64,000 nt of DNA from Deltaproteobacteria bacterium (GTDB lineage Bacteria; Bdellovibrionota_B; Oligoflexia; Oligoflexales; CAIYRB01). The stretch is from NCBI GenBank assembly GCA_016874735.1, contig VGTI01000003.1:124001-188000 (forward strand), read 5' to 3'. Both the position numbers and the translations under genes were made by a program. Within the stretch, counting starts at the first letter, position 1. Every line of letters starts with the position of its first letter. The notes beneath the pieces are model-generated. The model was given only the letters and a program-made list of their open reading frames with translations, searched no databases and was not told the origin of the DNA. Shown here in pieces: positions 1-64,000 of the stretch.

Positions 1-1
1 T

Positions 2-991
2 GATGCCGCCCGGAATATTGCATTTGGTAATCCAGGTCTAATCTTAGCGGGTGGAGTTGAATGTCTGAGCGATGTCCCAATTGTTTACTCACGCGAAGCT
101 CGCAAGTTCTTGGTCGCACTCAACAAAGCGCGGACATCGGCATCCAAAATCAACCTTTTAAGAAACTTCAGCGCTAAAGCTTGGTTACCCAAGCCACCCA
201 GTTTGTCTGAACCACTGACCGGGTTCACAATGGGTGAACATGCAGAAATGATGGCGAAAATAAATTTTATTAGCAAAGAAGACCAAGACGCCTTCGCCGT
301 CGAGTCGCATAAAAAAGCCGCCTTGGCGCAAGAAATAGGTCACTTCACTAACGAAGTACTGCCCACATGGCCTGCCCCTAAGTACAGCGCCTGTATAGAT
401 AAAGACAACATGGTGCGTGCCGACACCTCTGTTGAGGCCTTAAAGGGTCTGAAACCGGCCTTTGACAAACGCTATGGCACCATCACCGCTGGAAACGCCT
501 CTCCACTCACCGATGGTGCGGCGGTTACCCTCGTTGCAGATGAAGGAAGGGCGAAAAGCCTTGGGCTCAAAGCAAAAGCTCGGATCAAAGACGTCGTATT
601 TGTCGGTGTCGATCCCTACGAGCAGTTGCTCATCGGGCCCGCAATATCGATACCCTTGATACTAAAGAAGAACGGCCTCACTCTGAGTGACATAGATCGA
701 TTTGAAATTCATGAGGCTTTTGCTGCTCAAGTTCTCAGTTGCACGAGATCGATAGAATCAGCGGCATTTATGGAGAAACACTTTGGCACGAAACCTCTTG
801 GGCCGTTTCCCATGGATCGAGTCAATGTCAATGGGGGGGCCATCGCCATTGGTCATCCATTTGGCGCGACGGGATCGCGACTTGTCACCACACTCTCAAA
901 TGAACTGATCCGCAGTGACAAGAATCTTGGTCTCATTGCCATTTGTGCCGCCGGCGGGATGTCTGGTGCCATGTTGATTGAGCGTATTTGA
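2..991 (+). CDS. fadA: Acetyl-CoA acyltransferase (thiolase), 5' end cut by window edge
   Basis: The frame is open from base 2, well upstream of the first internal start codon, so the gene begins outside the window. It encodes the last part of a thiolase, which cleaves 3-ketoacyl-CoA to acetyl-CoA and a shortened acyl-CoA in beta-oxidation. Visible family motifs are GGVECLSDVP near the left edge, the His motif HEAFAAQ, the glycine-rich GGAIAIGHPFGATGSR, and the C-terminal CAAGGMSGAM with the second active-site Cys. The nucleophilic Cys lies upstream and cannot be seen. fadB follows 21 bases later, so the two subunits of the trifunctional complex are co-transcribed. The long form and the segment around HFGTKPLGPFPMDR resemble FadI more than FadA, so the symbol is approximate. 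Confidence 0.88.
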   Translation, partial: DAARNIAFGNPGLILAGGVECLSDVPIVYSREARKFLVALNKARTSASKINLLRNFSAKAWLPKPPSLSEPLTGFTMGEHAEMMAKINFISKEDQDAFAVESHKKAALAQEIGHFTNEVLPTWPAPKYSACIDKDNMVRADTSVEALKGLKPAFDKRYGTITAGNASPLTDGAAVTLVADEGRAKSLGLKAKARIKDVVFVGVDPYEQLLIGPAISIPLILKKNGLTLSDIDRFEIHEAFAAQVLSCTRSIESAAFMEKHFGTKPLGPFPMDRVNVNGGAIAIGHPFGATGSRLVTTLSNELIRSDKNLGLIAICAAGGMSGAMLIERI

Positions 992-1012
992 CTACTGAAG
1001 GAGACTTACATC

Positions 1013-3172
1013 ATGAGCGATTTTTGGCAAATTGAGCGAGAAGTCGGTAACGTCGCAGTAGTCGTACTCGACACCAAGGGTAAAGATGTAAACGTTCTTT
1101 CAGAGCAAGTCCTTCGAGATTTCAACGATGTCTTGGAGAAGCTTGAAAAAGACGCTTCCTTAGCCGGCGTGGTTATAACGAGTGGCAAAAAGGACTTCAT
1201 CGTTGGCGCCGATATAACTGAAATAAGCGGCTTGGAGTCATCTGAACTTGCGGCTGAGGCATCCCGGCAGATGCAGGCCATCCTCCAAAAAATGGCTGAT
1301 CTCAAGGTTCCAACGGTGGCAGCAATTCATGGTCAGGCGCTGGGTGGAGGATTAGAACTTGCACTTGCATGTGACTGGCGTATCGCTACTACTGACCCTC
1401 GGACTAAGTTGGCACTTCCAGAAATTCAGCTGGGTTTGATCCCTGGTGGGGGTGGTACGCAAAGATTGCCACGTTTGATTGGGATCCAGGCGGCACTGGA
1501 TATGATCCTGACAGGCAAAAGAGTTGCCGGAAAAAAGGCAGAAAAAATGGGTCTTGTCGATGCGGCAGTACCCAGCCAGATACTACGGGAAGTAGCTATA
1601 AAATATGCGGTAAAGCCGCGCGATACACAAAACAACCTGCCACAACTTAAACCAGGCTCTTTGGCGAGCGATCTACCTAAGTGGGCGACCGAAGGCAACT
1701 TACTAGGACGCAAGTTGATCTATAAAAAAGCCAAGGAAATGGTCCAAAGCAAAACGCATGGACACTACCCTGCTTCGTTCAAGGCACTCGAGGCTGTATT
1801 TGACGGATTTGAGCTTTCACTCGCCGAGGGCCTCGAACTCGAAGCAGACCTTTTTGGTCAGTTAGTTTTAACGCGAGAGAGTCAGAGTTTAGTGCATCTA
1901 TTTCATGCAACTACTTCGCTTAAAAAACATCGCTATAAGGACGCTGGTCGTGAGCGCTTTGGGGAAAGTCAGGTCCGAAGTTTAGGAGTGATGGGCGCAG
2001 GCTTCATGGGGGCTGGCATTGCCACGGTGGCCATCGAAAGAGGAATCCGCGTTAACCTTTCGGACCCTAATAAAGATGCGGTCGGTAGAGCACTTAAACA
2101 TGCCCGCGACTATTTCCAAAAAAAGGCCGATCGTCGTCGATTAAAATCATTTGAGGTCGGCCAGAAACTTGGTCACTTATCCCCAGATGTGTCTCCTGTA
2201 GGATTTAAGACTAACGACATAATCATCGAGGCCGTTTTCGAGGATCTTCGCTTAAAGCAAAAATTACTTAAACAAGTTGAGGAATCAGCCGGAGATAACT
2301 TCATCTTTGCTAGTAATACCTCAGCTCTTCCCATCGCAAAAATCGCAGCGGAATCCAAGCGTCCAGACCGAGTCATTGGTATGCATTTCTTTTCTCCGGT
2401 CGAAAAAATGCCGTTACTTGAGGTAGTGGTCACAGATAAGACCGCTGATTGGGTTATCGCTCGAACGGCTGAACTTGGCCAAGAGATGGGAAAACAAGTC
2501 ATTATCGTCAAAGATGGACCCGGGTTCTACACCACTAGGACTTTATCCTTCTTACTAAATGAGGGTTGCCTCATGTTAGAGGAGGGAGCCTCAATAGAAG
2601 CTATCGATACGGCAATGATCAAGTTTGGATTTCCAGTTGGGCCCATCGCGCTCATTGATGAGGTTGGCATCGATGTCGGCACTCATGTGTTGGAAACAAT
2701 CTCTGGGGCATTTCCCAGTCGCCTTATTGCTCCTAAATCACTCACAGCTATTGCCGATAGTGGCCGACTAGGACGTAAAAACAACAAAGGCTTTTATATT
2801 TATGAGAACGGGAAGAAAAAAGAGCCAGATCATACGGTTCTGGAGCTAATCCCGCCCCCAGCTAATTCAGAAAAAATGAGCGCTGATGACATTGTAGAGC
2901 GCTGTCTACTCGTCTTCGTTAACGAGTCTATTCGATGTTTAGAGGACGGTATCCTAACAAGTCCTTACGACGGGGACGTAGGCGCGGTATTTGGACTGGG
3001 ATTTCCTCCTTTCTGGGGAGGGCCTTTTAAGTTTGCAGATCATATTGGTGCCGACACTTTAATCAAGCGACTTAGGAAGCTTGAAGATCGTCATGGTGCG
3101 CGCTTTAAACCCGCTGAGCTGTTGATCAAGCAGGCTTCAGCCGGCCAGCGGTTTTTCCCAGAAGAAGCTTAA
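1013..3172 (+). CDS. fadB: Fatty acid oxidation complex alpha subunit (enoyl-CoA hydratase / 3-hydroxyacyl-CoA dehydrogenase)
   Basis: A 719-residue two-domain enzyme, the usual length for FadB/FadJ. The N-terminal crotonase half carries GGGLELALACDWRIA and GGGGTQRLPR, which form the oxyanion hole and supply the catalytic glutamates. The middle holds the NAD-binding VMGAGFMGAGIA at about residue 325, followed by the dehydrogenase motif GMHFFSPVEKMPLLEVV with the catalytic His. It hydrates enoyl-CoA and oxidises 3-hydroxyacyl-CoA; the thiolase made by the gene just upstream completes the cycle. The ATG at 1013 is preceded by GAAGGAGA at a good distance. A hairpin plus T-run lies just after the stop. 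FadB versus FadJ cannot be decided here. Confidence 0.93.
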   Translation: MSDFWQIEREVGNVAVVVLDTKGKDVNVLSEQVLRDFNDVLEKLEKDASLAGVVITSGKKDFIVGADITEISGLESSELAAEASRQMQAILQKMADLKVPTVAAIHGQALGGGLELALACDWRIATTDPRTKLALPEIQLGLIPGGGGTQRLPRLIGIQAALDMILTGKRVAGKKAEKMGLVDAAVPSQILREVAIKYAVKPRDTQNNLPQLKPGSLASDLPKWATEGNLLGRKLIYKKAKEMVQSKTHGHYPASFKALEAVFDGFELSLAEGLELEADLFGQLVLTRESQSLVHLFHATTSLKKHRYKDAGRERFGESQVRSLGVMGAGFMGAGIATVAIERGIRVNLSDPNKDAVGRALKHARDYFQKKADRRRLKSFEVGQKLGHLSPDVSPVGFKTNDIIIEAVFEDLRLKQKLLKQVEESAGDNFIFASNTSALPIAKIAAESKRPDRVIGMHFFSPVEKMPLLEVVVTDKTADWVIARTAELGQEMGKQVIIVKDGPGFYTTRTLSFLLNEGCLMLEEGASIEAIDTAMIKFGFPVGPIALIDEVGIDVGTHVLETISGAFPSRLIAPKSLTAIADSGRLGRKNNKGFYIYENGKKKEPDHTVLELIPPPANSEKMSADDIVERCLLVFVNESIRCLEDGILTSPYDGDVGAVFGLGFPPFWGGPFKFADHIGADTLIKRLRKLEDRHGARFKPAELLIKQASAGQRFFPEEA

Positions 3173-3199
3173 GCAAACTCGGATGACTCACATAAGGGG

Positions 3200-3237
3200 G
3201 GTAGGCCGTCAAATTACTGCCTGCCGCCGTTTTTTTT
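3200..3237 (+). terminator. Probable Rho-independent terminator after fadB
   Basis: GGTAGGC at 3200-3206 can pair with GCCTGCC at 3219-3225 (seven pairs, one G-U) around a 12-base loop. Four bases later comes a run of eight T at 3230-3237. It lies 27 bases after the fadB stop and overlaps the 3' end of the convergent PAP2 gene. The four-base gap between stem and T-run weakens the call. Confidence 0.5.
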
Positions 3238-3772
3238 GTAGGATTTGGAAGACAAAAACGACAACTGTCGCCACCAATGCACCAACCAAATACCCGCCGA
3301 CCACATCTCCGGGAAAATGGACTCCCAGGTACACCCGGCTAAGTCCGACAAGCAATGTTAAACCGAGTGCTATTGCAGCAGTCGACCTCGACAACATGAA
3401 AGTCAAAACGGTAGTGACGGCCATTCCATTAGCGGCATGATTTGATGGGAATCCATAGTCACCGCCACAATACTCGGGGACTAGATGAATTTCCGTCAAT
3501 TGCTTACACGGACGCATGCGGCTGAAAGCTGGTTTCAATATCTGATAGGTTATCGAGTCTGTTAAAGCTAGCGCTATCAACAATACCAGCAGCACTGTAT
3601 TCATCCGACTCTTAAACTTGAGAAACAAGGCGATAGCAGCTAGGACACCTATCACTAGCCAGAGATACTTATCCGAGACAACGGACATGATTCGGTCGAG
3701 CGCAGGCGAGGCCCAACCAATGTTGATAAAACGGAATAGGCTTTCGTCGAAAGCCAGAGCGACTCGCCACAT
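3209..3772 (-). CDS. PAP2-superfamily membrane phosphatase
   Basis: A 187-residue integral membrane protein with the complete PAP2 acid-phosphatase signature: K80-x6-R87-P88, then PSNH at 109-112 (the usual PSGH with N for G), then SRVYLGVHFPGD near 148-159 with the Arg, His and Asp of the active site. Several hydrophobic helices surround these motifs. Family members dephosphorylate lipid phosphates such as undecaprenyl diphosphate or phosphatidic acid on the outer face of the inner membrane; which substrate applies here is not visible. The ATG at 3772 is preceded by GGGAG six bases upstream. The gene converges on fadB. Another PAP2 substrate, such as a lipid A phosphate, is equally possible. 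Confidence 0.85.
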   Translation of the reverse strand: MWRVALAFDESLFRFINIGWASPALDRIMSVVSDKYLWLVIGVLAAIALFLKFKSRMNTVLLVLLIALALTDSITYQILKPAFSRMRPCKQLTEIHLVPEYCGGDYGFPSNHAANGMAVTTVLTFMLSRSTAAIALGLTLLVGLSRVYLGVHFPGDVVGGYLVGALVATVVVFVFQILQKKRRQAVI

Positions 3773-3821
3773 TAATGGCTCCCAAGCATAGTGTACTCAA
3801 GCATACCGACAGCTAGGCCAG

Positions 3822-4250
3822 CTAGAAAGAGTAATCTCCGACCGGTGAGAACACCTTTTGGAAGAATTCCTGCCTTAGCGGCTCGTCTACGCGCTCGACA
3901 GGCAATGACCCCTGGGCAAAATCAAGCCTCGGACTTGCCAGACGTCCCATAACCCTAACTTTCTTGAATATTAACGGTGGTCTTGCGACTTTTTCAATTT
4001 TGCTTGGAGCAGTGAATTCTGGCTTTGCCTTAACAACCTCCCCAGATGCCATTGGGGGGTTCTTCTTAGTTGGACTCAGAAGCCGGTAGCTCCTCTGATT
4101 GCTCGTGACACTCTGGCCCTTGAGTTGGGCAAGGTCCATGGACCGAGGGGTTTCGCTCTTGGTCCTTGTTGTAACCCAATAGAGACACTGACCGACTGAA
4201 GCGATCACGACAAAAAGACCAAAGGTTACGACTAGTAATCGCGCTTTCAT
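3822..4250 (-). CDS. Hypothetical membrane-anchored protein, 142 aa
   Basis: I do not recognise this protein. Residues 4-26 form one hydrophobic segment (LLVVTFGLFVVIASVG) after a short basic N-terminus, so it is probably a signal anchor with the rest in the periplasm. The remainder is rich in Lys, Pro and Ser up to about residue 95 and ends in an amphipathic, mixed-charge tail. There are no catalytic motifs and no lipobox. It lies 49 bases upstream of the PAP2 start on the same strand, so the two may be co-transcribed. A GGGGG stretch sits before the ATG. The frame is long and has a coherent N-terminal anchor, which supports it being real. Confidence 0.55.
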   Translation of the reverse strand: MKARLLVVTFGLFVVIASVGQCLYWVTTRTKSETPRSMDLAQLKGQSVTSNQRSYRLLSPTKKNPPMASGEVVKAKPEFTAPSKIEKVARPPLIFKKVRVMGRLASPRLDFAQGSLPVERVDEPLRQEFFQKVFSPVGDYSF

Positions 4251-4302
4251 GGAACCCCCAACCGGGAAGCGATGCCGCTTTGTCTAGTTGTCGGTTGGTT
4301 CC
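4251..4302. repeat. Inverted repeat in the divergent intergenic region
   Basis: GGAACC-CCC-AACCG at 4251-4264 is complementary to CGGTTGGTTCC at 4292-4302, apart from a three-base bulge. It lies immediately upstream of the minus-strand gene ending at 3822 and would form a stem-loop in its leader. It could be an operator or an RNA hairpin; no protein that binds it is evident. Confidence 0.35.
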
Positions 4303-4382
4303 TATCAAAACTTAAGGGGTGGCTAAAATTGTCCGATAGACCGCTAGCGCGGCTAGGCGCTTTTTAGGTAGCAAGGTAGAAC

Positions 4383-5990
4383 ATGCAAAGTGCCGTCTTG
4401 ATCGTCGAGCGTGGACCTGAAGCTGGCAAACGAATTGCTCTGGCTCAGTTCCCCGTCACCATCGGACGGGACTCCACGAATACAATCGTCATCGACGACA
4501 GTGAAGTATCCCGGTTTCACCTGCGGATCAAACGTCGCGGTCGGCTTTATATCTGTGAAGATCTCGAGTCACGAAACGGTACTTACATCAACGGTGACCG
4601 GGTGCTAAACTCCATCCTCCAGAACAACGATAAGCTTCTCGCTGGTTCTACGGAGTTCCAATTTGTAACTTCGGAACCACACATTCAATTGACCAGCGCT
4701 ATCGTCGCGTTTGACATGATTGTAGCGGAAGACCTTGGAATAAAGGGGCCAATTGAAATTGGCAAGGCTGAGTCCAATAAAAAGTTCATGCCTCAACGGC
4801 TGAATCAACTCGCCGTCATTAACCAATCAACTTCCGACGCTATAGCTATAAAAGAAATTTATGATTTGTACAGCAACATATTGGTGATCAATCACTTTGA
4901 GGAAGCCAGTAAAGCATTACTTAAATCTATCTCTAAGATCATGCCATCGGCCACAAAAATGGCGCTGTTTATGTGGAGCCCAGCAAGCCGCCAACTCATA
5001 CCGATTGCAGCTAAACAGTCCAAGCGTAAAAAGGAGTCTTTTTTACTCAGCCAAAGAGCTTTCGATGATGTTATCGCCAGAAAACAGGGCATCATCGTTC
5101 CTCTTGACGCGGCAACTGATCGGCAGACGTCGGTGTGCCAGCAAATTGTTTTACCAATGGTTCACCATGACGATCCTATATGTCTCATTCACATAGAAGC
5201 GGCCAGTAGAAGTGACAATCACGTCTTAATGAGGGAAATAGAACTCGCACAGGCACTAATTAGTCGTTGTGCGCCTTCATTTGAAAATCTCCTACTACGA
5301 AGAGAATTGGACGCGTGGATGGTAGGGATGATTGAGACAATGGTCGCCTCCATTGAGGCCAAAGACACCTATACTCACGGGCACTCTGAGCGCGTAAGCC
5401 GCTACTCGATGGCGATTGCCGATGAGTTAAAGCTGAATCGCGAAATCAAACGGCTGCTTCTAATAAGCGCCCTATGCCATGATATTGGCAAAATTGGCAT
5501 TCCTGACGCGATTCTCAAGAAGGCTTCCATGTTAAGCGCAGAAGAATATGAGGAGATGAAACTTCATCCAGAAATCGGTTCGGACATCGTAAGCCACATG
5601 CCAAACGCCCAGCGCTTCATATCTGGCGTGAGGCATCATCATGAAAAATGGGACGGTACCGGATACCCCGATGGGCTCATCGGAGAGGATATTCCTTTTT
5701 TTGGAAGAATTGTCGGAATTGCAGATGCTTTTGATGCGATGGTTTCGGGGCGGGCATATTCTGGTTTCATGGATCAATCAGATGCAATAGCCCGAATTCA
5801 GGAGGAAAAAGACCTCTTTGATCCTGAAATCCTAAAGGCCATGATCAGAGCCCACGATAGCGGTATCTTGACCCTTAAAACGAGCACCGCGAGCAATGCC
5901 ATCAGTGATCCCTCCGGTAAGAAAATAAAAAACAACACCCCAAGTCACTCCGAGAGGCTCACCACTCCCCCTAAAAGCAAACGTAGGTAG
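4383..5990 (+). CDS. FHA-domain HD-GYP protein (probable c-di-GMP phosphodiesterase)
   Basis: A 535-residue cytoplasmic signalling protein. Residues 1-95 are a forkhead-associated domain with GRD at 28, the SRFH segment and SRNGTYING near 64-72, which binds phosphothreonine. Residues ~145-300 look like a degenerate GAF-type sensor. Residues ~310-500 are an HD-GYP domain with HGHSERVSRYS, CHDIGKIG (metal-binding HD near 366), LHPEIG and HHEKWDGTGYP. The HD and GYP motifs are intact, so hydrolysis of cyclic-di-GMP is likely. The tail is basic and Ser/Pro-rich. The ExbB-like gene follows about 80 bases downstream on the same strand, apparently with its own promoter. No membrane segment is seen. 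Confidence 0.88.
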   Translation: MQSAVLIVERGPEAGKRIALAQFPVTIGRDSTNTIVIDDSEVSRFHLRIKRRGRLYICEDLESRNGTYINGDRVLNSILQNNDKLLAGSTEFQFVTSEPHIQLTSAIVAFDMIVAEDLGIKGPIEIGKAESNKKFMPQRLNQLAVINQSTSDAIAIKEIYDLYSNILVINHFEEASKALLKSISKIMPSATKMALFMWSPASRQLIPIAAKQSKRKKESFLLSQRAFDDVIARKQGIIVPLDAATDRQTSVCQQIVLPMVHHDDPICLIHIEAASRSDNHVLMREIELAQALISRCAPSFENLLLRRELDAWMVGMIETMVASIEAKDTYTHGHSERVSRYSMAIADELKLNREIKRLLLISALCHDIGKIGIPDAILKKASMLSAEEYEEMKLHPEIGSDIVSHMPNAQRFISGVRHHHEKWDGTGYPDGLIGEDIPFFGRIVGIADAFDAMVSGRAYSGFMDQSDAIARIQEEKDLFDPEILKAMIRAHDSGILTLKTSTASNAISDPSGKKIKNNTPSHSERLTTPPKSKRR

Positions 5991-6016
5991 TCTTCACCCG
6001 TTCAAATGGTGACTTT

Positions 6017-6045
6017 TTGGGTATTCTGCCTGAATAAGTTACAAT
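6017..6045 (+). promoter_or_regulatory. Possible sigma-70-type promoter for the ExbB/ExbD/AgmX genes
   Basis: TTGGGT at 6017-6022 and TACAAT at 6040-6045 are separated by 17 bases and lie 25 bases before the ExbB-like ATG. The -35 element has two mismatches to TTGACA and the -10 element one to TATAAT. Confidence 0.4.
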
Positions 6046-6070
6046 ATAGAAAACTAATAGGAGCTATCGC

Positions 6071-6883
6071 ATGTGGACTGAGGTCGCTCGCAGCTTCCAG
6101 CTCGGAAACGGCTACATCCTCTCAATGCTAATCATTGGCTTCATCGCTCTCGTCATCTTCTTTGAGCGCGTGATCATGATTCAAGGCGTTTACAACATCA
6201 ATTTTGGCAAGTTCCTGAATAACCTGCGCAAGATGGTTCTCGCTGAAGACTTAAATCGAGCAATTAGTCTGTGTCGCAACACTTCCTCTACTTCACTACC
6301 CAAAATAGCATGTAAGGCGTTAGAGGCGGCTGATAGCGATCCTACGCGAGTCAGAGGGGCAATTGAGGAAGAGGCCCTCGACTTTCTTCCAGCAATTGAA
6401 CGTAGGATAGGAGCTTTACCAGCCTTAACGCTGATAATCATGCTTATCGGCATACTTGGAACCATCGACTCACTTTGGACAGCATTTCAGTCAGTCGACG
6501 TGCTCGATACAGCCAAAAAACAAGCGACAATAGCTCAAGGCATAGCTAGCTCGTTATCACCGACGGCCCTAGGCTTACTGTTCGGGATGCTGATGCTCGC
6601 TGGGTATTACTTTCTGAAGGGGATCGCTCTTAACTTGACCGAGGAGATGCACCATGGCGTGACGGTACTTTTCAATCTGTTGGCACCACGTGATACGGTT
6701 TCCTATATCCCAATCCCGGATTCCGGTGATGCCAGTGGAGGCATTCATAGTCCCAGTTCGATTCAAGCACCAATTGAACAAAAATCAAATACCACGCAAG
6801 TAGCAGCGCCAGCCAACAAAAATGAAGAGAACTTCGATGACGCTTCTATCGAAGACATCAAGGATGAAGAGGAGATCATCTGA
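6071..6883 (+). CDS. MotA/TolQ/ExbB-family inner-membrane protein
   Basis: A 270-residue protein with three membrane segments at about 15-38, 117-141 and 157-184, and the ExbB/TolQ core arrangement. TM2 contains GILGTIDSLWTAF, with Thr131 at the conserved GT position. TM3 contains GIASSLSPTALGL, with Thr165 at the conserved TA position. Compared by eye with E. coli ExbB (GIAEALLATAIGL), the TM3 glutamate is replaced by Ser160, while Asp133 sits in TM2 where Trp/Gly is usual. The C-terminal tail from 215 is acidic and disordered. Family members form a pentamer around ExbD and use proton flow; whether this one conducts is doubtful. The ATG has AGGAG upstream. Two ExbD-like genes and an AgmX gene follow with overlaps. 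Confidence 0.85.
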   Translation: MWTEVARSFQLGNGYILSMLIIGFIALVIFFERVIMIQGVYNINFGKFLNNLRKMVLAEDLNRAISLCRNTSSTSLPKIACKALEAADSDPTRVRGAIEEEALDFLPAIERRIGALPALTLIIMLIGILGTIDSLWTAFQSVDVLDTAKKQATIAQGIASSLSPTALGLLFGMLMLAGYYFLKGIALNLTEEMHHGVTVLFNLLAPRDTVSYIPIPDSGDASGGIHSPSSIQAPIEQKSNTTQVAAPANKNEENFDDASIEDIKDEEEII

Positions 6884-7391
6884 CGAACAGTGGCTCTTTA
6901 GAGCGCTGGGCATCAGTTTCTTCGCTTTGTTCGTAATAATAACTGCCAGCCTGCGAGTAGTCACACTATCCGCACGGTACGGCATCATACCTTTAGAGAT
7001 CCCTGTAGTTCAGAGCTATGTTCCCGACCCAAGGTTTCATAAGTTTGATGCATTCAACCGCGATAATATTACCAATAACACCGCCGCTCTCATTCTTACT
7101 TCTGAAGCATTTTATTTCGGCGATCTTTCATCTTTTTCAGTGGATTTCACTAGTTCTCAAAACAAATATTCCCTCCCCCATAAAGATGGGTTGCCGCAAA
7201 TTCAGAAACTAGTGAAGGAGATGAGTTTATGGGTTTCAAGGCGATCTAAAAACTCGAATATTCCTTTGAGTCCAGTTCTCGTAATGATTCCTTCTGGTGA
7301 TATTCCAATGCCGATTCTTATCGAAGTCGTTGCAGTACTTCGATCCTCATCTTTATTTGGGCGCGTGATTCTAAGTAGTGGAATGAGTTGA
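6864..7391 (+). CDS. ExbD/TolR-like protein, first copy
   Basis: 175 residues with one N-terminal membrane helix (about 11-31) and a periplasmic domain ending in PVLVMIPSGDIPMPILIEVV and a final beta-strand. That pattern is typical of the ExbD/TolR C-terminal domain. The ATG at 6864 is chosen because it overlaps the 3' end of the preceding gene; an in-frame ATG at 6822 would add 14 residues and has no better ribosome-binding site. The membrane helix contains no acidic residue, whereas E. coli ExbD has the essential Asp25 there. The gene overlaps the next one (TGATG). Sequence similarity to canonical ExbD is weak, so the family call rests on topology, the C-terminal motif and gene order. Confidence 0.68.
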   Translation: MKRRSSDEQWLFRALGISFFALFVIITASLRVVTLSARYGIIPLEIPVVQSYVPDPRFHKFDAFNRDNITNNTAALILTSEAFYFGDLSSFSVDFTSSQNKYSLPHKDGLPQIQKLVKEMSLWVSRRSKNSNIPLSPVLVMIPSGDIPMPILIEVVAVLRSSSLFGRVILSSGMS

Positions 7392-7957
7392 TGACTTCAC
7401 AATTGGGCTCCCACAACCACTGGTCAAGCCGTTATGTCGCCCTTTCACAGCGACTAAAGCAACCCCTTTGGTGGTTTCCATATCCGTGTCTGTTAGTCTT
7501 TGGACTGCAACTTATTTTGACTGCGCACATTCTATTTTCTACAAACCCGCGGTTAGGGCATCCCGCTGAACCGGTCCGTTACCCTTCTAGTCCGAGTCGA
7601 GACTCGTCAGTATGGATGAGTGTTACTACTCGCGAAAAAAACACGGTTGTCACGACAAACGATCGTAAGGTTTTTAAATGGTCCGCATCTTCGCGGTCGA
7701 TGGATGGACTCAAAGATTTCATCTTTTATTTGCGCCGAAGGATGGTCGAGGAAATTCAAACTGCTGCTTTAGTTCAAAGAGCGTTGCGCTCACAGACAAG
7801 GGTAGTGATCGCTGCTGACCAGACTCTGAAGTATAGTCACATTAAGCCCATCATCCATGCTCTAGCACAGGCTGGTATCAGCAACTATGCGTTCGAAACC
7901 CTAAATCCCGTGGTAGCGCGCTCCGAGGATCATCAACTCGATGGGGCAGCACAATGA
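7391..7957 (+). CDS. ExbD/TolR-like protein, second copy
   Basis: 188 residues with one membrane helix at about 29-50 (YPCLLVFGLQLILTAHILFS) and a periplasmic domain whose end, KYSHIKPIIHALAQAGISNY, matches the terminal helix of ExbD/TolR. ATG 7391 overlaps the previous stop. A TTG three bases earlier is in frame but less likely. Like its neighbour, it has no Asp or Glu in the membrane helix. The two ExbD-like proteins differ strongly from each other, so they are not a recent duplication. Paired ExbD genes between ExbB and AgmX genes are common in deltaproteobacteria; the missing acidic residue is not what I would expect. Confidence 0.6.
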   Translation: MTSQLGSHNHWSSRYVALSQRLKQPLWWFPYPCLLVFGLQLILTAHILFSTNPRLGHPAEPVRYPSSPSRDSSVWMSVTTREKNTVVTTNDRKVFKWSASSRSMDGLKDFIFYLRRRMVEEIQTAALVQRALRSQTRVVIAADQTLKYSHIKPIIHALAQAGISNYAFETLNPVVARSEDHQLDGAAQ

Positions 7958-9645
7958 GTCGATCTTCCAGAAATAGGGGTCAAGGCTCAATTAAATCGCG
8001 CACTACCAAAACAGGCGCACTTCATATCGAGGTGTTGCAAAACGGGTCGTCTATCACATCTGCTGAAATCGCAATTAAGCGCAGTGGCAAAATTCAAATT
8101 ACATCTGAGAAGGAAGGACTACTTTCGCTACCGTATTACCCATTACCTGAGGGTAAGCTGGACATCGCGCAATGGCAACGACGCACAGTTGTTCTTGATT
8201 TGAACCCTGAATGGCAGGGTTTTTGTACTAGCATGGGCACTGGGGTTGTCATTGAAAAAGGGAGGGTGTTAAAGTCCCCAGTCAGTCTTCACCACGGTGA
8301 CTTCGCCAGCCTAAGTTACGGTGATTTACGCATCATGCTCCGCATTGGAGCAGCGAGTAAGCCAATCAAAACCCACTCAAACTGGGTTGTCGCGGCGTAC
8401 CGAGGATCCCTATTAAAACTTTTGATGCCAACCATACTCGAATGGCAAATTTCAGCTATTGCAGCCCTGATGGCGGCGGTTGTTATTGGGAGTGCATCTG
8501 TAGGCTTGTTGAATCGCCCAGTGCAAAGACCTCGGCAGCTGACCGAAATTGATGATGAATATGTACTTCATTTTATATCACCAAATAATCTGGTCCATGC
8601 ACCTGAGGCCCTGCAAAAGAATTTACGACGAAGTTCGATGCTTCGGCAGGTCATGGAATATTACAATAGTTTAACTTCCAGCATGATGGGTTGGCCGATA
8701 GAAAACGAGAAGCTTCTACCGCCAACAACCCTGGGTATGAATAAAGCTTTGCAGGAAAGCGGCCAGGCCATAGCGGCCGCCAAAAAGCGGCGTCAACTAG
8801 AAATAGATAAGCTTCAGTTGATGAAAAATGGAAGTAGCGTCATCAGCATCCCCTCCGTTATCGGGGAATCGGTCACAACGAGTATGCTCCGCATACAGGA
8901 CAAGATCGCCGTCGGTCACTTATCTTTTGACGCCAATCTCGCTGCAAAAAGAAAAATGCAGCAGATTTTCCCTCACGACCCTGACTATGCGTGGGAGGAG
9001 TATCGCAATGTAAGCTCGGTTGACCCACTCTCTGAGGCTACAGGGAGAATTAAACCATTCGAGATTCTTAGCGAAGAAGAATTAGTATACCGTGACGCGA
9101 AGCAGTTCGCTGTGAACGCCAGAAGAAAACAAAAGCCACTAGTGGACGTGATGGAGCCCGGGGAATATATCACGGCAGAAGCTGATCAGCCGGTTAGCAT
9201 GCCTGATGGCGTCCAATTTGTATCTTTTGCGACTGCTACGGATCCGTATATCGCAGATGAAAAACTCAACCAACTGCAAGCCCCAGAATATGGCCAGCAG
9301 GATCAGGTTGTTAAGGCAAAGGTGGTACCGACCAAGGAGCCCCTCGTTGGAGAGATTGAACCCAGTCTCATCGTCGGTCATATTCAAAAAAATCGCTTTG
9401 AACTTCAATTATGTTATGAGCTTGCCCTTCGCCGGAACGAACAAGTTGCCGGGACCATGGAATGGCGATGGCGGATCGACTCTCGTGGGGGTATCTCGGA
9501 TATTGCATTGATCAGTACTAGTATCAAGGACCCACGTATGACAGATTGCATCCGTAAAAAGATCGGCGCCTGGCGCTTTCCACGTCCTCGCAATGGTAGT
9601 GTAGAGGTTAGTTACCCATTTGAATTCGCCCCAACTAAGGGATAG
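7954..9645 (+). CDS. AgmX/PglI C-terminal (TonB-like) domain protein
   Basis: 563 residues. Residues ~20-135 are beta-rich and resemble a degenerate FHA domain without its phosphopeptide motif. One membrane helix lies at about 160-182 (ISAIAALMAAVVIGSASVGL). A long charged periplasmic stretch follows to ~470, including a Lys/Gln coiled region near 265-300. The last ~95 residues form the AgmX/PglI domain, recognisable by two spaced Cys (QLCYELALRR and TDCIRKKIGAW), the WRWRIDSRGGISD strand and the FEFAP end. Such domains are TonB-like and span from the inner membrane toward the outer membrane. It overlaps the preceding gene by four bases (ATGA) and completes the ExbB-ExbD-ExbD-AgmX operon. Confidence 0.75.
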   Translation: MSRSSRNRGQGSIKSRTTKTGALHIEVLQNGSSITSAEIAIKRSGKIQITSEKEGLLSLPYYPLPEGKLDIAQWQRRTVVLDLNPEWQGFCTSMGTGVVIEKGRVLKSPVSLHHGDFASLSYGDLRIMLRIGAASKPIKTHSNWVVAAYRGSLLKLLMPTILEWQISAIAALMAAVVIGSASVGLLNRPVQRPRQLTEIDDEYVLHFISPNNLVHAPEALQKNLRRSSMLRQVMEYYNSLTSSMMGWPIENEKLLPPTTLGMNKALQESGQAIAAAKKRRQLEIDKLQLMKNGSSVISIPSVIGESVTTSMLRIQDKIAVGHLSFDANLAAKRKMQQIFPHDPDYAWEEYRNVSSVDPLSEATGRIKPFEILSEEELVYRDAKQFAVNARRKQKPLVDVMEPGEYITAEADQPVSMPDGVQFVSFATATDPYIADEKLNQLQAPEYGQQDQVVKAKVVPTKEPLVGEIEPSLIVGHIQKNRFELQLCYELALRRNEQVAGTMEWRWRIDSRGGISDIALISTSIKDPRMTDCIRKKIGAWRFPRPRNGSVEVSYPFEFAPTKG

Positions 9646-9650
9646 CAAGC

Positions 9651-11381
9651 TTGGATGCTCAGGAAAAGATTTTCGCCCCTACGCAAAACCTTGGCATGGT
9701 TCGCATCGTACCTCTAGGCGGGTGTGGTGAGTTTGGCATGAACCTCACCTGCTTTCTGTCTGGAGGCAAGCTATTCGTAGTCGACGCTGGAATCCGATTC
9801 CCCGATGCTTTTCGCTTGGGAGTGGATGCGGTCCTTCCGGACGTTGACAAATGGTTTGCAGAGGCCGGTGGTGTATACGCTTACATTTTGACTCACGGCC
9901 ATGAGGACCATATCGGTGCAATGCCACATATCCTTCAAAAGTGGCCTGCTCCTGTGTATGGGACTGCCTGGACGATAGAGTTACTTCGAAACAAGTTATT
10001 CAGGTTAGGTCGAGATCCGGAACAATATAAGCTCAAAGTCGTTGCGCCAGGAGATCATGTTGTCACCGAAGGCTTCGATGCCGAGTATGTGCACATCAAT
10101 CATTCGATCCCAATGGCGTGTTCGCTAAATTTGCGGTTTCCCGGACTAACCATCTTTCACACTGGAGACTTCAAATTTGAAGAAGACCCGATTATTGAGC
10201 GGCCGGCGGACCTAGAGCGCTTAAAGCGTATAGGCGACGAGGGTGTTGATCTTTTGCTTGCAGACAGCACAAATGCGGAAAAAGACGGCTTTTGCCCCGC
10301 AGAAAACAGCATCTACGAGCCGCTTTTAAAAGTCATCAATCAGTGCGAGCGGGCTGCCGTAGTTACCACATTTTCAAGCAACCTTTGGCGCATCAAAACC
10401 ATCGTCGATGTCTGCCGCGCCGCCGGACGTCGCCTTTACATAACCGGTGGTGGTCTTGAAAATACCCTGAATGTTGCCAAAGCGGTGGGGATTTACGAAG
10501 TACCGCCGGAGCTAAGGATCGCCGACGAACTCCTCGCGAGCGTCCCTCGTGATCGATTGATGGTGCTAGCGACGGGATGCCAGGGCGAAAGGCGCTCTAG
10601 CCTCGCTCGCATAGCTGCCGGAGAGCATCGATTTTTTCGCCTGAATCCGGGAGATACCGTTATTTGGTCATCTCGATTAATCCCCGGAAATGAAAAGGCG
10701 GTGATAAGTCTGTCGAATAATGTTCAAAGATTAGGAGCTAAGGTGATTACCGCCCGGGAGGCACCGGGGATTCATGTAAGCGGCCATGCTTACGGCGGTG
10801 ATATCGGGAGATTATTGCAACTTATCAGGCCGAAGAATTTTCTGCCGATTCACGGCGCATTCAGCCAATTGAATGCAAATTATCAGAGACCTCTCTTAAC
10901 GCCAAACTCCGTTGCCCAGGCTCAAATTGTGGAGTCTGGGGATGTGATAGACGTAGATAAAGAGGGCACCACCATAATAGGCCGACTCGAAATTGAGTTA
11001 AAGTTTCTTGAAAGCGACGGCAGTGGTCTGATGTCCTATGGAGAGCTTCGGGAACGCCTACGTATTGGCGAGCTTGGTATGGCGCGCGTAGACGGCGTTT
11101 ACAATATACCCAACGAGACTTGGGTGGTCGAGCCAACGATAGAGCTGATTGGAATCGGCTTCCCTGAAAATTTGCGAAAGTCGGATTGGCTCTGCGCAAA
11201 AGCGAGTAAAATAAAGCAACTCGTGCCTCAGCTGCTTTTGCAGAAAAATCTCACCGCCGCCCAGGCTTCCGAAGAAATTCGCCAGTTTATTCGGAGAGAA
11301 TTACAACGTATTTTGAGAAAAAAACCGGTGGTTTCGGTAAAAATCCATTGCATTGATTTTTCCATAAATCTCTTGGACTAG
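9651..11381 (+). CDS. rnj: Ribonuclease J
   Basis: A 576-residue metallo-beta-lactamase/beta-CASP ribonuclease, a normal length for RNase J. The zinc motif THGHEDH lies at 81-87, after the strand GGCGEFGMNLTC near the N-terminus. The beta-CASP part has the LLADSTNAEKDG segment (near 200) and ends with HVSGHAYGGDIGRLLQLIRP, PIHGAFSQL and the C-terminal dimerisation region. RNase J degrades and matures RNA by 5'-exo- and endonucleolytic cleavage. A TTG start at 9651 is chosen because AAGGGA lies eight bases upstream; the next in-frame ATG is 15 codons later and would remove the first beta-strand's lead-in. It follows the AgmX gene by five bases. Confidence 0.92.
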   Translation: MDAQEKIFAPTQNLGMVRIVPLGGCGEFGMNLTCFLSGGKLFVVDAGIRFPDAFRLGVDAVLPDVDKWFAEAGGVYAYILTHGHEDHIGAMPHILQKWPAPVYGTAWTIELLRNKLFRLGRDPEQYKLKVVAPGDHVVTEGFDAEYVHINHSIPMACSLNLRFPGLTIFHTGDFKFEEDPIIERPADLERLKRIGDEGVDLLLADSTNAEKDGFCPAENSIYEPLLKVINQCERAAVVTTFSSNLWRIKTIVDVCRAAGRRLYITGGGLENTLNVAKAVGIYEVPPELRIADELLASVPRDRLMVLATGCQGERRSSLARIAAGEHRFFRLNPGDTVIWSSRLIPGNEKAVISLSNNVQRLGAKVITAREAPGIHVSGHAYGGDIGRLLQLIRPKNFLPIHGAFSQLNANYQRPLLTPNSVAQAQIVESGDVIDVDKEGTTIIGRLEIELKFLESDGSGLMSYGELRERLRIGELGMARVDGVYNIPNETWVVEPTIELIGIGFPENLRKSDWLCAKASKIKQLVPQLLLQKNLTAAQASEEIRQFIRRELQRILRKKPVVSVKIHCIDFSINLLD

Positions 11382-11450
11382 GTTAAATCTCAGTGTTAGA
11401 ACCACGCCGTTTGTGTTTCTTCAACTCAGAACTGCATTGGAAGAACCTCA

Positions 11451-12053
11451 GTGGAACTAGTTGTCATTGCTGCAGCTAAATTTGAGCTCGATCCCTTGGT
11501 AAGTGGATTACAGGAAAAGGGAATAAACCCTTTAACCAAGCTGGTTGGCATTGGCGCACTCAACGCCGCTAAAAGATCTCGGTTGGTTGCCGATGCCTGT
11601 CGCGGTAGGCATGTTGTTTTTGTCGGAACTTGCGGAACCTTTGGTAGCTTCTCGAAAATGCACTTAATACGTGCGAGCGAGGTTTTATGGCTGCCAACGT
11701 GTGAGCGTATGCAGCTTTCTTATACGGTTAAGGACACAGCCCCACCAATCGTCTTACCACCACCTCCACAATACTGTGCGTCACTACCTGAGCGGCGCGT
11801 CGTCTGTTCTCCTGGCATCAGCCTGGTGAGCAAGCTACCCGATAGCCTAAGTCCGGATCATTGTGTCGAGAATTTGGAACTTTATTCTTGCATAAATGAG
11901 GTCATAAACCAGGCGGTCAGTCTATCTGTGGTATTGGCCGTCACTAATGCCGTAGGACCCGATTCTCACACCCAGTGGCGCCAACATTTTGCAGGCGCTG
12001 CTGGAGCAACAGCTGAATATCTGTGTGGCCGTTTGGCCCGCACCCTAAATTAG
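11451..12053 (+). CDS. mqnB: Probable futalosine hydrolase (nucleoside phosphorylase superfamily)
   Basis: A 200-residue protein of the PNP/UDP fold. VGIGALNAA near residue 33-41 and VENLELYSCI near 144 match the phosphorylase core, and VTNAVGPDSHTQWRQHFAGA near 166-185 matches the MqnB-type C-terminal motif (typically SNxVGxRDxxxW). MqnB splits futalosine into dehypoxanthinylfutalosine and hypoxanthine in the alternative menaquinone pathway. This fits the quinone-linked type of SdhC found elsewhere in the window. The GTG start at 11451 has GGAAG about nine bases upstream. A related 5'-methylthioadenosine/SAH nucleosidase is the main alternative; the expected catalytic Asp in a normal vsD context is replaced here by the PDSH segment. 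Confidence 0.58.
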   Translation: MELVVIAAAKFELDPLVSGLQEKGINPLTKLVGIGALNAAKRSRLVADACRGRHVVFVGTCGTFGSFSKMHLIRASEVLWLPTCERMQLSYTVKDTAPPIVLPPPPQYCASLPERRVVCSPGISLVSKLPDSLSPDHCVENLELYSCINEVINQAVSLSVVLAVTNAVGPDSHTQWRQHFAGAAGATAEYLCGRLARTLN

Positions 12054-12190
12054 ATCGTAATTGCCATAAATTTCTTCTTGTTTGATTGATAACTGGCCAG
12101 CAGGCCTCAAGCCGTGTTAAAATAAAACAAAGTACCATTTATTCGATTCCACTCCCTTAGCAGGCTGCGATTAGCCAATGAAAGGGTCGA

Positions 12191-12976
12191 TTGGCTGCTG
12201 ATGTTAAAATTACGGTAGTATCATCTGGCGCGACCCACATCGGACTAGTTCGCTCCACCAATCAAGACTCCTTCTTGATAGATGAAGAGATGCGACTTTA
12301 TATTGTCGCCGATGGAATGGGCGGCCATGCTGGTGGCGAGATTGCTAGTAATCTCTGTGTGACTTCGATTTCGCAATTTCTCCGTCAACAAAATAATCTT
12401 TTTAGTAATTCCGGCGAGCGACAACATCCCGATGCCCGCATCAGCAACGCAATGGCAAATGCAATAAATCACGCTTCTACTAAAATATACGAACGAGCGC
12501 TCGAAGAGCCGTCACTCCGTGGGATGGGCACGACTGCAACATCTGTCATTGTTGTGGACAAGTTCGCCTACGTAGCTCATGTCGGCGATAGCCGTTGCTA
12601 TCTGCTACGAAGGGGTTTCATTTATCAGGTTACCAATGACCACTCTTTAGTGAGCGAGCAAGTGAGGGCTGGCATACTCACAAAAGAGGAGGCCGATCTA
12701 CATCATCTGCGAAATGTGATCACTCGTAGTGTCGGATATCAAGAGGAAGAAGACGTCGACACGACCAGCCTTGCGCTTGAGGACGGGGATGTGCTTCTAT
12801 TATGCAGCGATGGCCTGCATGGTAAGGTTTCAGACAAGGAACTTTCTGGAATTTTATCAAATCACGAAAGCAATGCCCCTGCTGTACTCATTGCTAGTGC
12901 CAATGAGCGTGGGGGCGAAGATAACATCACAGCTGTCATTTTAAAGATTTCCTTCACCCTCGCCACACCAGCCTGA
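12191..12976 (+). CDS. PP2C-family protein serine/threonine phosphatase
   Basis: 261 residues forming one complete PPM/PP2C domain. The metal and phosphate ligands appear in order: VRSTNQDSF at about 20-28, VADGMGGHAGG near 40-50, AHVGDSRCYLLR near 131-142, LLCSDGLHG near 200-208 and GGEDNITAV near 237-245. It is cytoplasmic, with no membrane segment. It should remove phosphates from Ser/Thr and could oppose the kinases whose products the FHA domain upstream reads, though no such kinase is in the window. The TTG start at 12191 follows AAAGGG; the next Met is far inside the fold, so TTG is preferred. It is co-oriented with the M23 peptidase and secA. Confidence 0.9.
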   Translation: MAADVKITVVSSGATHIGLVRSTNQDSFLIDEEMRLYIVADGMGGHAGGEIASNLCVTSISQFLRQQNNLFSNSGERQHPDARISNAMANAINHASTKIYERALEEPSLRGMGTTATSVIVVDKFAYVAHVGDSRCYLLRRGFIYQVTNDHSLVSEQVRAGILTKEEADLHHLRNVITRSVGYQEEEDVDTTSLALEDGDVLLLCSDGLHGKVSDKELSGILSNHESNAPAVLIASANERGGEDNITAVILKISFTLATPA

Positions 12977-13043
12977 ATTCCCAAGTCTACCGCATAAAAA
13001 GCCGAAGAATGTCATTGCCGCCTTGCGGAGGTCTCGCCTGACC

Positions 13044-14018
13044 ATGAAGCGAATTACGATCATGATTATACCTGATGGATGTCGCGCTACTAGACAGGTG
13101 CGGATCCCGGAGTCGCTAATTAAGACCGCTTTCGCTTTAAGCTTTATTGCATTAGCGGCGGCTGGATTTATCTTCTTTGACTATCTCGAGCTGCGTTACT
13201 TTCGTCACAACTTCAAGACTTTGGCAGCTGAAAACGAGGATCTGAAAGGTGAAGCTAGACTACTCATGCAAAACCTTGAAGATGTAAAGGGTGCCTTACG
13301 ACGCGTACAGGATTATACCGGAAAACTTGCCGAGCTAACCGCTCTGAAGGTTCAGAAATTCGCGAAAAAAACCGGGATCGGACCATTGACCGTCGAAGAA
13401 TTTAACGTCGCTCAGCAAGCCAATGCTGCCATAGAGGTAAAAAAAGATTCAAATGCTTACGTGCCCGTCGGCCTCAATATAGACAAGCTTGTCTTCCGTC
13501 CAATTTTTGACCGCTTAGCATCTATCGGCCATGCCGCTAATAATCACGCCCTAGAATTGCAGCATTTACTGTCAACGCTTAGCCAGCAAAAAAATCTATT
13601 GTCTTCGATACCCTCCGTCGCCCCAGTTGATGGCTGGGTGACTAGCGGATTTGGCACTCGTGTGTCCCCATTTACGGGGGAGCGCACGGCCCATGCCGGC
13701 GTCGATATAGCGGCACCGGTTGGTACCCCAATTTTGGCTCCAGCTGACGGGGTGGTCATCTTTACTGGGGCCAAAGCCGGGTTCGGAAACTTTGTAATGA
13801 TTGCGCACGGTTATGGAGTTGTGACGCGGTATGGTCACAATCATCAAAATCTAGTTCAGCCAGGACAAAAGGTTAGTCGTGGCGAGCAGATTGCAACTGT
13901 CGGGGAAACAGGTAGGGCGACAGGTCCCCACCTTCATTATGAAGTGGTCATCAACGGCCGCTTGGAAAACCCCCAGAAGTTCATCCTAGATATGGCTGAC
14001 GTCTACCGCATCTATTGA
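13044..14018 (+). CDS. M23-family (LytM) cell-wall peptidase, membrane-anchored
   Basis: 324 residues from ATG 13044. A membrane anchor lies at about 30-50 (ALSFIALAAAGFIFF), followed by a coiled-coil stretch (~60-115) and a C-terminal LytM domain from about 205. Zinc ligands are in the HAGVD motif (near 216) and HLHYE (near 296). Both are present, so the enzyme should be active against peptide crosslinks of peptidoglycan or act like NlpD/EnvC. The anchor plus coiled coil resembles deltaproteobacterial M23 proteins found next to secA. A TTG at 13023 would extend it by seven residues; GGAGG at 13027-13031 is 12 bases before the chosen ATG, which is rather far, so the start is uncertain. Confidence 0.88.
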   Translation: MKRITIMIIPDGCRATRQVRIPESLIKTAFALSFIALAAAGFIFFDYLELRYFRHNFKTLAAENEDLKGEARLLMQNLEDVKGALRRVQDYTGKLAELTALKVQKFAKKTGIGPLTVEEFNVAQQANAAIEVKKDSNAYVPVGLNIDKLVFRPIFDRLASIGHAANNHALELQHLLSTLSQQKNLLSSIPSVAPVDGWVTSGFGTRVSPFTGERTAHAGVDIAAPVGTPILAPADGVVIFTGAKAGFGNFVMIAHGYGVVTRYGHNHQNLVQPGQKVSRGEQIATVGETGRATGPHLHYEVVINGRLENPQKFILDMADVYRIY

Positions 14019-14111
14019 CTGCCACCCTCAGTTGTTATTTCCCAAGGTCTCAGCCAGAGGGTATATTGCACCAGATGCAACAACCCGACTGATTAAGAAT
14101 TGGGCAGCCTG

Positions 14112-16805
14112 ATGCAGATCCTCAAAAAGATTTTCGGCAGCAAAAATGATCGCGAGCTAAAACGATTGGTGGGGCTCGTCTCCCATATCAATAGTCTTGA
14201 GGCCTCCATGAAGAGCCTCTCGGATGCTCAGCTCCAGGGAAAAACAGCGGAGTTTAAGCAAAGACTCGCTAACGGCGAAACGCTAGACTCACTGCTTCCT
14301 GAAGCATTCGCAACAATGAGAGAGGCGGGATGGCGGGTCGACCGTAAGCGACATTTTGACGTCCAGTTAATCGGCGGCATGGTGTTGCATGAGGGGAAAA
14401 TCGCCGAAATGAGAACCGGTGAAGGCAAAACCCTCACCGCGACTGCTCCGGTATACCTCAATGCCCTTGCCGGCAAGGGCGTTCACGTCATTACGGTGAA
14501 CGATTACTTGGCACGTCGCGATGCAGAGTGGATGGGGCGAATTTACGGATTTCTCGGACTATCCACTGGAATCATTGTCCACGGACTAAGCGACTCCCAG
14601 CGACGAGAATCGTACAAGTGCGACATCACTTACGGCACAAACAACGAGTTCGGTTTCGATTACTTACGCGACAACATGAAGACGGATCCCTCACGATTAG
14701 TGCAACGAGATCACTTTTTCGCCATTGTCGATGAAGTTGACTCCATATTGATCGACGAAGCAAGAACCCCCCTAATTATTTCGGGCCCGTCAGAAACAAA
14801 CCTGGGGCTATACCAAACTGTCAACAGTTCTATCCCTGGCCTACAGAAAGACAGTGATTACATCTTTGATGAAAAATCGAGAACTGTGGCACTGACTGAG
14901 GACGGAATCAGTAAGCTAGAAAAACGACTTCGCCTTGAGAACCTGTACGACCCAAGTAATATCGAGCACTTGCACCACGTCCAACAAGCCCTGAAAGCAC
15001 ACGTGGTTTTCAAGAAAGATGTGGACTATGTGGTGCGTGACGGCAAAGTTGTGATCGTGGACGAGCATACCGGGCGCCTGATGCCGGGTAGACGGTACAG
15101 TGATGGTTTGCACGGGGCCTTGGAGGCAAAAGAGCATGTTGAGGTACAAAACGAGACGCAAACGCTTGCAACCATCACATTCCAAAACTTCTTCCGACTT
15201 TACGGAAAATTAGCCGGAATGACAGGAACGGCGGACACAGAGTCCGTCGAGTTCAAGAAGATCTATAATCTAGACGTTGTGGTGATTCCGACGAACAGGG
15301 ACATGATTCGTAAGGATCATGAGGACGTTGTCTTTCGCACTGCCCGCGAGAAATTCAATGTAATCGCCGATGAAATTGCTGAGGCCCAAAAGAAAGGGCA
15401 ACCCGTACTCGTTGGTACAGTTTCGGTCGAGAAGTCTGAGTTACTATCGAGCTTGCTGAGGAAGCGCGGGATACCGCACGAAATACTCAATGCAAAAAAT
15501 CATGCCAGGGAGGCTGAAATCATCGCCTCTGCCGGCCAACGTGGCCAGGTAACGATTTCCACCAATATGGCAGGTCGCGGCACGGACATCACGCTCGGTG
15601 ACGGCGTCAAGGATATTGGCGGTCTCTACGTTGTTGGTACGGAAAGGCACGAGTCTAGGCGGATCGACAACCAGTTGCGTGGTCGATCCGGTCGGCAGGG
15701 AGATCCGGGCCAGTCCAAGTTCTTCCTATCACTGGAAGATGACCTGATGCGAATTTTTGCGTCAGATAAGTTATCGGCTCTGATGGGTCGCCTAGGTATG
15801 CAAGAGGGAGAGGCGATCATCTCACCGATGGTCACTCGCGCTATTGCCCGTGCTCAGAAGAGAGTTGAAGAACAGAACTTCTCAAGCCGTAAGCACCTTC
15901 TGGAATACGATGACGTCATGAATCAACAGCGTCAGGTCATCTACAGTTTGCGGCGTCAGGCCTTACACGCTGAGAAAAGGCTTGAGTTCCTGGACCATGC
16001 GCTGACTGACATCGCTACAGGTGCACTCAGCGAAGTGACGCCGGAACGCACAGGCGCTGGTCAGTGGGACTTTGAGCAAGTTCAGAAACTGGTAAGATCT
16101 CTGCTACATACCGATGTTAGGCTTGAAAAACTCTCCCCTACGGATACACCGCTAGACCTCGTAGTCGAGGAGGTCACGCAACAGGTGATGGCTGCATATA
16201 AAGTTAAAACAGATAAAATTGGACCCGAGAACACTCAGCGTTTGGAGAGTTGGGTGTATCTGCAAGTTATCGATAAGGCATGGAAAAATCACCTGCTTGG
16301 AATGGACTCCCTGAAGGACAGTGTCAGCCTCAGAGGTTACGGACAGAGGGATCCATTGCAAGAGTACAAAAAGGAAGGCTTCCGTCTTTTCTCGGAAATG
16401 ATGGGCCGTATCGAGGAAGAGTCGGCCACAGCTCTAGCGTCAGTAGAAATTCCAGATCAGCCTCCCGAGGATTTAGCTAAAGAGTTGGAGCCCGAGCCTG
16501 AAATTGATGACTCGCTACTCGAAATGCAACATCCAGATCCCCATGCTGCAACCGAAGGCAACGGTTCAGGAAACGGCAAGCCGCAACAGGAATCCCCTCA
16601 TGCTGGTTCGAGTGGTGATCTGATATATCACGGGTCACGGTCTACAGTAGCACATGGCGGGCCTTCAAACCGTCCACAGCCCCAGGCACAGACATTTAAA
16701 CGAGATATGGACAAAGTGGGTAGAAACGATCCATGTCCATGTGGTTCAGGTAAGAAGTTTAAAAAGTGTCATGGTTCCGTACCCGGAGACGATGCACACG
16801 CCTAG
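14112..16805 (+). CDS. secA: Preprotein translocase ATPase SecA
   Basis: 897 residues, full length for SecA. Walker [12 protein letters not shown] lies at about 100-110, the DEAD-like [15 protein letters not shown] at about 206-220, the helicase motif [16 protein letters not shown] near 485-500, and the zinc-binding SEC-C tail [14 protein letters not shown] near 874-887, which binds SecB or ribosomes. It drives proteins through SecYEG from the cytoplasmic side. ATG 14112 is chosen because SecA proteins begin with the sequence seen right after it ([13 protein letters not shown]); an in-frame TTG lies four codons upstream. The acidic/Gly-rich linker before the zinc tail is typical of proteobacteria. 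The next gene follows after 34 bases. Confidence 0.97.
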
Positions 16806-16839
16806 ATGGTATGGCACCAATTCGTGTTAGACTGTAAGC

Positions 16840-17361
16840 ATGAGTCGCATACTGGATTTCACCTATTCTCCGGAAGAGGCTGTGGTCTCTAGGGTTCTGA
16901 TCCTAGTCCATAGGGCCGTGGATGACTATTTGCCCTACGCACAGGAGGCCAGTCGTCAATTCACGAAAACTGTATTTTCATCAGAAAGCGACGCAACAGG
17001 CATCGTGAGAGTCTTAGGACTCGACGAGATACCACCTCCACCGGCTCCTGTGGCAGTACTATTGCCACCTCCGCCACCACCACCACGTCAGGCTAGGTCA
17101 TCAGATTCGGAGGCCAGCACTGCCCGAGAGATTCCTACCCCAGGACCAGGCGTCCAGACAAAAGCGCCAATCAGCGGAGCTGCTAAAAGCAGCAGCAAAC
17201 CTAGGCCTGTGTCAAAATCTAAACCTAAATCCACAACTACGGCAATGTACGACGGTGGCCAACTAGACTCGGTCATCGTCCGCCCCGATTGGATATCACG
17301 AACCACCGCCGTAATTTTAATTATCGGAATTATGGCCTTAATTTACGTGCTAATGATCTAA
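16840..17361 (+). CDS. Proline-rich tail-anchored hypothetical protein, 173 aa
   Basis: I do not recognise a family. The N-terminal ~60 residues are mixed-charge and probably folded. Residues ~65-86 hold a proline-rich stretch with PPPPAPVAV and a run of seven Pro. The middle is Ser/Lys/Pro-rich and disordered. The last ~20 residues are a single hydrophobic helix (AVILIIGIMALIYVLMI) that ends at the stop codon. That makes it a tail-anchored protein with its bulk in the cytoplasm, which is uncommon in bacteria. It lies 34 bases after secA on the same strand and is probably co-transcribed. Codon use looks like that of its neighbours. A role with the translocase is only suggested by position. 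Confidence 0.68.
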   Translation: MSRILDFTYSPEEAVVSRVLILVHRAVDDYLPYAQEASRQFTKTVFSSESDATGIVRVLGLDEIPPPPAPVAVLLPPPPPPPRQARSSDSEASTAREIPTPGPGVQTKAPISGAAKSSSKPRPVSKSKPKSTTTAMYDGGQLDSVIVRPDWISRTTAVILIIGIMALIYVLMI

Positions 17362-17378
17362 CTTAGGCCGAGCAATTC

Positions 17379-18116
17379 CTATGACTCGATTGTCTGGCCA
17401 TCTGCAGCCGCATGTTGCAGTTCGAATACTGCCGGCAACACTTCCGAAGCTGAGTCAATAATCTTTAAAACATCGTTTTTGGAGAAAGCTGCTCGCTCAG
17501 CGGTGCCCTGGATTTCGAGAATCTTCCCACTTTGCGTCATAACTACATTCATATCCAAGTCGGCTGTGCTGTCCTCAGAGTAGTCAAGATCAACTAGGAC
17601 CTCACCCTCCCTCACCCCAACAGAGACCGCCGCAACAGCATCATTCAGTGGGTTGTGTTTAAGTCGACCGCTTCTCAGCAATTTGGAAACAGCCATCTTA
17701 AGTGCGACGTACCCACCTGTAATAGAGGCGGTTCGTGTCCCACCATCAGCCTGAATGACGTCGCAATCAATAGTAAAAGTAAGATCAGGGCACTTAGTGA
17801 GGTCGATGATCCCGCGGAGTGAACGACCGATGAGCCTCTGTATTTCCTGTGTCCTTCCAGATATGGAACCACCCCGTTCACGTCTGATCCGTTGCCCCGA
17901 GGAGCCCGGTAACATCGAATACTCAGCAGTTAACCAACCCTGGGCAGGTTGTGCGTTTCGCAAAAAAGATGGCACTCCGTCATCAGCTGAGACCGTGCAG
18001 ATGACCTTCGTGTCACCAAACTCCACCAAAACACTGCCTGTGGCATGTTTAGTGAAATGGGGAACAAACCTCATGGGTCGCATTTGGCTTGATGAGCGGC
18101 CGTCTGATCGCAACAT
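17379..18116 (-). CDS. rph: Ribonuclease PH
   Basis: 245 residues, standard for RNase PH. The N-terminus RSDGRSSSQMRPMRF and the later GSSGQRIRRERGGSISGRTQEI and DCDVIQADGGTRTASITG are signature stretches; the second holds the Arg residues that bind phosphate. The enzyme trims the 3' ends of tRNA precursors using phosphate. ATG 18116 starts the conserved N-terminus. It converges with the tail-anchored gene (17 bases between stops), and about 120 bases separate it from purF upstream, so it may have its own promoter. The C-terminal ~20 residues are less conserved. Confidence 0.94.
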   Translation of the reverse strand: MLRSDGRSSSQMRPMRFVPHFTKHATGSVLVEFGDTKVICTVSADDGVPSFLRNAQPAQGWLTAEYSMLPGSSGQRIRRERGGSISGRTQEIQRLIGRSLRGIIDLTKCPDLTFTIDCDVIQADGGTRTASITGGYVALKMAVSKLLRSGRLKHNPLNDAVAAVSVGVREGEVLVDLDYSEDSTADLDMNVVMTQSGKILEIQGTAERAAFSKNDVLKIIDSASEVLPAVFELQHAAADGQTIES

Positions 18117-18150
18117 AAATTAACTCCAAGCTCTACTGGCAAAGGGCACC

Positions 18151-18166
18151 GTACCCAGTGGGGTAC
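18151..18166. other. Small perfect hairpin between purF and rph
   Basis: GTACCC and GGGTAC form a six-pair stem around AGTG. It lies in the 118-base gap after the purF stop and before rph. There is only a short T-run after it on the minus strand, so a terminator role is weakly supported. Confidence 0.3.
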
Positions 18167-18234
18167 CAATTTGGCGGCCAACCTACCCAATATATGGTTT
18201 GAGTGGAAGATCAAATCTGCTTTAGTGGTCGATG

Positions 18235-19674
18235 TCAAATCCCCGACCTTAATCCGGGCCCACAAGCATCAGTGGGCTGGGTACTAATACTTGCATGGAC
18301 TGACTCTGGATATTTTCCGTTGAAGCATGCAGTACAGAATCGACCTGGATCAGAATCACCTAAAACAGACCGCAAGCCCTCAATGCTCAGGTACGCCAAA
18401 CTATCGCAGCCAATATAGGCCCTTATGGCATCGACATTTTTTTGCGCTGCCAGGAGTTTGGCTCGCTCTGGGGTATCGACTCCATAGAAGCACGAGTAGG
18501 TAATTGGCGGTGAGCCAATGCGCATATGGATGCGCTTCGCGCCAGCCTGCCTAATCATCCGAATTATTTTGGCGGAAGTTGTGCCCCGGACAATCGAGTC
18601 ATCCACAACGACCACGCTCTTACCCTTTAGGACACTCAACACTGGATTCAGCTTAAGTCGAACGCCAAAATCTCTGATTTCTTGAGCTGGCTGAATAAAA
18701 GTGCGCCCCACATAGTGGTTACGAACCAAGCCAAGCTCGAAAGGAAGGCTGGCCCCCTCTGAAAAGCCGACGGCCATCGGTACTCCGGAGTCTGGAACTG
18801 CGATCACAATATCAGCATCTGGCGCGGGCGCCTCCTCTGCTAGCATGCGCCCCATCTTGCGTCTCAGGCTGTAAATTTCGTCCCCAAAGATTTGACTATC
18901 CGGACGGGCAAAATAAATTGGCTCAAACGAACAAAAAGCCGTTTGACGTTTAGGCAATGGGAAGTGCGAGGTCAAGCCTTCAGCAGTGATCTCAACGACC
19001 TCGCCAGGCTGTATTTCGCGTATCAACGTTGCATCCATCAAATCTAGGGCACAGGTTTCGCTTGCTACGATGTAACTATTTTGTCTTTGGCCCAAAACTA
19101 GGGGTCGAAATCCATACGGGTCACGAACCGCGTAAAGCCGTGACTCAGCCTGGATGACCATCGAGTAGGCCCCGCTGACCTTTGCCATCACTGTAAAGAT
19201 ACGCTCGAGGATGGTGGGGGCCTCAGCTCGCGCGAGAAGATGGACAAAGATCTCAGAATCAGACGTGCTTTGAAACACGCTACCCGAACGCTCTAGCTCC
19301 GTCCGAATTGCGGCCGCATTCGTCAGATTACCGTTATGGGCGATAGCGAGAGCACCGAGCGATGTGCGGAAATAAAAAGGCTGCACGTTTTGGATTATGT
19401 GACCACCCTGGGTGGAATAGCGCACATGCCCAACGGCACAGTCACCTTTTAGCTGAGAGAGAATTGCTGGATTGAAACTCTCGGCAACCAGACCGAATGA
19501 TTTATGGGCATTGAACTTGGCCTGCTCAGTCTGGCCATCCCGTTCAAGAGATACGATACCGCACCCCTCCTGGCCTCTGTGCTGCTGAGCAAAAAGTCCA
19601 AGGTAGACCATACTCGCAGCGTCGGGATGACCCAGTACCCCAACGACCCCACATTCTTCGCGTATCGACTTCAT
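18235..19674 (-). CDS. purF: Amidophosphoribosyltransferase
   Basis: 479 residues; catalyses the first committed step of purine synthesis, PRPP plus glutamine to phosphoribosylamine. A short propeptide (MKSIREE) precedes CGVVGV, whose Cys becomes the N-terminal nucleophile after processing. The four Fe-S cluster Cys of the Bacillus-type enzyme are visible: one in CSFEPIYFARPDS, one in ITYSCFYG, and two in FCTACFNGKYP near the end. The PRPP motif is VVVDDSIVRGTTS. ATG 19674 is chosen because TGAGG lies five bases upstream and it gives the right propeptide; a TTG 13 codons upstream overlaps purL and is less likely. It follows purL by 39 bases in the same operon. Confidence 0.95.
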   Translation of the reverse strand: MKSIREECGVVGVLGHPDAASMVYLGLFAQQHRGQEGCGIVSLERDGQTEQAKFNAHKSFGLVAESFNPAILSQLKGDCAVGHVRYSTQGGHIIQNVQPFYFRTSLGALAIAHNGNLTNAAAIRTELERSGSVFQSTSDSEIFVHLLARAEAPTILERIFTVMAKVSGAYSMVIQAESRLYAVRDPYGFRPLVLGQRQNSYIVASETCALDLMDATLIREIQPGEVVEITAEGLTSHFPLPKRQTAFCSFEPIYFARPDSQIFGDEIYSLRRKMGRMLAEEAPAPDADIVIAVPDSGVPMAVGFSEGASLPFELGLVRNHYVGRTFIQPAQEIRDFGVRLKLNPVLSVLKGKSVVVVDDSIVRGTTSAKIIRMIRQAGAKRIHMRIGSPPITYSCFYGVDTPERAKLLAAQKNVDAIRAYIGCDSLAYLSIEGLRSVLGDSDPGRFCTACFNGKYPESVHASISTQPTDACGPGLRSGI

Positions 19675-19713
19675 GAATGCCTCAGCGATGTGCTGATTAA
19701 CTGAGCTACGCAA

Positions 19714-22011
19714 CTAGACCAAGCTTGATGTAAAGGCATGCTGGCAAAGTTGCAGCGGTGTCGTCCATGGTCCCCAGCTGACCACCGATGACACCTCGAC
19801 TTGGCCTGCCTGAACGACGGCGTTGTATCGCAAACTTGCCGCTAATTGCAAGGCCTTAGACTCTGCGCCTGGTTTGATTGCCAATAGGTAGCTACCACCG
19901 AGTTCCCCCAAATAGCGCTCAATCTCCGAAAAACCAGCTAATTCCTTTGCCTGAAGCCTAAGGGTCAGTCCAAGGTCAGTCTTGGCAATCATTTTGACGG
20001 CGGTAGTAACAATACCTCCGTCTCCGACATCGCGGCAGGCCGCAACGAGATCGTTATTAATTACCTCACGGAGGAAGTTCATAGATTCTTTTTCCGCCAG
20101 CCAGTCTATAGCCGGCGCGACGCCTTGGCGTCCGTTCTGATCCAATAGTTTTGCCGCTAGAGACCCACCAAACTCTGGCTTTACCGATTTTGGATAAAGC
20201 AGAAAGAGTTGGGTTGGTTGTTTTACAGTCGCAGCTGGACTTAATCTGACATCACTGATCTTGCCGACCATCCCAATCATGGGAGTAGGCGCAATACTCT
20301 CGCCATCGGTTTCGTTGTATAGACTCACATTTCCGCTCACTACTGGAACCGCTAGTTCGCGACACGCCTCACTAATGCCGTCGACACCTGCCGAAAAATC
20401 AGCCATGACCGCAGGATCTTCGGGATTGCCGTAGTTTAGGCAGTCGGTAATCGCGAGTGGCTTACCGCCCGCAGCAGCTACAGAACGAGCAGCCTTAAGC
20501 ACCGCGTGTGCGCCACCATGGTAAGCGTCGAGTCGGTTGTACCGTTCATTACATGCCGCAACTGCAATCATACCTAGGAACGGCTCGCTAGGATCTGCCC
20601 ATTCGGACCGGACCCAGAGGGCGGCAGCGCCCTGTTCTTCGGGTCCAAGAACGGTCTGGGTTCCGATATGATGGTCATACTGACGATATACCTTCTCTTT
20701 GTCGCCCGTATCACGCAGAGTGGCGAGCAAAAGGGCTTCCGGTCCGCGCTGAAGCACCAGGTCACTAACCATCTTATTGTAGGAGCTTCCGTCTACCTCA
20801 GGCTTGGCCCGTGGCTTCATCGGCCGCTCATACTTTGGGGCCGCATCGGTCATCGGTGCAACGGGAACATCAACTTCGAGTTGACCCTGGTGTTGGATTT
20901 GAACACGCCCGGTATCGGTCACAACTCCGATGACCGTGCAGGCAAGTTGCCACTTGTCTAGCACGGCTTTCAGCTCGTCCCACCTATGAGGCTCGATAAC
21001 CATCAACATGCGTTCTTGAGATTCTGACAGCAGCAATTCATATGCCGACATGGCAGCTGTTCTGACCGGTACATGATCTAAGTCCATGAAGAGGCCGTTG
21101 CCAGCTCTTCCTGCCATTTCAAACGCAGACGATGTAAGTCCCGCAGCGCCCATATCCTGCAGGCCAACCACCAAGCCTTTTTCGAGTACTTCCAAAGTTG
21201 CCTCAAGGAGTAACTTTTCAGTAAACGGGTCGCCTACCTGCACCGTGCTGCGTTCATTAGCATCCTTAGTTGCAAACGAACCCGAGGCCATCGATGCCCC
21301 ATGGATACCGTCACGACCAGTCGCTGAACCCAAATAGATAACTAGGTTACCCCGCCCACTGGCATAACCCTTAAAAATGCGATCCTCGTGGATGACTCCG
21401 ACGGTCATTGCGTTCACTAGACAATTACCGTTGTAGGACGCATCAAAAGATATGTTGCCTGCTACTGTCGGCACACCAACACAGTTACCATAGTCGCCGA
21501 TACCTTTGACCACATTTTCGACCAGGTGCGGAGTTCTTTTATGAGTTCGAAGACCAAATCTTAATGCATTAAGATTTGCAATCGGTCTAGCCCCCATACA
21601 GAAAACGTCCCGCAAAATTCCACCGACACCCGTTGCTGCGCCCTGATACGGTTCGATATAGCTAGGGTGATTGTGACTCTCCATCTTGAAGGCCAGGCAG
21701 AGCTTGCCAGAGAGACGCACGACGCCAGCATTTTCTCCAGGACCCACAACCACATCAGGTCCCTCGGTCGGAAACCTCTTAAGATGTACACGAGACGACT
21801 TGTAGCTGCAGTGCTCGCTCCACATGGCTGAGAAAATACCAAGCTCGGCAAGGGTTGGGCGCCGTCCCAAAATATCCAAAATCTTGGCATACTCGTCTGA
21901 GCTTATTTTGTGCTTTCGTAGTAGTGCGGTGAATGAGGCGCCGTCCTTGTCGTCTATCAAATCGGGACGTGGGAGCTTTGATAATTCTGGAGCGGAAAAA
22001 GAGGAGTTCAT
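19714..22011 (-). CDS. purL: Phosphoribosylformylglycinamidine synthase, large subunit (PurL)
   Basis: 765 residues from ATG 22011. The size marks the small PurL that works with separate PurS and PurQ, both encoded just upstream. Recognisable stretches include FSAMWSEHCSYKSSR near the N-terminus, MESHNHPSYIEPYQGAATGVGG with the glycine-rich loop, and ESQERMLMV. It makes FGAM from FGAR, glutamine ammonia and ATP. A GTG seven codons upstream (22032) overlaps the purQ stop, but TGAGG lies five bases before ATG 22011, which is therefore preferred. The order purS-purQ-purL-purF is the classical arrangement. Confidence 0.95.
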   Translation of the reverse strand: MNSSFSAPELSKLPRPDLIDDKDGASFTALLRKHKISSDEYAKILDILGRRPTLAELGIFSAMWSEHCSYKSSRVHLKRFPTEGPDVVVGPGENAGVVRLSGKLCLAFKMESHNHPSYIEPYQGAATGVGGILRDVFCMGARPIANLNALRFGLRTHKRTPHLVENVVKGIGDYGNCVGVPTVAGNISFDASYNGNCLVNAMTVGVIHEDRIFKGYASGRGNLVIYLGSATGRDGIHGASMASGSFATKDANERSTVQVGDPFTEKLLLEATLEVLEKGLVVGLQDMGAAGLTSSAFEMAGRAGNGLFMDLDHVPVRTAAMSAYELLLSESQERMLMVIEPHRWDELKAVLDKWQLACTVIGVVTDTGRVQIQHQGQLEVDVPVAPMTDAAPKYERPMKPRAKPEVDGSSYNKMVSDLVLQRGPEALLLATLRDTGDKEKVYRQYDHHIGTQTVLGPEEQGAAALWVRSEWADPSEPFLGMIAVAACNERYNRLDAYHGGAHAVLKAARSVAAAGGKPLAITDCLNYGNPEDPAVMADFSAGVDGISEACRELAVPVVSGNVSLYNETDGESIAPTPMIGMVGKISDVRLSPAATVKQPTQLFLLYPKSVKPEFGGSLAAKLLDQNGRQGVAPAIDWLAEKESMNFLREVINNDLVAACRDVGDGGIVTTAVKMIAKTDLGLTLRLQAKELAGFSEIERYLGELGGSYLLAIKPGAESKALQLAASLRYNAVVQAGQVEVSSVVSWGPWTTPLQLCQHAFTSSLV

Positions 22012-22028
22012 CGGGCCCTCAGGTGTAA

Positions 22029-22745
22029 TCACATAAACGAAGTAAGGAAACTTTCAAGGATTGCCAGTCCGTCCGCGCTTCCACCTATAAGTAAATCAGT
22101 TGCACGCTCCGGGTGGGGCATAAGTCCCAGCACTCGCCCGTTTTCACTGACGATACCGGCAATGTTATCGAGTGCACCATTAGGGTTGGCATCTGCAGTC
22201 GCCGCGCCATTTTGATCAACGTAGCGAAATGCCACCTGACCGTTATCACGTAATCGCTGCAGTCCATCGTTATCGATGTGGTACCGACCCTCTCCGTGTG
22301 CGATCGGTACCCTGAGACGTCGACTAGCAAGTGAGCGACAGTATACGGATTCACCAGACCCAGCCATTAAATCAACTGCTTTACAGATAAATTTCCGGCC
22401 TTGGTTGCGAAGAAGAGCACCAGGTAACAAGTGAGACTCTGTCAAAACTTGAAAGCCGTTGCAAATACCGAGAGCTGGCCCTCCGCTAGCAACAAAGCTC
22501 TTTACCGCGGCCATAATTGGGGAGTGCGCAGCTAGAGCTCCGCTCCGAAGATAATCTCCGTAGCTAAAGCCACCAGGTAGCAATACCGCATCCAGATTAG
22601 GCAGAACTCGCTCCGTATGCCAGACGGGCTGAAGCTTAATGCCGAAATGACGCCAAAATGCATCGGCACAGTCTCTATCGCAATTAGAGCCAGGAAATTC
22701 GATCAGGCCAATACGCGGCACGCCAGTCGCAGTTATCCTTTTCAT
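22029..22745 (-). CDS. purQ: Phosphoribosylformylglycinamidine synthase, glutaminase subunit (PurQ)
   Basis: 238 residues, a class I glutamine amidotransferase. It begins with VPRIGLIEFPGSNCDRDC, contains LLPGGFSYGDYLRSG, and the nucleophile motif ALGICNGFQVL with Cys near residue 95. The catalytic His and Glu are in GLMPHPERATD near the C-terminus. It passes ammonia to PurL. The start ATG 22745 gives the conserved N-terminus and lies just after purS; the longer reading (34 more residues) would run through purS and is rejected. AGGAAG lies about 11 bases before it. Confidence 0.95.
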   Translation of the reverse strand: MKRITATGVPRIGLIEFPGSNCDRDCADAFWRHFGIKLQPVWHTERVLPNLDAVLLPGGFSYGDYLRSGALAAHSPIMAAVKSFVASGGPALGICNGFQVLTESHLLPGALLRNQGRKFICKAVDLMAGSGESVYCRSLASRRLRVPIAHGEGRYHIDNDGLQRLRDNGQVAFRYVDQNGAATADANPNGALDNIAGIVSENGRVLGLMPHPERATDLLIGGSADGLAILESFLTSFM

Positions 22746-22749
22746 GGCG

Positions 22750-23013
22750 TCACAACTTCCTGACTTGAAAGGTCTCAGAGACCGGATTAGCAAGGAATTC
22801 ACGCGCCACACTTTCGACCAACGCAGCCCCTTGACCGGACTTGTCATCGACAGTCAAGATATAGCGCTTGCTGACCTGGACCGATCTGACGCCATCGTAT
22901 CCGATTCTTGCCAGGGTCTCTTGGATCGCCCGAGCCTCGGGATCAAGAACTTCCGGTTTTAACTGCACCACAACTTCAAACTCAGAACTATCAGGCGAAC
23001 CCACCGAGGCCAT
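22750..23013 (-). CDS. purS: Phosphoribosylformylglycinamidine synthase subunit PurS
   Basis: 87 residues, the normal size of PurS. The pattern FEVVVQLKPEVLDPEARAI then YDGVRSVQVSKRYIL is the typical PurS fold (V.LKP.VLDP and V..G..). PurS bridges PurL and PurQ. The gene starts 15 bases after the sdhB stop, so purine synthesis appears to be transcribed together with succinate dehydrogenase. PurS ends four bases before the purQ ATG. Confidence 0.92.
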   Translation of the reverse strand: MASVGSPDSSEFEVVVQLKPEVLDPEARAIQETLARIGYDGVRSVQVSKRYILTVDDKSGQGAALVESVAREFLANPVSETFQVRKL

Positions 23014-23028
23014 GCTAACCCTTCCGCA

Positions 23029-23808
23029 TCAATCCTCGCCGCCGCCAGCCTTTTTCTCCGGTCCTGAGCCGCAAATCGAGGCGTTAAGATAATCCCTATT
23101 CATTCGAGCAATGAAACGAACGCTGATCTCTTTCGGACATACCGCTTCGCATTCAAACTGATTGGTACAGTTTCCAAAACCCTCTTTGTCCATCTGCTGG
23201 ACCATACTGAGAGCCCGACGCTGACGCTCCGGTTGACCTTGGGGTAGCAAGCCCAGATGCGAAATCTTGGCTGAGGTAAAAAGCATCGCCGACGCATTCT
23301 TACACGCAGCCACGCACGCTCCGCATCCAATACACTGCGCAGCATCCATCGCCTGGTCTGCAGTATCCTTTGGTATTGGCAAGCAGTTAGCATCTTGTGC
23401 ACCACCTGCATTTACCGAAACATATCCGCCAGCTTGGATTATCCGATCAAAGGCCGACCGGTCAACAACAAGATCCTTAATAATCGGAAAGGCCTTGGCT
23501 CTCCATGGCTCAATGTAAAGCTCGTCGCCATCTTTGAAAGAACGCATATGCAATTGACAGGTAGTCGTGGCCTTTTCCGGGCCGTGAGCTACTCCGTTAA
23601 TCATGAGCGAGCAGGAACCGCAAATACCCTCGCGGCAATCATGCTCGAACGCTATGGGCTCCTCACCTTTACTGATAAGGTCTTCGTTAACTACATCAAG
23701 CATCTCCAGGAATGACATGTGAGGACTGACGTTAGGAGCGTCATAAGTCACCATTTTGCCACTAGACTTTGCGTTTTTTTGGCGCCAAACATGCAACTTT
23801 AGCTTCAT
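23029..23808 (-). CDS. sdhB: Succinate dehydrogenase / fumarate reductase iron-sulfur subunit
   Basis: 259 residues with all three Fe-S sites. The [2Fe-2S] ligands are in CREGICGSC (Cys58, 63, 66) plus a Cys near 83. The [4Fe-4S] site is [11 protein letters not shown] near 158-168. The third cluster is near [12 protein letters not shown] around 218-229. Electrons flow from SdhA through these to the membrane cytochrome. It overlaps sdhA by one base (stop TAA/ATG). The N-terminus and Cys spacing resemble the type found with single cytochrome b subunits in Bacteroidetes and deltaproteobacteria. The direction of the complex (oxidation or reduction) cannot be read from sequence. Confidence 0.95.
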
Positions 23809-25721
23809 TACTTATAGCTCCTCGTCGCGAGCTTGATGTTTTCATAAACCAAAGGCTCTATGTGACGCTTCGGAGCCTTACCTTCGCCTTGATGCTCCCA
23901 CACCGCCGCATGGGAAAAATTTGTATCATCGCGTTTGGCTTCGCCCTCAATTTGGTACTCCTCGCGGAAGTGACCCCCGCAGGATTCCTCACGGGTTAAC
24001 GCATCAGCGCACATGAGCTCACCAAACTCAAGAAAGTCGGCCACGCGCCCAGCTTTTTCAAGTGATTGGTTTAAGTTTTCACCCTCACCAAGCACACGGA
24101 CGTTTTGCCAAAACTCCTCTCGCAGAGCGGGAATCTTTTGCAGAGCCTCACTTAAACCAGCACGGTTCCTGGCCATGCCGCACTGATCCCACATAATGCG
24201 ACCAAGTTCTTTGTGAAAGCTATCAACAGACCGCTTTCCATTGATGCCGAGCAACCTTTGGAGTCTACCGTTGACAGCAGACTCCGCTTCTTTGAAGGCA
24301 TCGCCTGACGGGGTCACAGGATCACGACTCACACCTGCCAAGTAGTTACTTATCGTGTAAGGCAGGACAAAATAGCCGTCAGCAAGACCCTGCATGAGAG
24401 CACTTGCGCCAAGGCGATTTGCTCCATGGTCGGAAAAATTAGCCTCACCGATTACAAAAAGACCTGGAATCGTGCTCTCTAGGTTATAGTCCACCCAAAG
24501 TCCACCCATCGTGTAATGGACAGCAGGGTAGATGCGCATCGGCACCCTATAGGGATCCTCACCAGTGATTCGTTCGTACATCTGAAAGAGGTTGCCGTAG
24601 CGCTGAGCGATGACATCTGACCCAAGTCTCTGGATAGAATCGCGGAAATCAAGATAAACACCGAGACCATGCTCTCCTACTCCGCGACCCTCATCACAGG
24701 CCTCCTTAGCCGACCGCGATGCAATGTCCCGAGGCGCTAGGTTGCCGTAGCTTGGGTATTTGCGCTCGAGGTAGTAGTCGCGCTCCTCCTCGGGAATTTG
24801 CTCCGGTGAGCGCCTATCGGCGGACTTTTTAGGAGCCCAAACACGCCCGTCGTTCCGTAACGATTCCGACATCAGTGTCAGTTTACTTTGGTAATCACCA
24901 CTCACTGGAATGCAAGTTGGATGAATTTGCGTAAAACAAGGATTACCGAAACCTGCGCCTCGCTTATAGGCACGAAACGTGGCGGTGACGTTAGATCCCT
25001 TGGCGTTAGTCGACAGGTAGAAGACATTACCATATCCGCCACTGGCGAGCACGACGGCGTGGGCTGCAAAGCTCTCGACCTTGCCAGTTACCAAGCTGCG
25101 AACCACAATACCTGTGGCTTTTCCGTCTTTAACTACCAGGTCCAACATCTCTGTGCGCGGGAACATCTTCACTTTGCCAGCAGCAATCTGCCTTTCAAGC
25201 GACTGATAAGCTCCCAAAAGCAACTGCTGCCCAGTCTGCCCCCGAGCGTAGAAAGTACGAGACACCTGGGCACCGCCAAAAGACCTATTGGCGAGCTGAC
25301 CACCATACTCCCGCGCAAAAGGGACGCCTTGCGCTACGCACTGGTCAATGATGTTGCGGCTAACCTCGGCCAAGCGGTAAACATTGGCCTCGCGAGAACG
25401 AAAATCACCGCCCTTGATTGTGTCGTAAAACAGCCGGTAAACGCTATCGCCATCGCCCTGGTAATTCTTGGCTGCATTAATCCCGCCCTGTGCCGCAATC
25501 GAGTGCGCACGTCGAGGACTGTCCTGAAAGCAAAAGCAAAGCACATTGTAGCCAAGCTCAGCCAAAGTTGCCGCCGCAGACCCCCCGGCCAACCCAGTGC
25601 CTACTACAATGACTGTATATTTTCGTTTATTTGCCGGATTAACTAGCTTGGCATTGCCTTTGTAGCTGGTCCATTTGTCGGCCAATGGGCCGGATGGGAT
25701 CTTGGGATCGAGATTCATCAT
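23808..25721 (-). CDS. sdhA: Succinate dehydrogenase / fumarate reductase flavoprotein subunit
   Basis: 637 residues, the long form typical of type B enzymes. The FAD motif [18 protein letters not shown] lies near residue 40 and [15 protein letters not shown] near 73 contains the His that carries covalent FAD. Substrate-binding parts include the CFTQIHPT and [11 protein letters not shown] stretches. It oxidises succinate to fumarate on the cytoplasmic face. The start is two consecutive ATGs at 25721 and 25718; the first is given. It sits between sdhC and sdhB in the order C-A-B. Confidence 0.96.
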
Positions 25722-25736
25722 CGCCTCACTGTTGAA

Positions 25737-26393
25737 TTATTGCACTAAGCCAAGCAGCACCGAGACAGGAATACTGGAAAAACCTAAAGCCAATACAACA
25801 CCAAGAATTGGACCAATGGCACGTATCATCGAATTGTACTTGGGATGGTTTAGTCCGAGCGTTTGGAAGAGACTTGAAATGCCATGAGAGAGATGCGCAC
25901 CAAGTAAAACCATTCCAACAACGTAACTAAATGAGACCATCGGGCTCTTAAAAGAGCTCACCAGCATGGTATAGACATCTAGTTGGGCAAACTCAGGATT
26001 AGTTACGCGAAAGGTCAGGTGCGCTAAGTGATATACGATGTAACTCAACAGCACCAACCCACTGAGTACCATCGAGCGCGATGCCGCCTTGGCTTTCGTA
26101 TATGATTTTTTAGCGTAAGCTACGGGTCTTGCATTTTTATTATGAATGTTTAGCTTGATCGTAAAAAAGATGTGCAGTCCGACCATGGCCAGAAGACCAA
26201 GGCGCGCCACCCACAGCAAGGCCCCCTTGCTGTGGAGCCATTCAGAGTATGCGTTGATGGCATCTCTGCCGGCAAAAATCAGCAAATTACCCGAAAGATG
26301 GGCTACAACAAATCCCACCATAGCCAAACCTGTCAAAGCTACTGCTGACTTAGCCCCAATTGATGAACGAATGTATTGTTTAAACCAGGACAT
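25737..26393 (-). CDS. sdhC: Succinate dehydrogenase cytochrome b subunit (five-helix type)
   Basis: 218 residues with about five membrane helices and several His (VVAHLSGNLL, GLHIFFTIKL, YHLAHLTFR, LGAHLSHGI) placed as in diheme cytochrome b subunits. There is no sdhD gene, so a single membrane subunit probably anchors the complex, as in type B enzymes that use menaquinone. This agrees with the mqnB-like gene at 11451. ATG 26393 is preferred over an ATG 10 codons upstream because AGGGG lies six bases before it. A candidate promoter lies about 50-75 bases upstream. It heads the sdhCAB-purSQLF operon. Confidence 0.88.
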   Translation of the reverse strand: MSWFKQYIRSSIGAKSAVALTGLAMVGFVVAHLSGNLLIFAGRDAINAYSEWLHSKGALLWVARLGLLAMVGLHIFFTIKLNIHNKNARPVAYAKKSYTKAKAASRSMVLSGLVLLSYIVYHLAHLTFRVTNPEFAQLDVYTMLVSSFKSPMVSFSYVVGMVLLGAHLSHGISSLFQTLGLNHPKYNSMIRAIGPILGVVLALGFSSIPVSVLLGLVQ

Positions 26394-26439
26394 CTTCAAC
26401 CCCTGCGGAGAAAACTGCCACACGAACTAAACTGAACTG

Positions 26440-26467
26440 ACTATATTGTACCGCATCTTGATGAGAA
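26440..26467 (-). promoter_or_regulatory. Possible promoter for sdhCAB-purSQLF
   Basis: On the minus strand, TTCTCA (26467-26462) and TATAGT (26445-26440) are 16 bases apart, upstream of the sdhC ATG. The same two hexamers, with a 17-base spacer, precede parA. The -35 matches TTGACA at four of six positions. Confidence 0.35.
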
Positions 26468-26472
26468 GCGTT

Positions 26473-29073
26473 TTATTGATCGGGCCCCACAGTAACATCC
26501 ACGGATTTATTGGCAACAAATAGCCGTGTGGCAACTCGCTGGACGTCACTCGCGGTGACCCTGCCGACAGCCCTTGGATATACCAAGAAATCGTCATAGC
26601 CGAAGCCGTAAAGCTCCATCAATGCCATGGTGCTAGTCTGAGCATCGCTTTTTTGCAAGCCCATCTCGTGCGACCCGACAATATAGCTTATCGCACGCTC
26701 TATCTCTGTCGAGGACGGGGGCCTAGAGACAAGATTTTCAAATTCAAGGCGCAGTGCTTCCATGGCACGTTCACGCTTTTCAGGGGCACAGGCTATGTAG
26801 GCTCCCACCAGACCAGGGTCACACCCATAACTGACCAAGGGGCTTACGGAATATGCTAAACTCTGCCGATCTCTCAACTCTCTGAAAAGGCGGCCACCAT
26901 GGCCACCCAACACGGTCGTCAACACGTCTAGGGCAGCCCTATCGGGATCATCCCAAGTCAGTCCCCTAAAACCGTAGGCTAGGTGCACCTGCTCCCTTGC
27001 CTTACAAATCGATTCGCTGCCAAACGCGCTGGTTCCTAACTTATCTGACGTGTTAAATTGCCGCCTGGACGCTTGCGGGGTAAAGCCATCGAGGGCCTCT
27101 GAGATTAACGCCTCAACTTCCGCAGTAGATAGGTTGGAGGCAACAGCAATCACCCACGGTCCGGACCCTACAACGCTCTCGTAGGTATCCGCTAAATCCG
27201 TGAGCTGGAACTTAGCCACCGTTTCCAGTGTTCCAGTCACTGGATTGCGATAAGGGTGCTCACCAAATAGGCGCTCTTGAAACTTACGTACACAGATACT
27301 ACTCGGCGAATCTGTTTGTGCGATTAAACTTTGCATGATTTCGCGTTTCGTCGAAATCCACTGCTGCTCGGGAAACACCGGACTTAAGAACGCCTCCCGG
27401 AAAAGTCGCAGCATCTGATCCGTTTGCTCTGACAAGCACTGCATGTGTATGCCGGCCGAATCCTTCCCGCTGAACCCTTCGAGGCTCGCCCCCAGCCCCT
27501 CTACCTGAGTAACCAAGGACTCAAAACTACGCTCCTTACTGGCCATTCCAACTAAAGAGAACATGGCATTGTAAAGTCCAGCCGTGACGGAGGACTCCGC
27601 ACGCAAGCCACCCTCGGTAGCCGCGGTCAGTGTAAAAAGCTCGACGTGGGGATTCGATCGATGGATCAGCTTAAGCCCATCATTAATTTGGATGATTTCA
27701 GCCTGCTTTGTGCCAATGTCGGGTCGTTTATTTATGAGCGATGAAAGTCCATAAGGGGAGCCGCGCCGACCAGCCAAAACTCCGGCACGGAACTGCGCAC
27801 GCAAATCAGATTCGTCGCCTTCCATATCATTAGGTATCAGCGCGACAATGGCCGCATCTTCTGGTTTCAGCCACCGCCTCGCCGCTCCTTGCACCGCTGT
27901 CTCCGGCATGTGATTGATCATCGCCATGTAAACATCGTCATAAAGCAACTTCTGCGAGGTCCGAAGACCGAAACCTAGGGCTCGCGCCTGACCATCCACC
28001 GTTTCTTCTTGATAGATACGATCTGACCTGAGATTAGCTCGGGTACGACTCAGTTCATCCCCAGTTACGGGCTCCACGTTTGAAATCAGAGAAACTTCGC
28101 GTGCAATACCTGCGATCGATGCAGCCAGAGAGTCTGGGCTCACCAGCGCACTAATCTCAAAAATTCCACCAAAAAATGGTGAATAAACCGAAGCGCTGAT
28201 ACTTGAAACAAGGCCTTCTTCATCACGAAGGCGACGATTAAGACGACTCATCTCCCCTGCACCAAGGGCAAAGGCCGCTACATCCAATGCGGTGCTATCT
28301 AAGTGCTCCAGCGATGGAGCTGGATAAACTACCGCCAACCGAGGTTGTTGATAATCCCCCTTGATTAGGGAGACTTTCGGCCAATCCTTGCTTGGCACTG
28401 GACGCATTGGCGCACGCGGTTGTGCTAGATCCTGTGCGCTGGACTCAACAATTAGTGAGCCGAACGTACTCTCCAGTTGAGCAAGCATCGCTGCGCCGTC
28501 AAATGACCCGGTAACCACCACTTTGCAATTATTGGCTCGGTACCATTTTTTATAGAAATCGACCAATTGCTCGCGGGTGAAACCCGATACACTCTGTTCT
28601 GACCCAATAATTGGACGTCCGGCCTCCGAGCCCTCAAACATGAGCTCAAATACGCGGCGCCCTAAAATGCTCCCCGGGCTATCGTTCGATCGTCTGATCT
28701 CCTCAAGAATGACCTCACGCTCACGCTCTACCTCGGACTCATCCAGTAAACTGAAGGCAAACGCATCAAACAACAGGTCAACACCTAGGTCCGCATAAGC
28801 GGCGCCAAGTGTTAAGTGGAAGACAGTCTGATCGAATGTGGTATATGCATTGATCTCCCCACCACAAGCTTCAACTGTTGAGGCAATTTCTCCGACCCCT
28901 CGTCGGGCCGTTCCTTTGAAGAGCATATGCTCAAGAAAGTGCGCCATGCCTCGCTCATCGGAAGCCTCGTGCATGGAACCCACACCAACCCAAACCTGAA
29001 TAGCTACCACCGGTGTAAAGTGGTTCTCTTTGACGACAACCTCAACACCGCTCGGGAGTATTTCGTGAATCAT
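26473..29073 (-). CDS. M16-family zinc peptidase (insulinase-like, two M16 lobes)
   Basis: 866 residues with two M16 halves. The first has the inverted zinc motif HFLEH (His45, Glu48, His49) and the downstream Glu in EREREVILEEIRRS near 115-130, so it should be active. The second half (from ~440) has the same fold without HxxEH and ends with DDPDRAALDVLTTVLGGHGGRLF. There is no signal peptide, so it is predicted to be cytoplasmic or exported by another route. M16 peptidases degrade short peptides or process cofactors or precursors. Its start overlaps the stop of the outer-membrane gene upstream by one base, so the two are translationally linked. Confidence 0.9.
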   Translation of the reverse strand: MIHEILPSGVEVVVKENHFTPVVAIQVWVGVGSMHEASDERGMAHFLEHMLFKGTARRGVGEIASTVEACGGEINAYTTFDQTVFHLTLGAAYADLGVDLLFDAFAFSLLDESEVEREREVILEEIRRSNDSPGSILGRRVFELMFEGSEAGRPIIGSEQSVSGFTREQLVDFYKKWYRANNCKVVVTGSFDGAAMLAQLESTFGSLIVESSAQDLAQPRAPMRPVPSKDWPKVSLIKGDYQQPRLAVVYPAPSLEHLDSTALDVAAFALGAGEMSRLNRRLRDEEGLVSSISASVYSPFFGGIFEISALVSPDSLAASIAGIAREVSLISNVEPVTGDELSRTRANLRSDRIYQEETVDGQARALGFGLRTSQKLLYDDVYMAMINHMPETAVQGAARRWLKPEDAAIVALIPNDMEGDESDLRAQFRAGVLAGRRGSPYGLSSLINKRPDIGTKQAEIIQINDGLKLIHRSNPHVELFTLTAATEGGLRAESSVTAGLYNAMFSLVGMASKERSFESLVTQVEGLGASLEGFSGKDSAGIHMQCLSEQTDQMLRLFREAFLSPVFPEQQWISTKREIMQSLIAQTDSPSSICVRKFQERLFGEHPYRNPVTGTLETVAKFQLTDLADTYESVVGSGPWVIAVASNLSTAEVEALISEALDGFTPQASRRQFNTSDKLGTSAFGSESICKAREQVHLAYGFRGLTWDDPDRAALDVLTTVLGGHGGRLFRELRDRQSLAYSVSPLVSYGCDPGLVGAYIACAPEKRERAMEALRLEFENLVSRPPSSTEIERAISYIVGSHEMGLQKSDAQTSTMALMELYGFGYDDFLVYPRAVGRVTASDVQRVATRLFVANKSVDVTVGPDQ

Positions 29074-30062
29074 TACATAGCCATTTCTACGTTCAGTGTT
29101 ACAGCCTGGTGGGCCGCTGATAATTTGAGGTATGGCCGAGAGGCCGTATATGCAAGGCTAAAATTCTTGCTACTGAGCGAAATTCCGCCAGCTAATGCGT
29201 TGCGATCGTCTGTGAGCGAAGCTCCATAAGAGCCCAAAATTTTTAAATATTCCTGAACCTGGAAGGTGCTGGATACAATCACCAGCCGTTCGGGTTTATC
29301 CATGCCCCGAGGCGTTGCAGTGGTGCCAGCATTTGCAGGTACCTCAAAGCTATCGACACGATCTCGTTGCCGGATGTCAACGTTGACGGCGAATAGCTGA
29401 CTAAATTGGTAGGCTGTGCCTAGACGAAAGGTGCGTGGAGCAAAGTCACGCACCCGCTTACTCGCCAGATTCTGCGCCGAGGCGCCGATGGTCCAACCAG
29501 TTGAAATCGTACCTAATAGTCCCATATTGAGGCCCACGCCCGTTAATCGCTGCTCTCCCTGCTTGTAGAACAGCGAATCAATGGTCGGCTTAGTATCGAT
29601 ATAAGTCCCCCCGATCCCAACCGAAATGCCCTCAAATTGTTGAGCCAAAGCAAGGGACACGCGCCTGGTTACCGGCGAGTCATAGGAAAACTCTGCTGAA
29701 CGTTGGTCTTCTGCTACCTTGGGGTACTGATAATCCTCGGTGAAGCTGTTGTAGCTGAAACCAGCCGCCACCGGAGCACTGGTTGTATCAACAACGCCAA
29801 GTTGGTAGTAATCGCGCCCTGATGTCGGCCAATGGTACACACCGTGGACTACATAAGTTTTCGGTGCGATCAGTGCCGCAGGGTTAACGGTGATAGCCGT
29901 GAAGCTGTCGGTCCCACCCGCCCCGCTGTTTAGTGTCGCAACGCCCAATCCGCTGGTTACTTCGAACTCATCGGGCACCCTATGGTCGTCTGCGGCGAAA
30001 ACCGGAACAGTATTGGCCAGTATGAGCCCGGCTAATACGAAATTCTTCCCACTGAAAACCAT
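29073..30062 (-). CDS. Probable outer-membrane beta-barrel protein
   Basis: 329 residues. A signal peptide (about 1-22, with FVLAGLILANTVPVFA then ADD) precedes alternating hydrophobic/polar strands throughout, with many Gly and aromatic residues and no membrane helix. This points to a periplasmic/outer-membrane beta-barrel, loosely like the PorV/UPF0164 family; a FadL-like transporter is another possibility. The C-terminal residue is not aromatic, which is unusual for a BAM substrate. ATG 30062 is chosen because it starts the signal peptide and has GAGG seven bases upstream. It is the middle gene of yajC - barrel - M16. Confidence 0.7.
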   Translation of the reverse strand: MVFSGKNFVLAGLILANTVPVFAADDHRVPDEFEVTSGLGVATLNSGAGGTDSFTAITVNPAALIAPKTYVVHGVYHWPTSGRDYYQLGVVDTTSAPVAAGFSYNSFTEDYQYPKVAEDQRSAEFSYDSPVTRRVSLALAQQFEGISVGIGGTYIDTKPTIDSLFYKQGEQRLTGVGLNMGLLGTISTGWTIGASAQNLASKRVRDFAPRTFRLGTAYQFSQLFAVNVDIRQRDRVDSFEVPANAGTTATPRGMDKPERLVIVSSTFQVQEYLKILGSYGASLTDDRNALAGGISLSSKNFSLAYTASRPYLKLSAAHQAVTLNVEMAM

Positions 30063-30072
30063 CCCGCCACCT

Positions 30073-30429
30073 CTAGGCTTTAACGGCATCCTTGGCAGTC
30101 GGTTGCTTCGTCAAACCTGACACATTAGACTTCATGACCTTGATCGCAGTGTTATTTGCCACCTCTATGGTCACAAATGACTCAGCCACAGCTCTGACCT
30201 TACCAATAATGCCACCAGAAGTTACAACCTCGTCTCCTGCCTTTAGATTGGTCAGAAGATCGGCATGCTCTTTGGCCTTTTTCTGCTGCGGCCTAATGAT
30301 AAGAAAGTACATGATAAATAGAAAACCCACTGGCATAGCCAGCATCTCAACTAGCGAGGGGCTCTTGGCTGGTGCCACTTCGGTCGCTTGCGCCATGGCG
30401 GTAGCCGCGTTAAGAATGAGTTGAATCAC
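30073..30429 (-). CDS. yajC: Preprotein translocase accessory subunit YajC
   Basis: 118 residues with a single membrane helix at about 31-47 (PVGFLFIMYFLIIRPQ) followed by QKKAKEHADLLTNLKAGDEVVTSGGI, the YajC signature. YajC is part of the SecDF-YajC complex that assists protein export. secD and secF are not in the window. The gene is divergent from the Rep-like helicase, and the barrel protein gene begins about 10 bases after its stop. Confidence 0.92.
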   Translation of the reverse strand: MIQLILNAATAMAQATEVAPAKSPSLVEMLAMPVGFLFIMYFLIIRPQQKKAKEHADLLTNLKAGDEVVTSGGIIGKVRAVAESFVTIEVANNTAIKVMKSNVSGLTKQPTAKDAVKA

Positions 30430-30533
30430 AAGTTATCCTCCGGCATATGGGAACCGGCCGACCTTAGCTGAATAAGTTGGGACGATCAAGGTATTGGCAG
30501 AGGCAGTTTCGAAAACAACTTGATGGACAGGAT

Positions 30534-32591
30534 ATGCGCCTCGACCTAGACGAACTTAATAGCCCCCAAAGGGATGCCGTTACCACAATTGACGGGCCTG
30601 TAATGATTCTCGCTGGGGCGGGTACCGGCAAAACCCGGGTCATCACTTATCGCTTAGCATATATGCTGGGTGCGGGCATCCCGGCCGAATCGATTGTGGC
30701 TCTCTCCTTTACAAACAAAGCCGCCAAAGAGATGTCTGAACGGGTGCGCAGGCTCATTGGGGAGCGTGCCAAAAAGTCGTGGCTCGGTACCTTTCATAGC
30801 TTCTGTCTGAGCCTGCTTCGACGATTTCCGAACGAGGCGGGTCTAACTCCCGGGTTCAGCCTGGCGGGTACTGCAGACCAGCTCGATCTGGTACGCAAAG
30901 GACTAGAGGAAAAAAATTGGGCCGGTCTGTACCACATAGACCAGTTGCACCACCAAATTGGAATGGCCAAGAATCAGCTACTCACGGCCGAAGACCTTAG
31001 GTCTGGTAAGGGTGTTGGTCGCGTTGGCATCGACAACCAGGTGCTTTCGGAGGTTTTCGATCTTTACGAGCGCCAACTTCGTCTCAATCGAGTCATTGAT
31101 TTTGATGATTGCATATACAAAACTGTGTTGATGCTTCGGAGAAATCCCAGTATTTGCGAGAGAATCCAACGTGAATACAGATATTTCATGGTAGATGAGT
31201 ATCAGGACACCAATACCTCTCAGCTTGCCGTATTGGAGCTGTTGGCTAGCTCTTCGCATGATGTCTGTGTGGTTGGGGACGATGATCAATCAATTTATTC
31301 GTGGCGCGGGGCTATGTACGAGGTCCTGGAGCGCTTTGAACAACTATTTCCGAACACTAGGGTCATCAAGCTCGAACAAAACTACCGTTGCTCTAACGTA
31401 ATCTTGGACGCTGCCAATACTGTTATCCGGAACAATCAAAGGCGCAAAGAGAAGACACTGTGGAGCGCCTCTCAAGAAACCGCGCCGATAGTTCTAAGCC
31501 CTTGCGAAGACGAAACCGCAGAGGCAAACTTGGTGGCAGAAAAGTGTATAAGCTTGATGGGTGGCGGTCTTGAGCCCCGCGATGTAGGAATACTATACAG
31601 AGCCAACAAGCAATCTACCCCGATTGAGCTAGCTCTGAGAGAGGCGCGCCTACCATACCGTACTTACGGAGGCCAAAGTTTTTTCGAGAAGAAAGAGGTC
31701 AAGGACTTTGTTTGCTATCTACGTCTTGTACTAGACTCTGAGGACAGACTGGCCCTGTGGCGCATTGTCAATACACCGAACCGTGGCATCGGCCTGAAAA
31801 CCTTAGAACGCATTGAAGACCAAGCAAAATCCACGAAACTTTCCCCATTTCAGGTTATGCGAGATCTGAGTCAATTAAACGGCAAGGCTGAGTCAGCCAT
31901 GCGCGCTTTTGTCCAACTCATTGATCAACTGCGCGAGCTACCTCTAGACACCGCTGACCACTACGAGGCCCTTGGCTTGCAGATACTGAAGTTGTCGGGA
32001 CTTGAGCAGGGCATACGCTTGCGGACCGAGGATACAGGCTCGCGAGAACGTAAAATTAGCAATTTGCGGAGTTTACCCAAGTGGTTCGGCACTCTTGCCA
32101 GAGAGTCCAGTGACGATACTGGCAACGTCAATGTTCGTGACCTGCTTGATTCGCTAGCCCTAGACAACGATAGGAAAGAAGAAACCAAAGATGGCGGCAA
32201 TCACATTTCCTTGATGACGATTCATGCCTCTAAAGGCCTTGAGTTTCCAGCCGTTTTTGTGATTGGACTCGAGGAGGAACAATTGCCTCACAAGAACAGC
32301 ATTCAAGATCCTCAGGCATTATGTGAGGAGCGACGACTTTTCTATGTTGCACTGACCCGGGCTAAGAAAAAGCTCCACCTTAGTTACTGCCTCGATAGAA
32401 GTTCTGGTTATCAAGGTAAACAGTCACGTCAGCCCTCTCGGTTCCTTGACGAAGTGCCAGCTCAAACCTTTCTGCGCTCAGACGATGCCGTCAATTTAGC
32501 TAATAGGATTTCGTCGGAAAACGAACGCAAGGCCCAGACGGCAAAGCGACTAGGTTCCTTGCGGGAAAGTCTTAATGGATGGCGTCGCTAG
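30534..32591 (+). CDS. rep: UvrD/Rep-family DNA helicase
   Basis: 685 residues, close to E. coli Rep (673). Superfamily 1A motifs are intact: AGAGTGKTRVI, ALSFTNKAAKEMSERV, VDEYQDTN, GDDDQSIYSWRGA, LEQNYRCSN, TIHASKGLEFPAVFVIGLEEE and EERRLFYVALTRAKKKL. The stretch EEEQLPHKNS and the motif II/III neighbourhood resemble Rep more than UvrD. It unwinds DNA 3' to 5' and helps forks pass obstacles. ATG 30534 gives the family N-terminus (LNSPQRDAV); a TTG 19 codons upstream is less likely. It overlaps the convergent sigma factor by four bases. Confidence 0.93.
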   Translation: MRLDLDELNSPQRDAVTTIDGPVMILAGAGTGKTRVITYRLAYMLGAGIPAESIVALSFTNKAAKEMSERVRRLIGERAKKSWLGTFHSFCLSLLRRFPNEAGLTPGFSLAGTADQLDLVRKGLEEKNWAGLYHIDQLHHQIGMAKNQLLTAEDLRSGKGVGRVGIDNQVLSEVFDLYERQLRLNRVIDFDDCIYKTVLMLRRNPSICERIQREYRYFMVDEYQDTNTSQLAVLELLASSSHDVCVVGDDDQSIYSWRGAMYEVLERFEQLFPNTRVIKLEQNYRCSNVILDAANTVIRNNQRRKEKTLWSASQETAPIVLSPCEDETAEANLVAEKCISLMGGGLEPRDVGILYRANKQSTPIELALREARLPYRTYGGQSFFEKKEVKDFVCYLRLVLDSEDRLALWRIVNTPNRGIGLKTLERIEDQAKSTKLSPFQVMRDLSQLNGKAESAMRAFVQLIDQLRELPLDTADHYEALGLQILKLSGLEQGIRLRTEDTGSRERKISNLRSLPKWFGTLARESSDDTGNVNVRDLLDSLALDNDRKEETKDGGNHISLMTIHASKGLEFPAVFVIGLEEEQLPHKNSIQDPQALCEERRLFYVALTRAKKKLHLSYCLDRSSGYQGKQSRQPSRFLDEVPAQTFLRSDDAVNLANRISSENERKAQTAKRLGSLRESLNGWRR

Positions 32592-33478
32592 CGGATGACT
32601 TCGGCGTCGAGTAGACCCTTTTCGTTAACAAACTCGCGCAGCTTCTGCAGTATCCTGTTCTCAATTTGACGCGCCCTCTCCCGCGTGACACCGTATCTGT
32701 CGCCAATTTCCTGTAAGGTAAGTGGTTCCTCTGACATCATCCGAGCATCAAATATCTCTAGGTCTCGGCCTTTCAAAGTACTTCGAAAATCATTGAGATG
32801 ATCAGAAAAAATCCGTCTTACTTCCTCATTGGCAAGTACGTCCTCTGCTCCGCTGCTTTCAGAGGACAGTAGCTGCCCCCTGGTAGTCGCGTCAGGCTCG
32901 TTGCTAAGAGGGGCATCTAGAGAGACATCAGGGGCCGCAAGCCTGGCCTGCATCTCCTCGACGTCTTTTTCCTTCACATTCAAATGCTCTGCCAACATTT
33001 TACTGTCGACATGGTCGTACTCCTGCAGCAACTTACGCGCAGTTCTCTCGAGATTGTAATAGAGCTTCCGTTGATCGGCCGTAGTGCCAATCTTAACTTG
33101 ACTCTTGTTGTCCATAATATGCTTTAAAATATACGCTCTGATCCACCAAGCAGCATAACTTGATAATTTCACGCCTTTGTATGGATTAAAGCGCTTGACC
33201 GCCTGCATTAAGCCATAGTTACCCTCTTGAATCAAATCCAACAAATTAAGCTGGGCCTGCCGGAAATCATTAGCTATCTTTACTACTAGACGCAGATTTG
33301 CCGTAACTAAACGATGAGCGGCGTGGACATCACCGTCATCGAAGTGTTGGCGGGCCAACTCGTACTCTTCCTCTGGTTCAAGCAAAGGATATTTTGCGAT
33401 TTGCTGTAGGTAAAGTTGTAGCGGAGATAAGCTCGATGGTGACTTATCGCCAGTCCGAACCGCTGGGAGTTTAGACAC
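32588..33478 (-). CDS. rpoH: RpoH-like sigma-32 factor
   Basis: 296 residues with sigma regions 1.2 to 4.2. Region 2 contains RLVVKIANDFRQ, LDLIQEGNYGLMQAVKRFNP and SYAAWWIRAYILKHI, which bind core polymerase and the -10 element. QRKLYYNLERTARKL resembles the RpoH box. Region 4 ends with TLQEIGDRYGVTRERARQIENRILQKLREF, the helix-turn-helix that reads -35 DNA. Heat-shock-type sigma factors direct chaperone and protease genes. The GTG start at 33478 gives the full region 1.2. The C-terminal stops of this gene and the helicase overlap by four bases, so the two converge. Confidence 0.9.
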   Translation of the reverse strand: MSKLPAVRTGDKSPSSLSPLQLYLQQIAKYPLLEPEEEYELARQHFDDGDVHAAHRLVTANLRLVVKIANDFRQAQLNLLDLIQEGNYGLMQAVKRFNPYKGVKLSSYAAWWIRAYILKHIMDNKSQVKIGTTADQRKLYYNLERTARKLLQEYDHVDSKMLAEHLNVKEKDVEEMQARLAAPDVSLDAPLSNEPDATTRGQLLSSESSGAEDVLANEEVRRIFSDHLNDFRSTLKGRDLEIFDARMMSEEPLTLQEIGDRYGVTRERARQIENRILQKLREFVNEKGLLDAEVIR

Positions 33479-33513
33479 GGACCTAGCCCCCTCATAACGA
33501 AAGGCAGAAAACG

Positions 33514-34443
33514 ATGTCAGGGATCGGCATCATAACAAATCCCCATTCTAAGTTGAACAAACGAAATCCAAACCGACAGGCGTACCTGGGATTTATTCTC
33601 GGTTCGCAGGGTCAGTTGGAGGTCACTAACTCATTAGAAGACTTAGAGCGAGTCGCGAGAGAATTCAAGAGCAAGGGTATCAGCGTCCTAGCCATAAATG
33701 GCGGGGACGGTACTGTTTCGCGCACTTTGACGGCTTTTTTGAAAGCTTACGGCTCCGAGCCAATGCCGAAAATAGCTATTCTCAAAGGCGGTACGATCAA
33801 TGTCCTTGCGAACAATTTGGGTATCCGGGGAACGCCCGAACAGGTGTTGTTCCGATTGGTCGAGTGGCACTCACGCGGAGACGCCATACCGGTCAAACGC
33901 CTGAGGACTGTATCTATTGACGGCATGCATGGCTTCTTGTTCGGTAACGGAATTGCCGCATCCTTTTTGAAAGAATACTACAAACGCAAAACTAATGCTT
34001 TAGGTTCCGGGGCCTTAGTACTCGCTGTCTGGTTTTCCAGTTTCTATCGAGGACACTTGTTCAAAAACGTCTTCGTCGAACACGACCAAAAATTATCGAG
34101 CACTAACGCCAAGCAAACAGAGCTTAAGTCTTGTGTCATGTTTGCATCGACACTACTGAAACTACCACTAGGAGTCCCTTACTTTTATTCATTGGATGAC
34201 CACCCCGATGAATTTCAGACCGTTGCGTTCACGACACCAGTTCAAGATGCGTGGCGACTACCTTTTGAGTTCATAAGGGGACAGCGAGGGCCAACTAAGG
34301 ATAAAATAAGCTTTTGCTGCAAATCCCTCAGTATCGAAACAAGGGAGCCGTTCGACTACACTTTGGACGGAGAATTGTTTACCGCCATAACTGGCAAATT
34401 AACCTTAGAGGTTGGGCCCCAACTTGAATTTGTCGTTATCTAA
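33514..34443 (+). CDS. Diacylglycerol kinase / lipid kinase (DAGK catalytic family)
   Basis: 309 residues. The DAGK signature INGGDGTVSRTLTAF lies near residues 67-81, and KGGTINVLANNLG near 97-109 continues the ATP site. No membrane segment is obvious. Family members (YegS, DgkB, BmrU) phosphorylate diacylglycerol or similar lipids, producing phosphatidic acid. The substrate cannot be told apart here. It lies 35 bases from the sigma factor gene start (divergent) and its 3' end overlaps the next gene by about 30 bases, so it begins a three-gene operon with the AmgK/MurU-like pair. Confidence 0.85.
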   Translation: MSGIGIITNPHSKLNKRNPNRQAYLGFILGSQGQLEVTNSLEDLERVAREFKSKGISVLAINGGDGTVSRTLTAFLKAYGSEPMPKIAILKGGTINVLANNLGIRGTPEQVLFRLVEWHSRGDAIPVKRLRTVSIDGMHGFLFGNGIAASFLKEYYKRKTNALGSGALVLAVWFSSFYRGHLFKNVFVEHDQKLSSTNAKQTELKSCVMFASTLLKLPLGVPYFYSLDDHPDEFQTVAFTTPVQDAWRLPFEFIRGQRGPTKDKISFCCKSLSIETREPFDYTLDGELFTAITGKLTLEVGPQLEFVVI

Positions 34444-35497
34444 AACCAATACAAACGTGCTCCCACCCCCTCCACCAGCTGACGTTGCCAAAGCGCTCAA
34501 AGTCGCCGCGGTCAACATAGATTGGCTTGCAGGAGACGGTTCAGATCGCTGCTATTACCGGATAACTGGTCCGGAGCTAACCGTGCCATTAGTGTTGATG
34601 CAGCTCTCTGGCAGCGATGCCCAAGCCTTAAAAGATGGCGGATACGACTGGATCAACATAGCCAACCTACTAAGTCTTCACAAAATCTTCGTCCCTCACG
34701 TTAGCTGTACGATGCCCGATCATGCCGCCTTAATCATCGAGGATTACGGTGACCAAATGCTCGAAGGATCGGTTTTCACGTTGTGGGAGAAACACGATTT
34801 AGCTTCTCTTCGGCAACTTTATTTGGGGTGTATGGAAATCATCACCAAATTTTTAAGCGTCGAGAAAAATCCTGATTCTGTCTGGTGCCAGCGCGGATTT
34901 GATACAGAGCGATTTGTTTGGGAACTAAAATTCTTTTTACAGAAATATGCCTTTCCAATCGCAGGTATTTCTTTCAGCAAAATGGAGGAGGCTCAGTTTC
35001 AAAAAGAGGCCACGTCTCTGGCTGAGCTTTTGTCCTCGGGTTCAAAATATTTTGTTCATCGTGATTTTCACTCAAGAAATGTAATGGTGAAAGAGACGAA
35101 ACTTGCCGTAATTGATTTTCAAGACGCAAGATTAGGGCCTGCTTCTTACGATTTGGTGTCACTTTGTTTCGATTCTTATGTTCCGTTCTCAAGTGAGATG
35201 CGTACCGAACTCATGAACACGGGACTAAACGTGATCCGTCAGCAACTAGGAGATTCTATCTATCAAGATGCAAATGAATTCTGGCGCCCGATGCTTTTAC
35301 AGCGACAATTAAAGGCGATAGGTAGCTTTGGTTACCTAACTGTCGACAAAAAGAGACATAATTACTTGAAGTACGTAGGGCCAGCTCTCAATACACTAGA
35401 AACTCAAAATATTGCGGACCAAAGGTGGCCTCTTTTATCTGACACTCTGATACGAAGGATGCGCATCAGCCTGGATAAAAATTTTTATGGAAAGTAA
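34412..35497 (+). CDS. amgK: AmgK-like sugar kinase (COG3178 phosphotransferase)
   Basis: 361 residues of the aminoglycoside-phosphotransferase fold. ADVAKAL then GDGSDRCYYRI is the N-lobe nucleotide loop; HRDFHSRNVMV is the catalytic loop, and VIDFQDARLGPASYDLVSL the metal-binding segment characteristic of AmgK. AmgK phosphorylates MurNAc or GlcNAc at the anomeric carbon, and the next gene is a MurU-like uridylyltransferase, which supports this use. The start is uncertain: TTG 34412 is reported, TTG 34424 and GTG 34457 (which would begin just before a five-proline run) are alternatives; none has a good ribosome-binding site. The 3' end overlaps the next gene by 11 bases. Confidence 0.72.
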   Translation: MGPNLNLSLSKTNTNVLPPPPPADVAKALKVAAVNIDWLAGDGSDRCYYRITGPELTVPLVLMQLSGSDAQALKDGGYDWINIANLLSLHKIFVPHVSCTMPDHAALIIEDYGDQMLEGSVFTLWEKHDLASLRQLYLGCMEIITKFLSVEKNPDSVWCQRGFDTERFVWELKFFLQKYAFPIAGISFSKMEEAQFQKEATSLAELLSSGSKYFVHRDFHSRNVMVKETKLAVIDFQDARLGPASYDLVSLCFDSYVPFSSEMRTELMNTGLNVIRQQLGDSIYQDANEFWRPMLLQRQLKAIGSFGYLTVDKKRHNYLKYVGPALNTLETQNIADQRWPLLSDTLIRRMRISLDKNFYGK

Positions 35498-36464
35498 ATA
35501 CAAAGGACTCGTTCTTGCGGCGGGATTCGGTTCGAGACTGAAGCCATTGACTGACTATTATCCCAAACCCCTTGTGCCTTTTGCTGGGAATACGCCTCTA
35601 TCGCTTGCTATTTCAAAATTTGAAAATTTCGGTATCAAAGATATCGCAATAAATTGTCACTACCGATCCGACCAAATCCAACAAGCAGTAAACTCAATCC
35701 AAAGGTCAAATAGTAGTTTAAAACTAAAATTGTCTCATGAGCCAGATATTCTCGGTACCGGCGGCGCCCTCAACCCTTTGAAGACTTGGCTTGGCGACGC
35801 GTCCTTGGTGATAATTAACGGCGATGTAGTTTCGACGCTACGGCTTGAGGATTTAGTCCACGCCCACAAAGATCATGCCGCTTGTGCAACAATGGCCTTA
35901 CTTAGTTCTGTAATACCTGGGGAAAGTGCGGTTTATCACCGAGATGGAAAAATCAAGGCGATTACAAAAAAGGAACCTCTAGCCGGCGCGGTCCCGGGCA
36001 ATTTTGCCTGCGCCCAAGTTGTAAGCAGACAATTTTTAGAACTTTTACCTGCCGACGGCACTTTCGACATCATTTCCGAAGGATATCTCCCTGCATTAGC
36101 GGCCAACTTACCGATCGCGTCGTTCATCCACAAAGGCTATTGGCACGATTTAGGCACGCCTAAATCCTACTTCGGAGCGTTACTCAACCTATTTGATTTA
36201 GCCAGCAGCACTGCCAGTGAAAATTTTGCGACGAGCAAAATGGTTTTAGATCATCCTCGGCAAACCTTAATTCACCAAGAAGCTCGAATAGACTCGCTAG
36301 CCAAAATCGGGCCCAAGACCATTCTAGAAAAGGGGGCTACCGTGGCAAAAAATGCCGTGGTCATGGAGTCAGTTATACTCCCGGGTGCTCAAGTCGGCGC
36401 CGGAGAGAATATACATCGCATGATCATAGGCGCAGAGTTTAGACTAAACATTTCCTTTGACTAA
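35487..36464 (+). CDS. murU: MurU-like sugar-1-phosphate nucleotidyltransferase
   Basis: 325 residues. LVLAAGFGSRLKPLTDYYPK near residues 8-27 is the nucleotidyltransferase signature, and GTGGALNPL near 92-100 and INGDVVSTL near 110-118 complete the site. The C-terminal ~60 residues form a short left-handed helix-like segment (KTILEKGATVAKNAVVM). MurU makes UDP-MurNAc from MurNAc-1-phosphate and UTP, so together with the AmgK-like kinase the pair could recycle cell-wall sugar and bypass MurA/MurB. A mannose- or glucose-1-phosphate nucleotidyltransferase is possible. No strong ribosome-binding site is seen at 35487; translation is probably coupled to the preceding gene. Confidence 0.75.
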   Translation: MESKYKGLVLAAGFGSRLKPLTDYYPKPLVPFAGNTPLSLAISKFENFGIKDIAINCHYRSDQIQQAVNSIQRSNSSLKLKLSHEPDILGTGGALNPLKTWLGDASLVIINGDVVSTLRLEDLVHAHKDHAACATMALLSSVIPGESAVYHRDGKIKAITKKEPLAGAVPGNFACAQVVSRQFLELLPADGTFDIISEGYLPALAANLPIASFIHKGYWHDLGTPKSYFGALLNLFDLASSTASENFATSKMVLDHPRQTLIHQEARIDSLAKIGPKTILEKGATVAKNAVVMESVILPGAQVGAGENIHRMIIGAEFRLNISFD

Positions 36465-36603
36465 TCTAACTACAGACGACCATAGTTGGGGAAGATAAGT
36501 GGACGGTGCTGTAAAAACTTGCTTGGTCTTCTGCCTGACGACTGGTCTATCGTTAATTCTGGCCGGAACCAATGATTAAGACCTATCGTTTGCTGGTACC
36601 GCG
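36465..36603. other. Intergenic region; one possible tiny plus-strand ORF
   Basis: The gap from 36465 to 36790 is 326 bases. Apart from the small gene at 36604-36717, I see only a plus-strand ORF of 26 codons starting with GTG at 36499 and stopping at 36577-36579. It reads as a hydrophobic peptide (VFCLTTGLSLILAG) and has GGGGAAG just before the GTG. It is weak and could be chance. No tRNA, terminator or convincing promoter is seen. Confidence 0.25.
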
Positions 36604-36717
36604 TTATTTCAGCAACACTACCACATCTTTTGGTTTCCAAACCTCTGACTCATCTTTCTTTATATGAGTGCCTGGTTTGTTTTCGAAACCTACATCAGAT
36701 TCACGTGTGGAAGTCAT
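36604..36717 (-). CDS. Small hypothetical protein, 37 aa
   Basis: A short frame with a clean CGGAGG four bases before ATG 36717, ending in TAA. The peptide is hydrophilic: 9 Lys or Arg and 7 Asp or Glu, with a short hydrophobic end (KDVVVLLK). It has no membrane helix, signal peptide or Cys. It lies 73 bases downstream of the LysM lipoprotein gene on the same strand, so it may share its transcript. I do not recognise it. The good ribosome-binding site in an otherwise empty gap is the main reason for calling it. Confidence 0.45.
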   Translation of the reverse strand: MTSTRESDVGFENKPGTHIKKDESEVWKPKDVVVLLK

Positions 36718-36790
36718 CTTGCCTCCGTACAACGTTCTGATGGGTATCACACTATGAAGCCCTTCGACTTCGTCTTAGATCTAGTACTAA

Positions 36791-37921
36791 TTAAACTCTC
36801 AGTGCGTCGAGATTTTTCAATGTTTTGCTGTTTGTGATCAGCTTCTTAGCTGCGTTTGCGCCTTTGCCCGCGCTGCTTTCAGTGCTTTTTACTTTAACAA
36901 CTAACTTATTTGCCGGTTGGCTTTTGGAAAGAGCGACTTTTGCCGCGTCACTTTTAAATTTGGTAAGTGCTGCTTGTACTGCTCCTCGCGGAACATAGTA
37001 GACGGTGGAGCCAGATTGAACTACGTCGGGGTCGTCAATGTTGTCGTTGTGACGCCAAATGGAGCGCCATCCTGAGGTTTCGCCGTAAACACGTTTTGAA
37101 ATCGTTGCGAGCGTGTCGCCCGGTTGTACTTGTTCTTCTGCACGCTGAACTGCGTCGTAAGCCTTTGCGAAAGCGAGTGCGCTGTCTTCGAGGGTGTAAT
37201 AGATCACGTCACCTGGGTAGATTTTGCTTGGATTTGCAAGTCCGCTGAGTGTGGCCATTTCTTGCCAGTGACTTGGCGCACCGTAAATCTTTTGCGAAAT
37301 TTTGGCGAGCGTGTCGCCTGGTTCAACGATGTAGGCCATCTTCGAGCCTAGCTCAGGAAGGCCGGCTGCTGCCGGAGATCCGCCTGGCTGCTGCGGCAGT
37401 GCCGTTGAAGCGGGTCCGGGTGCTGCTGCGGCTGGTGCCGCCGCTGGTGCAGCAGAAGCAGTTGAGTTGGCTGGTGCCGTTGTGGCGGCATCGCCTGCTG
37501 GCGCTGCTGCGGCGCCGTCGGCTGGTGCTGCTGCATCGCCGGTAGCGGCTTCGGCTGTAGCATTATCGCCAGCTGGTTGTTGGCCATTCATCTCAGTGAT
37601 GATGTCCTGTAAATCGTTTTCGCCAGAGCCTGAAGCTCCAGCGTTGGCAACTGCTTCCGCGTTTTCTCCGCCAGAAGCAGCATTGGCTGCCTCGGCGTCT
37701 GCGGATGCACCACCATCCTCCGCAGCAGCGTTGTTTCCACCGCTACCGTCGCCTTCTTCTCCAGCAGCGGCATCACCGCCACCAGATTCATCTGCGACCT
37801 GGTTCTCCGATCCTTCAACTGCTTCTTCAGTTCCCTGATCGCCGGAACAACCGACGATCCCGAAACTGAATGACAGCGCCAGGAGCGAAGCGCCAAGCCA
37901 GCGCCTCCCGAACATTCTCAT
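36791..37921 (-). CDS. LysM-domain lipoprotein
   Basis: 376 residues. A signal peptide ends in the lipobox IVGC (Cys25), so it is probably a lipoprotein. Residues ~28-190 are a low-complexity Ala/Gly/Pro/Asp/Glu linker. Two LysM domains follow, beginning about YIVEPGDTLAKISQKIYGA (near 198) and VQPGDTLATISKRVYGE (near 265). LysM binds N-acetylglucosamine in peptidoglycan. The C-terminal tail is Lys-rich. ATG 37921 has GGAGG six bases upstream. It is divergent from the membrane protein at 38226, with about 300 bases between. The role is probably structural anchoring of the envelope; no catalytic domain is present. Confidence 0.85.
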   Translation of the reverse strand: MRMFGRRWLGASLLALSFSFGIVGCSGDQGTEEAVEGSENQVADESGGGDAAAGEEGDGSGGNNAAAEDGGASADAEAANAASGGENAEAVANAGASGSGENDLQDIITEMNGQQPAGDNATAEAATGDAAAPADGAAAAPAGDAATTAPANSTASAAPAAAPAAAAPGPASTALPQQPGGSPAAAGLPELGSKMAYIVEPGDTLAKISQKIYGAPSHWQEMATLSGLANPSKIYPGDVIYYTLEDSALAFAKAYDAVQRAEEQVQPGDTLATISKRVYGETSGWRSIWRHNDNIDDPDVVQSGSTVYYVPRGAVQAALTKFKSDAAKVALSKSQPANKLVVKVKSTESSAGKGANAAKKLITNSKTLKNLDALRV

Positions 37922-38225
37922 TTCAGTCCTCCAACAAAAAAGTTAAGACACTAGATCTCGAAAGAGGTTTCGGCACCCCCTATAAAGACCTTTAGTTTAT
38001 TAGAGGCGGATTCTCTGAAACCCGCAAGGGGCAATGTTTTCCACCTCTGAACCAGGGGAAAATGCCTGCTCACCAGACAAACAACAGCGCGCAGAATGCT
38101 AGACAAAGCCCTTCATCTGCTCATTCAAAACGAGTGAATAGCCTGTATAGGCACTGTACAGGCACTTGCACAAGCCGGACACAACCATCGGTATTTTTTG
38201 TATTTTTTCACACATTTCGCACGGC
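37922..38225. other. Divergent intergenic region with a short inverted repeat
   Basis: About 304 bases between the divergent LysM and membrane-protein genes. It holds an inverted repeat GCCTGTA at 38141-38147 with TACAGGC at 38157-38163 (seven pairs), possibly an operator. An in-frame TTG at 38166 could extend the membrane protein by 20 residues. No promoter with good hexamers was found, and no RNA gene. Confidence 0.3.
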
Positions 38226-39119
38226 ATGGATCTTGCTCAATTTGCCATGGTTGCTGCGAACGATGTACCCGTGGATGCTCTTATGATCACTCTAGTTGCC
38301 GTGCTAACAGCCTTGTTTGCAATTCTTTCAATAGCCACTATTGGGACTCTGAAGCGACAAGCTCGCATCATTCATGCCATTGCCCTACAAGGTTGCGCAC
38401 GCTGGCTTCCGGCCGTCGCTCTGGCAGCTTACGTCGGCCTCCTGCTAGCCTGTCTCTTTAAAGGCACGGCCTCACATGTTGGATTTCAGTCTTTGGTTGT
38501 TGAGCTAAGGCCGGCCGAGGCGTGTATCTTACTGCTGAGTGCGCTGATATTTGCGACGAAATTCGTGAATTTTGGTGCTTTCGCTACAACCCTCTTGTAT
38601 TTGTTTTTCTTGAGTTCTCATGCAGCCGGGCTATCAAGAGCTGCTGATGTGTGTTTTTTGCTATCTCAACTTGTCCTCCTTTTCATGGGAGATAAGGCTA
38701 GCTGGCAACAGTCGGGAGCAAACGGTTATGGTGTCGTAGCCCGCAGGATTGGCATAACAACTCTCTGGCTGGGGTCCGTGATTGGTATCTCGTTAGCTTT
38801 ATTTTCTATCGAAGATGTCAGAAGCTTTCTCGTAGTAAAACTACAGTTGCGACTGTCCAAATCTCTGATAATCGTCATCTTACTATCCGTTTTGGTAGGC
38901 TGGTCGGCAGCCGGCATTAGGTCCCTGAGGCCCTTTCTAATTCCACTGTTGGCTCTACCCACAATCTTGGCTATTGAAGCGGTCGTTCCCATGGGTTCGA
39001 CCCTCTCCGTGGTGATATTCTTGGTGGCACTTAGTGTCTCCTGGGCGACCTCCGAGCGACGCTATCGTCCTAATCCAAGAATTGACGGCTACTTTTCGCG
39101 CAAGATATCCTATAGGTAG
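38226..39119 (+). CDS. Polytopic inner-membrane protein, unknown function
   Basis: 297 residues from ATG 38226, with about eight hydrophobic helices spread over its length, for example ALMITLVAVLTALFAILS, WLPAVALAAYVGLLLACLF and LIIVILLSVLVGWSA. Loops are short and it ends in a basic, arginine-rich tail (RRYRPNPRIDGYFSRK). I see no transporter signature motif. The start is uncertain: no ribosome-binding site is clear, and TTG 38166 or ATG 38283 are alternatives. It lies about 145 bases upstream of rsmH on the same strand and could be the first gene of the dcw transcript. Confidence 0.65.
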   Translation: MDLAQFAMVAANDVPVDALMITLVAVLTALFAILSIATIGTLKRQARIIHAIALQGCARWLPAVALAAYVGLLLACLFKGTASHVGFQSLVVELRPAEACILLLSALIFATKFVNFGAFATTLLYLFFLSSHAAGLSRAADVCFLLSQLVLLFMGDKASWQQSGANGYGVVARRIGITTLWLGSVIGISLALFSIEDVRSFLVVKLQLRLSKSLIIVILLSVLVGWSAAGIRSLRPFLIPLLALPTILAIEAVVPMGSTLSVVIFLVALSVSWATSERRYRPNPRIDGYFSRKISYR

Positions 39120-39263
39120 CGATTTATAAGGTACGGTGCCTCAATAAGTGAAACTTTCCTGATACCCACCCTTTGCGCTTCCTCAATTACTACCAACAAA
39201 TCGTCGACAACATGTTGGTTCACCTGCTAGTTCCTTAGTGTTTTCTATTAAAAGGAAATTCGC

Positions 39264-40235
39264 CTGAGTCAACCGCATCAAAAACACACTTCGGTCTTAC
39301 TAAATGAGCTGGTAGACGCAATGGCCTTGAACCGAGGGGACATTGCCATTGACTGTACCCTGGGCGCTGGTGGCCATACCAAAGCCCTTCTTGAAAAAGT
39401 CGGTCCCAGCGGACTAGTAATCGGTATCGATCAGGACGCAGAAGCTTTATCGATAGCTAGTGAGCGCCTTTCGTCCTATCTGGTTCAAGGGAATTTAAAA
39501 TTAGTCAAAGCGCGTTTCTCTGAGCTGTCGCGGATAGTTGATCAATTTGACTTAAGTGGGAAAATTCAGGGTATATGCGCCGATATTGGCGTTTCCAGTA
39601 TGCACCTTGACCAAGCCTCCAGGGGATTCTCCTTTCAAGGTGACGGCCCCCTCGACATGCGTATGGATCAATCAGCAGGCCGCTCTGCGGCAGATTTTAT
39701 AGCTGAGGCTGACGAAGCGACTTTGGTGACGGTTTTTCGAGAATTTGGCGAAGAGCCAAAAGCCCGACAAATAGCAAGAAAGATCCTTGAGACCCGAGCG
39801 CTCGCGCCAATCACATCGACCCTTCAGCTTGCAGAACTCGTGAAGATTGCCGCAAGGTATCCAACTGCGAGTCGACGTCATCCGGCAACGAAAGTCTTTC
39901 AGGCTCTTAGAATCGTAGTCAACGATGAACTTGCCGAACTAGACACTCTGCTCGATTCAGGTTTAGAAGCGCTTAGACCGAGCGGTCGTTTTGCCGTAAT
40001 TAGCTTTCACTCGCTAGAAGACCGACGTGTTAAGCAAAAGTTTGTTTCATTTGCCGGAAAATCGAATAAGAGCGCTGTTCCCCGAGATCTACCAATTACT
40101 GCCGCTGCGCTTAGAGAACTAATTGACGCAAAAGCTGATATAATAAAACCCTTCCCCATAGTCGCTACTACTTCTGAAATTGCCTCGAACCCTCGCTCGC
40201 GTAGCGCCAAGTTGCGCGTAATCACAAAACTTTAA
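39264..40235 (+). CDS. rsmH: 16S rRNA m4C1402 methyltransferase RsmH, non-AUG start
   Basis: A class I SAM methyltransferase that modifies C1402 of 16S rRNA. GAGGHTKAL is the SAM-binding loop; GVSSMHLDQASRGFSF and DGPLDMRMD follow, as does RPSGRFAVISFHSLEDRRVK. From the first ATG (39321) the protein would lack the conserved N-terminus. The same frame continues upstream through HTSVLLNEL, which RsmH proteins have, back to a stop before 39252. The best start there is CTG 39264, with AAGGA about seven bases upstream; ATT 39258 is too close to it. That gives 323 residues. It opens the dcw cluster; no mraZ precedes it. Confidence 0.88.
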   Translation: MSQPHQKHTSVLLNELVDAMALNRGDIAIDCTLGAGGHTKALLEKVGPSGLVIGIDQDAEALSIASERLSSYLVQGNLKLVKARFSELSRIVDQFDLSGKIQGICADIGVSSMHLDQASRGFSFQGDGPLDMRMDQSAGRSAADFIAEADEATLVTVFREFGEEPKARQIARKILETRALAPITSTLQLAELVKIAARYPTASRRHPATKVFQALRIVVNDELAELDTLLDSGLEALRPSGRFAVISFHSLEDRRVKQKFVSFAGKSNKSAVPRDLPITAAALRELIDAKADIIKPFPIVATTSEIASNPRSRSAKLRVITKL

Positions 40236-40270
40236 ATTATTTTCTATTTATATTAGACTTGAGGTTAGAA

Positions 40271-40552
40271 ATGAGCCAAAGAACCACTACGCCATGGACA
40301 GCCTCCACCCTTGTTATTGGAGTATGTTTGGTTCTAGTCTCCTTTGCGATGGTCCGGATACATCTTCGCGTTCAGACTACGATGATTGGATACGAGATTG
40401 GTCATCTTAAGGCCTCAGAAGCTCGGCTTATTGAGACACGTAACGCGCTGAAGATGCAATTAGCAAAAATGACAACTCAGAAGCATTTACAACGCATCAT
40501 TCAAGTCAACGCTCCTAAAGGGGCTCCTGAAGGAATCTTTGCTCTTAAGTGA
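40271..40552 (+). CDS. ftsL: Cell division protein FtsL
   Basis: 93 residues with a short cytoplasmic N-terminus, one membrane helix at about 14-30 (STLVIGVCLVLVSFAMV) and a periplasmic coiled-coil containing TMIGYEIGHLKASEARLIET. This is the FtsL topology; sequence conservation is low in the family, so position between rsmH and ftsI carries much weight. It forms a complex with FtsB and FtsQ. ATG 40271 has GAGG seven bases upstream. The final codon region overlaps the ftsI start. Confidence 0.78.
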   Translation: MSQRTTTPWTASTLVIGVCLVLVSFAMVRIHLRVQTTMIGYEIGHLKASEARLIETRNALKMQLAKMTTQKHLQRIIQVNAPKGAPEGIFALK

Positions 40553-42384
40553 TCTCCGCAACCAAAAAACTCTGGTCATTTCTTTTCGGGAGACCGAGTA
40601 GGACCCAGGCCGGCAGTTTTAGGGGCGATCGCGCAAGACTAGTTCAGTGGTCAATCTGGGGAATTTTCTGCGCTATTTTTGTTCGAGCCATCGTTCTCCA
40701 TATTTTTCCAACTCAGGCTGATACCCTTCAACATATTGCCGACAATCAATATCAGCGAGAAATCACCCTCGCTCCCAGTCGGGGCAATGTTTTCGATCAT
40801 CGTGGCGAGCCCCTTGCGATCAGCGTTAAAAGGCCCTCTCTGGCCATTAATCCTCGAATTTTCCGGCCTAATCATTCTGAAATTCATCAGCTAGCCAAGA
40901 CGTTAAAGATTACCCCACAGACGGTTCGCAATCTATCACATCGCAAGGGTTACTTTGCTTGGGTGGCGCGACAACTTGATCAAAGGGTCGCCGATGCTGC
41001 GATGAATCTGGGGATTGTCGGCCTCGTTGAGATAAACGAGCCGGCTAGATTTTACCCCGCAGGGGGTGCGGCGGCCCAAATTCTGGGATTCACTGGACTC
41101 GACAATGGTGGCCTCGCCGGTTTAGAGCGACAATTCGATCGCGATCTTAGGGGAAAAGGCGTCAAGGTCATGGCAAGTAAAGACGCCCGCGGCAACTTTA
41201 TCGTAAATGAAACGGTAGGCGCAGCCCCCGAGCGTACGGGCAATAGCATCATGCTTACCATCGACAGTGTGATCCAGGAAATTGCTGAGGAAGAACTTGC
41301 CGCAGGAGTTAAACAATCGATGGCTCAAAAGGGCTTTGCGATTGTCTCAGACCCTCATACAGGACGCATTCTTGCTGTTGCTAATTATCCCTCTTTTGAT
41401 CCAAATCACAGCCGCAACGTAAAACTTGAACAGGCAAGGAATGCGGCATTCCTCGATACTTTTGAACCAGGCTCAGTCATCAAGCCATTCATAATTGCTC
41501 AAGCGATTGAGAATAAAAGTACTTATCCTGAAGAACTGCACAACTGCGATAGTGGCTCCTTGCGAATCGGCAACCATACGATTCATGACACACACGGCTC
41601 AGACAAACTGACTACGGGTGAGACACTGATCCGCTCAAGTAATATTTGCACTTATAAGATAGCCAGTCAGATGGGGCGACAGTCCACGTACAACGCCCTG
41701 ATCGGATTTGGGTTTGCAGGCAAAAATAGTCTTTTAGGATTTCCCGGAGAAGCCTCTGGCTACGTTACTGACTTCCATAAGTGGGCTCAAATCAGATTTG
41801 CAAACGTATCATTTGGTCATGGCTTTGCCGTAACTGGTCTGGAGCTAGTTCAGGCCATGGGGGCTTTGGCTAACGGTGGCCACCTTATGAAACCTGCGCT
41901 GGTCGAACGTATCGTATCGTCGGATGGCCTACTGGTTAGTAGCGCGAGCACTAAGGTCGTGCGCGATGTGGTTTCACCGTCGACGGCAAGAACTATGCGT
42001 AATCTTTTGCAAAAAGTGGTTACCGATGCTCACGGCACCGGGAAAAAGGCTCGCGCGCTGAGCTACAGCACAGCTGGTAAGACTGGTACTGCTCAGAAGG
42101 TGGATCCTGGCATCAAAGGCTATGCAAAGGGCAAGTATATTGCTAGCTTCGTCGGTTTTTCCCCGGTGGAGGACCCCCATCTCGTCGTGTATGTGATGAT
42201 CGACGAACCGGGCGGAAAACTCTATTATGGTGGCGAAGTTGCTGGACCAATCTTTGCCCGTATCGTTGAACGGAGTCTCCGTTATTTAAATGTCGCACCA
42301 GATCTGCCGGCGATTCCTGATAGGGCTACACAACCACCCCTGGCGATCCGTGAACCAAATGGATCTCATGTTAAAAAAATGTGA
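40549..42384 (+). CDS. ftsI: Peptidoglycan transpeptidase FtsI (PBP3)
   Basis: 611 residues. One N-terminal membrane helix (about 33-48) precedes a pedestal domain, then the transpeptidase with SVIK (near 307, acyl-serine), SSN (near 362) and KTGTAQ (near 509). No PASTA domains. It crosslinks septal peptidoglycan. The GTG start at 40549 overlaps the ftsL stop. The murE gene begins inside its 3' end, so the three genes are translationally linked. Confidence 0.94.
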   Translation: MISATKKLWSFLFGRPSRTQAGSFRGDRARLVQWSIWGIFCAIFVRAIVLHIFPTQADTLQHIADNQYQREITLAPSRGNVFDHRGEPLAISVKRPSLAINPRIFRPNHSEIHQLAKTLKITPQTVRNLSHRKGYFAWVARQLDQRVADAAMNLGIVGLVEINEPARFYPAGGAAAQILGFTGLDNGGLAGLERQFDRDLRGKGVKVMASKDARGNFIVNETVGAAPERTGNSIMLTIDSVIQEIAEEELAAGVKQSMAQKGFAIVSDPHTGRILAVANYPSFDPNHSRNVKLEQARNAAFLDTFEPGSVIKPFIIAQAIENKSTYPEELHNCDSGSLRIGNHTIHDTHGSDKLTTGETLIRSSNICTYKIASQMGRQSTYNALIGFGFAGKNSLLGFPGEASGYVTDFHKWAQIRFANVSFGHGFAVTGLELVQAMGALANGGHLMKPALVERIVSSDGLLVSSASTKVVRDVVSPSTARTMRNLLQKVVTDAHGTGKKARALSYSTAGKTGTAQKVDPGIKGYAKGKYIASFVGFSPVEDPHLVVYVMIDEPGGKLYYGGEVAGPIFARIVERSLRYLNVAPDLPAIPDRATQPPLAIREPNGSHVKKM

Positions 42385-43912
42385 AATATCAGCCTTAGAT
42401 GCTGTAAAAGCGCTGAGATCTGCTGGTCTTTTAATTGCAAAATGTGAAAAACCTCTCAGCAGCTCGAAGAGTGCCATCAGCACTGATTCACGCAAGGTAG
42501 TACGGGGCTCGATTTTCATTGCGATAAAAGGATCTCACCACGATGGGCATGATCATTTAGATCTATTATCAGGCTGTGGGCTTTCGCTCATAGTAAGTGA
42601 GCAGGCGCCTCCTTCCGATGCAAATTGGCCCAAGAACACACCGTGGATTCAAGTGAAGGATTCGCGTAAAGCCTGGAGTTTTCTGGCCTCGGAGTCGTTC
42701 AACTCGCCTCAAACTCAATTGCGCTTAGTCGCCGTAACGGGAACTAATGGCAAGACTAGCACGGTTTGGATGGTGGCAGAGTTGCTTCGGAGCGTTGGGA
42801 TTCGCTGCATGACCATCGGCACCCTCGGAGCCTACTTGGAGGATCAGCGTCTTCCTACAGGACATACCACACCGGATCCAGATATACTTTTTGGATTGCT
42901 TAATTTTGCCGTCGAACAAGGCGTGTCCGTGGTCGCTATGGAGGCATCCTCACACGCTCTTGCTCAGGAAAAACTTGCGCCTCTCACCTTTGATGCCATG
43001 GCTTTTACAAGCTTTTCCCGTGATCATTTAGACTATCACCACACTCTAGAGGAATACTGGAATTGCAAATGGCGCCTATTTTCGGAATTAGGAAAACCGC
43101 AAGCATTGTGCCTGTTTTCCACAACTCTTGGCAAAGTCCCTACTCTACCAAAACTCGCGAATCCCAACTCAGGGATTTACGGGGATTCAGCTCAGGTTTC
43201 AAAAGACTCAAATTTGCCGTCAGCCGACTGGAGGCGTTACACCTATCAGATCGAATCTTCTAATTTCTGTGGTAGCAATGTTTCCCTGATGGCTGACGCT
43301 ACCGAAATCGAGTCAGGATTCGTTCCTTATTTTGCAAAACATGCGATTGATAATTTTGCCGCCGCATTCCTGATCGCATCTCATGTTAGTAGTGCCTACC
43401 TCATTAGTTCCAAAAATTGGAACACGTTACGACCCGTTCCAGGTCGTCTGGAGCAGATTCTAGTGCCGGGTCAACCTCCCGTGATTGTTGACTATGCGCA
43501 TACCCCCGATGCTTTAGAAAAGACTCTGCTTGTGCTGAGGCCCCTAGTTAAAGGCAGGTTGTACGTTGTATTTGGTTGCGGTGGTAACCGCGACAAGGGA
43601 AAACGGCCTTTAATGGGAGAAATTGCAGACCGGCTAGCTGATTATGTGATCGTCACCTCAGACAACCCTCGTCGTGAGGATCCCGACAAGATCATAGAGG
43701 ATATATGTGCAGGCATGAAAGGTCGTGCAATCGTTAACATTGAGGTTAATCGAGAGCTCGCGATCCGTAAATCAGTCGTCTCTGCATCCGCAAATGACCT
43801 AATTTTGATAGCTGGAAAAGGTCACGAGACTGAACAAATATTTTCAGACAAAACAGTACCTTTTGATGATCGTTTGATGGCACGCAAAGCGTTGCTTGCC
43901 CGCCGAAACTAA
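42359..43912 (+). CDS. murE: UDP-MurNAc-tripeptide synthetase MurE, meso-DAP type
   Basis: 518 residues. ATP-binding GTNGKT lies near 127-132. SDNPRREDP near 434-442 has the DNPR motif, which marks the enzymes that add meso-diaminopimelate, so the wall should be DAP-type. An N-terminal STDSRKV stretch matches the UDP-binding domain. ATG 42359 is taken as the start; ATG 42368 is nearly as good. It overlaps the end of ftsI by 26 bases. It acts in the cytoplasm before MurF. Confidence 0.93.
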   Translation: MDLMLKKCEISALDAVKALRSAGLLIAKCEKPLSSSKSAISTDSRKVVRGSIFIAIKGSHHDGHDHLDLLSGCGLSLIVSEQAPPSDANWPKNTPWIQVKDSRKAWSFLASESFNSPQTQLRLVAVTGTNGKTSTVWMVAELLRSVGIRCMTIGTLGAYLEDQRLPTGHTTPDPDILFGLLNFAVEQGVSVVAMEASSHALAQEKLAPLTFDAMAFTSFSRDHLDYHHTLEEYWNCKWRLFSELGKPQALCLFSTTLGKVPTLPKLANPNSGIYGDSAQVSKDSNLPSADWRRYTYQIESSNFCGSNVSLMADATEIESGFVPYFAKHAIDNFAAAFLIASHVSSAYLISSKNWNTLRPVPGRLEQILVPGQPPVIVDYAHTPDALEKTLLVLRPLVKGRLYVVFGCGGNRDKGKRPLMGEIADRLADYVIVTSDNPRREDPDKIIEDICAGMKGRAIVNIEVNRELAIRKSVVSASANDLILIAGKGHETEQIFSDKTVPFDDRLMARKALLARRN

Positions 43913-43922
43913 AGGGGGATTT

Positions 43923-45332
43923 ATGTTGAACTGGTCAGACTATCGTCAGTGGTTAGGGCCTATTGCAAGATCCAAAGCTGATCCCGCTGCTCCCGCGCCC
44001 GAATTAGCTGAATTGTCCACCGATAGTCGCACGATTCATGCGCATCACTGGTTTGTGCCTATTGAGGGACCGAACTTCGACGGCCATCAGTACATTGCAG
44101 ACGCTATGGCAAAGGGCGCTCGAGGTTTTTTTTATAGCATCGAAAAAAAGTCGATGATTCCGAAAAATTTTGGGCATCTGGGCTTCCCCGTAACGGACAC
44201 GCTACAGGCCTTTCAATCTGCGGCTGCCGGATGGCGCCGAAGTCTAAAAAACCTAAGACTGGTTGCGCTGACGGGATCAACCGGTAAGACGACTACCAAG
44301 GAGATGCTAGCCGCTATCCTTCGCGCAGATGGCCCTACGTTTGCTACCCTGGCTAGTTTCAACAACGAGATTGGCGTCCCAAAAAGTTTACAGCAGCTAA
44401 CACCCGACCTCCGTTACGGCGCCTTAGAATTTGGTGCGCGCATGCCTGGAAACATAAAATTTCTGTGCGAATTGGCTACTCCAGATGTCGTAGGCCTATT
44501 GAATGTAGGATCTGCACACCTAGGTATATTTGGATCAAGAGAAAATCTTTTGACTACCAAACTTGAGATTTTTAGACACTGCCCTGAGCACGCGATTCAA
44601 GTCGCTAATGCTGATGATCCTCGCATCTTGGAAGGCGCTCTGAGTACTGGAAAGAAGACCATAACTTTCGGTACCTCAACTCAAGCAGACATTCGACTGT
44701 TGAGCAGCGAATGGCTTAGTGACGGCCGCATGCAAGTTCGCATGCGCTATTCGGCGAAAGGCGAAATTACTATTGTCTTGGGGGTAGCACATGAGGTCTT
44801 TCCTCTAAACGCTGCTGCGGCAGCAGCTATGGCAATAGCTTGTGGTGTCCGTATCGAATCGATTGCTGATGGATTGAGTGGCTTCCGCGGCATCAAGGGA
44901 CGCTATTATGTCCAAAGATTCGGCGACTTTTCATTAGTCGATGATACCTATAATGCCAATCCAGAGAGTATGACGGCTGGACTGAAAACGGTATCTCGTG
45001 CGTTCCACGGCAAGAGGGTCATATTAGTTCTGGGTGATATGTTGGAACTGGGAGATCTAAGCCGTGAAGCTCACGAAAGGATTGGTCGCGACCTCGTGGC
45101 CAGTATCAATCCCTCCTATCTGATTACGGTGGGACACGAAGCGAAGTATATTGCTACCGGCGCAGTAGATGGGGGTTTAAAAGCGCATCAAATACGTACA
45201 TTCGACGACGTGCGGCACCTTGTGGATGCTGATATAGATTTCAGAAAAATGGGTGATGTTGTTTACGCTAAAGGATCTAATGGCCTCAAATTAAACAGAC
45301 TCGTCGAACATCTTGCTACGGTGAACAAATGA
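43923..45332 (+). CDS. murF: UDP-MurNAc-pentapeptide synthetase MurF
   Basis: 469 residues. LTGSTGKTTTKEM near 115-127 is the ATP loop and DDTYNANPESM near 341-351 the C-terminal Mur ligase motif. It adds D-Ala-D-Ala. ATG 43923 has AAGGGGG five bases upstream; ATG 43896 would overlap murE and is less likely. Its stop overlaps the murD start, which leaves no room for mraY, the gene that usually lies here. Confidence 0.94.
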   Translation: MLNWSDYRQWLGPIARSKADPAAPAPELAELSTDSRTIHAHHWFVPIEGPNFDGHQYIADAMAKGARGFFYSIEKKSMIPKNFGHLGFPVTDTLQAFQSAAAGWRRSLKNLRLVALTGSTGKTTTKEMLAAILRADGPTFATLASFNNEIGVPKSLQQLTPDLRYGALEFGARMPGNIKFLCELATPDVVGLLNVGSAHLGIFGSRENLLTTKLEIFRHCPEHAIQVANADDPRILEGALSTGKKTITFGTSTQADIRLLSSEWLSDGRMQVRMRYSAKGEITIVLGVAHEVFPLNAAAAAAMAIACGVRIESIADGLSGFRGIKGRYYVQRFGDFSLVDDTYNANPESMTAGLKTVSRAFHGKRVILVLGDMLELGDLSREAHERIGRDLVASINPSYLITVGHEAKYIATGAVDGGLKAHQIRTFDDVRHLVDADIDFRKMGDVVYAKGSNGLKLNRLVEHLATVNK

Positions 45333-46609
45333 TTACGTTGATTTTGGGTGCTGGGGTATCAGGATTTGGCGCCACGAAACTACTGCGAACCAAGAACAAA
45401 AGAGTACGAATTTCCGAGGGCAGCATCCTTTCAACCGAGAGAATCAAGAAGTTCACCGAGCTTGGCGCGGAGGTGCTGCACGGTGGCCACCAACTGAGCC
45501 ACCTCGAAGGTGTAAAAGAGATCATTATTTCGCCTGGAATCAGCTTCACCCACCCTCTACTGCTCGAAGCAAATGCCCGGGGTATTGCAATTAACTCAGA
45601 ACTAGACCTGGCCCTAGCTGGATACAGTGGAACTATTTATGCCGTGACGGGAACCAATGGTAAAAGTACCACTTGCAAGATGATTGACCATCTTCTTCAA
45701 AAAAGTGGAATAAAAAGTGCGATAGCTGGCAACTACGGCATGCCACCCAGCGAAATGTTGGCTGACGCCGGTGAACTGCCTCCGCACCTGGTTCTCGAGC
45801 TATCCTCGTATCAATTAGAGCAATCCTCTCATATTCGCCCTAACGTCAGCATTTTTACGAGTTTTTCACATGATCATCTAGCCAGGCATGGCTCGATGCT
45901 TGGATATTTACGTGCAAAATGGCGTGTATTTGACAATATGCAAGACGCGTCACTGCTGGTCATACCGGCTGATATCCTACTCTTAGCCGAAGAATCGGGT
46001 CTATGCCTTGAGACTGATACCAAAGAGTTAATAACGGATAGATCTTTTCTTGCCTCTCTTGCACCAACCTCCATCGCCGAGCAACATAATCGGCTCAATG
46101 CGGGATTCGCCCTGACTGCCGTCGCACATACTTTAGGCCGGGATGTGAGAAGTTTGGCCGAGGGACTCAAGGATTTTATCGGTTTAAGGCACCGATGTGA
46201 GCTCATTGGGACTGTTCGTGGTAATCAGTGTATTAACGACAGCAAGTCTACAAACGTGGAATCAACGCTTGTCGCCTTATCAAGTCAAACTAGACCTGTT
46301 TTGCTTTTGATGGGCGGACAAGGTAAAGGCGAGAGTTACACGCCGATTTTAAAGCTAAAAGACAAAATATCTTCTGTCATCACATTTGGGGCATCTGGTC
46401 CCGCGATCGCGAATGACCTATCAAGAGAACTGTTGGTGCACGAATTTCCTACCCTCACTGTAGCTTTAGGACAAATCGCTGGCATAATATCTAATAAACC
46501 GACTCCGATACTTTTCTCTCCTGGTTGTGCAAGCTTTGATGAATTCAATAATTATGAGCATCGAGGTGATGTATTCCGCGAGCAAATGAAGGGACTTCTG
46601 GACGGCTGA
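45329..46609 (+). CDS. murD: UDP-MurNAc-L-alanine-D-glutamate ligase MurD
   Basis: 426 residues. N-terminal Rossmann start ILGAGVSGFGATKLL, ATP motif VTGTNGKSTTCKM near 106-118, NDSKSTNVEST near 302 and SPGCASFDEFNNYEHRG near the end all fit MurD. It adds D-glutamate to UDP-MurNAc-Ala. The ATG overlaps the murF stop by four bases (ATGA). It is followed after 22 bases by ftsW. Confidence 0.94.
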   Translation: MITLILGAGVSGFGATKLLRTKNKRVRISEGSILSTERIKKFTELGAEVLHGGHQLSHLEGVKEIIISPGISFTHPLLLEANARGIAINSELDLALAGYSGTIYAVTGTNGKSTTCKMIDHLLQKSGIKSAIAGNYGMPPSEMLADAGELPPHLVLELSSYQLEQSSHIRPNVSIFTSFSHDHLARHGSMLGYLRAKWRVFDNMQDASLLVIPADILLLAEESGLCLETDTKELITDRSFLASLAPTSIAEQHNRLNAGFALTAVAHTLGRDVRSLAEGLKDFIGLRHRCELIGTVRGNQCINDSKSTNVESTLVALSSQTRPVLLLMGGQGKGESYTPILKLKDKISSVITFGASGPAIANDLSRELLVHEFPTLTVALGQIAGIISNKPTPILFSPGCASFDEFNNYEHRGDVFREQMKGLLDG

Positions 46610-46631
46610 TCACAACACGAAGGAGCTGATT

Positions 46632-47786
46632 TTGGCGTCAACAGCAGATTCGTCGCGATTCAACTCCCAACAGCAGCGGCTACTTTTGGTAGTCCTACTT
46701 CTCACTTTGATGGGTTTAACAGCGATCTACGCTGCTTCCTCACTCAAGGGTCAGCAGCAATTTAGCGACGAATTCCTATTTTTGAGAAAGCAAATCGGAT
46801 CTACTTTAGTTGGTCTTTTCGCGTACTTTATTATTCAACTAGTGCCTTGGCGCTGGATCGAGCGAGCGACCCTTCCCCTACTTCTATTTACCTTGGGTTT
46901 ACTCTCTCTTATTTTCATCCCAGGCATGTATGTAAAAATTGGGGGTGCTTCTCGCTGGTTAAACATACCAATCATTGGAGGGCAACCTTCAGAACTAACG
47001 AAGCTTGCGATGGTGCTCTTTCTTGCTCGCAATCTTAGCCGTCCATCCAGTGATATTCATAGTTTCACCCGTGGAGTACTACCAAATATTTTTGTTTTCG
47101 CAATAGTATCCGGCTTGTTGCTCCTGCAAAAAGATCTTGGTACTCCCGTCTTATTATTTGCGGTAACGTTCTGCATGCTCTTCGCTGCGGGTGTCACGCG
47201 TAAGTTCGTGCTGTCTGCAGTTGGTGCATTTCTAGGCGCGGTATGCCTTGCCATCATCTTCGAACCCTATCGTATGGCAAGGGTCATGAGCTTTCTTGAT
47301 CCCTGGTCACAAGTTAAAGGTAGTGGATTTCAAATAATCCAAAGCTTTGTCGCATTTCAAAATGGCGGCCTATTTGGGGTAGGCCTCGGTGAATCCAAGC
47401 AAAAATTGTTTTTTTTACCAGAGGCCCATACCGATTTTATACTCGCAGTAATTGGTGAGGAAAGTGGTTTACTCGGGGTACTACTCGTTTGTGCTTGTTT
47501 CCTCTATTTATGTGCTGTCGGTTTCCAAATTGCTCAAAATCAGAACTCTCCACACAAAAGATTCTTAGCCTTTGGGTTAACTGTGACAATTGTTATACAG
47601 GCGCTCATCAATATTGGTGTTTGTATGGGACTATTACCGACCAAAGGAATGACATTGCCATTCGTCTCTAGCGGAAGTAGTTCCTTGCTGGTTTTCCTGA
47701 TGATTTCCGCTATCTTGACCAAGCTAGCCGGAATTTCTCCGGCTGCCACGGAGGATAAGTTGGGACATGCTGAAAAGCAGGCTTAA
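46632..47786 (+). CDS. ftsW: Septal peptidoglycan glycosyltransferase FtsW
   Basis: 384 residues and about ten membrane helices of the SEDS family. Family signs include FQIIQSFVAFQNGGLFGVGLG, LPEAHTDFILAVIGEE and LPFVSSGSSSLLVF. FtsW polymerises glycan with FtsI. A TTG start at 46632 is chosen: AAGGAG lies six bases upstream, and the next ATG is inside the first helix. It overlaps murC by 20 bases, which leaves no space for murG. Confidence 0.94.
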   Translation: MASTADSSRFNSQQQRLLLVVLLLTLMGLTAIYAASSLKGQQQFSDEFLFLRKQIGSTLVGLFAYFIIQLVPWRWIERATLPLLLFTLGLLSLIFIPGMYVKIGGASRWLNIPIIGGQPSELTKLAMVLFLARNLSRPSSDIHSFTRGVLPNIFVFAIVSGLLLLQKDLGTPVLLFAVTFCMLFAAGVTRKFVLSAVGAFLGAVCLAIIFEPYRMARVMSFLDPWSQVKGSGFQIIQSFVAFQNGGLFGVGLGESKQKLFFLPEAHTDFILAVIGEESGLLGVLLVCACFLYLCAVGFQIAQNQNSPHKRFLAFGLTVTIVIQALINIGVCMGLLPTKGMTLPFVSSGSSSLLVFLMISAILTKLAGISPAATEDKLGHAEKQA

Positions 47787-49140
47787 GGAGCCAGTTCATT
47801 TTATCGGCATCGGTGGTTCAGGGATGTCTGGGTTAGCTGAAATGGCCGTGCATCTTGGTATCTCAGTACAAGGTACTGATATCAAATCGTCGACGATCAT
47901 AGATCGATTAGTCACTAAGGGCGTACGCTTCTATTTAGGACACTCAGGACAATCCCTGGATGGTGCTGGGACGGTTGTTTACTCAAGCGCAATAGCCGCT
48001 GACAATCCGGAATTAACTCTTGCACACAGCAAAGCCATTGAGGTTCTGCACCGTAGTGATTTCCTACAACTTTTGATGAGTGAATCGTTACCTATCACTG
48101 TTGCTGGCACCCACGGAAAGTCGACCACATCTGCTATGATCGCACATGTCCTTGACGACCTAGGCTGTAAACCAAAGGCAGTTATAGGTGCGGAAATGAT
48201 CCGCTACGACAGTTACCTCCTTCTTGGTGATGGTAACATCTTTGTGGCGGAAGCCGATGAGTCGGATGGCTCCTTTTTGAAGTATCGACCGTATGTCGGC
48301 GTCATCACAAATGTTGAATTGGATCATTTAGATTTTTTTAAAAACCAGGGAGCACTGCTCCAGGCTTTTGGGTCATATCTACAAAATATCACCGAGGATG
48401 GTTTTGCTATTATTGGTTGGGATCACCCACTAACGCGGGACGTTGGGTCTACATATCTGCGAGACCGCCTCACATACGGATTTGTCCTGGGGTGCGACGT
48501 AAGAGCGCGCGACTACATCTCTGTTTCTGGCTCCTCCACTTTCACGGTCATTGTTGAGCGCGATGTATTTAAATGCTCCTTGCCAATGATGGGCAAACAT
48601 AATGTGCAAAACGCCCTATGTGCACTAGCTGTCACAAGATCTTTGGGACTCAACGTTAAAGATGCGGCTGCAAGTTTAGCTAACTTCCGAGGGGTCAAAA
48701 GAAGAATGGACCGACTCTTGAGTACCGACCGACTCAAGATCTACGACGATTACGCCCATAATCCCGGAAAAATATCAGCCTGTATCCAGGCTTTGCGGCA
48801 AACTTGGCCACAGATTAAACTGCACGTTGTGTATCAGCCGCATAGATTTACACGACTCGAAACTATGTATGATGAAATGTTACAATCGTTGGACGGCGCG
48901 GACCTTGTTTATGTACTACCTGTCTACAGTGCTGGTGAGACCACTCAGTTAGATTTTTCTCCAGCAAAAATCGCGGCAGACCTTCGCCTACGCATGGATA
49001 TTGACGCCGTTGCATGTGACACCTTAGATGAAGCAGTGACCACCGTTCAAAGACAGATAAGTGATAAGGCAATAGTTCTTACCATTGGTGCCGGTGACGT
49101 TTGGCGCGTTGCCGCAAAGCTAAAGGAAAATCTGGCATGA
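47767..49140 (+). CDS. murC: UDP-MurNAc-L-alanine ligase MurC
   Basis: 457 residues. GIGGSGMSGLAEMA near the N-terminus, ATP loop AGTHGKSTTSAM near 112-123, EADESDGSF and the C-terminal YDDYAHNPGKI plus YQPHRFTR fit MurC. It adds the first amino acid to UDP-MurNAc. ATG 47767 lies in the 3' end of ftsW. The ATGA overlap with ftsQ is four bases, so neither murB nor ddl is present here, unlike in many proteobacteria. Confidence 0.95.
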   Translation: MLKSRLKEPVHFIGIGGSGMSGLAEMAVHLGISVQGTDIKSSTIIDRLVTKGVRFYLGHSGQSLDGAGTVVYSSAIAADNPELTLAHSKAIEVLHRSDFLQLLMSESLPITVAGTHGKSTTSAMIAHVLDDLGCKPKAVIGAEMIRYDSYLLLGDGNIFVAEADESDGSFLKYRPYVGVITNVELDHLDFFKNQGALLQAFGSYLQNITEDGFAIIGWDHPLTRDVGSTYLRDRLTYGFVLGCDVRARDYISVSGSSTFTVIVERDVFKCSLPMMGKHNVQNALCALAVTRSLGLNVKDAAASLANFRGVKRRMDRLLSTDRLKIYDDYAHNPGKISACIQALRQTWPQIKLHVVYQPHRFTRLETMYDEMLQSLDGADLVYVLPVYSAGETTQLDFSPAKIAADLRLRMDIDAVACDTLDEAVTTVQRQISDKAIVLTIGAGDVWRVAAKLKENLA

Positions 49141-50018
49141 GTAAGAGTCGTAAGGCGAATCAGGGCTCAGTTTTGAGAAAACAAAAGCCTAAAACAAATA
49201 AGAATCGCCGACGTCTCGCACTCTCTAAATGGAAGACTTTGGCTCTTCTGGGGGTTGCCGTAAGCCTGGTATCATTAGGTTATTTCGCGGCCAAGGGCAC
49301 GCTTACACCACTGATTTCTGGACACTTCCCAAGCACTATTGGTGCTGCCACAAATTGGGATTTACTAGTGCGATCTAGTGACGATCAGAGAATTTCTGAT
49401 GCCTCTCGGGCTTTGGTGATTAGTACAGCCCGCAAAAGCCTCGGCGGCGGAACCCACGAGGATTTAGTTAAGACAGCCCGAGCAGTTCAGAAACTTGGTG
49501 TATTTTCTGACGTCAGAGTTACGAAAATTTCACCTTTTCAAGTGATAGTCAGCATCATTCAACGCAATCCTGTCTTTTGTATCGAGGCGGATAAGATTAG
49601 GTTCGTCTCTACGTTAGGAGACATATATGGTCATCTCGACACCAACCATGGCGAAGCCTGTCCGGGTCCAGTATTAACCGGACTGTTTGAGGACCGACAG
49701 CAGTTCTCGATGGGTGAGGGTCAAACCCTGGTGGTTGACGATCAGACTCGCGTAATGCTTCAGGAAGCCCTGACACTTCTCCAAGACACAAAGAAAAAAT
49801 CGATAAATATCAGTAAGTTTCATGTTGAGCGGTTTCGTGGATTTGTAGCTGAGCTAACGTCACTGGGTACCGAGGTGGCGCTCGGCCGTGCTCCTTTTGC
49901 GGAAAAGCTCGAGAAATTGGGCGGAATTCTTGAAAAATTGGCTGTCCGCCAGGAGCAGGCGCAGAGAATCGAACTAGATTATCAAGGCAAGGCTTTCGTT
50001 AAGCTGAAGAAAATGTAA
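49137..50018 (+). CDS. ftsQ: Cell division protein FtsQ
   Basis: 293 residues. A basic N-terminal tail is followed by one membrane helix (about 32-50, ALLGVAVSLVSLGYFA), then a periplasmic POTRA-like stretch and the FtsQ domain. FtsQ scaffolds divisome assembly. The start ATG 49137 overlaps the murC stop (ATGA); a longer frame from 49101 would lie inside murC and is rejected. Family conservation is low, so position and topology support the call. It is 50 bases before ftsA. Confidence 0.82.
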   Translation: MSKSRKANQGSVLRKQKPKTNKNRRRLALSKWKTLALLGVAVSLVSLGYFAAKGTLTPLISGHFPSTIGAATNWDLLVRSSDDQRISDASRALVISTARKSLGGGTHEDLVKTARAVQKLGVFSDVRVTKISPFQVIVSIIQRNPVFCIEADKIRFVSTLGDIYGHLDTNHGEACPGPVLTGLFEDRQQFSMGEGQTLVVDDQTRVMLQEALTLLQDTKKKSINISKFHVERFRGFVAELTSLGTEVALGRAPFAEKLEKLGGILEKLAVRQEQAQRIELDYQGKAFVKLKKM

Positions 50019-50068
50019 CGATTATAGAACATGCTTCCCAATGCTACCTATTGACAAGCAGGTTCAAA

Positions 50069-51313
50069 ATGCAGCCCAAGACCAAGTATCTAAAGGGTTT
50101 GTTCAGTCTTGATTTTGGGACTACCAAATTCTGTCTTGCGACGTTGCGAGAAACGCCAGGTCAAAATGCCCGTACTGTAGAGACTATATGCGTGCCCGCT
50201 GAAGGAATGCGAAGAGGTATGCTCGCCAACGTCGAGCAAGCTAAAGCGGCACTTAAGCAGTTGCTAGAGCTTGGCGAGGGACATTTCGATACGGATATAA
50301 CCAAAGTTGTAGTTGGCGTTGCTGGTAGTCATTTGGGTAGTCGTATTGTGACAGTCAGCAAACCACTTGATGGAGAGGTGGTAACGGTCAATGACGTTCG
50401 CTCACTTATGGAGAAGGCAGAGCTCGAGACGCCTACCGAGGGTCGTGAACTATTACACACAATCCCGATAGCATATCGACTCGACTCGCGGGAGGCGGTT
50501 GATGATCCAGTTGGCTTTCGCGGCCGCACTTTGACTGGTGAGTATTTCCTGATTGATGCCGACAAATTCTACATGAAGGACATCGTTGACGTTTGCAATG
50601 ACTGCGGACTGCAGGTGGTCAGGCTTTATTCAGAACCCTTTGCATCAGCATCCGTCACAGTCCCCGACTCCTACAAGCAACTCGGCGTAGCTTTGGCTGA
50701 CATCGGTGGGGGCACTACAGACGGCATAGTATTCAAAGGGGGACGCCCTACCGCCGCGTTTACCGTCAATGTAGCCGGTAAATTGATGACAAACGATATC
50801 GCCATCGGACTGAGCTTGCCGCCAGAAACAGCTGAGAGTGTGAAGCTTCGCTTTGGCATACGGCCAAGACCCGGTGATGCCATGGATGTTACCAATATCA
50901 AAGGTGAGAGAAAAATCATTGGCGGTGAGCATGTCGCGCCCGTTTTAGGTCCCCGTATTCATGAACTTTGTGCCCTCCTTGCTGGCGAACTGCAGGCCTA
51001 TAAGGGTTGCCTGGGTGGTGGCATCTTGCTGACAGGTGGCGGGGCTGATGTCAAAGGTATTACTGAGTATTTCACTTCTAAACTCAACATACCTGTAGCT
51101 CGAGCGCGCCCGGTGTTGGGTGGCGGGCAAGAGGCTGGTCTTGAAAGCAATGTGAATTCCTCGGCACTGATTCATCCAACCAAATTTGCGACCGTAATAG
51201 GTCTATTAAATTTGGAACTCGGTCGCGTCGAGGAATTAGCAAAAACAAAGAAGAACACGTGGACAAATCGCTACTTGGGGCAATTTGTTAACTGGTTGCG
51301 GGAGCTTAGTTGA
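50069..51313 (+). CDS. ftsA: Cell division actin-like protein FtsA
   Basis: 414 residues of the actin/Hsp70 ATPase fold. FSLDFGTTKFCLATL near 11-25 is the phosphate-1 loop, ALADIGGGTTDGIVF near 208-222 phosphate-2, and ILLTGGGADVKGI near 318 the adenosine motif. A 1C-like domain is present between. FtsA tethers FtsZ to the membrane; the C-terminal end FVNWLREL is an amphipathic membrane-targeting helix. ATG 50069 has AGG about seven bases upstream. It precedes ftsZ with a 160-base gap containing a promoter. Confidence 0.95.
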   Translation: MQPKTKYLKGLFSLDFGTTKFCLATLRETPGQNARTVETICVPAEGMRRGMLANVEQAKAALKQLLELGEGHFDTDITKVVVGVAGSHLGSRIVTVSKPLDGEVVTVNDVRSLMEKAELETPTEGRELLHTIPIAYRLDSREAVDDPVGFRGRTLTGEYFLIDADKFYMKDIVDVCNDCGLQVVRLYSEPFASASVTVPDSYKQLGVALADIGGGTTDGIVFKGGRPTAAFTVNVAGKLMTNDIAIGLSLPPETAESVKLRFGIRPRPGDAMDVTNIKGERKIIGGEHVAPVLGPRIHELCALLAGELQAYKGCLGGGILLTGGGADVKGITEYFTSKLNIPVARARPVLGGGQEAGLESNVNSSALIHPTKFATVIGLLNLELGRVEELAKTKKNTWTNRYLGQFVNWLRELS

Positions 51314-51367
51314 ATATCTCGCAAGGCGCGCGAAGTAAATTTTAGGGCCGACGCAAGAGTCAAAAAT

Positions 51368-51397
51368 TTGACAGTTTTCGTCGGTGTTTCCTATAAT
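51368..51397 (+). promoter_or_regulatory. Near-consensus sigma-70 promoter of ftsZ
   Basis: TTGACA at 51368-51373 and TATAAT at 51392-51397 are both perfect hexamers, separated by 18 bases. They sit about 78 bases before the ftsZ ATG. Transcription would start near 51404, giving a leader of about 70 bases. This allows ftsZ to be expressed independently of ftsA. Confidence 0.75.
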
Positions 51398-51424
51398 TCT
51401 TATTACGCCTTCAGAAAAAATTTC

Positions 51425-51451
51425 ACCTGTTTGCCTGTCTTCACCACAGGT
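51425..51451 (+). other. Leader hairpin before ftsZ with two alternative pairings
   Basis: ACCTGT (51425-51430) pairs with ACAGGT (51446-51451); alternatively CCTGT (51434-51438) pairs with ACAGG (51446-51450) over a seven-base loop. The two stems exclude each other. They lie in the predicted ftsZ leader before the ribosome-binding site AGGGAG (51461-51466). No known riboswitch resembles this. Confidence 0.35.
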
Positions 51452-51474
51452 ATTGCTACGAGGGAGAAGTACCT

Positions 51475-53289
51475 ATGAGCTTCGATCCTAATTTCATCAC
51501 GCCGCCCGGGGCAAAAATCAAGGTCATAGGGGTCGGTGGTGGTGGTGGCAACGCCGTCAACACCATGATTCGGAGCAGTCTAGATGGGGTTGAGTTTATC
51601 ACTGCAAATACTGATGTTCAGGCCTTGCGGTTTTCGCTGGCAGAGCAAAAGCTTCAAGTCGGTAAGGAATTAACGCGCGGTCTTGGCGCTGGAGCTGATC
51701 CTGATGTCGGCCGCGATGCGGCTTTAGAGGATCGCTACGAAATTCAACAGGCCTTAGCTGGTGCCGACATGGTATTTATCACCGCAGGAATGGGTGGTGG
51801 GACTGGTACTGGTGGTGCAGCAGTGGTTGCTCAGATCGCGCGAGAACTTGGCGCGTTGACTGTGGCCGTTGTTACTAAACCTTTTACATTTGAGGGCAAA
51901 CGTCGACGCAAACATGCCGATCTCGGCATAGCCAGGCTTAGGGAGTGTGTCGACACCCTCATCACAATTCCTAACCAACGACTACTCCAAGTGGCCTCTC
52001 CATCGCTAAGTATGATTGACGCCTTCAAAATGGCGGACGAGGTGCTGGTTAATGCCGTTCGCGGTATAAGCGACATCATCAACATTCCTGGACGCGTCAA
52101 TGTCGATTTTGCTGACGTTAAAACAGTAATGTCCTGTATGGGCCAAGCATTAATGGGTATTGGTGCCGCTACGGGTGAGGGACGAGCTGCTGAAGCTGCT
52201 CGTATGGCGATATCATCCCCGTTACTCGAAGATATCGATATTGAGGGAGCCACGGGCATCTTAATTAATATAACCGCTGGTTCTGACGTCACACTTATGG
52301 AAGTTAACGAAGCTTGCTCCATCGTTGAAAATTCAGCGCATGAAGATGCCAACATCATTTTTGGGGCGGTTATCGATGAAAGTCTAGGTGGCCAGATGCG
52401 AGTGACGGTCATAGCTACTGGCTTCCCGGTAGATAAAGAGGAAACAACAGGTAGCAGTTCCAGTTCTGTTAAACCACAGCCTAGCTTTTCTAATCGTATC
52501 GTCACGGCCACACCGACCGGCTACGACTCCAAGTCCTTACTGACGGATCAGAGCCTCGCGACGGCGGAAGGTGTTATTCCACCGCCCGTAGTGATGCCGC
52601 CAACTGTACCAGTACAGGCTAAAAAAGAAGAATCACTCATAGCAAATACTTCCCTTCTACCATTTGCCATGGAAGGGGAACCCAAGTCATTAATCCAAGA
52701 ACCTACGATTCCCAGCCTTGCACTTGATCTTAGCGGAAACGACGAGGCGCGAAAACTTGCCGCTTGGACTTTTGACTTAGCTGATGAGCAGTCCCCAGGC
52801 GGAGACACTGAAGATCTTATAAATCCGGAAGCTGATATTATGGCATTGTTACCGGGAGAGGATGAGCACCTTAAAACCCCTACGAATGAAATTGAGCCTA
52901 TTGCGGAACCTATCCTTGCAGACTCCCATCTCGACTCTTCCTCTGCAGATCTGGCACCGACCTATATGGAGCCCTCGGTTGAGGCTCTTGAGGTACCGTC
53001 TCTCGACACTCTTCAGGATCCAGAATTCTCGGCCGGTATATTTGAGCACGGACTTGAAGCCTTAGCTGATGCAGCTCAGCAGCTAGATCTACGTTCAGGT
53101 GGTATGCGTTCTGAAGAGTTGGCTCTTGAACCAGAGCAGATGGAGGCCGTAGCAGAGATAGATAGAAAAATCGACGAGGCTTTAGCACTCGCTGAACGTG
53201 TTCGCTCACCGCAACAGCTCGGAGACCAGGATAACTTAGAGGTTCCAGCCTTCCTGCGCCAAGGCATGCGAGATCTGCCGCTAGACTAA
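51475..53289 (+). CDS. ftsZ: Cell division GTPase FtsZ with a long C-terminal linker
   Basis: 604 residues, far longer than the usual ~380-400. The core (about 1-317) carries [12 protein letters not shown] near 23-34, [11 protein letters not shown] near 107-117 and the later T7-type loop. The region ~320-585 is a Pro/Glu/Asp/Ser-rich, apparently disordered linker. The end [11 protein letters not shown] matches the conserved C-terminal peptide that binds FtsA and other partners, so the long linker is probably functional, not a frameshift. FtsZ forms the division ring. ATG 51475 has AGGGAG about eight bases upstream. A strong promoter lies upstream; a hairpin follows the stop. Confidence 0.97.
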
Positions 53290-53300
53290 TCATTTTAATT

Positions 53301-53340
53301 TGCCTGTTCCCCTCTCCAAAATTGAGGGCGGGAACAGGCA
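53301..53340. terminator. Bidirectional hairpin between ftsZ and the epimerase gene
   Basis: TGCCTGTTCCC at 53301-53311 pairs exactly with GGGAACAGGCA at 53330-53340, and inner CCTC/GAGG extends the stem. It lies 12 bases after the ftsZ stop and 32 before the convergent gene's stop. There is no long T-run on either side, so it may work as a Rho-linked or transcript-stabilising structure. Confidence 0.6.
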
Positions 53341-53371
53341 GGGCCACTAAGCCTAAAACTGCTGTCTCCGA

Positions 53372-54304
53372 CTACTTCAGCAAATTGTCCCTAAATGTCG
53401 CTAGATCACGAGGTATCACCGAAGTCAGCGGGTTTGCTACCGCCAGACTTGAATCGACAAACCCACCAATGCCGAGCACCTGCTGAATCTTTGGCGTATC
53501 ACTATTGGTGCGGCGTTCGCGCTCCAAGAGAGGAAGAAGGGTTTGGCCCAAAACTCCCCCCAAAGGTATTCTAGCCCCCTTCGCTAATTTTTCTGCCACT
53601 ATCCGGAATATTTCATGAATTTGGTAACTCTCTTTACCGTGAACTTCCATAACAGCTACAGGCTCACTCAGCTTGATTTTGCAGCAGGAAGCCAAGATCG
53701 TAGCAAGATCCTGGACGTAAATTGGTGCCAAGTTACCACGCCGCTGCGGAACGGGATAAATTGGATAACGCATAACACGTAAGAGTGACCGTAAAAACCG
53801 GTCATTAGACTGTTGTCCTCCCCAGGCAATAGCCGTTCTAATGATAATTCTTTCCTTGATCCTACTGTTAATCACTAGAGACTCTGCCGCATATTTCTCA
53901 GACAAAAATGGGCTTGTTGCATGTGACTTAGCGCCAATGGCACTAAGTAACACTATGCGCTGTGTACCGGCTCGCTCCATCGCTTTGACCAGATTTCCGA
54001 GCATCTTTAAATTGACACTGTCTTCTGGCTTTTCGAGATGACGCCAATCTGTACCCGGTGGAACAGAACTAGCAAAGCCACCCTCCCAGGCTAAGTGTAC
54101 GACCGTACCGACCCCTCTTAATGGAGCCGCCATCAACTCTGGTGAGCTCAAATCGGTACAAACGGGATACACGCGATCTAGTGACTCAGGTAGTTTTCGA
54201 CGGTAAACAGCAACTACTGTCCGATGTTGCTCGGTAAGTTTGCGTACTAAATGTGAGCCTATAAAACCCGAACCACCCGTTACCATGATCGCGGCTTGTT
54301 CCAC
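53372..54304 (-). CDS. NAD(P)-dependent sugar epimerase/dehydratase-family protein
   Basis: 310 residues. VTGGSGFIGSHLVRKL near 8-23 is the Rossmann NAD(P)-binding motif of extended short-chain dehydrogenases. The expected YxxxK active site appears as SEKYAAESLVIN with Tyr in the segment near 138 and a nearby Lys shifted, so activity is less sure. It may epimerise or reduce a nucleotide sugar, or be a NDUFA9-like protein. The GTG start at 54304 has GGGAG about eight bases upstream. It lies 33 bases after the glycosyltransferase gene on the same strand and probably shares its transcript. Confidence 0.72.
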   Translation of the reverse strand: MEQAAIMVTGGSGFIGSHLVRKLTEQHRTVVAVYRRKLPESLDRVYPVCTDLSSPELMAAPLRGVGTVVHLAWEGGFASSVPPGTDWRHLEKPEDSVNLKMLGNLVKAMERAGTQRIVLLSAIGAKSHATSPFLSEKYAAESLVINSRIKERIIIRTAIAWGGQQSNDRFLRSLLRVMRYPIYPVPQRRGNLAPIYVQDLATILASCCKIKLSEPVAVMEVHGKESYQIHEIFRIVAEKLAKGARIPLGGVLGQTLLPLLERERRTNSDTPKIQQVLGIGGFVDSSLAVANPLTSVIPRDLATFRDNLLK

Positions 54305-54337
54305 GGTAGAGCTCCCTGCTCGTCATAAATGGGCTGA

Positions 54338-55453
54338 TTAAACCAGTTTATTATACAGCGTCAAAAGCTCAACTGCTGCATCTTTCCAGGACGGCAAGGT
54401 TTTGAGATATTCATTAACTCTAATTGAGTAATCGGATCTCTCAGAATCGCTTTTTGCAAGACAAATGGCGTCTTCCCAATCCGCGATTTTAAGCGGATTC
54501 TGCACCCTATAACTCACACTTGAGCCTGCCACCTCGTCTATACCGCTACCACCAACATATACGACGGGCGTAGCTGCACTGAGTGCCTCGATAGCTGGTA
54601 AACAGTAACCCTCAAGCCTAGATGGGCTAACATATACATCCGCATTCTCGTAGAAGCGCCGTAGCTCATCCCCGTAAACTCCGCAATGAACACGAAGTCT
54701 ACCATTTTGAATCATATCTATCGCACGGCTTTGCCAGAAACGCTGACCCTTTAGGTCTGTGATAACATCCAGCTCTAATGCGAGATTCGAGCTTTTGAGT
54801 AATGTTACTAAAGTTTCATGGCACTTGTAGCGTTCAAATCTACTGACGAAAAGAAGTCGAATCCTATTTCCACTCTCGGAATGAGTTTTTACGGAAGGTG
54901 AAAAAGACGCCACTCCATTAGGAATTACAACCAGCTTAGACTCGAGAGTCGGCATGAAATCAATTATCGTCTCTTTTGTCCAACGGGACACACAGACTAT
55001 GCAGTCTGCCGCCCTCATAGCCCTCGGTAACAAAAACTTCATTTGTAGGTTGAGCGAGGTAGACACATCGTGCGGGGCAATTATCGGTATCAGATCGTGA
55101 ACGGTTAGCACCAGCCGCCAGCCATTCCTAGGTCTTATGGGAATATTAAAATTACTTAATCCGTGTAAAACAACATTGGCATAACTTCCGGCCGAATCAC
55201 TCTCGATACGGCGCGCGACTGACTCAGGCCATAGAAACTTATTTCTTGTCCACCATTTGGTTAAGGGGTGAGCTAAAGGGTGCAGCCCTTGCAATCTGGG
55301 AAAGGAACACAAAGCCGATTTTAGACCGACTAGTCTAGGAGCGTACCCCAAAGAGTCCAGCTCTTTAGCAATACTATGTGCATGAACGAAAATGCCTGAA
55401 TTGGGAGCGTCTAAGCCATAGGCGTCCCAATACAGGCCGAAATTCAAATTCAC
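54338..55453 (-). CDS. Group 1 glycosyltransferase (GT4-like)
   Basis: 371 residues. VVIPNGVASF near the middle and later ENADVYVSPSRLEGYCLPAIEALSAATPVVY have the E-x7-E-type pattern of family 4 glycosyltransferases. It would transfer a sugar from a nucleotide donor onto a lipid or polysaccharide; the acceptor is unknown. The start is GTG 55453, which overlaps the atpC stop (GTGA), so it is coupled to the ATP synthase operon. Residues near the start (GLYWDAYG) match some GT4 enzymes that act on lipopolysaccharide-type chains. Confidence 0.8.
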   Translation of the reverse strand: MNLNFGLYWDAYGLDAPNSGIFVHAHSIAKELDSLGYAPRLVGLKSALCSFPRLQGLHPLAHPLTKWWTRNKFLWPESVARRIESDSAGSYANVVLHGLSNFNIPIRPRNGWRLVLTVHDLIPIIAPHDVSTSLNLQMKFLLPRAMRAADCIVCVSRWTKETIIDFMPTLESKLVVIPNGVASFSPSVKTHSESGNRIRLLFVSRFERYKCHETLVTLLKSSNLALELDVITDLKGQRFWQSRAIDMIQNGRLRVHCGVYGDELRRFYENADVYVSPSRLEGYCLPAIEALSAATPVVYVGGSGIDEVAGSSVSYRVQNPLKIADWEDAICLAKSDSERSDYSIRVNEYLKTLPSWKDAAVELLTLYNKLV

Positions 55454-55857
55454 TTGCCACGCCGCACGGCCACTGCCAGCCGCTGCTCAGCACGAAGTAA
55501 TGCAGCCTGCGCACGCATTACGTCCACCCCGAGCTTCTCGTCCAACCTACTTAACGCGCGCCGCTTGGCTTCTTTCGCCCTATCGGTGTCGATGTCAGTT
55601 GGACGCTCAGCTACATCAACCAGCAATGTAACTTGGTCACCCCCACCGACATCTATAAAGCCGCCAGACACAAAGAAACTTTCCTCGCCTCGGCCAGTGC
55701 TCACTACTAACTCACCTACCCCGAGCTGAGACACTAATTCAGCGTGACCGGGCAATATCCCCAGGTACCCATCTGAACTTGGTACCTGTACTTGTCCAGC
55801 CTTAAACCGACCAACCACCTTTGCAGGGGTAAGAATGCTTACGTGTAACTCGCCCAT
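55450..55857 (-). CDS. atpC: ATP synthase epsilon subunit
   Basis: 135 residues. The N-terminal beta-sandwich (LHVSILTPAKVV, GYLGILPGHAELVSQLGVGEL) and the C-terminal helices (AKEAKRRALSRL, RAQAALLRAEQRLAVA) fit AtpC/F1 epsilon, which inhibits and couples the rotor. ATG 55857 has GAGGG upstream. It lies 18 bases after atpD. Its stop overlaps the glycosyltransferase GTG. Confidence 0.94.
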   Translation of the reverse strand: MGELHVSILTPAKVVGRFKAGQVQVPSSDGYLGILPGHAELVSQLGVGELVVSTGRGEESFFVSGGFIDVGGGDQVTLLVDVAERPTDIDTDRAKEAKRRALSRLDEKLGVDVMRAQAALLRAEQRLAVAVRRGK

Positions 55858-55875
55858 CGGCCGAGCCCTCTCAAA

Positions 55876-57306
<1,431 letters not shown>

Positions 57307-57310
57307 TCAC

Positions 57311-58180
57311 TCACAGGGCCTGGGCGCCGCTGGTGATTTCGATAAGTTCCTTAGTAATCGCAGCTTGCCGCGCACGGTTGTATTGAATCTTCATCCGGCG
57401 CAGTACTTCATTGGCGTTATTGGTCGCCGAGTCCATCGCGGTCATTCGTGCACCGTGCTCGGAGGCAGCGCCCTCGAGCATGGCTCTGAAGATGAATCCT
57501 GCGACTTCCCGTTTAAGAACCTCTTCCAGCACGTGATGAACCGACGGCTCGACGATGATGTCTGGCGCCAACTCTTCAGCGCCCTCTACCTTAGTTAAGT
57601 TAGCAACTGGTAGAGCTTGGACAACTTTAGCTTGCTGAGACATCGCAGAGCGAAACTCAACAAAACCTAAGTAGATCCTATCAAAGCCACCCTCGCCAAA
57701 CTTTGCGACTACTTCTTCGGCTAACTCTTTAGCTAACAGGTAGTCAGGTTTGTCCAGGACTTTTTCTCTTGGATTATGGACCTCTACCCCTATCTTCGTC
57801 GCAAACTGCCGCGCCCTGCGACCCCATGCCATCAATTCGACGTGAACACCCTCGCGTCGCTTAGCACTAATGAAAGATACAGCTTGCTTAAACAAGTTCG
57901 AATTTAGACTGCCGCAAAAACCACGATCAGTAGAAAGCAGCACTAAAAGCGACTTCTCTTCCGTGCGTTCTACTAAAAATGGAGAACTGAAGCTCTCCCC
58001 GGCGGTAGCGACCAGCCTATGTACCATGGCTTGAAAAGCTGTTCCATAGGGCCGTGCGGAAACCACAGCAGCATTGGCCCTGGCAAATTTTGCAGCTGCT
58101 ACTAGCTTCATCGCCCTAGTTATTTTTTGCGTATTTTTAACGCTACCAATACGGCGACGAATGTCCTTTAAACTCGGCAT
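57311..58180 (-). CDS. atpG: ATP synthase gamma subunit
   Basis: 289 residues; the start [20 protein letters not shown] and the C-terminal ATNNANEVLRRMKIQYNRARQA are the conserved ends of gamma, which form the rotating coiled coil. The mid-part is less conserved, as usual. Its ATG overlaps the atpA stop by one base. Confidence 0.95.
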   Translation of the reverse strand: MPSLKDIRRRIGSVKNTQKITRAMKLVAAAKFARANAAVVSARPYGTAFQAMVHRLVATAGESFSSPFLVERTEEKSLLVLLSTDRGFCGSLNSNLFKQAVSFISAKRREGVHVELMAWGRRARQFATKIGVEVHNPREKVLDKPDYLLAKELAEEVVAKFGEGGFDRIYLGFVEFRSAMSQQAKVVQALPVANLTKVEGAEELAPDIIVEPSVHHVLEEVLKREVAGFIFRAMLEGAASEHGARMTAMDSATNNANEVLRRMKIQYNRARQAAITKELIEITSGAQAL

Positions 58181-59691
58181 TATTTGAATCCCTTGTCAAA
58201 TTCTTCAATCGCCTTAACTAGCTCGCCCTGCACTTCTTCTAGCTTGCTGCGCTTCTCCAACTTATCGACAACTTGGGGATAGCTAGCTTTCAGGTGCTCG
58301 TGAAGCCCTTTCTCCCATTCACCCACCTGTGAAACCTCGCGCTTATCGAGATATCCCTTGGTAACGGCAAATATAGATGCGATCTGGAGGCCTACATGCA
58401 TCGGCGCATACTGATTTTGTTTCAGAATTTCTACCAAACGCTCGCCGCGGCGCAGAGTCCTTTGGGTGGCTTGATCAAGATCTGATCCAAATTGTGAGAA
58501 CGCTGCAAGTTCACGGAATTGGGCTAATTCTAATCGTAACGAGCCCGCAACCTTTTTCATGGCTGGAACCTGTGCCGCACCGCCTACCCGTGACACGGAA
58601 AGGCCGGCGTTGATTGCAGGGCGGATACCTGAGAAGAAAAGGTCACTTTCGAGAAAGATTTGCCCATCGGTGATGGAGATCACGTTTGTAGGAATATAAG
58701 CTGAAATATCGCCGGCTTGAGTTTCCACCACGGGAAATGCCGTGATTGAGCCACCACCTAATTTATCGTTCAACTTGCAGGCGCGCTCGAGCAAGCGACT
58801 ATGCAGGTAAAACACGTCGCCCGGATAAGCTTCGCGACCTGGGGGACGGCGCAGTAAGAGCGACAATTCACGGTACGCAGCAGCCTGCTTAGATAAGTCG
58901 TCATAGAAGATTACGGCATGTTTTCCCTTGTTAAGGAAGAACTCCGCCATACGGCAACCGGAATACGGTGCAATAAACTGCATTGGAGCCGGGTCAAGTG
59001 CGGTTGCTGCAACTACAATGGTATATTCCATGGCGCCGAAACGCTTAAGCTTCTCTACCACCTGCGCGACGGTTGACGCCTTTTGCCCAATAGCGACGTA
59101 AATACAGACTACGTCCTTACCTTTTTGGTTTATGATCGTGTCGACACAAATCGTTGTCTTTCCGGTTTGACGATCCCCAATAATTAACTCACGCTGCCCT
59201 CTTCCAATCGGAGTCATAGCGTCAATAGCCTTGATCCCCGTTTGCAGTGGCTCATCGACAGATTTGCGGTCAATGATACCGGGAGCTTTCACCTCAACAA
59301 CGCCATGCTCCGTGGATTTCACGGGCCCCTGTCCGTCAATGGGCTCGCCAAGTGCGTTAACGACCCTACCCAGTAGCGCTTCACCCACTGGTACGGAGTT
59401 AATTTCCTTCAACCGCTTGACGGTCTCGCCTTCAGAAATACCCTTCACATCGCCGAAGATCGCGATACCGACGTTGTCCTCCTCCAGGTTGAGAACAACT
59501 CCGCGCGTCCCGTTCTCAAACTGTACAAGTTCACCGGCCATCGCGCCGTCCAACCCGTAGACACGAGCGATGCCGTCACCAACAGTAAGTACTGTTCCGG
59601 TTTCTTGCAGCTCTACTGCCTGTCCGTAATTCTTAATACGTTCGCTAATAATACGGCTAACTTCTTCTACGCGGATCTTTTCTGTGCTCAT
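58180..59691 (-). CDS. atpA: ATP synthase alpha subunit
   Basis: 503 residues. P-loop [15 protein letters not shown] near 170-184, [38 protein letters not shown] near 272, and SISDG-type region [15 protein letters not shown] fit F1 alpha, which binds non-catalytic nucleotides. ATG 59691 begins the typical N-terminus ([11 protein letters not shown]). It is preceded by atpH after 12 bases. Confidence 0.97.
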
Positions 59692-59703
59692 GACGGCCTT
59701 CCC

Positions 59704-60249
59704 TTAACGAAAAGTATCTTGTACTGCTGTTTTGGCTAAACCTTCGAGTTTGTTCTTCAAACTTAGGTCAACCTTGTAGTCACCCACTTTCACAACAAAA
59801 CCACCTAAAAGATCACGATCGACGTGATGCGTGACTTCGGCCTTCTTGTTGAGTAGCTGACCAACGGCTTTGGCTATTTGTTGTTGGGCTTCACTTGACA
59901 ATTCAACTGCCGACGTCACATCAGCTTGTACTAGACCTTCTGCTTCATCAATGTATTGTGCAAAAGCACCAGCAATCTGCGGAAGCAAACTAACCCTACC
60001 GCAATCGACAACCGCATCGACCAGGTTGTTTACCGCAGAAGCTGCGTCAGCAGCTTTTAACCCGTATGACAGAAGGCTCTTTTTTAGGTCATCTGGCATC
60101 GCGGGGCTGTTGAGTACCCGGGCAGCCTCGTCAAGGCTGAATAACGCTTTTAACTCCAAAAGGCTGTCGCGGTATTTTTTTGCCTGTTGAAGATCTCCAC
60201 CCGTTAATTTTAGTAGAGCCTTGGCATATCGTTTAGCGATTCGTCCCAT
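59704..60249 (-). CDS. atpH: ATP synthase delta subunit
   Basis: 181 residues, normal for F1 delta (OSCP). RYAKALLKL near the N-terminus and GGFVVKVGDYKVDLSLKNKL near the end are the family motifs. Delta joins the b subunits to the alpha subunits. ATG 60249 is preferred because GAGG lies five bases upstream; the longer frame from 60306 would overlap atpF by about 50 bases. Confidence 0.92.
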   Translation of the reverse strand: MGRIAKRYAKALLKLTGGDLQQAKKYRDSLLELKALFSLDEAARVLNSPAMPDDLKKSLLSYGLKAADAASAVNNLVDAVVDCGRVSLLPQIAGAFAQYIDEAEGLVQADVTSAVELSSEAQQQIAKAVGQLLNKKAEVTHHVDRDLLGGFVVKVGDYKVDLSLKNKLEGLAKTAVQDTFR

Positions 60250-60256
60250 CTCGTCC

Positions 60257-60760
60257 TCAGCCTTGGGCACTAACGTGCTTGAGTTCGTCGATCTTCTTGC
60301 TGACAATCTTGACTTGCGCTTCCGTCGAAAGATCGCGTTTCAGTTTGTCGCGGACACTGTCCGCAGCCGTTTCGACGATTTCCCGACGTAGTTCGGCTCT
60401 TGCTTTGGCAACCTCTGCTGCAGCGATGCGACTTGCCTCGGTGCGGAGATGTTTTGCCAACTTTTCTGCGTCATCAAGAATTTTCGCGGCTTCCTGTTCC
60501 GCACTCGACAACGATGCCTTTTTAATTGCTTCGAGTTCCGCCTCGATTGACGCTTCCCGTTGCTTAAGTTCGTTTAATCTAGCCACTGCTTCGTCACGCG
60601 CTGCCGCAGCTTCGGCCATAAGTTTTTCGAACTGGTCACGGCGTTTCTTAGCAGCGGCTTTCGCTGGTTTGCGAAAAAAGAAGATCGCTAAGCCGAGAAA
60701 AATGGCGAAATTGGCGTAGGGAAGGATGATACCCATCAGGACGTCAACGTGTTCTTCCAT
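60257..60760 (-). CDS. atpF: ATP synthase b subunit
   Basis: 167 residues: one N-terminal membrane helix (about 9-28, GIILPYANFAIFLGLAIFFF) and a long Ala/Glu/Lys/Arg-rich coiled coil. This is the peripheral stalk of F1Fo. ATG 60760 is preferred; GGAGG lies 10 bases upstream. A second, shorter b-type gene lies just upstream, so the stalk may be a b/b' heterodimer. The genes for subunits a and c are not in the window. Confidence 0.92.
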   Translation of the reverse strand: MEEHVDVLMGIILPYANFAIFLGLAIFFFRKPAKAAAKKRRDQFEKLMAEAAAARDEAVARLNELKQREASIEAELEAIKKASLSSAEQEAAKILDDAEKLAKHLRTEASRIAAAEVAKARAELRREIVETAADSVRDKLKRDLSTEAQVKIVSKKIDELKHVSAQG

Positions 60761-60789
60761 ATTTTTCAAACCTCCGTTAACGCGGCCAC

Positions 60790-61221
60790 TCAGTTTAGGG
60801 CTAGGTGATAAAGTTGTTCAGACAAGGACTTCATAACTTCAGGTATACGCGCCCGCTCCGCGGCAAGTTCCTCGCGGATTTTATTCTCTACGCTGGCAAT
60901 CTCCGCCTTAGCTGCTGTTTCAGCGGCAGCGAGGAGACGATCCCGCTCTGTTTGCGCTCTCTCTCTCAATGACTCCCGAACGGACTTAGCCTCCGCGGCA
61001 CAAACTAGAAACTTCTCTTCTATGGCTTTGGTGATTTTGTCGGATTGCGCGAGCGCCCGCTGGGCCTCATCCTGACTACCTATGGTCAGGGCAGCGCGTC
61101 GAGCCCTGACCGCCAGGTATGGTTCAACAAAAAGTTTTTTTACCGCAACATAATTGACGAGAAAAATGCCAATTTGAGCGCCTAAAACTGAGGGATTAGG
61201 AATAAGATTGAGCGTAGCCAT
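60790..61221 (-). CDS. atpF': ATP synthase b' subunit
   Basis: 143 residues with a hydrophobic segment at about 9-25 (LGAQIGIFLVNYVAVKKLF) and a coiled coil after it (RRAALTIGSQDEAQRALAQ...). It matches the paired b' gene found with atpF in deltaproteobacteria and cyanobacteria. ATG 61221 has AGG seven bases upstream; a 13-residue longer reading is unlikely. It starts the ATP synthase operon, about 135 bases after parB. Confidence 0.87.
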   Translation of the reverse strand: MATLNLIPNPSVLGAQIGIFLVNYVAVKKLFVEPYLAVRARRAALTIGSQDEAQRALAQSDKITKAIEEKFLVCAAEAKSVRESLRERAQTERDRLLAAAETAAKAEIASVENKIREELAAERARIPEVMKSLSEQLYHLALN

Positions 61222-61355
61222 AGAATCACCTGTGCGCGATGCGTACTTGGAGAACAGCAAACAGCTTGGGCGCCTGTGAATAGCGCACTTTAGCTAAAGG
61301 AACAAGGTGATTTACAATACCGACGGCATTTTAGTCGAATAGCGCTCTGGATTTT

Positions 61356-62300
61356 TCAAAACCTATGTCCCATCAGCTTTAAGAGACGCTCCAATTCCGC
61401 GGCTGAGAAATAGGAAATTTCGATTTTTCCTCGGCTAGTACTACCGGCTACTCTTATTTTCGTATGGAGATAGTTACGTAGGCTTTCAGTGATGTACTGA
61501 AGGTCGGCTTCGTCCTTAATAGCCGCGGATTTTTGATCTGAAGTCTTTACGGGTGATTTTATGGACTTGCAAAGTTGTTCTGTTTGACGTACGCTTAGAG
61601 ACTTTTTGACTACGATGTCTCGGCATCTTAGCATAGTTTTTTTGTCGTCAAGGCTCAGTATTGCGCGGCCGTGCCCCATCGAGAGACGCGTACTGACGAT
61701 ATCCTCCTGAATCTCTCGGGGCAGCGTTAGCAACCGCAGGGCGTTTGTCACTGTGGACCGCTCTTTACCCACACGGTCAGCGCACTGTTCCTGGGTTAGT
61801 CCGTAATCCTTAATAAGGGCCGAGTACGCTTCAGCTTCTTCAAGTATGTTCAGATCGGCTCTTTGAATATTCTCGATCAAAGCAAGACGAAGCAAATCTG
61901 TGTTTGCGCCCTCACGAACGATGGCTGGTATCGTAGTAAGTCCCGCAAGTTTCGAGGCCCGAAGGCGCCTCTCGCCAGCCACTACATAATAACGGCCAGC
62001 TTGAGGTGCTTGAGTAACAACGATTGGCTGCAGTACTCCATCAATCTTTAGACTATCTGACAGTTCCTTCAGAGCTCTGTCATCGAAAAGTTTACGAGGT
62101 TGCTGAGGGTTCGGATCGATCTCCTCGACATTAAGGCGCACTACCTCCGCATCCAGCTTCCGCTTAAGTTTCTCGTCGGAAATCTTTGTTCCAACATTTG
62201 CTTCTTCTGAGTGGTCGTCGGACAAATCACCTAGAAGCGAAGAAATACCTTTGCCAAGAGCCCCACGCCTTGTGGAGGGCGCCTTTTCACGAGTAGTCAT
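61356..62300 (-). CDS. parB: Chromosome partitioning protein ParB (Spo0J)
   Basis: 314 residues. The N-terminal LGKGISSLLG is the ParA-stimulating motif. GERRLRAS at 109-116 is the CTP-binding GERR box, ENIQR at 143-147 follows, and a helix-turn-helix lies at about 168-190 (LTQEQCADRVGKERSTVTNAL). The C-terminal ~50 residues dimerise. ParB loads on parS sites and slides as a CTP clamp; four parS sites lie about 1 kb away beyond parA. It starts 10 bases after parA. Confidence 0.96.
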   Translation of the reverse strand: MTTREKAPSTRRGALGKGISSLLGDLSDDHSEEANVGTKISDEKLKRKLDAEVVRLNVEEIDPNPQQPRKLFDDRALKELSDSLKIDGVLQPIVVTQAPQAGRYYVVAGERRLRASKLAGLTTIPAIVREGANTDLLRLALIENIQRADLNILEEAEAYSALIKDYGLTQEQCADRVGKERSTVTNALRLLTLPREIQEDIVSTRLSMGHGRAILSLDDKKTMLRCRDIVVKKSLSVRQTEQLCKSIKSPVKTSDQKSAAIKDEADLQYITESLRNYLHTKIRVAGSTSRGKIEISYFSAAELERLLKLMGHRF

Positions 62301-62310
62301 TGTCTATACC

Positions 62311-63144
62311 TCAGCTATGATCAGTCATTTTCTGCTTAGTCATAGTCGATTTCTCAGCTTTCCCGCGGCTTGACGAAGGTGACTGATGTCGACGAATTAA
62401 TATTCGGGCAACTTCCATGTATGCAACAGCACCGGTGCTATTAATGTCATAAAGGATGACGGGCTTACCATGGGAAGGCGCCTCCGACAACTTGACGTTC
62501 CTTGGGATCACAACTGGGAACACCTCATGGCCAAAGTGTGCCCGAATATCCTGCTCAACCTGGTGCGAGAGATTATTGCGGCGATCGTACATCGTAAGCA
62601 ATATACCCTCCCGCTCTAGAGCTGGATTTAGACGCTTCTTTATCAGAGATACAGTTTTTACTAATTGGGATAGGCCTTCCATTGCGTAGTATTCACATTG
62701 GAGGGGAATGAGTACGGCATCAGCTGCAGTTAGGGCATTCACCGTTAGGATCCCAAGGGCGGGAGGGCAGTCTATGACGATAAAGTCATACAGACGCTGA
62801 ATGGGGGCCAAGGCCTCCTTCAATCTAACCTCTCTACCAATGGCCGATACAAGCTCTACTTCAGCCCCAACTAAGTCGGGCAATGAGGGAGCAATATCTA
62901 GGCATTTCAACTCGGTGTGTAATATCGCACTCGTTATGGGTACTTCATCGACCAAGACGTTGTACATGCTAACGTCAAAGTCCCCTTTATAGATTCCTAA
63001 ACCACTTCCAGCATTGGCCTGGGGATCCAGGTCGATGACCAGAACCTTTTTTTCGGCCGCTGCGAGGCATGCCGCAATATTAATTGCGGTGGTGGTCTTA
63101 CCCACGCCTCCCTTTTGATTGGAAACGGCGATTACACGCGCCAT
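62311..63144 (-). CDS. parA: Chromosome partitioning ATPase ParA (Soj)
   Basis: 277 residues, Soj size. The deviant Walker A NQKGGVGKTTTAIN begins near residue 9, with Lys11 and Lys16. IDLDPQANAGSGLG (switch region) and FIVIDCPPALG (Walker B) follow. The C-terminal ~25 residues are Ser/Lys-rich. ParA binds DNA as an ATP-dependent dimer and moves ParB-parS complexes. ATG 63144 has GGAG eight bases upstream. A promoter candidate lies 47-75 bases upstream, close to parS site 1, so ParB could regulate the operon. Confidence 0.96.
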   Translation of the reverse strand: MARVIAVSNQKGGVGKTTTAINIAACLAAAEKKVLVIDLDPQANAGSGLGIYKGDFDVSMYNVLVDEVPITSAILHTELKCLDIAPSLPDLVGAEVELVSAIGREVRLKEALAPIQRLYDFIVIDCPPALGILTVNALTAADAVLIPLQCEYYAMEGLSQLVKTVSLIKKRLNPALEREGILLTMYDRRNNLSHQVEQDIRAHFGHEVFPVVIPRNVKLSEAPSHGKPVILYDINSTGAVAYMEVARILIRRHQSPSSSRGKAEKSTMTKQKMTDHS

Positions 63145-63190
63145 GCGTATTACTCCAGTATCAAACTCGGATTGGAGAAAACAGGCGGTG

Positions 63191-63219
63191 ACTATAACAA
63201 CGACCTATTAATTTGAGAA
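63191..63219 (-). promoter_or_regulatory. Possible parA promoter
   Basis: On the minus strand TTCTCA (63219-63214) and TATAGT (63196-63191) are 17 bases apart, upstream of the parA ATG. parS site 1 lies 37 bases further upstream. The -35 is weak; the same pair precedes sdhC. Confidence 0.35.
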
Positions 63220-63255
63220 GGGCTTTACGACCTTTCAAGCGGCGTAACGAGTAAA

Positions 63256-63271
63256 TGTTTCACGTGGAACA
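63256..63271. other. parS site 1
   Basis: TGTTTCACGTGGAACA, the exact reverse complement of the Bacillus subtilis parS sequence TGTTCCACGTGAAACA. It lies 112 bases upstream of the parA start. Confidence 0.93.
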
Positions 63272-63309
63272 TTGATCCATTCAGCTAAATTTGGCCCGGC
63301 CAGGCAGAA

Positions 63310-63325
63310 TGTTTCACGTGGAACA
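63310..63325. other. parS site 2
   Basis: TGTTTCACGTGGAACA, identical to site 1 and 54 bases from it (start to start). Both are followed by TT. Confidence 0.93.
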
Positions 63326-63522
63326 TTATTTTTTCGGGAGAGGTTCCACCAGCCGGTTTAAGGGGAGTTTTTTAAGACCAGGCCTTACAAACCCTCATTA
63401 CTCGTCACCACAATTCGCGCTCAGCACGGAATCAGTAAAAAATGTGCTCGAAGAACAGTGATTCTCGGCCTCAATAGACCTAACATGCTGATATTATTGT
63501 ATTTTACAGGCTAGATTTTGAT

Positions 63523-63538
63523 TGTTTCACGTGGAACA
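63523..63538. other. parS site 3
   Basis: TGTTTCACGTGGAACA, identical to sites 1 and 2. It lies about 28 bases before the first repeat of the tandem array. Confidence 0.93.
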
Positions 63539-63566
63539 TTCGTTAAATCCGTAAACTGAGGGAACC

Positions 63567-63820
63567 GAAAACCACTTTTTTCCTGCAAAAACCACTTTTT
63601 TCCTGCAAAAACCACTTTTTTCCTGCAAAAACCACTTTTTTCCTGCAAAAACCACTTTTTTCCAGCAAAAACCACTTTTTTCCAGCAAAAACCACTTTTT
63701 TCCAGCAAAAACCACTTTTTTCCTGCAAAAACCACTTTTTTCCTGCAAAAACCACTTTTTTCCTGCAAAAACCACTTTTTTCCTGCAAAAACCACTTTTT
63801 TCCTGCAAAAACCACTTTCC
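63567..63820. repeat. Tandem array of a 20-bp A-tract/T-tract repeat, about 12.7 copies
   Basis: The unit TCCTGCAAAAACCACTTTTT repeats head to tail from 63581, preceded by a partial unit from 63567. Units begin at 63581, 601, 621, 641, 661, 681, 701, 721, 741, 761, 781 and 801. The three from 63661 to 63720 carry TCCAGC, the others TCCTGC, and the last ends in CC. Each unit has a five-A tract and a six-T tract about 10 bp apart. No stop codon occurs in any of six frames inside the array, so open frames there mean nothing by themselves. It sits between parS sites 3 and 4. Confidence 0.97.
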
Positions 63821-63859
63821 TTCTTACCAGCATTGCAAACATAAAATGCGTAACCCCAA

Positions 63860-63875
63860 TGTTTCACGTGAAACA
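63860..63875. other. parS site 4, perfect palindrome
   Basis: TGTTTCACGTGAAACA, a perfect 16-bp palindrome and an optimal parS sequence, unlike the three other copies, which have one asymmetric base. It lies 40 bases beyond the repeat array. Confidence 0.93.
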
Positions 63876-63902
63876 TAGGCCAATTTCACTGGACGCACCA
63901 AC

Positions 63903-64000
63903 ATGGGGCCGCTAGCGCTCATGAGTCTGGTGATTCACGACTTGCGATACTTTGGTGAAGAAAACTCGAAATACTCAGAGGTGACGGTTGGTCAGAATTG
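63903..64000 (+). other. Possible gene edge at the right end of the window
   Basis: The plus strand is open from ATG 63903 (or ATG 63921) to the window end, giving about 32 codons (26 from the second ATG). There is no clear ribosome-binding site. A minus-strand frame is also open from the edge to a TGA at 63919-63921. Neither is recognisable, so I only flag that a gene may begin or end here. Confidence 0.2.

Follow-up and report, generated by a model that had tools for sequence, protein, structure and literature searches.

Genetic organisation of the locus

The window analysed here is a 64,000 nucleotide stretch of DNA from the genome designated G000, the right-hand end of which carries a partition locus. 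The parB gene (61356–62300, minus strand) encoded a member of the ParB/Spo0J family (TIGR00180, 185.9 bits against a cut-off of 58.45) and parA (62311–63144, minus strand) encoded a Walker ATPase (MARVIAVSNQKGGVGKTT). parA was separated from atpE by an interval of 1,075 bp, in which four exact matches to parS were found on the plus strand of the window. parS 1 (63256–63271) and parS 2 (63310–63325) both read TGTTTCACGTGGAACA, parS 3 was located at 63523–63538 and parS 4 (TGTTTCACGTGAAACA) at 63860–63875; a fifth parS was present at the equivalent of position 64062, just beyond the window. Exact parS sites gave 8 strand matches in the window compared to 0.53 expected by chance.

dnaA, a cluster of six DnaA boxes and the GC-skew minimum were all found within ~4.3 kb of the repeat array described below, which identifies the locus as an origin-proximal centromere; parAB together with five parS sites near oriC are the components of a chromosomal ParABS centromere. 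The likely oriC is at 191913–192101 of the 237-kb contig (C3) of G000 (L009), where six DnaA-box matches lay between dnaA and dnaN, near the GC-skew minimum. This was the only DnaA-box cluster on C3 (191.9–192.1 kb, ~4.1 kb away), and none was found in the parA–atpE interval. The array was therefore rejected as a DNA-unwinding element of oriC, which would adjoin such a cluster. The genome also encoded ScpA.

The phased A-tract array

Analysis of the parA–atpE interval with TRF revealed 12.6 copies of a 20-bp unit, AAAACCACTTTTTTCCTGCA, between 63568 and 63818 (no strand assigned; period 20, 99% match), ~4 kb from oriC. In three consecutive units CCTGC was replaced by CCAGC. The array contained 25 A/T tracts with a spacing alternating between 9.5 and 10.5 bp, giving a best period of 10.00 bp (R 0.98). 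The repeat analysis and the tract count agreed with the initial annotation, which had described one A tract and one T tract per 20-bp unit and roughly 25 tracts over ~250 bp; its placement of the array outside any gene, between parS 3 and parS 4, also held, as the sites starting at 63523 and 63860 lie on either side. The background for the array was the 237-kb contig together with genome-wide pattern searches. A sequence search found the array only once in its genome, and when four T5 tracts in steps of 20 bp were used as a genome-wide search pattern, no second site was found in the 4.65 Mb. Elsewhere in the window, a minor 24-bp repeat (GCGGCACCGCCGGCTGGCGCTGCT, 2.1 copies) was present at 37485–37534.

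The unit contains no stop codon, and three minus-strand reading frames therefore continue through the array. The array was nevertheless rejected as protein-coding, as the longest open-frame product matched no NCBIfam family and the units of congeners contain stops. A structured RNA was rejected because no Rfam match was found within a 15-kb region, and a terminator or promoter because matches were at chance level and the atpE terminator falls outside the array. No match to plasmid or phage DNA was found, and a mobile, plasmid or phage origin was rejected.

The array was the most curved 125-bp window of the 237-kb contig under both wedge models used, which bears out the strong curvature predicted for it in the initial annotation. 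The ratio of end-to-end distance to contour length was 0.488, compared to a contig mean of 0.949 (SD 0.035) and 0.727 for the next best window, and the predicted curvature had a z of −6.7 against shuffles. All of these curvature figures are wedge-model predictions, and they are approximate because GA4T4C/GT4A4C was the only control for the wedge values. A model-free count of tract phasing also placed the array at the top of the contig (power 14.6, next 5.5). With tracts of at least 4 nucleotides at about the helical period and a predicted curvature well above background, the array has the characteristics of phased A-tract DNA. The tract period of C3 as a whole was ~11.4 bp, so the 10.0-bp period is not a property of the background.

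The helical repeat of DNA is 10.5 bp. Phased tracts had been expected to bend the array in one direction; as the shared period of 10.0 bp is shorter than the helical repeat, a left-handed coil is predicted instead of a flat, unidirectional bend. The wedge models predicted a left-handed superhelix of ~146–151 bp per turn with a radius of 6–7 nm, in which the array would make ~1.6 turns. The units of G001, G004 and G015 were likewise predicted to be left-handed. Model controls behaved as expected, a 10-bp period giving a left-handed and an 11-bp period a right-handed coil.

Arrays in congeneric genomes

The T5 pattern used for G000 above was searched for genome-wide in 43 genomes of the order. 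It matched five congeners, including the genome of the window, in each case solely at the parS locus; the only other matches were three stray T-rich places in other genera. These five were all of the congeners that have an intact parA–atpE locus. The array unit of G001 was GCTAATTAGCCTTTTTTTTC, and the array of G003 was related to it, while in the arrays of G002 and G005 A and T tracts alternated in a degenerate fashion. In G004, the nearest congener to G000 (ParA 97% and AtpE 99% identical), the assembly breaks at the locus and the contig encoding atpE ends within an array of 20-bp repeats whose unit, TTTTTGCGGGTTAAAAGTTG, is a different one. A 20-bp phased array was thus present in the same parA–atpE interval in six of six congeners, with at least four unrelated unit sequences. 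All of the genomes are either drafts or of unknown status; where short reads were used, the length of an array may be incorrect, and in two cases the assembly is interrupted within the array.

An alignment of G000 with G004 showed 78–83% identity in the flanks, whereas the parA–atpE interval could not be aligned apart from parS. The whole of this interval (63145–64000 of the window, continuing to the equivalent of 64216) evolves much faster than its flanks. The arrays of G002 and G005 differed at ~23% of bases, yet 160 bp aligned without an internal gap.

Phased tracts in other families and other bacteria

In G015, from another family, an exact 10-bp array, (AATTTTCAGC)n, was found at the facing ends of the atpE and parA contigs and nowhere else. 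The initial annotation had proposed that 20-bp arrays be sought beside parAB in relatives; they were found in the congeners, with the 10-bp array of G015 in addition. It had also considered that the array might be peculiar to a single assembly, against which stand the counterparts in all six congeners and in several other families. Four further genomes (G008, G021, G023 and G025) had non-repetitive yet phased tracts beside or between parS sites, with R(10.0) of 0.68–0.88. Tract periods were 9.75–10.05 bp in nine genomes, and 0–2 of 100 dinucleotide shuffles were as strong. The period in G025 was 10.75 bp over the whole interval and 9.6–9.84 bp in the block at parS. When stretches of ~6–15 kb were scanned, the best-phased 150-bp window was at parS in 11 of 17 loci with a period of 9.5–10.1 bp, while background windows scattered over 9–12 bp; counts across genomes are not independent because the genomes share ancestry. 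G016 had an alternating A7/T7 block downstream of parB, near a parS with one mismatch and with weak phasing at 10.0 bp (R 0.23). The interval of G007 was predicted to be strongly curved but was not phased beyond shuffles (19 of 100).

Phased tracts were absent at the ParABS loci of G013, G020, G022, G030 and G036, from families f6 and f8 of the same order, most of which had short intervals or tandem parS at 39–49 bp. Tandem parS arrays with as many as 12 or 13 copies at a period of 39–49 bp were observed upstream of parA at seven loci of families f6, f8 and f11 (L019, L020, L021, L022, L031, L032 and L036). Those of f6 and f8 seem to occupy the place of the phased A-tract arrays of other families. 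In the sister order, family f13 also had ParABS without a phased array. The array is therefore not required for ParABS, as f6, f8 and f13 have the system without it.

A general feature of bacterial parS was rejected, as 80 named loci of other lineages, about half of them with parS, had ordinary curvature near parS (0.75–0.96). Elsewhere among these 80, the curved exceptions were L094, from a genome of 24% GC, and L086, a Prevotella region without parS that lies immediately upstream of parA. No such array was found at the named Bdellovibrionales and Bacteriovorax loci (L063, L073 and L096), where the curvature minimum near parS was 0.80–0.82. G054 carried a perfect 20-bp T5 repeat, AAAAATATATTTTAGAAATT, of 5.5 copies (L223, C1:925940–926044) in a locus of ~27% GC that lacked a parS within 1.5 kb. 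A class-wide W5-phased pattern matched unspecifically in AT-rich genomes and was left out. Two contigs of G047, C193 and C41 (L222 and L210), look like eukaryote contamination, with 63–64% GC, a U-box-like protein and AT-rich repeats; the pattern matches in G047 fall on these contigs.

Discussion

The association of phased tracts with the parS locus is well supported. Arrays of unrelated letters had the same phase in the same place, with no copy elsewhere in the genus, which argues for selection on DNA shape. On this comparison of sequences the array is very probably a selected DNA-shape element of the chromosomal centromere. We infer that selection would maintain helical phase and not sequence, the unit itself turning over quickly in the manner of a satellite. 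The initial annotation had also suggested a link to segregation, which is likely, and putative roles in ParB spreading and condensin loading. Binding of a DnaA- or IHF-type protein, which it had offered as well, fits poorly with a unit sequence that lacks conservation, which speaks against a sequence-specific site of either type, and the parA–atpE interval has no DnaA-box cluster.

The array may act as a pre-coiled organiser of bend and writhe that brings parS-loaded ParB together, a mechanism to which we give a little under an even chance; a shape element and pre-coiling, taken together as the whole explanation, we consider evenly balanced. With a period of 10.0 bp, below the helical repeat of 10.5 bp, the 250-bp segment would be pre-coiled into ~1.6 left-handed turns, and the array would fix a bend and a plectoneme tip within the centromere. 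ParB clamps loaded at the flanking parS sites would then be drawn close together, which would lower the threshold for ParB–ParB bridging and condensate formation. The loading of SMC–ScpAB would perhaps be aided as well. About 70 bp of intrinsic curvature pins plectonemes (PMC6301789), ParB itself does not pin them, and with supercoiling ParB condenses at a more than 5-fold lower concentration (PMC11602141). ParB binding is promoted by the IHF bend in P1 parS (PMC5016525). One study, as it is cited within PMC11602141, reported that plasmid partition complexes were not strongly influenced by supercoiling.

The main rival to this mechanism is a shape-reading protein, for which the phased narrow minor grooves would form a docking platform. 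Such a nucleoid or lineage-specific factor (HU-, H-NS-, AT-hook- or GapR-like) would read the spacing of the tracts and not the bases, wrap the centromere and regulate the access of ParB, for example by cell-cycle stage. We regard this as rather unlikely, and phased tracts with changing spacers fit a protein of this kind as well as a role for bare DNA. In B. bacteriovorus, 242–330 bp around parS blocks ParB clustering in non-replicating cells via a Bdellovibrio-specific factor (PMC10547168), and among full-length named matches the AtpA of the window was closest to Bacteriovoracaceae, Oligoflexia and Bdellovibrionales (63–65%). However, the named Bdellovibrionales and Bacteriovorax loci are without the array, so the effect in B. 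bacteriovorus may be a separate phenomenon. That the array is a neutral satellite, made by slippage in a permissive AT-rich spacer and with an incidental 20-bp period, appears improbable. Unit duplication predicts that variant units should be neighbours, as the three CCAGC units of G000 are, the parA–atpE interval evolves fast, and the AT-rich genome G054 has tandem repeats of a 20-bp unit away from parS. Against slippage, however, several lineages share a 10- or 20-bp phase at this locus in units that are unrelated, the phase is retained in non-repetitive loci, the arrays of G002 and G005 lack internal gaps at such divergence and the genus genomes are without any other such array.

Curved DNA that stimulates transcription from the parAB promoter would account for an array upstream of parA, where it lies in most genomes, and promoter-upstream curvature does pin plectonemes in bacteria (PMC6301789). 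We consider such an activator quite improbable, since the distance to the parA start ranges from ~200 bp (G002 and G005) through 424 bp (G000) and 860 bp (G001) to >1400 bp (G015), the block of G016 is downstream of parB and the interval has no more promoter-like matches than chance would give. The repeats could also be iterons belonging to a second partition system, whose centromere-binding protein would recognise them by sequence; in plasmid parC/ParR, tandem repeats of this kind are wrapped on ParR in a helix ~15 nm wide (PMC5016525), near the predicted size of the coil here. An iteron unit would be conserved, whereas here it changes completely between congeners with ParA 97% and AtpE 99% identical (G000 and G004), which a sequence-specific binder would not tolerate. 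The interval also has no small DNA-binding gene and no similar DNA was found in plasmids or phages, and we consider iterons very improbable indeed.

Searches of the open-access literature gave no account of phased A-tract arrays next to a chromosomal parS. The P1 parS with its IHF site is alike in that a strong bend between ParB-binding sites promotes assembly of the partition complex (PMC5016525), and here parS sites at 63523 and 63860, identified in a search for parS palindromes, flank a predicted bend. However, IHF makes one bend at one site, whereas the bend predicted here is intrinsic, extends over 250 bp and is chromosomal. The type II parC of R1 and pSK41 also has tandem repeats beside par genes and a superhelix of similar diameter to that predicted here, but its repeats are sequence-specific ParR sites, whereas in the present genus the unit differs between sister species and parS is separate. 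Curved DNA upstream of promoters likewise localises supercoils through intrinsic curvature (PMC6301789); it is not tied to centromeres, has no long regular array and has no conserved place among parS sites. In B. bacteriovorus, a few hundred bp around parS matter beyond parS itself by excluding ParB (PMC10547168). There, however, no phased array is reported and the effect requires a factor, and the named relatives are not curved. Budding-yeast CDEII, which wraps a Cse4 nucleosome, resembles the array by analogy only, being rich in AT runs and fast-evolving with a conserved physical character between two protein-binding sites; unlike the array it is eukaryotic and is without helically phased tandem repeats.

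Bringing these points together, we tentatively propose a centromeric satellite DNA of this order that is defined by its phase (10.0 bp, left-handed writhe) rather than its letters and is flanked by parS. Its shape would be selected amid turnover between sister species, it would store or fix writhe and so nucleate the ParB complex, and in other families it would be replaced by tandem parS.

Descriptions of the bacterial centromere are normally limited to the parS motif. The comparative evidence suggests that selection also acts on the stretches from one parS site to the next, for their shape rather than their letters. Elements of this sort would be missed altogether by methods based on sequence alignment. 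The arrays also form naturally matched sets, equal in predicted shape and unrelated in sequence, that may be used for tests. If the interpretation is true, it would link assembly of the partition complex with the supercoiling and curvature of DNA, and would provide a bacterial parallel to the fast-evolving centromeric DNA of eukaryotes.
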